Virus record (IMG/VR): IMGVR_UViG_3300042569_000113 | Coordinates: 1-29,495 of that record | DNA from: a virus | Length of the DNA stretch: 29,495 nucleotides | Strand: one strand, 5' to 3' | Shown: in pieces, positions 1 to 29,495 of the stretch | Layout of the letters: every line of letters begins with the position of its first letter | Position numbering within the stretch: the stretch's first letter is position 1 | The notes under the pieces: model-generated | What the model saw: the letters and a program-made list of their open reading frames with translations, nothing else | Told to the model about the DNA's origin: nothing | Database searches by the model: none | Program-made: the position numbers and the translations under genes

Positions 1-1
1 T

Positions 2-631
2 ACTTTTGCAAACACGGGTGGTAATATTACTGCAAGGATTGACCTTGTAAATACGGGAGACCAATACATATACGCTTACGGTGCACAACTCGAAGCGGGT
101 TCCTACGCCACTTCATACATACCAACAACCTCTGCAAGTGTAACACGCAACGCAGATGTTATTTCAAAGACTGGTATTAGTTCGCTTATAGGACAAACAG
201 AGGGTACTTTGTTTGTTGAAGGAAGTGCAATTTCAACTGGTTCAAGTAGTGGATTAGGGGATAGTGTTTATTTATTTGCAATCAGCGACAACACAATAAG
301 CAATCAAATATCAGTTCGTTTATATCCGTTTGATGGTGTATATTACATTCAAGTCCGAAGCGGAGGTTCAGCAATCGCATTTACTTCATACACCCCAACA
401 TCATTAGGTCAAAATGTAAAAATTGCAATCGGTTATAAAACGAATGACTTTGCTTTTTATGTTAATGGTGTTCAAATTGCAACATCATCAAGCGGAAGTG
501 TTCCAGCTTTAAATAGTGTAAATATTGGTCAATTTGGTGGTGTTCTTGATGGAATAGGAAATATTAAAGCCGCAGCCCTTTGGAAAACACGCCTTACAAA
601 TACTCAACTCGCACAACTTACAACTATTTAA
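2..631 (+). CDS. Tail fibre/receptor-binding protein, C-terminal part (5' truncated by window edge)
   Basis: The open frame enters from the window edge at base 2 and runs to a TAA at 629-631. The first part carries a motif (AYGAQLEAGSYATSYIPT, then SVTRNAD) typical of modular phage tail-fibre proteins just before a concanavalin/LamG-like beta-sandwich. The remaining 140 or so residues are rich in Ser, Gly, Thr and Asn with alternating beta strands (for example FAFYVNGVQIATSSSG), as in LamG domains that bind glycans. It probably forms the distal receptor-binding part of the fibre. The gene starting at 28767 has the same kind of module and is cut by the other window end, so the two may be one gene. 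No start codon is visible. Family confidence is good; receptor specificity cannot be inferred. Confidence 0.75.
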   Translation, partial: TFANTGGNITARIDLVNTGDQYIYAYGAQLEAGSYATSYIPTTSASVTRNADVISKTGISSLIGQTEGTLFVEGSAISTGSSSGLGDSVYLFAISDNTISNQISVRLYPFDGVYYIQVRSGGSAIAFTSYTPTSLGQNVKIAIGYKTNDFAFYVNGVQIATSSSGSVPALNSVNIGQFGGVLDGIGNIKAAALWKTRLTNTQLAQLTTI

Positions 632-632
632 T

Positions 633-995
633 ATGAATATCTTTAAACTTACTTACACAGACAAAGCGGCAGCGGTTGCCGACTTAAAAGCTAAAGGCAT
701 TCTTGTAGAGGTGGAGTTCAACGGAGAAAAACACGAAGCATACGGAAGCGGAGTGCAAGCAGTTGTTGAAATTGGGTTGATTATGGTAACCCCACCCGAA
801 ATGGATGGAATGGAAATAGTAACCCCACCAGTTTACGCTGACGGTTACCACTATGACGTAATGAGTTCCGAGACATACGACTTCGGGGCAAACTTGGTAG
901 AACCAAAGAACCCGAAACACGCATTTGCTGGACACGCCGTTACAGAAGAATTCCCTTACACACCGCAATTTTTAGAGAATGGCGTACAAGAATAA
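633..995 (+). CDS. Small tail-fibre-associated protein, possible fibre chaperone
   Basis: This 120-residue protein starts one base after the fibre stop codon and so is probably co-translated with it. It begins MNIFKLTYTDKAAAVADLKAKGI, an alpha/beta pattern ending in an acidic, Pro-containing C-terminal half (NPKHAFAGHAVTEEF). Genes of this size directly behind a fibre gene often encode fibre assembly chaperones or small baseplate parts; no specific family was recognised. Its end overlaps the next gene by 17 bases. Codon use (mixed GAT/GAC, many GGA) resembles the fibre gene more than the rest of the genome, suggesting the two travelled together. Confidence 0.6.
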   Translation: MNIFKLTYTDKAAAVADLKAKGILVEVEFNGEKHEAYGSGVQAVVEIGLIMVTPPEMDGMEIVTPPVYADGYHYDVMSSETYDFGANLVEPKNPKHAFAGHAVTEEFPYTPQFLENGVQE

Positions 996-1410
996 CGGCG
1001 TTTTCAACGTCAAATATAAAACCCGTAATAAGATAGCTAAAACGCTTAAGCAAATTATTGCCAGCGAAGCGCTTATAGATACTGGTAGCCTTTACGATAG
1101 TATTCGTATTAACGCGCAGATACCAGCGCTAGGCGAACTAGAAATTCAAATTCTAGCTATGTACTATTTCGGGTATCTAAACAATGGTACGGTTAATATG
1201 GTTAAGTTTGACTTATGTAAAAAGCTTACAGAAGCCCTAGCCGCTAACGGAACTACAGCAGAAATATTCGAGCAATACACGGAATGGATGGCGCAACGCT
1301 ATCCTATCTTACAAGTGGCTACAATTCTAGGGGAAAAGCGTAGTTTGATTTATACCTTTGAGCCTATCGGCGGAAACTTTGAATGGCCGCTAGAGTTTAC
1401 TGGAGTCTAG
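979..1410 (+). CDS. HK97 gp10-like tail completion / head-tail joining protein
   Basis: A 143-residue protein with the pattern IDTGSLYDSIRI around residues 34-45, matching the D-T-G-x-L-x-x-S-I signature of the HK97 gp10-like family. That family sits at the head-tail interface or tail end and helps complete the tail. An N-terminal basic helix (KYKTRNKIAKTLKQIIASEAL) precedes the motif, as is usual. Start ATG 979 lies inside the end of the upstream gene, implying translational coupling. Its 3' end overlaps the minus-strand gene's 3' end by 21 bases (1390-1410), a tail-to-tail arrangement without room for a separate terminator. The family call rests mainly on this one motif. Confidence 0.55.
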   Translation: MAYKNNGVFNVKYKTRNKIAKTLKQIIASEALIDTGSLYDSIRINAQIPALGELEIQILAMYYFGYLNNGTVNMVKFDLCKKLTEALAANGTTAEIFEQYTEWMAQRYPILQVATILGEKRSLIYTFEPIGGNFEWPLEFTGV

Positions 1411-2172
1411 ATAGCCCATTTCTTTACGCATAGCTAACATATTAAATACAAAGATTAAGGGCAGTTCACCGACTGCCTTTACTTTTGTTATGTCGCCTTC
1501 TGTTAAGTCAAATAGTAGGCTTTCCCAGCCCCACTTGCGGGCCTTTTTACTTTGTTCACGTTCTTTAAGTTCGGCTTTATATTCTTCTATGCTGTCAAAA
1601 TCTTTGGAGTTAATGGGTTCTTCGTCGTTTATGTCGTCAGAATTAAACAAGTTTTCGTATTTCTTCATAAACTCGTCCCTATACTTTAGGTATTCGGGGA
1701 TAATGCCGTAAACTTCTGTAACATTTACTTCTTCAAAGTCTTCTTGTCTGTCGAATGGGCTAAATATATACGGCTCAAAGTGTACATTTAGCCACTTGTC
1801 TAGTTCTGTACGCCGCCAAAACACGGAAACTATATGCGTAATATGTTTTAAGTAGTCGTTTTGTAGGAAATATTCAAGGTCTATAAACTCGTCTAGCGTT
1901 AGTTTCTTGAATGGTTTTAGTATGTAGGTCTGTTCGTCTATAGATAGTTCACTATACAGCCCCTTTTTAGGCTCATTCAGCACCCACTTAACAGACTTAA
2001 ATAGCTTACTTACTTCTTCTAGTTCTAGGTCTTCTAGTTGTTCGGTAGGTATGTCTGCCAATATAGCTAGGGTTTCTAGCTGTGTGTTAAAGAACCCGCC
2101 AACTTCGGATAGCTGGCGTAGTTCCTTAAACTGGTATAGCTTAACTTCGTGCCAGCTACTCGGTAGGTTCAT
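1390..2172 (-). CDS. Putative tail assembly chaperone-like protein B (paralogue of the neighbour)
   Basis: A 260-residue acidic, mostly helical protein on the minus strand. It opens with LPSSWHEVKLYQFKELRQL, a small helical domain usual in Bacteroidota phage proteins annotated as tail assembly chaperones or unknown virion proteins. It shares layout with the protein upstream of it: an opening domain, an LF motif near residue 57, a FWRRTEL block answering FKRTDL in the neighbour, then PEYL answering VPYL. Its ATG overlaps the end of the upstream gene by 17 bases in another frame. A charged Glu/Asp/Lys stretch (about residues 175-215) separates a C-terminal helical segment. Only two genes in the window are on this strand. 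The chaperone role is an inference; a structural role is also possible. Confidence 0.5.
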   Translation of the reverse strand: MNLPSSWHEVKLYQFKELRQLSEVGGFFNTQLETLAILADIPTEQLEDLELEEVSKLFKSVKWVLNEPKKGLYSELSIDEQTYILKPFKKLTLDEFIDLEYFLQNDYLKHITHIVSVFWRRTELDKWLNVHFEPYIFSPFDRQEDFEEVNVTEVYGIIPEYLKYRDEFMKKYENLFNSDDINDEEPINSKDFDSIEEYKAELKEREQSKKARKWGWESLLFDLTEGDITKVKAVGELPLIFVFNMLAMRKEMGYLDSSKL

Positions 2173-2695
2173 TCAGTTGCTCTACTTGTTTGTTAATTGT
2201 TTCAGCTACAGCCACCAAGTAAGGGACTGCAACTTCGGCTGGCATTTCACGTATAATTTTTGCCTTAAACTTTACGTGAGCGTCGGTGTAGTGTTCTGTT
2301 TTGGTTAGGTCCGTGCGTTTGAACAGCACCGCTAACACTTCGGAAATGTAGCCTTTGTGTTTATGAAATAAAATCTTTTCTATTAGCTTCGTGTCGCGGG
2401 CTGTTAGTTTCCATTCTTCGTTGTAAGCTTGGTAGGTGTAGCCGTCGTTTTCGAAACGCTTTAACAAAACACCTTCTGGACTTTTAGCCGTGTTAAAAAG
2501 ACGGATATATTCTTTAAAGTCTTCAAAGTCTACGTCTTCAATTTCTTCTGGTAGACCCATATACTTAAACACTTCTAGATGTTTTTCTACGTGGTCTAGC
2601 TTTTCGTTAGCGTGAATTTCTGTAATGTCTTCGAATTGCTGTATAGTCAACTCGCTTAATTCGTTGGGTATTTCCCGTCCTAAAATAGTTACCAT
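2156..2695 (-). CDS. Putative tail assembly chaperone-like protein A
   Basis: A 179-residue acidic protein, first gene of the two-gene minus-strand unit. It begins MVTILGREIPNELSELTIQQF and then holds helices, a FKRTDL block (about residue 125) and an EVAVPYLVAVAET helix near the end. These blocks appear in the same order in the downstream gene, so the two look like a diverged tandem duplication. A minus-strand TATATTTG box lies 17 bases before the ATG. Tail chaperones of siphoviruses often come as two products from overlapping frames upstream of the tape measure; here the pair overlaps by 17 bases but lies far from the tape measure and on the opposite strand. The function remains an inference. 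Confidence 0.5.
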   Translation of the reverse strand: MVTILGREIPNELSELTIQQFEDITEIHANEKLDHVEKHLEVFKYMGLPEEIEDVDFEDFKEYIRLFNTAKSPEGVLLKRFENDGYTYQAYNEEWKLTARDTKLIEKILFHKHKGYISEVLAVLFKRTDLTKTEHYTDAHVKFKAKIIREMPAEVAVPYLVAVAETINKQVEQLNEPTE

Positions 2696-2704
2696 AGTTA
2701 TTAA

Positions 2705-2737
2705 TTTTTGAACAAATATAGACTTTTTTTAATATCG
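2705..2737 (+). promoter_or_regulatory. Plus-strand promoter for head genes (TTTTTG-N19-TAATATCG)
   Basis: TTTTTG at 2705-2710, a 19-base spacer and TAATATCG at 2730-2737 match the Bacteroidetes -33/-7 layout except for two bases in the -7 box. The box ends only two bases before the ATG at 2740, so transcription would begin at or within the start codon. The same start-proximal sequence recurs at 5350, 21629, 25896 and 28389. Confidence 0.5.
2713..2720 (-). promoter_or_regulatory. Minus-strand promoter -7 box (TATATTTG) for the chaperone-like pair
   Basis: Read on the minus strand, 2720-2713 is TATATTTG, a perfect match to the Bacteroidetes TAnnTTTG box, with the ATG of the 2695 gene 17 bases further on. 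No clear TTG was seen at the expected -33 spacing, so strength is uncertain. The box lies inside the spacer of the plus-strand promoter at 2705-2737. Confidence 0.5.
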
Positions 2738-2739
2738 TT

Positions 2740-3717
2740 ATGGTTAATGATTTACCTATTTACAAAATTACAATAGACCCCGAATATTCAGACGGGGAAA
2801 ATTTAGGTATCGAACAAATTGCGTTCACGTCGAACCCAGCTATTAAAGTTAAGGGTATGGCGTTTGAGAATGTAGCCAAACGTTTCTTTTCCGACGAACT
2901 TAAATATAGAGTAACGGCGCCCGCTATGATTCCTATGGAAATCTACAGACGCGACGACGAAGCTGGCGAGTACTACGTACAATTCGAAGAAGAAACTATC
3001 GAACAAATACACGTTAAGTTTATGCAAGACTTGCAGAACAAAAACGTTTTTAACCTAGAACACGACCAAGCTAAAGAAGTACCCGCGTACATTCTCGAAG
3101 CGTGGATAGTGGAAAACCCAACCCAAGATAAAGCCTTTACTACTTACGGAATTGAAGTACCGAAAGGAACGTTAATGCTCACAGCCCAAGTAACGGACAA
3201 AGAGTATTATAACGAACTAGTAAAAAACGAGCAGCTAGGCTTTTCTATTGAGGGCTTCTTGGGAATGAAATTAAGTAAACATATAAAACAAAATAGTATG
3301 AATTTCCCAGACGGAGAACACCTTATCGAAGGTAAAATCTACGTGGTTAAAGACGGCCAAGTAGTAGAAATTAAAGAAGTCGAAAAAGAAGAAGTAGAAC
3401 TAGCAGAAGTAACTGAAGAAGTTACAGAAGAAGTAGCACTCGAAGACACTAGCGTAACAGAAGAAGAAGTAGTCGAAGAAGAAGTAGCTACAGAAATGGC
3501 TGTAGACCCAACTGCAGACGCCGAAGCTATTAAAGCTATCGTTATGCCTATTATCGAAGAACAAGTTAACGCTATTATCGGAATGGTTGCAGACTTGAAA
3601 AACCAAATCGAAGAACTCGGCGTAGCTAAAGAAGAAGTAGAAGACGAACTCGAAATGAAGGACGTAAAAATGTCGGCTTTCGACAAGTTTAAAGCGTTTC
3701 GCGCATCAAACAAGTAA
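2740..3717 (+). CDS. Prohead protease (XkdF-like) fused to a scaffold domain
   Basis: A 325-residue two-part protein. Residues 1-180 resemble the XkdF-type serine protease family (Peptidase_S78-related): NLEHDQ around His108 and GFSIEGF around Ser169 are the likely catalytic His and Ser, with YILEAWIV and GTLMLTAQV between them. Residues about 205-255 form an extremely acidic Glu/Val run, followed by a helical coiled-coil (residues 265-310) and a basic end, as expected for a capsid scaffold. The protease would mature the prohead and digest the scaffold. It directly precedes the major capsid gene, the usual order. It opens the plus-strand head operon behind its own start-proximal promoter-like sequence. 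Large reverse-frame ORFs opposite the acidic run come from the GAA-rich composition. Confidence 0.8.
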   Translation: MVNDLPIYKITIDPEYSDGENLGIEQIAFTSNPAIKVKGMAFENVAKRFFSDELKYRVTAPAMIPMEIYRRDDEAGEYYVQFEEETIEQIHVKFMQDLQNKNVFNLEHDQAKEVPAYILEAWIVENPTQDKAFTTYGIEVPKGTLMLTAQVTDKEYYNELVKNEQLGFSIEGFLGMKLSKHIKQNSMNFPDGEHLIEGKIYVVKDGQVVEIKEVEKEEVELAEVTEEVTEEVALEDTSVTEEEVVEEEVATEMAVDPTADAEAIKAIVMPIIEEQVNAIIGMVADLKNQIEELGVAKEEVEDELEMKDVKMSAFDKFKAFRASNK

Positions 3718-3747
3718 CAAAATAAAAACAAAATAAAAACCAACACA

Positions 3748-4677
3748 ATGATTAGAAACCTAAAATTTGACTTGGACGTAGACACAAACGCGTTGTTATG
3801 TCCTAACCCAGATGAGTTTTATTCAAAAGCTTATTTAACAGAAGACATCGCAGACAACTACCGTACTTTACCAGGTATTAAGTCAGCTACTAAATTAGCT
3901 AACGTTACTTTCGGTAACATTCTTGCGCCGTCTACTTGTAACTTTTCTGCACCTACAGACAACCTAGATGCAGTTGACATTGACGTTTGTGCGCTTTCAG
4001 CTATGGCTCAAATCTGTCAGTTCGACCTAGAGCAATCATTCTTGGCATTACAAATGTCACAAGGTTCTAACGGCGACTTTACTGTAGCTTCTTTTATGTC
4101 TTACTACTGGACAGAAATGGCGGCACGTATCGGTAACGACCTAGAGTTAATCCGTTGGCAAGGCGACACAACAAGCGAAGACGCAGTTCTTGGCCTTTGT
4201 GACGGTTACATTAAAAGACTTTGTGCCGACAACGCTGTAAACGGTTTGTATTCTGGTGCTATTACGTCTTCTAACGTATTGGCTCAAATGACTGCAGTAC
4301 TTCAAGCTAGCCCAGCGGCTGTTCAAGCTAAACGTGCTGACCTTCGTTTGTTCGTTTCTTCTGACGTATTCGTTAACTACCAAATTGCAGCGGCTTCTGG
4401 TAACACTTTAACTTATGTTACTGCACCTTTAGCACCTACATTCTTGGGTATTAAAATCGTTCTTGCAGAAGGTATGCCAACTAGCACTATGGTTCTTGCG
4501 CTTAAGACAGACCTTATCTACGCATTTGACGCAGAAGGCGACGCTAAAGCTTTGAAAGCTGTTAACCTTTCTGATTCAGTTGCAGAGCCGTACATCCGTA
4601 CACGTGCTAACTTGAAAGCTGGTTTCCACTACACGAACCCAGACCAAATTGTTATGTATAACGTTTGCTTTGACTAA
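3748..4677 (+). CDS. Major capsid protein (HK97 fold expected)
   Basis: A 309-residue protein placed between the protease/scaffold and the tail tube gene and followed at once by a strong terminator. Visible features fit Bacteroidota-phage capsid proteins: an N-terminal arm, a long Ala/Met-rich helix (around SYYWTEMAARIGNDLELIRWQGD, residues 113-135, the HK97 spine helix), a P-domain sheet region and a C-terminal block (PYIRTRANLKAGFHYTNPDQIVMYN). Codon use is strongly biased to GCT, GTA, GTT and AAC, as expected for the most abundant virion protein. There are several cysteines (for example ALLCPNP, DVCALS, ICQF), unusual for a capsid protein. No separate decoration protein is obvious. Confidence 0.8.
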   Translation: MIRNLKFDLDVDTNALLCPNPDEFYSKAYLTEDIADNYRTLPGIKSATKLANVTFGNILAPSTCNFSAPTDNLDAVDIDVCALSAMAQICQFDLEQSFLALQMSQGSNGDFTVASFMSYYWTEMAARIGNDLELIRWQGDTTSEDAVLGLCDGYIKRLCADNAVNGLYSGAITSSNVLAQMTAVLQASPAAVQAKRADLRLFVSSDVFVNYQIAAASGNTLTYVTAPLAPTFLGIKIVLAEGMPTSTMVLALKTDLIYAFDAEGDAKALKAVNLSDSVAEPYIRTRANLKAGFHYTNPDQIVMYNVCFD

Positions 4678-4704
4678 TCGTTAACTGCAATTTAAAAACA
4701 TACG

Positions 4705-4732
4705 GGGCGGCCATAAAACGCCGCCCTTTTTT
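4705..4732 (+). terminator. Rho-independent terminator after major capsid gene
   Basis: GGGCGGC at 4705-4711 pairs perfectly with GCCGCCC at 4720-4726 across an 8-base loop, followed by a six-base T run. It lies 27 bases past the capsid stop codon and probably limits read-through, making capsid mRNA a separate abundant species. Confidence 0.85.
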
Positions 4733-4754
4733 ATAACACTTAAATTTAAAAGAT

Positions 4755-5270
4755 ATGGCTTGCGCTACATTAGAAGAAATCTTAAAAAGCTGTGACAACA
4801 ACAGCGGCGGTATCTATACCTTGTTAGTTAACCAACAAGATAACATTACTGCAATTACAACTAACGAAACTGGTACGAACTGGGAGGTAACCGCTATTAC
4901 TCATTCTTCGCCTTACGTTGCTTTAGAGTTTAAACGTAATACTTCTAGCTACACAGAAGATGGTACTATTGACCTAGTAAACGGTTCTAGCTACGTTACT
5001 CAAACTATTAACTTAATGTTTCACAGACGCGAACAAGAAAAAAGCCGCGCTATTAAAGTATTAGGCGCTGGCCAACAATACTTGAACGCGGTTGTAGGCG
5101 ACGCAAACGGCAAATATTGGTATTTCCCATACTTGCAAGTTTCAGCTTACGGCGAAGGTTCGGGAACAACTCGCGCGGACGGCTCGAAGTATTCGCTTAC
5201 TTTGGTTGCTGAAAACGAAACTTTGGCTTACGAAGTAGACCCTACAATTATTGCTGGTCTTACTGTTTAA
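4755..5270 (+). CDS. Major tail tube protein
   Basis: A 171-residue beta-rich protein located just after the capsid terminator. It has the arrangement common in Bacteroidota siphovirus tube proteins: a short N-terminal Cys-containing helix (MACATLEEILKSCDNNSGGI), alternating beta strands (NWEVTAITHSSPYVALEF), a central INLMFHRREQEKSRAIKVL helix-strand unit, and a C-terminal SKYSLTLVAENETLAYEV strand pair. Such proteins stack as hexamers to form the tail tube. It is bracketed by terminators at 4705 and 5298, so it may be expressed as a single-gene transcript, consistent with high copy number. The call relies on position and general sequence character. Confidence 0.65.
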   Translation: MACATLEEILKSCDNNSGGIYTLLVNQQDNITAITTNETGTNWEVTAITHSSPYVALEFKRNTSSYTEDGTIDLVNGSSYVTQTINLMFHRREQEKSRAIKVLGAGQQYLNAVVGDANGKYWYFPYLQVSAYGEGSGTTRADGSKYSLTLVAENETLAYEVDPTIIAGLTV

Positions 5271-5297
5271 GAAGCCCCTATTTATTCGAATAACACT

Positions 5298-5320
5298 AGC
5301 CCCCTACTTAAGGGGGTTTT
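5298..5320 (+). terminator. Rho-independent terminator after tail tube gene
   Basis: CCCCCT at 5300-5305 pairs with AGGGGG at 5311-5316 across a five-base loop and is followed by four T. It sits directly upstream of the promoter-like sequence at 5324-5357. Confidence 0.75.
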
Positions 5321-5323
5321 GTG

Positions 5324-5357
5324 TTTTTGAACGTTAAGCTTTTAAAACTTAATATTG
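5324..5357 (+). promoter_or_regulatory. Start-proximal promoter-like sequence (TTTTTG-N20-TAATATTG)
   Basis: TTTTTG at 5324-5329 and TAATATTG at 5350-5357 are separated by 20 bases, and the latter ends two bases before the ATG at 5360. The arrangement repeats that at 2705-2737, including a shared TTTTTGAAC. It starts a new transcription unit immediately after the tail tube terminator. Confidence 0.5.
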
Positions 5358-5359
5358 TT

Positions 5360-5710
5360 ATGATTTACATTGATAAAGGGCAACTTAACACCTTTGCTTT
5401 AACGCTTACGGAAGTTACTACACTAGTAGACCCCTTTTATTTATTTGTATTTGAGGGCGAATATAACACCGCTGTAGAGCCTATCTTTTGGGTTGGCGAA
5501 GATACGAGTAGTTGGCCTACCAGATACAACCTATTCACGCTAGAAGAAGGCGTAGACGTAGAACTAATTAAAGGGCAATACACGTACAGCGTTTTTGAAA
5601 GCGCAGACCCTATAACTATAGACGAAAACACGAACACAGAAGGACTTAATTTAATAGAAGAAGGGCGTTTAGTTGTAGCTGGCGCTTCTGTTTCTTCAAT
5701 ATACGACTAA
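5360..5710 (+). CDS. Small structural protein of unknown function
   Basis: A 116-residue acidic, beta-rich protein (MIYIDKGQLNTFALTLTEVT; later YLFVFEGEYNTAVEPIFWVG). ATG 5360 was chosen over an in-frame GTG at 5321 because ATG directly follows the TAATATTGTT sequence that precedes four other structural genes, and because the GTG lies inside the upstream promoter and terminator. It lies three bases before the portal gene. Proteins of this size and pattern occur beside portal genes in Bacteroidota phages, with unknown function; a decoration or stopper protein would fit. No catalytic motif is visible. Confidence 0.65.
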   Translation: MIYIDKGQLNTFALTLTEVTTLVDPFYLFVFEGEYNTAVEPIFWVGEDTSSWPTRYNLFTLEEGVDVELIKGQYTYSVFESADPITIDENTNTEGLNLIEEGRLVVAGASVSSIYD

Positions 5711-5713
5711 CAA

Positions 5714-6991
5714 ATGGGAATTTTTGACAGATTTAAACAACCGAAAACAGAAGTAATAGAAGGCTACCAGTCTTTTAGTACGCCTTTTGGTAAAATAGGA
5801 CGTGGCGACTTGTCACTCCCTTACGTAAACGGACGCTATCAAATTGCGGGTTACGTTCCTTTCGGACAAGACAACCTTTACCCAGAAATTCTTAACCAGA
5901 TTTACTTTACTTCGCCATTACACGGGGCTATCGTAGACTTTAAAGTTAACGCTACTATCGGTGCGGGCTACGAACTAAAGACGGACAAGCTAACACCAGA
6001 CGAAAAGCTAGCGCTTTACACTTGGGAAAAGAAAATGAGGCTTTCAAAGTCTGTAAAGGCCGTAACCAAACAGCTAGTAATGCACCACCGCGTTTACTTT
6101 AAGCTGTATTTTGACGAAAAAGGAAAGGTAAAAACTATCGAAAACGTAAGCCCAGAAAAAGTACGTATTAACAATAAAAAAGACCGTTACTATTTATGCG
6201 ACGACTGGGCATCTAGAATTGACGTAGAAGAAGTTAAGCCTTACCACCCGCTAAATACTGACAAATGCCAGCTTTGGGCCTATGAGTTACCTAGTATCGG
6301 ACAAGATTATTACCCATTACCACAGTATTCAAGTGCGTTAAACTTTGCTTTCTTGTCTGGCGAACTTTCCTACTTTGCAAAGTCGAACATTCAGAACTCT
6401 ATTTTCCCGTCTTTTGCTATGCTTTTTCCTAAACGCCCACAAAGCGAAGAAGAAAAGAAAGTACTACGCGACACTATCGACAGAATGAAAGGAGCGGCTA
6501 ACGCTGGTAAAGGTGTTGCATTTTTTGCAAATAGTCAAGACCAGTTACCAAAGATTGAAAGCATACCAACGAACCAAAACGACAAGCTTTTTCAAGAAGC
6601 TAGCGGCTTAAACACGGAGCAAATTTGTTTTGCACATACTATTGACCCTATCTTATTAGGTGTTCGTACAGCGGGCTCTTTGGGTAATGGTTCGGACATT
6701 AAACAAGCCTACATTATCTTTGAAAAGAACGTTGTAATTCCTTTACGCGAACAAGTAGCCGAAATTTTCCAAGAATTGCTAAATATTTGCCGTTTAAGCG
6801 CAGAATTTCATATTCGTAATTTTCAGATTATTAACGACGCTATTGTAGAACGCGACGAGAAAATTTTAAAGGTAGTAGATGCCTTAAATAGTTTAGAAGC
6901 TAGTATAGCGCAAAAAGTTATTGAGCAAATGACACCTAACGAGTTACGCGCTTTGGCTAGTTTACCACCTTTAAACACGCCCGCACAATGA
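5714..6991 (+). CDS. Portal protein
   Basis: A 425-residue protein with portal-family features: MGIFDRFK N-terminus, a beta-rich wing region (FKVNATIGAGYELKTDKLTP; VYFKLYFDEKGKVKTIENVS), a central helical stem region, and the crown-proximal segment TEQICFAHTIDPILLGV followed by GNGSDIKQAYIIFEKNVVIPL and a C-terminal helix. The last motif block resembles the part of phage portals that lists admissible portal positions and precedes the clip helices. Twelve copies would form the DNA entry and exit channel at one capsid vertex. The stop overlaps the next ATG by four bases. It lies unusually far from the terminase genes (20025-21607), which sit on the other side of the replication module. Confidence 0.8.
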   Translation: MGIFDRFKQPKTEVIEGYQSFSTPFGKIGRGDLSLPYVNGRYQIAGYVPFGQDNLYPEILNQIYFTSPLHGAIVDFKVNATIGAGYELKTDKLTPDEKLALYTWEKKMRLSKSVKAVTKQLVMHHRVYFKLYFDEKGKVKTIENVSPEKVRINNKKDRYYLCDDWASRIDVEEVKPYHPLNTDKCQLWAYELPSIGQDYYPLPQYSSALNFAFLSGELSYFAKSNIQNSIFPSFAMLFPKRPQSEEEKKVLRDTIDRMKGAANAGKGVAFFANSQDQLPKIESIPTNQNDKLFQEASGLNTEQICFAHTIDPILLGVRTAGSLGNGSDIKQAYIIFEKNVVIPLREQVAEIFQELLNICRLSAEFHIRNFQIINDAIVERDEKILKVVDALNSLEASIAQKVIEQMTPNELRALASLPPLNTPAQ

Positions 6992-7545
6992 TTTATTTTA
7001 TAACTGAAACCTACTTAAAAACGAACACGCCTATTACTGCAAATGTAGACGTAACAGACGTAACGCCGTACATTAAAACGCAGTCAGACTTACGCGTGCA
7101 ACCTATTCTAGGTTCTGTATTCTATAACTATATGCTAGACGCGTACAATACGCAGACGCTAACTAACGACGAAGAAGACCTAGTTAAATTTATTCAGCCA
7201 GTTGTAGCGTGGCGTTCGGCAGAAGATGCAGTATTCGGGTTATCTTACCAACTTAAGAACAAAGGTCTACAAACGCAGTTCGGCGACTACTCGGGTAGCG
7301 TTAGCCGTGCAGAAGTAGCTTTCGGAATGGAACACTACGCACAAAAAGCTAGTTTCTTTGAGGCCCGCTTAATTAAATGGTTGCTAGCTAATAAAAATCT
7401 ATTTCCGTTATTTACTAGTAAGGAAAACCGCGACACAGATTTACGCCCACAGATTGAAGCGTGCGACTGCGTAGGTACTTGTTACGGACGTTGTGGCCAG
7501 CGCTATAATGACAACGGTTATAATAACGCTATAATGGTTTTCTAA
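6988..7545 (+). CDS. Head-tail connector/adaptor-like protein (DUF6712-like)
   Basis: A 185-residue protein beginning MIYFITETYLKTNTPITANV and containing TPYIKTQSDLRVQPILGSVFYNYML, the layout of a small helical adaptor family found directly behind portals of Bacteroidota phages (DUF6712-like, by recall). It probably sits beneath the portal as a neck adaptor. The middle (EDLVKFIQPVVAWRSAEDAVFGL) forms amphipathic helices. The C-terminal tail is odd: CDCVGTCYGRCGQ packs four cysteines in ten residues, which could bind a metal ion or form disulfides. It overlaps the portal gene by four bases and the holin start by one base. Confidence 0.6.
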   Translation: MIYFITETYLKTNTPITANVDVTDVTPYIKTQSDLRVQPILGSVFYNYMLDAYNTQTLTNDEEDLVKFIQPVVAWRSAEDAVFGLSYQLKNKGLQTQFGDYSGSVSRAEVAFGMEHYAQKASFFEARLIKWLLANKNLFPLFTSKENRDTDLRPQIEACDCVGTCYGRCGQRYNDNGYNNAIMVF

Positions 7546-7970
7546 TGAGTACAAAACTACAAGCTTTTATATTTGCTTTACTATCTATTCTGGCGCCAGT
7601 TAAGCCGCTAGTTTTTATTGCTGTTTTGGCTATTATTTTAGATACGTGTTTCGGTATTTGGCGAAGCGTTAAAAAGTCTGGCTGGACTTCTATACGTTCA
7701 AGACGTTTGAGCCATACAATTAGCAAAAGCCTTCTTTATTCTGGCGCTATTGTATTTATATTCCTTTTAGAAAAGTTTGTAGTCGCTGACATTCTAGGCC
7801 ACTTCATAGCTATTGACCTAGTGTTAACGAAAATGTTTACTTTCTTCTGTGTTTTTACAGAAATCAAAAGCATAAACGAAAGCTATTTTTCTGTTACTGG
7901 TGTAAACGTTTGGGACAAGTTCCTAAAGTTTGTACGTCGTAGCAAAGAGCAACTAGAAGACTTAAAGTAA
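7545..7970 (+). CDS. Holin (phage_holin_4-like)
   Basis: A 141-residue membrane protein with three or four hydrophobic segments: FIFALLSILAPVKPLVFIAVLAIILDT (residues 8-34), LLYSGAIVFIFLLEKFVVADILG (63-85) and MFTFFCVFTEIKSI (101-114), with a basic loop between the first two. The D-T-x-F-G-I motif after the first segment and the ExxSI block near the end are features of the toxin-secretion/phage-lysis holin family. It would form the membrane lesion releasing or activating the endolysin. It opens the lysis cassette, ahead of endolysin and spanin. ATG 7545 overlaps the stop of the connector gene. Confidence 0.75.
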   Translation: MSTKLQAFIFALLSILAPVKPLVFIAVLAIILDTCFGIWRSVKKSGWTSIRSRRLSHTISKSLLYSGAIVFIFLLEKFVVADILGHFIAIDLVLTKMFTFFCVFTEIKSINESYFSVTGVNVWDKFLKFVRRSKEQLEDLK

Positions 7971-7971
7971 A

Positions 7972-8034
7972 TAACACTTAATTAAGGTGTAAAACACTTA
8001 AAATGTCCAGTAAAACGGACAAAAAACTGGACAA
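7972..8034 (+). promoter_or_regulatory. Structured holin-endolysin spacer with hairpin abutting the endolysin start
   Basis: This spacer has two copies of AACACTTA about 20 bases apart and a perfect 8-bp inverted repeat, TGTCCAGT at 8004-8011 and ACTGGACA at 8026-8033, with a 14-base loop. The stem ends one base before the endolysin ATG at 8035, so the folded RNA would cover the initiation region. No T run follows, so it is unlikely to be a terminator. It might delay or tune endolysin translation. Confidence 0.5.
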
Positions 8035-8610
8035 ATGGTAAGACCTTACACCGACAAAGAACTGCTAGAAAAGGTTAAGAGCCTTTCGTCTTTTAAAAGT
8101 ATTCCGTCTGGCTATTGGTTACTTGGTGTCCGTTCTTTAGACGACTTACCGAACCGCTTTGATGACAAAATTTACCTATTTAAAAACGAAGACTTTGTTT
8201 TGGTAACTTCTGCGACTACCAACGCGGGAACTCCTACACTACGCCAGTTCGAAAAGATTAACAAAGACGGGGCGGCTGTACTTAAAGCTAACGAATGGTA
8301 TTATAACGTTTGGAAATACGGAAAACACAACGGTAAAGTAGAAGCACTTTTACAGTTAGGTAACAAAGTAAAGGTATTTAGGGACACAGACAAAGACGAC
8401 AAGTCCGAAGAACAAGGCAAACTTCAAGAAGGTTATTTCGGTATTAATTTCCACCCAAACACGTACGACTTAACTAAAATGTCTGGCACTAACGTCGGCT
8501 GGTGGTCCGCTGGCTGTCAAGTAGTCAACAATATACCTAACTACAAGGTAATGATAGGGCTATTAAAGCGTGAAAAGTTAGTATCTTATTGCCTTATTCA
8601 CGAATTTTAA
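8035..8610 (+). CDS. Endolysin candidate with YkuD-like catalytic motif
   Basis: A 191-residue protein without a signal peptide, between holin and spanin genes. Its C-terminal half has GINFH (His near 140) and GWWSAGCQVV (Ser 158, Cys 161), the H...S-x-G-C pattern of the L,D-transpeptidase (YkuD)-like fold. Proteins of this sort occur in Bacteroidota phage lysis cassettes, where the fold probably cleaves peptidoglycan. A charged DTDKDDKSEEQGK linker (about 119-131) precedes the motif. The N-terminal half (YTDKELLEKVKSLSSFK) looks like a helical substrate or wall-binding part. Start ATG 8035 was chosen because ATG 8003 is in another frame and closes after 12 codons. The precise bond cleaved is not predictable. 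Confidence 0.65.
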   Translation: MVRPYTDKELLEKVKSLSSFKSIPSGYWLLGVRSLDDLPNRFDDKIYLFKNEDFVLVTSATTNAGTPTLRQFEKINKDGAAVLKANEWYYNVWKYGKHNGKVEALLQLGNKVKVFRDTDKDDKSEEQGKLQEGYFGINFHPNTYDLTKMSGTNVGWWSAGCQVVNNIPNYKVMIGLLKREKLVSYCLIHEF

Positions 8611-8622
8611 AGCTATACCCTT

Positions 8623-9069
8623 ATGAAAAAAATTAAATTTAAAGGCTACACCCTTGTTTTGTCACTAATTTTGGCAATAATTGTGACAAGTTGTAGCGCA
8701 AATTACCACGTTCGTAAAGCAATTAAGAAGGGTTACAGATGCGACACTATAGCCGACACTATTACGATAAATTCTATTGACTCAATTCCGTACGTTTTAA
8801 GGGACTCTATAGCTTGGGAAAGGGTAATAGTCCAGAAAGATACAATCATTCGTCACAAGCGTTCTTTCGTGCCTAAAACGCGACTAGAAACACGAATAGA
8901 GTACAGACTGAAACGCGACACGCTTAAATTGATAGAAAAAGTTGAGGTCGTAAAGTATAAAACTGAAAAGAATAAGAATAAAAAGCCGAACTTATGGCTG
9001 TTTGTTATAGGCTTTGGGGCTGGCTTTATTACAAAGTGGCTTCTTAAGTTTTCTAAATACACTATATGA
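8623..9069 (+). CDS. Putative unimolecular spanin (lipoprotein with C-terminal transmembrane helix)
   Basis: A 148-residue protein with a basic N-terminus, a hydrophobic stretch and a lipobox-like IVTSC with the lipidated Cys at residue 24, so it should be anchored to the outer membrane. Residues about 30-120 are charged, with strand-like segments (ITINSIDSIPYVLRD; RIEYRLKRDTLKLIEKVEVVKYK). The C-terminus (LWLFVIGFGAGFITKWLL, residues 124-141) is a transmembrane helix. A lipid anchor at one end and an inner-membrane helix at the other is the layout of single-chain u-spanins such as T1 gp11, which fuse inner and outer membranes at the end of lysis. Position after the endolysin supports this. 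Mature length could span the periplasm. An unrelated envelope lipoprotein is the alternative. Confidence 0.6.
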   Translation: MKKIKFKGYTLVLSLILAIIVTSCSANYHVRKAIKKGYRCDTIADTITINSIDSIPYVLRDSIAWERVIVQKDTIIRHKRSFVPKTRLETRIEYRLKRDTLKLIEKVEVVKYKTEKNKNKKPNLWLFVIGFGAGFITKWLLKFSKYTI

Positions 9070-10130
9070 GTAAATTTAGGCCACGCATTACGCGTGAAGA
9101 ATTTGAAATAGTAGCACAATATAGGGCTATTAAAAATAAGTCTAACGAACTAGGACTAGACGACAAAGACGTAAAGCACGGCTGGCTCAAAACAAATGAT
9201 GCCAGCCTTTTCTTTAAGAACCCGTCTTTCGGTAGCAACTTCGATATTAAAGACGTAGACTTTAAGGCATTAATTGAAAACGCGCCGAAGCTAGAAATAC
9301 AACCTATAAAAAAACGAAGCTATAACGGCTTATTTGACAAGCTAGTATTTACTGACGTGCATATAGGAATGGACGCCAGCGACAAAGGGCGTAATATGTA
9401 CGACGTAGAATGGAACGAAACAATACTATTCGAACGTTTAGAACAAATGGTAAGCTACACGCTAGAAAAACAGAACAGCGACACGCTTTACATACTAGAT
9501 TTAGGCGACTATTTAGACGGGTTTAACGGGCAAACTACTAGGGGCGGCCACTCCTTACCGCAAAATATGAGCAACCAGAAAGCGTTTGACGTTGGCTTTC
9601 AGTTTAAAGTTGGTCTAGTTCAAGCCCTTGCACCTTATTATAAGACTATCGAAATACGAAACATTTGTAACGACAACCATAGCGGGGACTTTTCGTACTT
9701 TGTTAACCAGTTCTTCAAGACTTATGTAGAACGCGACTTAAAAAACGTACACGTAACTAACCAGACATCGTTTATAGACTACGAAATAATAGATAATTAT
9801 TGCTTTGTAACTACACACGGAAAAGACACGCACAATTTAAAGAACGGATTTAAGCCGAAAATAGACCCGAACCAGATTAATAGAATACTAGGATACCTAA
9901 ATACGAAGCAATTACTTAATAAAGGCTACGATATAACATTCGAAAAAGGCGACAGCCACTTATATTTATTTGATAGCGCAAGTAGTGACTTGTTTAAGTA
10001 CTACAATTACCCAGCTTTTAGCCCGTCTAGTAACTGGGTGGCTATGAACTTTCAGCTAGGTAGGTCGGGCTTTGTACATTTTAACTACGACAAGCACCGC
10101 AAAAGCATAAACGAATACTTTTTTACGTAA
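9066..10130 (+). CDS. Calcineurin-like metallophosphoesterase
   Basis: A 354-residue protein with the metal-binding motifs of the calcineurin-like family: FTDVHIG (D97, H99), LGDYLDG (D148, D151), NDNH (204-205 region, equivalent of GNHD), THGKD (H251) and GDSHLY (H298, replacing GHxH). All main ligands seem present, so it is likely an active phosphohydrolase, perhaps a nuclease or nucleotide phosphatase acting on host or phage nucleic acid. Residues 1-80 form a separate N-terminal region with a helical block (TREEFEIVAQYRAIKNKSNE), possibly DNA-interacting. Its ATG overlaps the spanin stop by four bases; a terminator follows 25 bases after the stop. Substrate unknown. Confidence 0.75.
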   Translation: MSKFRPRITREEFEIVAQYRAIKNKSNELGLDDKDVKHGWLKTNDASLFFKNPSFGSNFDIKDVDFKALIENAPKLEIQPIKKRSYNGLFDKLVFTDVHIGMDASDKGRNMYDVEWNETILFERLEQMVSYTLEKQNSDTLYILDLGDYLDGFNGQTTRGGHSLPQNMSNQKAFDVGFQFKVGLVQALAPYYKTIEIRNICNDNHSGDFSYFVNQFFKTYVERDLKNVHVTNQTSFIDYEIIDNYCFVTTHGKDTHNLKNGFKPKIDPNQINRILGYLNTKQLLNKGYDITFEKGDSHLYLFDSASSDLFKYYNYPAFSPSSNWVAMNFQLGRSGFVHFNYDKHRKSINEYFFT

Positions 10131-10152
10131 CTTTACCTACGTTTCATAGTTT

Positions 10153-10179
10153 AAGGCCACCTTTCGGGGTGGCTTTTTT
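10153..10179 (+). terminator. Rho-independent terminator after the phosphoesterase gene
   Basis: GCCACC at 10156-10161 pairs with GGTGGC at 10168-10173 around a TTTCGG loop, extended by an A/T flank and followed by six T. It closes the lysis/phosphoesterase transcription unit. Confidence 0.85.
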
Positions 10180-10446
10180 GTATGCTATAACATATAAATA
10201 AGTCGTTTTTCCGTTTTTTATATCTTATCACGTATAAATTTTACATTTCACTATACATAAAGTGGCAAATTCTGCTACCTATACATTACAATAATGTAAT
10301 ATATCGAAAAATATTTTGCGTCTGTAGGCCTTGTAAACACTAGGAAATAAAAAAAATGTGAAAAAAATTTGTTAAAAAGTTTGGTAGGTTGATATTTGTA
10401 TATATCTTTGTAAGGTCAATAAGGCACAACAATAAAACAAAACACT
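10180..10446. other. AT-rich intergenic region with palindrome; candidate origin or operator region
   Basis: No gene longer than about 25 codons was found in these 267 bases, the longest gap in the window (316 bases counting the terminator). It is strongly AT-rich with A runs, and holds a perfect 7-bp inverted repeat, TACATTA at 10282-10288 and TAATGTA at 10292-10298, with a three-base loop. The strong promoter at 10380 lies at its right end. Position ahead of the early/replication genes fits a replication origin or control region, but no repeated DnaA-box-like iterons were recognised. Confidence 0.45.
10380..10410 (+). promoter_or_regulatory. Early promoter (TTTG-N19-TATCTTTG)
   Basis: TTTG at 10380-10383, a 19-base spacer and TATCTTTG at 10403-10410 match the Bacteroidetes consensus exactly. 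The start site would fall around 10414-10418, giving a leader of about 30 bases before the ATG at 10447. It drives the leftmost early genes. Confidence 0.75.
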
Positions 10447-10617
10447 ATGAAAACACAAGAAACAACACAAGAATTATTAGACTTACTATTATCTTTTGAA
10501 CAAGACCAATTACGAGACGAACTTGAGCAATTATTATTAAGTCTAAAAGAAAAAGGAACTAACCTTGAAACTTTAAAAAGCTATTATCAAAAAGGCGGTA
10601 GCAGACAATTATTTTAA
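10447..10617 (+). CDS. Small early helical protein
   Basis: A 56-residue Leu/Glu/Gln-rich protein (MKTQETTQELLDLLLSFEQD then DELEQLLLSLKEKG), predicted to form two amphipathic helices and a basic tail (KGGSRQLF). It is the first gene after the strong early promoter, a position often used for host take-over proteins. Its leader ends AAAACAAAACACTATGAAAA, closely like the leader of the Erf gene at 15889, which supports the start. Function unknown. Confidence 0.6.
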   Translation: MKTQETTQELLDLLLSFEQDQLRDELEQLLLSLKEKGTNLETLKSYYQKGGSRQLF

Positions 10618-10629
10618 TTCACAAACGCT

Positions 10630-10821
10630 ATGACAACAAACGAAATTATTACAATGCTAGACCAAGAAGCAGACAAGCTATGGGACGCTTTAAAAAATGC
10701 AGAACTTGTTTACGGCGCAGACTACGAAGCTACTAAACTAGCACGCGCTAGGTGGAATACTGCTGTTACTTTAATCAGTTTAATTAAACACGAAAATAGA
10801 AAAGATGAAAACGCTAAATAA
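10630..10821 (+). CDS. Small early helical protein
   Basis: A 63-residue acidic, wholly helical protein (MTTNEIITMLDQEADKLWDAL; then RARWNTAVTLISLIKHENRK). It starts 12 bases behind the previous early gene and overlaps the next by 17 bases, so the genes are probably co-translated. Its heptad-like hydrophobic spacing suggests a helical hairpin. No family was recognised. Confidence 0.6.
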   Translation: MTTNEIITMLDQEADKLWDALKNAELVYGADYEATKLARARWNTAVTLISLIKHENRKDENAK

Positions 10822-11053
10822 TTTAAGAGCCGAATGGCACGAACTCGAACAAGAAGACAAAGACTTTTTCAAGCATATTGTAATATTCTTTTTGCCTATT
10901 GCGTCCGTTATTGTGTGGCTTTGTTCCACCAATACACCCCCAGTATTCGACGTAATGACGGAAAATACCCAAATTGAAAAACAGACTTACGAATTAAAGG
11001 GCGACTGGGCCAAGTATGCACAAGGAGTTTATACAAGAAAATATGGAAAATAG
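10805..11053 (+). CDS. Small single-pass membrane protein
   Basis: An 82-residue protein with an N-terminal charged helix (RAEWHELEQEDKDFFK), one transmembrane segment (HIVIFFLPIASVIVWLC, residues 24-40) and a polar C-terminal part (about 40 residues). ATG 10805 lies inside the previous gene; its stop overlaps the next start by 11 bases. Small early membrane proteins in phages often affect superinfection or host physiology, but there is no direct hint here. Confidence 0.6.
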   Translation: MKTLNNLRAEWHELEQEDKDFFKHIVIFFLPIASVIVWLCSTNTPPVFDVMTENTQIEKQTYELKGDWAKYAQGVYTRKYGK

Positions 11054-11345
11054 TAAATTCGAATTTGAACAGCTTACAAACGTAGATAGTAACGGCTGTA
11101 TTGAGGTCCGTGTTTTAGACAACCGCACGGGCGAACAAATAGGAAATGTAGAAATACAACTAGTAATAAATTGGTATAACGATACCGACACAATTAAAAT
11201 ATATAACTATGAATTTGAAGAAAACACACCACTCGCAGACGCAGACGAAGCGCTGGACCACCTTGTTACCTATGGTAAAAGAATGTACGACGCTGAATGG
11301 GCAGACTATTACGACAACTTCGACGAGAATAGTTGGTTCGTTTAA
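11043..11345 (+). CDS. Small acidic early protein
   Basis: A 100-residue highly acidic protein (beta-rich first half: GCIEVRVLDNRTGEQIGNVEIQLVINWY; helical second half: ADADEALDHLVTYGKRMYDAEW). ATG 11043 was preferred over the in-frame ATG at 11016, which would overlap the previous gene by 38 bases; however AAGGAG, a rare Shine-Dalgarno-like sequence, sits just after 11016, so the start is uncertain. The strong negative charge could suggest a DNA mimic or inhibitor, which is speculation. It ends at TAA 11343-11345 followed by C, with an open +1 frame beyond. Confidence 0.55.
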   Translation: MENSKFEFEQLTNVDSNGCIEVRVLDNRTGEQIGNVEIQLVINWYNDTDTIKIYNYEFEENTPLADADEALDHLVTYGKRMYDAEWADYYDNFDENSWFV

Positions 11346-11430
11346 CAGATACAGAATTAACCGATACTGGACTAACTTTAACGAAGACCTTTATAACCGA
11401 ATTTGTGAAATTAAAATGCAAGAAATATGA
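11344..11430 (+). other. Orphan coding-like segment, possible frameshifted extension
   Basis: In the +1 frame relative to the previous gene, bases 11344-11430 encode about 28 residues (NRYRINRYWTNFNEDLYNRI and so on) ending in TGA that overlaps the ATG at 11427, the coupling pattern used by real genes here. No start codon is seen near 11345, and the same frame further upstream looks like a shadow. A +1 shift at GTT TAA C (11340-11346), a spurious indel, or chance are all possible. Confidence 0.3.
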
Positions 11431-11573
11431 AATACTTACTTACATACTATTTAGGTGGGCGCGCTGTGCAAGAATGGCGTTTCTATTCTAAAAGCCTAGC
11501 ATACTACTTTAAAAGTGAACTGCTAAACACAGACAACTATAATCTAGGAAAGTTTAAAATAACGGAAATATGA
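11427..11573 (+). CDS. Small aromatic-rich early protein
   Basis: A 48-residue protein (MKYLLTYYLGGRAVQEWRFY; then SLAYYFKSELLNT) too short for usual gene finders. Support is its position: ATG 11427 overlaps the upstream TGA at 11428-11430 and its own TGA overlaps the next ATG (11570). It is rich in Tyr and basic residues and may be a small alpha/beta protein. No function is suggested. Confidence 0.5.
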   Translation: MKYLLTYYLGGRAVQEWRFYSKSLAYYFKSELLNTDNYNLGKFKITEI

Positions 11574-12001
11574 AGGACAGACTGCAAGTAATACACGAAC
11601 TTATAGACCACTTTGACTTAACCAAAGTAAACAGACAGCGTTTTTACATATACAAGCGTTACTACTTAATGAATGAGTTACGTGCCTTACAGCTTAACCT
11701 TATGCAAATAGGGGAAATTTTCGGTAAAAACCACGCTACTATTATTCACGGCTTACGTAACCACGCCGACTTAATGAGTTACCAAGACCCAGAATATATT
11801 GCAGAAACAAACATACTACGCCAAGAACTAGAAGGGAGTATTTACGTACCTATCGAACGCAAAAGAAAAATAAAAGGCTACGACTTGCGCCAAGACATAC
11901 TAGACGCTACCAATTTTAGGGACGTTAAACGCATACAAAGACGGATAAAAATAGGTTTGTACGAAAAATATAAAGACCAGACGCAACCTTTTGTAGAATA
12001 A
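11570..12001 (+). CDS. DnaA domain IV-like DNA-binding protein
   Basis: A 143-residue protein whose residues 47-65, IGEIFGKNHATIIHGLRNH, closely follow the DnaA domain IV signature (IGxxFGxRxHTTVxHAxxxI), the helix-turn-helix that reads DnaA boxes. The AAA+ ATPase domains of DnaA are missing, so it is a stand-alone DNA-binding module, as seen in several Bacteroidota phages. It may recruit the phage origin, compete with host DnaA, or regulate replication genes. A basic C-terminal half (ERKRKIKGYDLRQDILDATN, RDVKRIQRRIKIG) could add nonspecific DNA binding. Its stop is six bases ahead of the promoter driving the replication leader. Confidence 0.7.
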   Translation: MKDRLQVIHELIDHFDLTKVNRQRFYIYKRYYLMNELRALQLNLMQIGEIFGKNHATIIHGLRNHADLMSYQDPEYIAETNILRQELEGSIYVPIERKRKIKGYDLRQDILDATNFRDVKRIQRRIKIGLYEKYKDQTQPFVE

Positions 12002-12006
12002 AACGT

Positions 12007-12014
12007 TATATTTG
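12007..12014 (+). promoter_or_regulatory. Promoter -7 box (TATATTTG) for the replication leader
   Basis: TATATTTG at 12007-12014 is a perfect TAnnTTTG box. The best -33 candidate, TTG at 11991-11993, gives a spacer of only 13 bases, so the upstream element is weak or atypical. Transcription would begin about 12018, at the first hairpin of the leader. Confidence 0.55.
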
Positions 12015-12017
12015 TAC

Positions 12018-12112
12018 GGGTAGGCAGACCCACGTAAAACATTATTTGAACCCTTTTCGGTTAGTAGCACTGCCTTGCGAACGCTGAAAGGGGTTTTTTA
12101 TTTTAAGGCAGT
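12018..12112 (+). ncRNA. Structured leader / attenuator or small RNA ahead of the replication operon
   Basis: The leader opens with a small hairpin (GGGT 12018-12021, loop AGGCAG 12022-12027, ACCC 12028-12031). A 12-bp terminator hairpin follows, whose 23-base loop contains ACTGCCTT (12069-12076). CTGCCT there is complementary to the AGGCAG loop, allowing a kissing interaction, and the full ACTGCCTT is complementary to AAGGCAGT (12105-12112), just before the ATG at 12116. The two pairings are mutually exclusive. If terminated, the product would be a small RNA of about 80 bases. Function is an inference from pairing. Confidence 0.5.
12049..12099 (+). terminator. Terminator-like hairpin inside the replication leader
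   Basis: Bases 12049-12060 pair with 12084-12095 in a 12-bp stem with two G-T pairs and a 23-base loop, followed by a T run. It stands between the TATATTTG promoter and the gene it would drive, so it is an attenuator or the end of a small RNA, and may also stop read-through from 12001. Confidence 0.75.
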
Positions 12113-12115
12113 AAA

Positions 12116-12721
12116 ATGAGCGGTTGGATTAAATTACACAAAACACTTAAGGACTGGGAATGGTACGACGACCACAACGCAACGCGTTTGCTAGTTCACT
12201 TACTTTTATCGGTAAACTACGAAGACAAGGAGTGGAAAGGGCAAACAATTAAAGCTGGTTCAATGGTTACCAGTTGGGAAAACTTGGCTAAAGAAATAGG
12301 CCTTTCGGTCAAGCAAACTCGTACAGCTATGGACAAGCTAGAAACGTCCAAAGAAGTGGCACGCTACGCGACAAACAAATGGCAAGCTGTAACCCTTGTA
12401 AAATGGGAAAAGTTACAAGTAGAATGTACTACAAAGGGCAAGCAAATGGGCAAACAAAGGGCAACAACTAAAGAATATAAAGAAATAAAGAATATAAATA
12501 TACCTTCGTATAGCGAGTTTTTATCTTTTGCTTTGGAAAAGAAACCACTACTAAACCAACAAGACTTAAAACTAAAATACGAAAGCTGGATAGAGAATGA
12601 ATGGTGTACAAATAAAGGCGGTAAAATGCAACCTATTTTAAAATGGAAGGCCACGCTTTTAAATACACTCCCATACATACCAGAAATTAAGATAACTGCA
12701 CCAGCACAAATTTGGGAATAA
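12116..12721 (+). CDS. Replication initiator / helicase-loader-like winged-helix protein
   Basis: A 201-residue protein with an N-terminal winged-helix pattern (MSGWIKLHKTLKDWEWYDD, then RLLVHLLLSVNY, AGSMVTSWENLAKEIGLSVK and TRTAMDKLE) that is common among phage replication proteins of the DnaD/O-protein sort. The C-terminal part (residues 130-200, ILKWKATLLNTLPYIPE) could contact the helicase. It directly precedes the DnaB-like gene, the usual initiator-helicase order, and its translation may be controlled by the leader RNA whose AAGGCAGT lies four bases before the ATG. Origin location is not proven; many such proteins bind iterons inside their own gene. Confidence 0.65.
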   Translation: MSGWIKLHKTLKDWEWYDDHNATRLLVHLLLSVNYEDKEWKGQTIKAGSMVTSWENLAKEIGLSVKQTRTAMDKLETSKEVARYATNKWQAVTLVKWEKLQVECTTKGKQMGKQRATTKEYKEIKNINIPSYSEFLSFALEKKPLLNQQDLKLKYESWIENEWCTNKGGKMQPILKWKATLLNTLPYIPEIKITAPAQIWE

Positions 12722-13684
12722 ATGTACACTAGACTACACAATTTAAACGCCGAAATGTTCGAAATACGCCTACAAAAAGACGTAAAAGGAAAAGGCGTAG
12801 GCTGGGACTGGGAAATGTTACCCTTTACAATTAAAGAAGGTTGTACAACTTATATAGGTTCAGCACCCGCAAGCGGTAAAACAGAACTTTGGTTTGAGTT
12901 TCTTATAAACCTTTCGTGTTTACACGGCTGGCGACACGCTATATTTAGCCCAGAAACTGGTAGCGCAGCTGAAATATACGCAGAACTATGCTACAAGTAC
13001 ATAGGTAAGCCATACGTACAAGGCCAAAACTCTATGACTAACGGCGAACAAGTAAGCGCTGAAATGTTTGTAAACGAACACTTCATAGTAATAGACCCTA
13101 TTGACGAGGATTTAACTATAACTAAATTTTACAGCCTTATAGACGAAATAGAGCAAAAAGAAGGTATTAAAATACATACCACTACTATAGACCCGTGGAA
13201 TGAGTTAAGCGAAGAATACATAGGTAGCGACTTGGGCCGTGAAGACAAGTATTTAAGCCGTATTCTAGGGCTAGTTAGGAAGAACGCACGTAAAACTGGA
13301 CGCCACAACTGCGTAATTAACCACGTTCGCGACCAACCTATGGTAACTGGTAAAACAATAGCTGGCACAGACGTTAGTTATTTCCCTATACCTAGCGCTC
13401 GCGACTTTGCGGGTGGCCAAGTATGGTTTAGAAAAGGTTTAAGCGTGTTAATACCGTGGCGACCACCTTACGGACTAGCTAACGGCGACGGAACGGGTGC
13501 AGAAAAAAACGAAGTACATTTAAAAGTAGCAAAGAGTAAACCAAAAGGCGTAAGTAAAAACGGAATTTATAAAATGTTTCTAGACGTAGACCGATACCAG
13601 TACTATATGCTAGACTACAAAGGCAACCGAGTTTACGCAAATAGGGGCTCATATTACAAACCAGAACAACAAACACGTTTTTAA
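12722..13684 (+). CDS. DnaB/Twinkle-like RecA-fold replicative helicase domain
   Basis: A 320-residue protein with Walker A GSAPASGKT (residues 46-54), a SPETG block (76-80), and hydrophobic-TTTIDPWNE (about 153-161) as Walker B. NHVRDQP and the FAGGQVWFRKGL region fit later RecA-fold helicase motifs. The N-terminal primase or helical domain of full-length DnaB is absent, so it is a compact helicase core, probably loaded by the preceding initiator. It starts immediately after that gene's stop. ATPase assignment is firm; helicase function is inferred from motif order and neighbours. Confidence 0.7.
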   Translation: MYTRLHNLNAEMFEIRLQKDVKGKGVGWDWEMLPFTIKEGCTTYIGSAPASGKTELWFEFLINLSCLHGWRHAIFSPETGSAAEIYAELCYKYIGKPYVQGQNSMTNGEQVSAEMFVNEHFIVIDPIDEDLTITKFYSLIDEIEQKEGIKIHTTTIDPWNELSEEYIGSDLGREDKYLSRILGLVRKNARKTGRHNCVINHVRDQPMVTGKTIAGTDVSYFPIPSARDFAGGQVWFRKGLSVLIPWRPPYGLANGDGTGAEKNEVHLKVAKSKPKGVSKNGIYKMFLDVDRYQYYMLDYKGNRVYANRGSYYKPEQQTRF

Positions 13685-13685
13685 A

Positions 13686-14480
13686 ATGAAAAAAATAGCT
13701 TGGTTTTCGTGTGGCGTTACCAGCGCCGTAGCTTGTAAGATAGCTATAGAACAATACGGACTAGACAATGTAGAACTTTACTATATGGTTATAGATAGCG
13801 CGCACCCAGATAACGAACGCTTTATATCAGACTGCGAACGTTGGCTAGGTAAAAAAGTTAATAAGGTAAGAAGCGAAAAGTATATAGACCAGTTCGACGT
13901 AATAGAAAAAACAAAATATATTAACGGTCCAGCTGGCGCTAGATGCACGCTAGAATTAAAAAAGAATGTACGCTATAAAGTAGAAAAGGAAATAGACTAC
14001 GACGGACAAATATTTGGCTTTGAGTTTTCGCGTAAGGAAATTAATAGGGCTATTCGTTTTGCAGAACAACACCCGAAAGCGAAGCCATTATTTCCACTTA
14101 TTGAGCGCAAGCTATCAAAAGAACAATGCGCCGAACTTTTGCTAATAAACGGCATACAACTACCTAAAATGTATTTATTAGGCTTTCACAATAACAACTG
14201 TATAGGTTGTGTAAAAGGTGGTAAAGGTTACTGGAACAAAATACGTAAAGAGTTTCCAGAATATTACAAACGAATGGCAGACCTAGAAATACAAACAGGC
14301 GCTAGTTGCATTAAAGGTAAATTTCTGGCAGACCTTAAACCAAACGAAGGAAAACACGAACCGCCAATATTGCCAGACTGTGGTACATTTTGCGAAATAG
14401 AGTTCGCAGACCTTATAGACCCAAACACGGAACGAATATACAGCGGACAAGTAAACATAAAACAACTAAAACTATTTTAA
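13686..14480 (+). CDS. PAPS reductase-like PP-loop (adenine nucleotide alpha hydrolase) protein
   Basis: A 264-residue protein starting MKKIAWFSCGVTSAVACKIA; FSCGVTSA is a PP-loop (SGGxTSA-like) that binds the phosphates of ATP or PAPS. A second block, GFHNNNCIGCVKGGKGYWNKI, with closely spaced Cys, is typical of phage members of the PAPS reductase/DndC-like superfamily, and PDCGTFCEIEF adds two Cys near the end, so an iron-sulfur or metal site is possible. In phages these enzymes have been linked to nucleotide or sulfur chemistry without settled roles. Candidate roles are modification of a base, tRNA or nucleotide. It sits in the replication operon between helicase and NinG-like genes. Confidence 0.65.
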   Translation: MKKIAWFSCGVTSAVACKIAIEQYGLDNVELYYMVIDSAHPDNERFISDCERWLGKKVNKVRSEKYIDQFDVIEKTKYINGPAGARCTLELKKNVRYKVEKEIDYDGQIFGFEFSRKEINRAIRFAEQHPKAKPLFPLIERKLSKEQCAELLLINGIQLPKMYLLGFHNNNCIGCVKGGKGYWNKIRKEFPEYYKRMADLEIQTGASCIKGKFLADLKPNEGKHEPPILPDCGTFCEIEFADLIDPNTERIYSGQVNIKQLKLF

Positions 14481-14770
14481 TGGAACTAGAACTATTAATA
14501 ATAAAAACAAAGGCTAACTTATGGGCTATTCGTGAACGTATTAAGATAGCACGTAACGACATAGAAACCAAACGACCAGAAGCAACCGCTTACATAACTG
14601 GCGCACTACAAAGCGAAAAGGAACTAGCAGAAGCTTACCAAATGTTTACAGACCTATACGAACACGCGCTAGCAATAAGCCGTGAAAACAACGTACTAGC
14701 CCGCCGTAACATTGAATTGATGCGTAGAGTTAAAGAACTAGAAACAGAAGTACAAACAAGTAATTTTTAA
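14480..14770 (+). CDS. Small coiled-coil protein
   Basis: A 96-residue protein that is helical throughout: MELELLIIKTKANLWAIRER, then QSEKELAEAYQMFTDLYEHA and NIELMRRVKELETEV, with heptad-like spacing. ATG 14480 overlaps the preceding TAA by one base and is preferred over upstream in-frame alternatives lying inside the PAPS reductase-like gene. It is followed three bases later by the NinG-like gene. An accessory or oligomerising factor for nucleic acid enzymes is a guess; no family was recognised. Confidence 0.55.
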   Translation: MELELLIIKTKANLWAIRERIKIARNDIETKRPEATAYITGALQSEKELAEAYQMFTDLYEHALAISRENNVLARRNIELMRRVKELETEVQTSNF

Positions 14771-14772
14771 CT

Positions 14773-15306
14773 ATGCCACGCTGTAAGAATTGTAAAGAAA
14801 AGTTCGAGCCTATACGCTTTAACCACAAATACTGTTTAAAAGACGAATGTATTAAGTCATTTGTAGAAGAAGTAAAGACGGCTAGCTGGAAAAACACGAA
14901 GAAGAAATGGACTAACGAACTAAAAACTACTAGCGACTGGCTCAAAGAAGCCCAGAAAGTCTTTAATACTTACATACGTGAAAGGGACAAAGGCAAACCT
15001 TGCATAAGTTGCGAAGGAAAACTAGGCGCTAAATTCGACGCTGGCCACTATTTTAGTTCTGGCGGACACAAAGCTGTCACTTTCGATGAAAACAACGTAC
15101 ACGGCCAATGCGTAGCGTGCAACCAATTTAAACACGGAAACTTATTGAACTACCAGATAGGCATAGAAAAGCGTATAGGCGCAGACAAGTTAATAGAACT
15201 ACACGAAAAGGCGCACAAAACACGAAAGTACACAGCCGACGAACTACAAGAAATAATATTCATTTACAAAGAAAAACTAAAAGATGTTCAAAATAAAAGT
15301 AAGTGA
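14773..15306 (+). CDS. ninG: NinG-like recombination endonuclease
   Basis: A 177-residue protein with an N-terminal Cys pair (CKNCKEKFEP, then KYCLKDEC), a possible zinc knuckle, and the core GKPCISCEGKLG ... DAGHYFSSGGH ... NNVHGQCVACNQFKHGN, matching lambda NinG (Rap), which cleaves branched recombination intermediates. Conserved His, Cys and Asn of the HNH-like core are all present. A basic region (SWKNTKKKWTNELKTTSD) could contact DNA. Position before the Erf/exonuclease cluster supports a recombination role. Its end overlaps the next gene by 23 bases. Confidence 0.75.
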   Translation: MPRCKNCKEKFEPIRFNHKYCLKDECIKSFVEEVKTASWKNTKKKWTNELKTTSDWLKEAQKVFNTYIRERDKGKPCISCEGKLGAKFDAGHYFSSGGHKAVTFDENNVHGQCVACNQFKHGNLLNYQIGIEKRIGADKLIELHEKAHKTRKYTADELQEIIFIYKEKLKDVQNKSK

Positions 15307-15820
15307 CCAGATACTAGCATACAGCCAGCTAGAAGTAGACATATACGAATTTGGTAAGCGCAAAGAAGCAAACGGAACTAAAGAACAGCAACTAACTGGC
15401 GTAATAGGGCAAAATGTAGTAATGCAACTATTTGAACAAGGGTACGTAGACGGCTCGCAAGGCTTTGACGGCGGAACAGACCTAGTATATAACGGAAAAA
15501 AAATAGACGTTAAGACTATGGGCCGTACTTCTGAAGCTAGACCAGAGTATATAAACAACTTTATAGCTTTACAAGACTACCTAGAAACGGACATTTACAT
15601 ATTTTGCAGTTACAACAAGTCAAATAACGAAGTAACTGTTTGCGGTTGGCTAGATAAAACGACATTTAAAGAACGTAGAAAGTTTTACCCTAAAGGAACA
15701 ACCAGAACTAGAGCCAATAGCACTACGTTTGTAACAAAAGCTGACCTTTATGAAATAGAAAATTACAAGCTTAACGACGTTTTGAGTATAGAAGACTTAA
15801 AAAAACAACTGTTAAAATAA
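15284..15820 (+). CDS. PD-(D/E)XK nuclease-like protein
   Basis: A 178-residue protein with GGTDLVYNGKKIDVKTMGR, giving Asp66, Asp75 and Lys77 as a PD-(D/E)XK catalytic core, preceded by a TGVIGQNVV helix that often carries the first acidic or contact residue of the fold. The rest is alpha/beta. It could be a structure-specific or restriction-like nuclease, or an accessory to the recombination proteins. No methyltransferase partner is next to it. ATG 15284 overlaps the NinG-like gene by 23 bases. Assignment rests on a single clear motif, so the precise activity is unknown. Confidence 0.6.
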   Translation: MFKIKVSDQILAYSQLEVDIYEFGKRKEANGTKEQQLTGVIGQNVVMQLFEQGYVDGSQGFDGGTDLVYNGKKIDVKTMGRTSEARPEYINNFIALQDYLETDIYIFCSYNKSNNEVTVCGWLDKTTFKERRKFYPKGTTRTRANSTTFVTKADLYEIENYKLNDVLSIEDLKKQLLK

Positions 15821-15825
15821 AATAA

Positions 15826-15858
15826 TTTGCTTGTATATTAAAAATATGTATATATTTG
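15826..15858 (+). promoter_or_regulatory. Early promoter (TTTG-N21-TATATTTG) for the recombination operon
   Basis: TTTG at 15826-15829, a 21-base spacer and TATATTTG at 15851-15858 match the Bacteroidetes consensus. The start site would fall near 15863, with a leader of about 26 bases to ATG 15889 ending AAAACAATACACTATGAAA, resembling that of the 10447 gene. Confidence 0.7.
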
Positions 15859-15888
15859 CATATAAATAACGTTTAAAAACAATACACT

Positions 15889-16407
15889 ATGAAACATTTA
15901 TTTACAGCGCTTGCGGCTTTTCAGCAAGAAGTACCAGTAATTCACAAAGGAACGCAAGGCTTTGGCTATTCCTACGCTGACTTACCAAAGATTTTCGAAG
16001 TAATTAACCCGCTTCTAAAAAAACACGGGCTAGGCTTTACCCAAGTACTAACGTCAGACGAAAGCACGAACTACATTACTACTATTATTTTTCATTGTGA
16101 AAGTGGCGAAAGTTTAGAAAGTAAATGCGCTATTCCTTACGTTCAGTTAAAGGGAATGAATGACTACCAGTCGTTCGGGGCTGGCTGTTCTTATTTTCGT
16201 CGTTATGCCATTTCGTCCGCGCTCGGCCTTGTGACGGATAAAGACACGGACGCAAGCGGCGAACAAGTAAAGAAACTACCTAGCATAGACGCTAAACGCT
16301 TTCAAGACGCACTAAAAGCAATAGCTGACGGCAAAGTAACCAAAGAAAAGATTACTAGCGCCTTTCAATTAACGGATTCACAAACAGAAATGCTTAACGC
16401 CCTATGA
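15889..16407 (+). CDS. erf: Erf-family single-strand annealing protein
   Basis: A 172-residue protein with the Erf signature: FQQEVPVIHKGTQGFGYSYA, then DLPKIFEVINPLLKKHGLGF and GAGCSYFRRYAISSALGL, matching the ERF superfamily (Y-x-Y-A-x-L...; SYFRRYAISSAL). Erf proteins anneal complementary single strands and help circularise or recombine phage genomes. The C-terminal part has DTDASGEQ and a helical tail (KRFQDALKAIADGKVTKEK). It is shorter than P22 Erf (about 200 residues). It has its own promoter and overlaps the next gene by four bases; together they form a two-gene annealing/exonuclease recombination system. Confidence 0.85.
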   Translation: MKHLFTALAAFQQEVPVIHKGTQGFGYSYADLPKIFEVINPLLKKHGLGFTQVLTSDESTNYITTIIFHCESGESLESKCAIPYVQLKGMNDYQSFGAGCSYFRRYAISSALGLVTDKDTDASGEQVKKLPSIDAKRFQDALKAIADGKVTKEKITSAFQLTDSQTEMLNAL

Positions 16408-17084
16408 CTGCTTTTAAAATACGATGCTCGGCAATAGGTAAAATAATGACAAACCCCCGTACAAAAGGGGAGTTATTAAGCCAAACGGCTAAAACCTACA
16501 TAGAAGAAGAAGTATTGCGTGCGAAATACGGCGTAATTAAGCCGTTTTACAGCCGTTATACAGACAAAGGTAACATAGTAGAAGGCGAGGCTATACAAAT
16601 GGCCGCAGAAGCGCTAGAATTAGGCCTAATTTGGAAAAACGAAGAACACTTTACAAACGACTTCTTAACTGGAACGCCAGACGTAAACACGGACGACGTA
16701 CTTTTAGACGTAAAGTCTAGCTGGGACGCCACTACTTTTCCGTTTTTTGCTACAGAAATTCCTACAAAGGACTATTTTTTTCAGCTTCAAGGTTATCTAG
16801 AACTTACGGGTAAGACAAAAGCGCTACTGGTTTACTGCCTAGTTAACACCCCTATAGAAATGGTAGAAGACGAAATAAGACGCGCGCACTGGAACGCTCA
16901 TCTTTTAGAAGAAGACCTAGACCTTCGCGACGAAATACTAAAGCGCCACGTATTCGACCATATACCGCTAAACAGACGCGTTAAAGTCTTCGAAGTAGAA
17001 AAAGACGAACAAGTAATAACCGAAATAAAAGACCGCGTAGAACTATGCCGCGAGTATTATAACACCCTTTACAATTTCCTATGA
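16404..17084 (+). CDS. YqaJ/lambda-exonuclease-like PD-(D/E)XK exonuclease
   Basis: A 226-residue protein with the YqaJ-like exonuclease core: IVEGEA (Glu60), FLTGTPDV (Asp93) and LLDVKSSW (Asp102, Lys104), followed by KDYFFQLQGYLELTG, the conserved helix after the active site. This is a complete PD-(D/E)XK site. It would degrade one strand of dsDNA ends so that the neighbouring Erf protein can anneal the exposed strands. It overlaps both the Erf gene (four bases) and the next gene (four bases), indicating coupled expression. Confidence 0.85.
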   Translation: MTAFKIRCSAIGKIMTNPRTKGELLSQTAKTYIEEEVLRAKYGVIKPFYSRYTDKGNIVEGEAIQMAAEALELGLIWKNEEHFTNDFLTGTPDVNTDDVLLDVKSSWDATTFPFFATEIPTKDYFFQLQGYLELTGKTKALLVYCLVNTPIEMVEDEIRRAHWNAHLLEEDLDLRDEILKRHVFDHIPLNRRVKVFEVEKDEQVITEIKDRVELCREYYNTLYNFL

Positions 17085-17338
17085 AACAAGAAGTAGAAGA
17101 CCAAGTAGTAAAAAGCGTGCTAGCAAAGTACGTCGAACGCTCAAACACGGGGCTAAAAAAATACGGCACGCCATTAACCCGTGAAGACCTAACGTTAACA
17201 GACTGGATAACCCACTTACAAGAAGAACTTATGGACGCCACGCTGTACCTTGAACGCATACAAAAGGACATAACGCTAGTAGAAATAGAAGCTTTCAGTA
17301 ATGGCTACCGTGAAGCAATTAAAACACGAACTAACTAA
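17081..17338 (+). CDS. MazG-like / nucleotide pyrophosphohydrolase-related small protein
   Basis: An 85-residue protein containing GLKKYGTPLTREDLTLTDWI then THLQEELMDATLYLERIQ, the signature of small phage proteins resembling MazG-type all-alpha NTP pyrophosphatases (ExxD-like acidic residues Glu, Glu, Asp in HLQEELMD). They could hydrolyse nucleotides, possibly to shape pools or counter alarmone signalling. It starts inside the exonuclease stop. Because it is far shorter than a full MazG repeat, it may act as a multimer. The similarity is clear; the substrate is not. Confidence 0.65.
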   Translation: MKQEVEDQVVKSVLAKYVERSNTGLKKYGTPLTREDLTLTDWITHLQEELMDATLYLERIQKDITLVEIEAFSNGYREAIKTRTN

Positions 17339-17349
17339 ATCAGAATAAG

Positions 17350-17541
17350 ATGAGTTACGAACTAATAGCAAAGCCAAACACTTGGGACAGAACCTTTACT
17401 ATCCGTCTGAAGTACACGAAAGGAATTGAAAAGTATCGAACCAATAAGTTAACAGAAGACGAATTTAAAGTAATGTCTACTTACACGCCTAAAGAATGGG
17501 AAATTTACCTAGACACGGCAGATAACTACAAAAAGATATGA
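17350..17541 (+). CDS. Hypothetical small protein
   Basis: A 63-residue basic protein (MSYELIAKPNTWDRTFTIRL, then KGIEKYRTNKLTEDEF and YTPKEWEIYLDTADNYK). It looks like a short beta-hairpin followed by helices. It lies 11 bases after the MazG-like gene and overlaps the next ATG by four bases. No family was recognised; retention in a tight early operon suggests it is real. Confidence 0.55.
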   Translation: MSYELIAKPNTWDRTFTIRLKYTKGIEKYRTNKLTEDEFKVMSTYTPKEWEIYLDTADNYKKI

Positions 17542-17669
17542 AGCAAAAAGAATGGAAGCCAAGCCGCCAAGATAAAAGCAGAAACGAACTATCTGCATAC
17601 GGCACAATGATTTTAATAACCGCAATACTGACAGCGGTAACTTTGTCGGTAATTTTTAATATATTCTAA
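17538..17669 (+). CDS. Very small single-pass membrane protein
   Basis: A 43-residue protein, basic at its N-terminus (MKQKEWKPSRQDKSRNELSA) with one C-terminal hydrophobic helix (MILITAILTAVTLSVIFNIF, residues 24-43). ATG 17538 overlaps the upstream TGA (ATGA) and its TAA is immediately followed by the next ATG. Positive residues before the helix favour a cytoplasmic N-terminus. Too short for most gene finders; function unknown. Confidence 0.5.
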   Translation: MKQKEWKPSRQDKSRNELSAYGTMILITAILTAVTLSVIFNIF

Positions 17670-17762
17670 ATGGAAAACAAGACAGTAATTTATTTAAAAG
17701 TTTTAATAGGCGTAACAATGTTGTCTATTATTGTAAGAATTTATATGTACTTAAATAACTAA
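17670..17762 (+). CDS. Very small membrane protein
   Basis: A 30-residue protein (MENKTVIYLKVLIGVTMLSI and on to YMYLNN) that is nearly all one transmembrane helix. Its ATG directly follows the TAA of the previous small membrane gene, and the next ATG comes two bases after its own stop. Two tiny membrane genes in tandem resemble a co-translated pair. Evidence is positional only, so it could still be noncoding spacer. Confidence 0.4.
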   Translation: MENKTVIYLKVLIGVTMLSIIVRIYMYLNN

Positions 17763-17764
17763 AA

Positions 17765-18001
17765 ATGGAAAAGAAAAATAATTCTGGTGCAATTTTTAAA
17801 AACAACTACAAGCAAATGCCTAACCACCCAGACTATAAGGGCAACTGCGTAGTAAATGGTAAAGAAATGGACGTTGCGGTATGGGTTAAGCAAACACAGA
17901 AAGGCGAAAGCTTCTTTTCGCTGTCATTCAGCGAGCCGTACGTAGCACCCGAAAAAATGGAACACAAGCCGCTAGTACCAAACGACGACCTACCTTTTTA
18001 A
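17765..18001 (+). CDS. SSB-like small protein with SSB-type C-terminal tip
   Basis: A 78-residue protein with GAIFKNNYKQMPNHPDYKGN, VNGKEMDVAVWVKQTQKGE and SFFSLSFSEPY, giving a strand pattern compatible with a short OB-fold or DUF736-like domain, and a final acidic tip NDDLPF nearly identical in form to the DDDIPF tip of bacterial SSB, which recruits partner proteins. It probably coats or binds single-stranded DNA, or acts as an adaptor to SSB partners. Location between the Erf/exonuclease genes and an HTH gene fits. It is much shorter than classic SSB (about 110 residues of OB-fold), so DNA binding is not certain. Confidence 0.55.
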   Translation: MEKKNNSGAIFKNNYKQMPNHPDYKGNCVVNGKEMDVAVWVKQTQKGESFFSLSFSEPYVAPEKMEHKPLVPNDDLPF

Positions 18002-18006
18002 AAGTT

Positions 18007-18207
18007 ATGAACATTAATGACACAGAACTACGTAACAAATTACGCGAGGTTTTAAGGTACAAAACACGTAACCAAATAGCAGAAGAAATAAAAGCCTATA
18101 CTGGTAAGTTTCACCACTTTCAAATTGATAATTTCCTACAAGGTAAAGACGTTTCGTTAAAGACAGCCATAAAACTAGACGAGTATTTAATACGTCACGA
18201 ACTTTAA
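18007..18207 (+). CDS. Small HTH (Xre/Cro-like) DNA-binding protein
   Basis: A 66-residue protein with a helix-turn-helix pattern, RNQIAEEIKAYTGKFHHFQI then DNFLQGKDVSLKTAIKLDEYL, in which the second helix ends in a Q-x-D-N-F-L-x-G-K segment as in Xre-like proteins. It is the last gene of the recombination operon and is followed by a strong terminator, so it may regulate early promoters. The palindrome at 10282-10298 is a possible target, untested. No partner repressor is seen, so this is not evidence for lysogeny. Confidence 0.6.
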   Translation: MNINDTELRNKLREVLRYKTRNQIAEEIKAYTGKFHHFQIDNFLQGKDVSLKTAIKLDEYLIRHEL

Positions 18208-18225
18208 ACTACTAACTACTACTAG

Positions 18226-18250
18226 AAGCCCCTTAATTGGGGCTTTTTTG
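18226..18250 (+). terminator. Rho-independent terminator ending the recombination operon
   Basis: AAGCCCC at 18226-18232 pairs perfectly with GGGGCTT at 18239-18245 around a six-base loop, followed by T. It cleanly separates the recombination genes from the packaging-associated unit starting at 18297. Confidence 0.9.
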
Positions 18251-18261
18251 TTAACAACTTG

Positions 18262-18293
18262 TTGAAATACAAATATAAATAACCTTACTTTTG
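18262..18293 (+). promoter_or_regulatory. Promoter (TTG-N21-TACTTTTG) fused to a start codon
   Basis: TTG at 18262-18264, a 21-base spacer and TACTTTTG at 18286-18293 match the Bacteroidetes consensus. The box ends three bases before ATG 18297, so the transcript would begin at or almost at the start codon, a leaderless or near-leaderless mRNA. Confidence 0.65.
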
Positions 18294-18296
18294 AGT

Positions 18297-18548
18297 ATGG
18301 AAATACTATTTTACATAGCGCTAGGCTGGTTTCTGGTAACGTTTGAACCGATACAGCTATTACTTGACTACATTTTCAGTAAGTTGCCGCTTAATTCCTT
18401 TACAATTTACATACACGCCGCTTTTGGCTGTCCTAAATGCGTTGGCTTTTGGTCTACGTGGTTACTTTCTGGCCAGTTTCTAGTCGCGTGTTTGGTTAGT
18501 TTGTCAACATACGCTATAGACTTATGCTTACAGAAGCTGAAAAACTAG
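18297..18548 (+). CDS. Small membrane protein with CxxC motif
   Basis: An 83-residue protein with hydrophobic segments at the N-terminus (MEILFYIALGWFLVTF) and near the C-terminus (LVACLVSLSTYAIDLCL). Between them FGCPKCVGFWSTW holds a CxxC motif followed by aromatics. ATG 18297 is preferred to the in-frame TTG at 18291, which lies inside the promoter box. Similar small CxKCxxFW membrane proteins are seen in Bacteroidota phages without known function. It overlaps the next gene by 25 bases. Confidence 0.6.
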   Translation: MEILFYIALGWFLVTFEPIQLLLDYIFSKLPLNSFTIYIHAAFGCPKCVGFWSTWLLSGQFLVACLVSLSTYAIDLCLQKLKN

Positions 18549-18727
18549 AAATAGACGGACTACTAGAACAAGTAAGCCCCAACAGATTAAGTAAGCTACA
18601 CTTAAAGAAGCTTCAAAAGATTAGGGTAAAGGTTACGGGCAAACAAGAAAACGGCTGTCTATGCGCAACGGCAGACAGATTAAAATTTTATAATGAGTTC
18701 CTTGTCTGGTATCAAAAAAACGCTTGA
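18524..18727 (+). CDS. Small protein with Cys pair, unknown
   Basis: A 67-residue helical, basic protein (MLTEAEKLEIDGLLEQVSPN, then GCLCATADRLKFYNEFLVWY). The C-x-C and the R-L-K-F-Y-x-E-F-x-x-W-Y end resemble a family of small proteins next to sigma-like and terminase genes in Bacteroidota phages. Overlaps both neighbours (25 and 35 bases), a sign of translational coupling. Function unknown. Confidence 0.55.
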   Translation: MLTEAEKLEIDGLLEQVSPNRLSKLHLKKLQKIRVKVTGKQENGCLCATADRLKFYNEFLVWYQKNA

Positions 18728-19268
18728 CACTTACATAAGTAAGAATTACGACGAAGTTAGGCGCTACACTAACCACTTATTGACGTCTTATAACAATTAC
18801 AAGAATATTAAGCTGTCAATGTTAAAGGCGGACACGATTATAAATAACGCCTATTTACACGTCGTCACTATAGAAGCCGAAAAAACGGACGAAAACAGCG
18901 TAAAAAGCTACCTACTTAATAGTATAAAAATGCAGATACTTTGGCCCACGTCGTTAAGCCACAAACAAGACGACTGCCACAGCCAAGAACCTATTATAGT
19001 AGACGAACCCGAAGACACGGACATACTAGACAAGATAGAAATAGAAGCCCGCTACAACCTACGCAAGTACTGCATACAGAAATATATGTCCGAAGTTAAA
19101 GACCCAGTAGAAAAACGGATAGCAGAAGCTTACTTCATAGAAGAACGCCAAACCGCTAAAGCTATGGCCGACTTTTTCGACATTCCTAGAACGTCAGCCC
19201 ATTATATGATTAGGAACTTGAAACAAAAACTTCGCGAACTCGAATATAGTTATAGATATGTCAAGTAA
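18693..19268 (+). CDS. Sigma-70 region 4-like regulatory protein
   Basis: A 191-residue protein ending in a helix-turn-helix (residues 152-178, RQTAKAMADFFDIPRTSAHY then MIRNLKQKLREL) resembling sigma region 4 of ECF-type factors or small phage transcription activators. An earlier part (residues 40-85) has a helical pattern (KLSMLKADTIINNAYLHVV) that could match region 2. A negatively charged linker (EPIIVDEPEDTDILDK) divides them. It may direct host RNA polymerase to late promoters, possibly those carrying TAATATTG next to structural-gene starts. A terminase-associated DNA-binding protein is the alternative. Confidence 0.55.
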   Translation: MSSLSGIKKTLDTYISKNYDEVRRYTNHLLTSYNNYKNIKLSMLKADTIINNAYLHVVTIEAEKTDENSVKSYLLNSIKMQILWPTSLSHKQDDCHSQEPIIVDEPEDTDILDKIEIEARYNLRKYCIQKYMSEVKDPVEKRIAEAYFIEERQTAKAMADFFDIPRTSAHYMIRNLKQKLRELEYSYRYVK

Positions 19269-19425
19269 AACGAACATAGCAACTGGAGTAATTATAACGG
19301 CAATAGGTGTATTAATAGCCCTAGCTGAATTTAAACACGCACTTTTTGCAACTGGCGTTCTGGTTGCTATTGGTGGCATTTCGCAGATTATAGAAACTAT
19401 TGAAAACACGAAAAATGAAAATTAA
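19258..19425 (+). CDS. Small two-helix membrane protein
   Basis: A 55-residue protein with two hydrophobic helices (ATGVIITAIGVLIALAEF, residues 8-25; LFATGVLVAIGGISQII, 29-45). It starts inside the sigma-like gene (11-base overlap) and overlaps the following gene by 11 bases. It is shorter than the usual gene-finder limit but has clear hydrophobic periodicity. A small holin-like or superinfection role is only a guess. Confidence 0.5.
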   Translation: MSSKTNIATGVIITAIGVLIALAEFKHALFATGVLVAIGGISQIIETIENTKNEN

Positions 19426-19681
19426 AGACGAACACAAAGGCAAAACTATCATTACTTACGATAGCGTACTAGGCCAGCGCCGAGTAGAAGTAGACAAAAT
19501 AGACCCCAAACGCTTTACATACTACCAAAGCATAGGGCTAGGCTACTTATTCGAACCAGAAGCCAAAACAATTAGCTACACGGGCATAGACCAAGAAGTA
19601 GCGCAAGCTGACGCTGTAGAAGAACCAAAGCCAGTTATTAAGAAAACACGAAAACGCAGAAAAAATGCCACAACCAATTAA
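19415..19681 (+). CDS. Small protein ahead of the terminase, unknown
   Basis: An 88-residue protein: MKIKDEHKGKTIITYDSVLG, then RFTYYQSIGLGYLFEPEAKT, and a very basic tail (KKTRKRRKNATTN). ATG 19415 was chosen because an upstream in-frame TTG lies deep in the previous gene. The core resembles conserved small proteins located next to terminase genes in Bacteroidota phages. The basic tail could bind DNA. Overlaps its neighbours by 11 and 17 bases. Confidence 0.55.
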   Translation: MKIKDEHKGKTIITYDSVLGQRRVEVDKIDPKRFTYYQSIGLGYLFEPEAKTISYTGIDQEVAQADAVEEPKPVIKKTRKRRKNATTN

Positions 19682-19844
19682 AGGCGAAGGTAAAGACAAG
19701 TTCTTACAGCGCTGTATGGCCGACGAAGAAAGCGTAGGAGCATTTCCAGAAGAAAGCCAACGTTATGCCGTATGTAATAGAGTATGGGAAACGCACAAAC
19801 GCGAAGCCTTAAGCCGTTACGTTAAGTCACTCAAAAAGAAGTAA
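19665..19844 (+). CDS. Small phage protein with RCM...FP...QR.AVC motif
   Basis: A 59-residue protein with K-F-L-x-R-C-M-A-D near residues 12-20 and F-P-E-E-S-Q-R-Y-A-V-C-N-R-V-W at 27-41. This motif is shared by many phage proteins, often as a C-terminal tail of head proteases or portal-region proteins, where its two Cys are conserved. Here it stands alone, as a split-off module. Its ATG lies in the preceding gene and its TAA shares an A with the next ATG. Function unresolved. Confidence 0.6.
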   Translation: MPQPIKGEGKDKFLQRCMADEESVGAFPEESQRYAVCNRVWETHKREALSRYVKSLKKK

Positions 19845-20038
19845 TGCCTTTTTACATTTTAGATATGGGCCACAGAATGTCTGCACTGGGTAAGTGCATA
19901 GAAAAAGAACTAGCTAAAGACGAAAACCACGTTATAGTGTACCTTTCAGATATGCCTACTTTACTATGCGTAGAAGAACTAACAGAAGACCAATTTCTAG
20001 ACCACTTTAAAAACACGAACACAAATGGGAAAACATAA
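19844..20038 (+). CDS. Hypothetical small protein
   Basis: A 64-residue protein: MPFYILDMGHRMSALGKCIE, then DENHVIVYLSDMPTLLCVEEL. It shows a beta-alpha-beta-like pattern and acidic C-terminal half. It sits in a chain of overlapping small genes, starting one base inside the previous stop and overlapping the terminase small subunit by 14 bases. No family was recognised. Confidence 0.55.
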   Translation: MPFYILDMGHRMSALGKCIEKELAKDENHVIVYLSDMPTLLCVEELTEDQFLDHFKNTNTNGKT

Positions 20039-20456
20039 ATACATAGAAACCCCAGAAAAGCTATGGGAAATGTTCGAAGCATACAAGGACAAAGTACACT
20101 CAAACCCAAGAGTAATAGACAAAGCCCTACAAAGCGGTAAAGTCGTTCAAGAGAAGCTACGCGTTCCACTTACATACGAAGGCTTTGAGGTTTGGGGATA
20201 TGAACAAGGCGTAACACTAGACCACTACTTTAGAAATACGAATGGGGCATACGAAGATTATTGCGGGGTCTGCCAACGTATAAAGAAAGCAATACGCCAA
20301 GACCAAATAGAAGGCGGTATGGTTGGCCAATATAACCCGTCAATTACACAGCGTCTAAATAACCTCACCGAAAAGACGGACGTAACCAGCAACGGCGAAA
20401 ACATAAACGAAATAAAAATTTCTATTATTAGACCCGACACCAAAGAACTAGAGTAA
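20025..20456 (+). CDS. terS: Terminase small subunit
   Basis: A 143-residue protein directly before terL and overlapping it by one base. MGKHKYIETPEKLWEMFEAY, the block VPLTYEGFEVWGYEQGVTLD and the end GGMVGQYNPSITQRLNNLTE followed by KTDVTSN follow the layout of Bacteroidota-phage small terminases: N-terminal helix-turn-helix for the packaging site, a central oligomerisation part and a C-terminal segment that contacts TerL. The pac or cos site is commonly near or inside the terS gene, but no site could be identified here. Confidence 0.75.
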   Translation: MGKHKYIETPEKLWEMFEAYKDKVHSNPRVIDKALQSGKVVQEKLRVPLTYEGFEVWGYEQGVTLDHYFRNTNGAYEDYCGVCQRIKKAIRQDQIEGGMVGQYNPSITQRLNNLTEKTDVTSNGENINEIKISIIRPDTKELE

Positions 20457-21607
20457 TGGAACTAAAGTCTACGATAGTCTTTGAACGTAATTACGACGCG
20501 CTTTATAGTAATGAGGCGCGTTTTATCATTAACGAGGGTGGTAGCCGTTCTAGTAAGACCTACTCGCTGTGTCAGCTTATAATGGTGTACTGTCTACAGA
20601 ACCCGCACAAAGTAGTTTCAATCATTCGTAAGACATTCCCAGCGCTACGTGCTACAGCTATGCGCGACTTTCTAGAAGTACTTAAAGAAGCGGGTATCTA
20701 CGACAAGGCTAGCCACAATATGAGCGAACATATTTACAGCTTTCCTAACGGCTCTATAGTAGAGTTCTTTAGTGTTGACGACGAGCAAAAGATACGAGGG
20801 CGTAAACGCGACATAGCGTGGTGTAATGAAGCAAATGAACTTTTCCACGACGACTTTACCCAGCTGAATATGCGTACCGAAAACAAGTTAATCTTTGACT
20901 ACAACCCTTCGGATAGTACAAGCTGGCTTTACGAACTACCAAAAGACGAAAGCATACTAATCAAAAGCACGTATAAGGATAACCCCTTTTTACCCGACAG
21001 CATCAAACGCCAGATTGAAGACTTGAAACGTACAGACGAAGCGCTATATCAAATTTACGCACTAGGCGAACACGCTATAAGCAAAAGTAATATCTACTCA
21101 AACTGGACATTCCTACCTCACAGACCCTCACGCTTCACGCAGTTTGTCTATGGGCTAGACTTTGGTTATAACCACCCCACCGCTTTAATGCGCGTGTACT
21201 GGCACGAAAAAGACATATTCATAGAACCAGTAATTTACGAAAGCTACCTAACCACTACCAACCTTATAGACCGAATGGCTAGCCTAGACGTCGAAAAGGA
21301 AACGGAAATAATAGCCGACTACGCACGGCCCGAAATAATTGCCGAAATGAATAACGCGGGCTACAACGTACAGAACGCAAACAAGGTAGTCAAGAAAGGT
21401 ATCGACAACGTTAAGACGTTCGGCGTGTTTGCTATGGCAGACAAGAACCTAGAAAAGGAATACCAAAACTACAAGTGGAAAAAGATAGGCGACCAAATAA
21501 CGGACGAACCAGTTAAGCTATACGACGATGCTATGGACGCCGTAAGGTACGCGACTACCTACATTAAAGAGCAGTACTTTACAGACGACAGCTATTTTGC
21601 TTTCTAA
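20456..21607 (+). CDS. terL: Terminase large subunit
   Basis: A 383-residue packaging motor of PBSX/Terminase_3 type. Walker A is GGSRSSKT (28-35), the hydrophobic-acidic Walker B DIAWCNEAN spans 119-127, with catalytic Glu125. The C-terminal nuclease carries GLDFGYNHP (Asp235), IADYARPE (Asp288) and LYDDAMDAVRY (Asp357-358, Asp361), the three acidic clusters of the RNase H-like nuclease. Both activities look intact. It is somewhat shorter than many (about 420-450 residues). It is separated from portal and capsid by the replication modules in linear order, but in a circular genome these sets would be arranged around the tail genes. Confidence 0.9.
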   Translation: MELKSTIVFERNYDALYSNEARFIINEGGSRSSKTYSLCQLIMVYCLQNPHKVVSIIRKTFPALRATAMRDFLEVLKEAGIYDKASHNMSEHIYSFPNGSIVEFFSVDDEQKIRGRKRDIAWCNEANELFHDDFTQLNMRTENKLIFDYNPSDSTSWLYELPKDESILIKSTYKDNPFLPDSIKRQIEDLKRTDEALYQIYALGEHAISKSNIYSNWTFLPHRPSRFTQFVYGLDFGYNHPTALMRVYWHEKDIFIEPVIYESYLTTTNLIDRMASLDVEKETEIIADYARPEIIAEMNNAGYNVQNANKVVKKGIDNVKTFGVFAMADKNLEKEYQNYKWKKIGDQITDEPVKLYDDAMDAVRYATTYIKEQYFTDDSYFAF

Positions 21608-21628
21608 ATAAAGACGGACCGCTTAAAT

Positions 21629-21641
21629 TAATATTGTTATG
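21629..21641 (+). promoter_or_regulatory. TAATATTGTTATG start-codon motif
   Basis: TAATATTGTT is followed directly by ATG of the gene at 21639. It is identical to the sequences at 5350, 25896 and 28389. No -33 TTG at 19-21 bases upstream was found here. Confidence 0.5.
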
Positions 21642-23075
21642 GCACAAACTACAATAGCACAACCCCAAGACTTTACACCAGCTTTTAACCAAGTAAAGTT
21701 TTTAATTGACAGCACCAACAAAAACCTAGACGGCTTCAAGTATATCTTTGACGTTTACGACGGGGCTACTCGCATAGGACGTTTTAAAACCCTACCTAGA
21801 ATATTAGACGGCTATGGCGAACAAGACCTATCTAAATTCCTTACTAGCTATTTAAGCTGGGACTTCGAACCGAATGTAACTACAGACTACGTAGCTACAA
21901 ATTGCTTGTTTCAATACGACGTTAAAGTAGGCGAAGAATACGTAGCCCAGTTTAGTTATGGCAGTTCATTAAGTAACTCGGGTGGCTATGTACGCGTGAA
22001 CGTTAACAACACCTTTACGACTGGCGACCAGATTAACATAGTACAAGCTGACGGCGGGGCGGCTAACCCACTTGTCGAAGGCTTACACGTAGTAACCAAC
22101 GCTACTAGTACCTACTTCGAAATAGGCGTACTTTGGACCAGCGTAACTAACGCGGCAATAGACGGCGTAGTAACTTACGCAGATAACCGCAAAATAGCAA
22201 CCTACGATATTACAGACTTAAGCGGCAAACAAGTATTTAACGGGGCTTTCCGTTGGGCCGACTTTCCAGACTACGACCAAACAGACTACGTTCTTAACAA
22301 CCCTTCAAAGCTTTGGCTTACCAACCAACCGAAAACAAACTTTTACGCTACGCTAGGTCAAGACATTTGGCTAAACGCTAAAGCAAAGCCAAGTAAGAAA
22401 ATAGTATTTATAAACAGCAACGGCGAAAGCTTCTACAAAAACACGGTAAGTACTGGAACTATTCTAGGAATAGCTGTAGGCCCTAACAATCTAGGTACGC
22501 TTACGCCTAATACTGGAACGTTACCACTAATCAAAGACGACACAACTTACTATGAATTTTACTACGAAGACGGTAGCGCCCAAGACTCCGAAGTTTACCG
22601 CGTAGATATAGACAGACGCGAAAGCATCGAAGAAGTAGACCTAGTCTTTTTGGACAGAATGGGCTCAATGTCTAGCTTTGCCTTTCAGCTTAAGAACTAC
22701 GAACGTGGCGAAGTGCAACGCGACGAATATAACAAAGACGTGCAAGGCTTCGTAACTGGTGGCCAATGGAAATACGACACCCACGAATTTGGCTTTAACA
22801 CCTACCAAGTAAGCACGACCAAAACGCTAGAGCTAAATACAAACTGGATGACTGACGAAATGGCCCGCTACTTCGAAGAACTTATAACCAGCCCCCAATG
22901 CTTTATTAAGCGTGTTACCTACACTTGTCCAGACGGCCCGCTAGTAACAAGCACAGAATACGTGCCAGTTATTATAACGACAAACAGCTACGAAGTCTAC
23001 AAGCAACGTAACAAAAACCTAATCAAACAAACGATAGTAGTTAAGTACTCAAATAACGACGTAATAAATGGTTAA
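21639..23075 (+). CDS. Large tail protein, probably distal-tail/baseplate hub part
   Basis: A 478-residue beta-rich structural protein (beginning MAQTTIAQPQDFTPAFNQVK). It holds an immunoglobulin-like/galectin-like strand pattern, a middle DITDLSGKQVFNGAFRW block and a C-terminal block (VDLVFLDRMGSMSSFAFQL ... MARYFEELITSPQCFIKRV) recurring in Bacteroidota phage proteins next to the tape measure. It likely belongs to the distal tail ring to which fibres attach. It overlaps the next, larger tail gene by eight bases. Exact Dit or hub identity cannot be fixed from sequence alone. Confidence 0.55.
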   Translation: MAQTTIAQPQDFTPAFNQVKFLIDSTNKNLDGFKYIFDVYDGATRIGRFKTLPRILDGYGEQDLSKFLTSYLSWDFEPNVTTDYVATNCLFQYDVKVGEEYVAQFSYGSSLSNSGGYVRVNVNNTFTTGDQINIVQADGGAANPLVEGLHVVTNATSTYFEIGVLWTSVTNAAIDGVVTYADNRKIATYDITDLSGKQVFNGAFRWADFPDYDQTDYVLNNPSKLWLTNQPKTNFYATLGQDIWLNAKAKPSKKIVFINSNGESFYKNTVSTGTILGIAVGPNNLGTLTPNTGTLPLIKDDTTYYEFYYEDGSAQDSEVYRVDIDRRESIEEVDLVFLDRMGSMSSFAFQLKNYERGEVQRDEYNKDVQGFVTGGQWKYDTHEFGFNTYQVSTTKTLELNTNWMTDEMARYFEELITSPQCFIKRVTYTCPDGPLVTSTEYVPVIITTNSYEVYKQRNKNLIKQTIVVKYSNNDVING

Positions 23076-25890
23076 GATAGTTCTAGAAGGCACGACCTCA
23101 ATAGACACCCTAGTAGGTAGTTTTCAAGCTAGGGTATTAAACGACGGCGGTACGTTTGAAGCGGCAACTTGTTGCGTAGACTTTCTAAAGACGCTAGGCG
23201 GTAACGAAGTGCTAGGCGGTATTCTTGACGTTAGGCCAGACGTAAATTTCCCGCTTACTTTTTCAGTTGGCGAAATACGCGACATAACCAAACGAACGGG
23301 GACATTCTCGAAGACTATTGTACTGCCAGCAACCGACAACAATAACCGCATCTTAAACCACTATTACGACGTAAACATTCAAGCGGGAACGTTCGACCTT
23401 ACAAAGATTACACGCTGTCAAGTACTACAAAACGACGTTATAATTCTAGAAGACGCTATCTTACAACTGGTAAGCGTGAACAAGTCACAGACTACAGCGG
23501 CGTACGAACAAGTTGTTAACTATGAAGTGTTAATAAAGGACACGAAAGCGGAGTTATTCACAGCCATTACCAACGCCGAACTAACAGACATAGACTTTAG
23601 CGACCTAAACCACTTTTCAAACAGCGGTACTATTATAGCAACGTACGGACATACGCAAGCAAATGGCTTTAAATACGTTCTGCCATACTCGCAAGCTGGT
23701 ACAAATAACTACCATATACGCCAACTTAAGCCCGCTATCTACGCAAAGACGTACTTCGATAGGATATTTGCTAACGCTGGTTTTACTTACACGTGGCCGA
23801 GCCTAACAGAAGCCCGCTTCGACAAGCTACTCATTCCTTACAACGGAGACGAAAACCAAATAGGTTGGGACGACTACAAGGTAATAGCTAACGCGGCCTA
23901 TACTACCAACTATGGACAGCCAACAAACGGTAGCTTCACAGCATTTGAAGAACAAATAGATAGCTGGACAGAAGTACTAGACGCGCAGAACTTGTTTAAC
24001 CCAGCGACGGGAATTTACACAGCGCCTACAGACACAGACCCGCTAGCTTCGCAAGGCTATGAATACAACGTAACTATAACATACGAAGTTAATTTCTTTA
24101 ACCACAGCGCTAGCCCCGTACGTCCGTTTATAGGAACGTTCCCAAGTAACGCAACTTTCACGCCATTTGTCAAAGCTAGAAACCCAGTCTTACAAGGTAC
24201 TAACGGAAACTTAACGCCAGTATATGTAAACACCTACATAGCTAGCGGACTTACTACTTTTGGCACTTACACAAACACGGTAATAACTAGCCCTTCTGGT
24301 TACATTCCTACGGGAACGCTTATAGACTTTGCAACTGGTCTAGCGGCTAACTGGCAACCAACTAACAAGTGGCGAACTTCGGCTGGCGTGGCGGCGCAAG
24401 TAGATATTAACCTAGATATTCTAGACGTTAAAATAGAAATACTACCGAACACGAACACCCAACCTATTGGCGGGTTCTTGAATATGAATGAGTACGTACC
24501 AGAAAAGATAAAGCAAAGCGACTTTGTGAAGTCAATCTTTACTATGTACAACTTATTCGCAGACGTAGACCCAGAACAGCCTACTAACATTATACTAAAA
24601 CACCGTGACCAATACTACGACGAAGGCACAGAAAAAGACTGGACGTATAAACTAGCAAAAGACCGAGAACAAAATCTAGAGTTTCTGCCAGACGTAAGTA
24701 GCAAGCGCTTAATCTTAACTTACAAACAAGACAAAGACAGTCCTAACGTACTTTACTACGACACTACTAGAGAAGTTTACGGCCAACAAGAATACATTTT
24801 CAATAGCGAGTATGTCCGCGACATAGACACCAAAGAAATAATCTTTAGCCCTACGCCAATAACTCAAACACCTTTCGGGGCTATTGTGCCAATGATTGAC
24901 GGACAAGCGCCAAAGACAAACATACGCATACTATACGACGGCGGAGTTAAAGCTTGCGGGTTCTACAACCTAATTGACGGCGGGCAAACTGGAACTTACG
25001 ACATACAGACATACCCAGCTATTACCCACTTTGACGACGCGCTTACGCCAAGCTTTGATATTAACTTCGGGGTTAACGACTTCTATTATTACGACCTTCA
25101 AAGCCTTACTAATAACACGCTTTATAATATGTACTGGCGTCGTACTATTAACCAGATTAATGAAGGTAAAATGCTTACCGCGTTTTTCCACTTAAACGAA
25201 GCGGACATTCATAACTTAAAACTGAATGACAAAATACGCATAGACAATTCGTGGTGGAACATTAACAAGGTTATAGACTATAACGCCAATATCGAAGGCC
25301 TTACAAAAGTCGAACTTATAAGCGTAGACACAGAACTAGAACTGGCGCCGTTCATTACCAACAGCGGTACTACTTCGCCTAGCGTAACAACGCAAGTAGC
25401 TTTATCTTCTGTCTATACTTCGCGTATGGCTACGACTAACGTAATTCTAGAAGGTTCGGACGTTGCAGTTTATGGAACACGTAACACGGTAGCGCAAGGC
25501 GTTAGGGGTGTGGTTATAGGCGACGACAAAACGCTAAACGAAGACGGAATAATTACGCCTAGAATTAACGGCATAGCCACGCCAAACACGTCGTATATAG
25601 CTAACCTTACCCAAGTAGGAACGGCTGCGCCTACGGCCCTTATATTAGCTAATAACATAGGTGTAGTAACTTGGTCTAGAACACTAAAAGGAAACTATAA
25701 AGGTGTTCCCGTAAACCCGCTAGACCAGTTGGCAACGTTTGTTATAATCAATAGTAACGAACACGACCACTTAAATAGCGCATACATAAACACGGACGGC
25801 CATATAGTAGTAAAAACTACCAACACACAGAACCACCAGCATAACGACGACATACTTAATAACACAACTCTAGAAATTCGAACCTACTAA
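23068..25890 (+). CDS. Large tail/baseplate protein with YadA-like and HxH C-terminus
   Basis: A 940-residue protein, the largest in the window. The N-terminal part (to about 150) has PDVNFPLTFSVGEIRDITKR then TGTFSKTIVLPAT, a signature of Bacteroidota phage tail-associated proteins. A middle region (about 200-680) is beta-rich and likely forms the hub and tail tip. Residues about 795-835 (VAVYGTRNTVAQGVRGVVIG, then DDKTLNEDG) resemble the repeats of trimeric YadA-head-like beta-rolls. Two HxH motifs near the end (899-901 and 923-925, HDH and HQH) resemble iron-coordinating tips of phage fibres and spikes. It could be a tail tip with cell-binding part; an enzymatic lysin domain was not seen. 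Confidence 0.6.
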   Translation: MVKIVLEGTTSIDTLVGSFQARVLNDGGTFEAATCCVDFLKTLGGNEVLGGILDVRPDVNFPLTFSVGEIRDITKRTGTFSKTIVLPATDNNNRILNHYYDVNIQAGTFDLTKITRCQVLQNDVIILEDAILQLVSVNKSQTTAAYEQVVNYEVLIKDTKAELFTAITNAELTDIDFSDLNHFSNSGTIIATYGHTQANGFKYVLPYSQAGTNNYHIRQLKPAIYAKTYFDRIFANAGFTYTWPSLTEARFDKLLIPYNGDENQIGWDDYKVIANAAYTTNYGQPTNGSFTAFEEQIDSWTEVLDAQNLFNPATGIYTAPTDTDPLASQGYEYNVTITYEVNFFNHSASPVRPFIGTFPSNATFTPFVKARNPVLQGTNGNLTPVYVNTYIASGLTTFGTYTNTVITSPSGYIPTGTLIDFATGLAANWQPTNKWRTSAGVAAQVDINLDILDVKIEILPNTNTQPIGGFLNMNEYVPEKIKQSDFVKSIFTMYNLFADVDPEQPTNIILKHRDQYYDEGTEKDWTYKLAKDREQNLEFLPDVSSKRLILTYKQDKDSPNVLYYDTTREVYGQQEYIFNSEYVRDIDTKEIIFSPTPITQTPFGAIVPMIDGQAPKTNIRILYDGGVKACGFYNLIDGGQTGTYDIQTYPAITHFDDALTPSFDINFGVNDFYYYDLQSLTNNTLYNMYWRRTINQINEGKMLTAFFHLNEADIHNLKLNDKIRIDNSWWNINKVIDYNANIEGLTKVELISVDTELELAPFITNSGTTSPSVTTQVALSSVYTSRMATTNVILEGSDVAVYGTRNTVAQGVRGVVIGDDKTLNEDGIITPRINGIATPNTSYIANLTQVGTAAPTALILANNIGVVTWSRTLKGNYKGVPVNPLDQLATFVIINSNEHDHLNSAYINTDGHIVVKTTNTQNHQHNDDILNNTTLEIRTY

Positions 25891-25895
25891 AAGGC

Positions 25896-25908
25896 TAATA
25901 TTGTTATG
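25896..25908 (+). promoter_or_regulatory. TAATATTGTTATG start-codon motif
   Basis: TAATATTGTT directly precedes ATG of the tape measure gene at 25906. It is identical to those at 5350, 21629 and 28389, with no clear -33 partner here. Confidence 0.5.
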
Positions 25909-27939
25909 AATGAAGTACAAATTCCTTTAAAACTTACGGGCGTTGGCTCAATGAAGGCCGAGTTAAGAAGCTTAAAAGCTGAAATAGCGGCGGCTACAGA
26001 CCCCGTACAAATGGAAGCCCTAGCTAAAAAGGCTGGGGAACTTACCGATAGAATTAAAGACGCTAACGACGCGGTAAACGTGTTCGCTTCTGGGTCTAAA
26101 TTCGAACAGATTAGCAACTCATTCGACGGGATAAAGTCTAGCTTAATGTCTTTGGACTTCGAAGAAGCTAGCGAAAAATCTAAAGTCTTCGCAAGCAATC
26201 TAGGTAAGATAGGCAAAGCCGACATTTCTGGTGCGCTTAAAGGTATTACGGGAATGGTAAAAACTTTGGGCGGCGCTTTCGTAAAGCTAGGCGCGCAAAT
26301 ACTTACAAACCCTATCTTTTTATTGGCCGCTGTTATCGTTGCTATCGTTGCTGGTATCGTTGTATTCTTAAACAAAATAGGCGTACTTCAAAAAGCACTA
26401 GATATTTTAATGATACCTATTAACGCCATTATTGACGGCTTCAAAAGACTGACAGACTGGCTAGGACTTACGCAATATGCCGCAGAAGAAAACGGCAAAA
26501 AGATGCAAGCCGCTAACGAAAAGGCCGCAGAAAGTTCAAAGAAAAGAACGGAAAAAATAAGTAGCGCATACGACATAGAAATAGCCAAAGCTAAAGCCGC
26601 TGGCAAGGACACCACGAATTTAGAAATAGCAAAGAGCAAAGCAATTAACAAAGAAGCAGAAGGCCGCTTAAGGTCCGCTGAAAAAGAATACGCTTACCTA
26701 CAAAAGATAGCTTCTAAAGACAACCTAGAACGCCGTAAGAAATTACGCGAACAAATGGAAGCTGAAAAGAAAATACTTTCAGACGGACGCAAAGACCAGC
26801 GCTTACTTCAAATTGCAGACGACGCAGAACAAGCACAGAAGGCTAAAGAAAACGCTACTAAAAGATTAGAAGCACAGAAGGCTTACGCTAAAAATAGACT
26901 AGACGCACAGCGCACTATTAGGGACATAGAAATAGGTTTGATAGCAAACGATAGCGAACGAGAAATAGCAACCGTAAATGAAAAGTATAAGCGCCTAATT
27001 GAAGACGTAAAGAAAAACGAAAACTTAACGGGTGCGGAAAAGGTACGCTTAACAGCATTATACGAAAGCCAGAAACAAGCCGAACTAGATAAAAGCGCAG
27101 AAGCGCAAGCCCTAGCAGAAACACAGCGACAAGCTAGAATAGCGCAAGCAATTAAAGATAACGAAAACGTACAGCTACAGAAACAAGAAGACTTCGAAGA
27201 ACAAATGCGTTTGTTACGTATGTCTGACACAGAACGCCAGATAGACGAAATACAAACACGTTACTTTGAATTGATAGCTGTAGCTGAACAATACGGTCTA
27301 GATACTATAGAACTAGAAAAGAAAAGAGCGGACGAAATTAAAGCTATTCAAGACAAGGCGGCTAAAGAAGCAAAAGACAAAGCACTAGCAGAAATAGAAA
27401 CAGCTAAACAAGTACGCGACGCTAAAATAAGTACGGTAGGCGACTACGCTAACGCAGTTACAAACCTAGCAACTTTAGTAACAAACGACCAAAAGAAACT
27501 AGAAAAGATTAACAAGGCTAGCGCGCTAGTGCAAATTGGTATAGACACAGCAAAAGCTATTAGTTCACTCGTAGCGGCTTCAAACGCTAACGCATATAAC
27601 GGCGTTACAGCGGGTCTAGCTGGTGCGGCGCAGTTTGCTAGTGGTATTCTACAAATTACTACCAATATGGTTAAGGCTAAACAGCTTTTGAGTAACCCAG
27701 CTGGTAGTGTTTCTGGTGGTGGTTCGAACCCGTCTAGTACAAGTAGCACTACTTCAACAGCGGCCGCCGTTCCTATGGTTAACTTATTCGGACAAGGCAA
27801 CCAACTTAACACAGCTAGCGCGTCGCAAAGCGTTACAAACACGAACCAAAATATAGTAGTTCAAGCTGTAGTAAGTGAAACAGACATAACTAGCACACAA
27901 AACAAAATAGATAAAATCAAAAAAGGTTCTGAACTATGA
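25906..27939 (+). CDS. Tail tape measure protein
   Basis: A 677-residue protein with the tape measure layout: helical N-terminal region, hydrophobic segments (TNPIFLLAAVIVAIVAGIVV, about residues 134-153, and MIPINAIIDGF just after) and then a very long Lys/Glu/Ala-rich coiled coil (about 170-520), ending with a Gly/Ser-rich low-complexity stretch (SVSGGGSNPSSTSSTTSTAA). At about 1.5 Angstrom per residue it implies a tail near 100 nm, typical for siphoviruses. It is downstream of two large tail genes and overlaps the tail terminator-like gene by four bases. The usual neighbours, the tail chaperone-like genes, lie elsewhere and on the other strand. Confidence 0.8.
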   Translation: MNEVQIPLKLTGVGSMKAELRSLKAEIAAATDPVQMEALAKKAGELTDRIKDANDAVNVFASGSKFEQISNSFDGIKSSLMSLDFEEASEKSKVFASNLGKIGKADISGALKGITGMVKTLGGAFVKLGAQILTNPIFLLAAVIVAIVAGIVVFLNKIGVLQKALDILMIPINAIIDGFKRLTDWLGLTQYAAEENGKKMQAANEKAAESSKKRTEKISSAYDIEIAKAKAAGKDTTNLEIAKSKAINKEAEGRLRSAEKEYAYLQKIASKDNLERRKKLREQMEAEKKILSDGRKDQRLLQIADDAEQAQKAKENATKRLEAQKAYAKNRLDAQRTIRDIEIGLIANDSEREIATVNEKYKRLIEDVKKNENLTGAEKVRLTALYESQKQAELDKSAEAQALAETQRQARIAQAIKDNENVQLQKQEDFEEQMRLLRMSDTERQIDEIQTRYFELIAVAEQYGLDTIELEKKRADEIKAIQDKAAKEAKDKALAEIETAKQVRDAKISTVGDYANAVTNLATLVTNDQKKLEKINKASALVQIGIDTAKAISSLVAASNANAYNGVTAGLAGAAQFASGILQITTNMVKAKQLLSNPAGSVSGGGSNPSSTSSTTSTAAAVPMVNLFGQGNQLNTASASQSVTNTNQNIVVQAVVSETDITSTQNKIDKIKKGSEL

Positions 27940-28385
27940 CAAGTTACCAAGCACTTATAAACGAAATTACAGACTTCTACGACAACCACGTTCAAGTTAA
28001 GAAAGTAGGTTCGGACTTCAAAGAACAAATGTTCAACTTCGCCACAAAAGACGAAAAGTACCCTATTGTTTTTATAGTTCCCGTGTCAGCCATAGCAACC
28101 GAAAACACGAACGACTTTATACTAGAAATTTACTGCTTCGATATTATACAGAAGGACCGCGAAAACATTAACGTAATTCTGTCCGACTGCCAGCAAATTC
28201 TATACGACCTTTACACCTACTTTATAAACTCGAATAACTATAACTTCGACCTAGTAGACACGCCTAATTTTAACCCACTTAATAACGACTTACTAGACTA
28301 CGCGGCTGGGTGGGTAATGACTGCAACTTTTGCCGTAAACAACTGGACAGACTGCGCAGTACCACTTAAACAAGAAGGTAATTAA
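27936..28385 (+). CDS. Tail terminator-like protein
   Basis: A 149-residue protein (MTSYQALINEITDFYDNHVQ, then KYPIVFIVPVSAIATENTND and FDIIQKDRENINVILSDCQQ). The pattern of a hydrophobic YPIVFI strand, an F-x-x-E-I-Y-C-F-D strand and a D-R-x-N helix follows the small tail terminator/completion proteins of Bacteroidota phages, which cap the tail tube. It starts inside the tape measure stop codon. A minor tail protein is also possible. Confidence 0.55.
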   Translation: MTSYQALINEITDFYDNHVQVKKVGSDFKEQMFNFATKDEKYPIVFIVPVSAIATENTNDFILEIYCFDIIQKDRENINVILSDCQQILYDLYTYFINSNNYNFDLVDTPNFNPLNNDLLDYAAGWVMTATFAVNNWTDCAVPLKQEGN

Positions 28386-28388
28386 TTT

Positions 28389-28401
28389 TAATATTGTTAT
28401 G
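28389..28401 (+). promoter_or_regulatory. TAATATTGTTATG start-codon motif
   Basis: TAATATTGTT directly precedes ATG of the Trp-repeat gene at 28399. It is identical to those at 5350, 21629 and 25896. No convincing -33 element lies at the usual distance. Confidence 0.5.
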
Positions 28402-28770
28402 GCAATTTATAACCAGTCTTGGCTTCATACTATAGCCCACGACCTACAAGCACCAGACGTAGACGGCAACTTATGGCAAAGCATTTGCTTGCATTACGGC
28501 ATTACACAAACTAAAAACGGCACTTGGCTAGAAGCTTTATGCGACTTCTTTAACGTAAACAAAGCAGAAGGCGAGGCGTGGATACAAGCGCTAGCCCTTG
28601 ACTTTGGGGCTACTGGTCCAGTTAACGGGTCTTGGATTGAAGCCCTAGCGTTACAGATACAAGCAAACGCTGATTTAATTGATATATTTATAGACAGAAT
28701 TAATACAACGGGTGGCGTATTCGAAGCCGAAGCGTGCCTAGAAACCACTTTAAACGAGTTCGAAATATGA
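28399..28770 (+). CDS. Trp-repeat protein upstream of the tail fibre
   Basis: A 123-residue protein with five Trp residues at positions 8, 26, 43, 61 and 79, i.e. every 17-18 residues. The unit is roughly G-x-W-I/L-x-A-L-A/C-x-x-F/L-x-x (for example NGTWLEALCDFF, GEAWIQALALDF, NGSWIEALALQI). This gives about five tandem repeats, each probably one amphipathic helix plus a loop. Residues 85-123 form a helix and acidic tail. It begins with the TAATATTGTTATG motif and overlaps the fibre gene by four bases (ATGA), so it is tied to tail-fibre production: an adaptor, or a fibre-linked protein. No family was recognised with confidence. Confidence 0.6.
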   Translation: MAIYNQSWLHTIAHDLQAPDVDGNLWQSICLHYGITQTKNGTWLEALCDFFNVNKAEGEAWIQALALDFGATGPVNGSWIEALALQIQANADLIDIFIDRINTTGGVFEAEACLETTLNEFEI

Positions 28771-29495
28771 GCCTATTAGACACCGCTTCCTTAATAGTAA
28801 CGCCAAACGGATACAAAGAGGGCAAACTTTACTCCGTTATTCCATCCGATGGTTCGGGCGATATGTCCGTAACAAGAGCAACAACTGCAACAAGAGTTAA
28901 CTCTGCTGGCTTGGTTGAGTTAGTGCCTTACAACCTATTGCAATACTCGCAAGCGTTTACTAACGCAGTATGGACACCAAAAAGCGGAACATTTACAGAC
29001 AACTTTGCAACTGCACCTGATGGAACTTTGACTGCTGCAAAATGGGTGTCTACAGATTCAGACCCTTATGTTTACCAACCTTTTGTAGGTAATGGCGGAA
29101 GTTATGTAGCTTCTGTTTATATCAAAGGTGTTGGTTCGTCTATTGGTAAGACCGCCTCTATTCGTATCAGTTCTGCTATTCAAACTTTTACAATTTCTGG
29201 AGAATGGCAAAGAGTGGAGTTTGCTACCACAATTAGCGGAAGCGTTATCGTAGGTTGTGAAATTCCTGACCCTGCATCTATAGGCGATATAGTATATTTA
29301 TGGGGCTTTCAACTTGTCGAAGGCTCAACCGCTAAAGACTACCAAAAAACGGAAACAAGACTTAACATTCCACGTCTTGACTACTCAAACGGTACTTGTC
29401 CAAGTTTGTTAGTAGAACCGCAAAGGACAAACTTACTTACTTACTCGGAAAATTTAACTCAATGGACTGCAAATATTCAAATTGCATCTACACAA
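28767..29495 (+). CDS. Tail fibre / receptor-binding protein, N-terminal part (3' truncated by window edge)
   Basis: 243 codons of a modular fibre protein, open to the last base. After an N-terminal attachment-like segment (MSLLDTASLIVTPNGYKEGK) it holds a carbohydrate-binding-like module, beginning NLLQYSQAFTNAVW (residue 56) and ending VYLWGFQLVEGS, then a second module opening NLLTYSENLTQWTANIQIAS. This NLL...YS repeat with a Y/L-W/Y-G-x-Q-L-x-x-G end is common in Bacteroidota phage fibres. The window's first gene supplies the missing end of such a module (AYGAQLEAG). Asp codons here mix GAT with GAC, unlike the GAC-heavy core genes. Receptor not inferable. Confidence 0.75.
   Translation, partial: MSLLDTASLIVTPNGYKEGKLYSVIPSDGSGDMSVTRATTATRVNSAGLVELVPYNLLQYSQAFTNAVWTPKSGTFTDNFATAPDGTLTAAKWVSTDSDPYVYQPFVGNGGSYVASVYIKGVGSSIGKTASIRISSAIQTFTISGEWQRVEFATTISGSVIVGCEIPDPASIGDIVYLWGFQLVEGSTAKDYQKTETRLNIPRLDYSNGTCPSLLVEPQRTNLLTYSENLTQWTANIQIASTQ
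28932..29475 (+). repeat. Two-copy NLL...YS carbohydrate-binding-like module
   Basis: Within the fibre, one module opens at about residue 56 (NLLQYSQAF) and a second at about residue 222 (NLLTYSENL). Both start with the same N-L-L-x-Y-S pattern; the first ends in LWGFQLVEG. The second is cut by the window edge, and its expected end appears at the window start. Confidence 0.55.

Follow-up and report, generated by a model that had tools for sequence, protein, structure and literature searches.

A structured leader RNA heads the replication operons of many Bacteroidota phages, and two of its hairpin loops, here called A and B, change together: across the sequences compared, their complementarity is kept through about 48 alleles. 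We regard this leader, with moderate confidence, as an attenuator of the replication operon that is controlled by loop-loop pairing, would release an RNA of ~82 nt, and would gate read-through into the genes behind it. The element described here in most detail lies in the window, that is, the whole stretch of DNA analyzed, a 29,495-base IMG/VR virus record. Judged from its predicted products, the gene order of the window (DnaA-C-like ORF, DnaD-like loader, helicase/primase-like protein, PAPS reductase-like protein, NinG, exonuclease, and terminase) is typical for a Bacteroidota tailed phage. The parts of the element and the two genes behind it are as follows.

12007 to 12014, + strand: TATATTTG, a Bacteroidota-type −7 box (TAnnTTTG), assigned from sequence.
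12018 to 12031, + strand: hairpin H1, GGGT-AGGCAG-ACCC, with loop A at 12022 to 12027; from folding and relatives.
12032 to 12048, + strand: linker with the conserved UAAAAC-AUUAUU; from near-invariant columns in alignment A3.
12049 to 12095, + strand: terminator hairpin H2, with a 12-bp stem (12049-12060/12084-12095); from folding and relatives.
12094 to 12099, + strand: U-run of the intrinsic terminator; from sequence and the fold of the terminated RNA, and kept in relatives.
12099 to 12118, + strand: hairpin H3, an A/U stem with loop C, AGGCAG (12106 to 12111), and the start codon in its 3' arm; from folding.
12116 to 12721, + strand: first gene of the replication operon, DnaD-like helicase loader or replisome organizer (PHROG 2514, E value 7e-15).
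12722 to 13684, + strand: second gene of the operon, P-loop helicase/primase-like (PHROG 5482, E value 2e-35; PHROG 239, primase/helicase).

The sequence-only reading of the window had placed the parts it names correctly. Besides the box and H1, it had described the 12-bp terminator hairpin with ACTGCCTT in its loop (12069 to 12076), followed by AAGGCAGT (12105 to 12112) next to the ATG. Six T's lie at 12094 to 12099, and the ATG is at 12116. Within H2, a bulged-G-like internal loop, AGUA/GAA (12063-12066/12079-12081), is followed by an apical stem (12067-12069/12076-12078) that carries loop B, CUGCCU (12070 to 12075). Homologues of the first gene product are annotated as DnaD-like loaders. 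A phosphoadenosine phosphosulfate reductase-like gene (13686 to 14480; PHROG 424) also lies inside the replication region.

In almost all relatives the box stands 8 to 12 nt ahead of H1. No TTG was found at the usual −33 distance upstream of the box in the window, so that the promoter is assigned there from the box by itself. About 20 nt upstream of the box, a GCAAC/AACAAA motif recurs in many relatives (11970 to 12006 in the window; equivalents in loci L020 to L111), possibly as part of a phage-specific or activator-dependent promoter. Between the predicted promoter and the first codon, a G+C-rich hairpin and a U-run form the layout of an intrinsic terminator, and the predicted product is an RNA of ~82 nt reaching from near 12018 to the 3' end of the U-run. 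Taken as a single sequence, the window would not exceed chance, since its leader folds no better than shuffled versions (z-score −0.94; 34 of 200 shuffles equally stable) and AAGGCAG is not more frequent in it than expected; the finding thus depends on relatives. No further copy of the element was found within the window.

A query of viral contigs with the DnaD-like protein returned 53 loci, about 10 of which have the same layout directly ahead of the gene, with loop letters that differ yet match each other (A/B/C sets AGGCAG/CTGCCT/AGGCAG, GTTGCAG/CTGCAAC/GTTGCAG, and GTGCAG/CTGCAC/GTGCAG). A pattern search with promoter and H1 placed the element also ahead of two unrelated genes, whose products begin with MRQAFNFY and MSKELPFF. 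A custom detector, which looks for the box, a loop A able to pair with the terminator loop, and the U-run, found it in most of the remaining loci, often one small gene farther upstream. Further protein queries raised the total to at least 134 distinct elements with about 48 A alleles, found with a detector that requires A/B complementarity, and the last two queries gave the element in 129 of 156 loci; the loci are partly redundant, and both figures are counts of sequences and not of independent events. The layout is constant, running from the TATATTTG box through H1 with loop A, the linker, the terminator H2 with loop B, and the U-run to an ORF start that almost always lies a few to ~30 nt beyond the terminator. 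The replication-type genes behind it, encoding the DnaD-like, MRQAFNFY, and MSKELPFF proteins, are unrelated to each other. Whole records usually hold one element; one record and the cultured phage FCV-1 hold two.

Two main forms can be told apart. In type 1, the form of the window, H1 has a stem of ~4 bp and a loop of 6 to 7 nt that constitutes A, and B forms the loop of H2, above an apical stem of 3 bp and an invariant AGUA...GAA internal loop that resembles a bulged-G (sarcin-ricin) module. In type 2, the stem of H1 measures ~5 bp and its 14-nt loop comprises A plus a segment ending in AUA, while H2 has a UGA/GGA-type internal loop, a 4-bp apical stem, and B within a 10-nt loop. A rarer variant (L121 to L125, around 2650 to 2780) carries an A of 10 to 12 nt at the extreme 5' end and has no H1; its carriers include related phages with wholly different A/B (GCAAGAGATCAA versus GGGAAGAAAT), and an integrase (PF00589) occurs in two of their records. 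Because some phages lack H1 in this way or have a weaker box, the fixed part of the element comprises only A, the terminator, and B. Some copies lie beside endonuclease genes (L034:5792-5876, L084:361, L085:131, L086:5006, L021:2361, and L142:6370), with type 1 elements immediately ahead of genes for NUMOD4/HNH-type homing endonucleases and, in some cases, type 2 elements ahead of GIY-YIG or NUMOD4 genes; the leader may travel with homing endonucleases or regulate them. At gathering score, Rfam gave no match in the window and only tRNAs in 20 relatives, and weak matches to DUF3800-I and RT-14 stayed below threshold. Querying cultured phages at the DNA level with the leader of the window returned no match, and the literature yielded no described Bacteroidota phage leader RNA. 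The RNA element belongs to no Rfam family and looks undescribed.

Covariation over related phages, on which the sequence-only reading had made its case depend, is present and strong. Alignment A1 has 95.8% of its cells paired, with a covariation of 0.70 compared with 0.24 in shuffles (A:B included); the corresponding values are 91.2% and 0.68 for type 1 (A5) and 98.2% and 0.83 for type 2 (A4), both of which were fitted to their own models and lean towards them. None of 500 shuffles reached the values of A1, A4, or A5, and sliding the structure along the alignment lowered pairing to 30 to 58%. Changes on both sides occur at all 4 stem pairs of H1, which is 97.8% paired among relatives, and at all 12 pairs of the lower stem of H2. 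The MAFFT alignment A3 was out of register (the structure slid by −1 scored better), so the type 1 stem statistics rest on A5. The proposed kissing-loop design, with an intrinsic terminator and a product of ~82 nt before the replication genes, is in this respect strongly supported as a conserved, covarying RNA.

Since the detector requires A/B complementarity, it cannot itself prove the A:B pairing. Covariance models R1 and R2, whose E values are rough, contain only the nested stems and leave A:B out. On loci of the unrelated MRQAFNFY gene family they gave 33 and 27 matches; 46 of these are further non-redundant elements, and in 46 of 46 A and B are complementary for 6 nt or more. Combinations of A and B from different alleles reach 6 nt in 18 to 40% of cases, a background that is raised because alleles share letters. 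All 29 type 2 elements have A/B matches of at least 7 nt, and the mean match is 7.9 nt for type 2 (20 alleles) and 6.2 nt for type 1 (9 alleles), compared with 5.4 and 4.9 nt in mismatched combinations. In a 14-sequence type 2 alignment, two rows of which are out of register, 6 of the 8 pairs in the A:B helix have changed on both sides. Of 51 first-round model matches, two (L120 and L143) seemed to lack the A/B match, which was traced to shifted model coordinates; both have matches of 8 nt. As isolated duplexes, A:B pairings are predicted at −8 to −17 kcal/mol. In Flavobacterium phage FCOV-S2 (L147, 1790 to 1915; box TAAGTTTG), changes in A and B cut the match from 8 to 7 nt, which offers a natural comparison with FCV-1.

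Phages whose neighboring genes are near-identical carry different alleles and unrelated phages share them, so that the element moves as a cassette. L008 is 87 to 88% identical to L002 and L004 upstream and 97 to 98% downstream, and only 61% within the element (alleles GCTCTCACA and GGCTGGAC); L002 and L015, conversely, share 99% of the element, 53% upstream, and 88% downstream. Among 68 helicase-anchored loci, 54 pairs have helicases that are 99.5% identical or more, and 14 of these pairs differ in allele; 76 pairs with less than 80% have their allele in common. In several pairs the first replication gene was swapped along with the element, similarity breaking at or just after the promoter box. 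FCV-1 and FCL-2 have 88% identical upstream DNA and different elements and first genes. The alignment of L199 and L202 is continuous through the same gene and the element alone differs. By sequence comparison, allele exchange is recombination, and selection may have favored the diversification.

These exchanges bear on two other explanations of the element. The first, which we consider rather unlikely, is that the loop-loop contact is purely structural in cis, shaping a compact RNA of ~82 nt or the terminator, with letters that drift or ride along in module recombination and neither switching nor trans action. A and B do share one molecule, element and first gene do move together in several pairs, and outside C no second A or B target was found near downstream starts. 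However, A/B was replaced wholesale between flanks of 87 to 98% identity with the first gene unchanged (L008 versus L002/L004; L199 versus L202), the lower terminator stem stays while A/B is replaced, and C copies A over five alleles. Far less credible is that the element provides an origin or a primer RNA, or serves the cognate replication protein as a DNA operator. Although it adjoins the gene of the replication initiator and the two are often swapped together, one allele stands before non-homologous genes, one gene stands behind different alleles, and copies also precede homing-endonuclease genes; moreover, the intrinsic terminator, the bulged-G module, and the display of the letters in loops point to RNA.

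The third loop, C, is a copy of A beside the ATG; of 44 distinct type 1 elements, 27 have it. It tracks A through five alleles (AGGCAG, GTTGCAG, GTGCAG, AAGCAG, and ATGCAG), and among 528 cross-checks only 3 gave another allele at this place; a natural recombinant (L026) combines the A/B of one allele with the C of another. C is confined to the branch of the window, namely, type 1 elements directly before a replication gene, and no C-like copies were found downstream of type 2 elements. It forms the hexaloop of the A/U hairpin H3, which mostly has the start codon within its 3' arm and whose stem reaches at least 5 bp in 16 to 17 of 24 distinct cases, compared with 5% with shuffled flanks. H3 is not universal, because the GTTGCAG allele forms only 2 bp and L232 and L273 deviate. 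The sequence-only reading held that loop B can pair with the start region over eight bases, and with either A or that region but not both. The eight-base match exists in the window and is special to alleles like its own, the conserved B:C match being 6 to 7 nt, and C in turn sits in the loop of H3; the exclusive choice holds up in the C-bearing subclade and does not extend to the relatives without C, which are the majority.

From this layout we infer how the leader would act. RNA polymerase would start just before H1, stop at H2 by default, and release the ~82-nt RNA. The U-run lies so near the start codon that there is hardly room for a second promoter; the replication genes would hence depend on read-through, which argues for an attenuator. 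The A:B contact (6 to 9 nt) would be the conserved control contact that decides the fate of H2. In the branch of the window, B could contact C instead, in competition with A:B, and B:C would lock the start codon by reinforcing the weak hairpin H3, whereas A:B would leave it open, so that the contact might gate translation of the replication genes as well. Structure near the start codon is known to lower or tune translation in Flavobacterium johnsoniae (PMC6847099). Several points argue against the attenuator: within one molecule, A:B is favored by proximity and need not switch anything; most elements lack C; some variants lack H1 or have a weaker box; and it is not obvious why virulent phages should need long-term repression.

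As A and B lie in one RNA, a transcript made from one genome could in principle also target the leader being transcribed from a second genome with a matching allele; the diversification and swapping of alleles would then be accounted for. It is plausible, and we take the idea seriously while rating it below even, that the RNA acts in trans in an allele-specific manner for superinfection exclusion or copy control, with the terminated RNA of a resident genome forcing termination, or blocking translation, on any incoming genome that has its allele. Such action would be a special form of the attenuator and does not exclude it. The order A-B-C equals that of seqA-CI-seqC in P4 (PMC4825925), predicted cross-pairing between alleles is weak in most combinations, and the sharing of alleles by unrelated phages, with different alleles in near-identical ones, fits as well. 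On the other side, A and B already serve as each other's partner in cis, C is missing from type 2, and the carriers show little sign of lysogeny. The latter are Bacteroidota phages, largely metagenomic contigs, and include the cultured Flavobacterium phages FL-1, FCV-1, V186, and FCL-2 and Cellulophaga phage phi18:3. No PF00589 integrase was found in 19 sampled records with type 1 or type 2 elements, the window included, which represent ~30-kb phages and may be fragments. R1 and R2 found no element in 296 bacterial genomes each, a search of limited sensitivity without positive control in which the phylum, Bacteroidota, was deduced from T9SS tails. Relatives of the DnaD-like gene number one among bacterial genomes compared with 72 in viral contigs. 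With no lysogenic state evident from the 19 records and the 296 genomes, element-bearing phages appear mainly virulent. Only tentatively would we propose a hitherto undescribed RNA self-recognition system of mainly virulent Bacteroidota phages, in which every phage bears one of dozens of loop alleles, its terminated leader RNA would recognize leaders of that allele by loop-loop pairing and so shut down the replication genes, and the resulting heteroimmunity-like groups would be traded as cassettes.

Whichever way it acts, this structured RNA is common, diversifies fast, and occupies the replication control point of a large phage group that includes isolated Flavobacterium phages. With loops that vary yet always match, it lends itself to a direct test of pairing specificity by simple swaps, and it bears on the question of whether RNA serves virulent phages to distinguish kin from rivals or only to set the timing of replication.

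Among RNA families, the 3' hairpin of RT-14 (RF02921), with its UAGUA/GAA module and UAAAA linker, resembles H2 of type 1. This likeness, seen at 12036 to 12095 in the window and at L033:695-830, may reflect a distant relative or a shared motif; the scores of 26.3 and 28.0 bits fall short of the 48.1 bits set for gathering, the fit does not extend to the 5' half, and a search of bacterial genomes with the RT-14 model, run without positive control, was empty. In ColE1 (RNA I/II), pT181, and pIP501, loop-loop pairing controls replication and loop changes yield new specificities. Their antisense RNAs are transcribed from the opposite strand, in contrast to the present element, where both pairing partners lie in one transcript. 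The C4 antisense RNA of P1 and P7, which is processed and belongs to temperate enterophages, is like the element a small same-strand leader RNA complementary to a translation start region just downstream; here, however, a second complement (A) lies inside the same RNA. The primary paper on C4 is cited in PMC12197685. Neither C4 nor any other Rfam 15 family matched the element at curated gathering score.

The closest functional parallel is the CI RNA of P4, which pairs with the upstream seqA and the downstream seqC and ends transcription of the replication genes (PMC4825925). In the present element, unlike in P4, A, B, and C are hairpin loops, B being the loop of the terminator itself, and the RNA has its own terminator, whereas CI RNA is processed from a longer transcript. 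Most members also lack C, their loop letters are highly diversified, and the temperate or plasmid-like carrier of P4 has no counterpart among the 19 possibly fragmentary records without PF00589. Because of this missing temperate context and the lack of C in type 2, we do not file the element as a P4-type immunity RNA. What it has in common with CI is a same-strand leader RNA ahead of replication genes, as in the window, a central sequence complementary to an upstream copy and, in type 1 with C, to a downstream copy, and control linked to premature termination, which the intrinsic terminator predicts here likewise.
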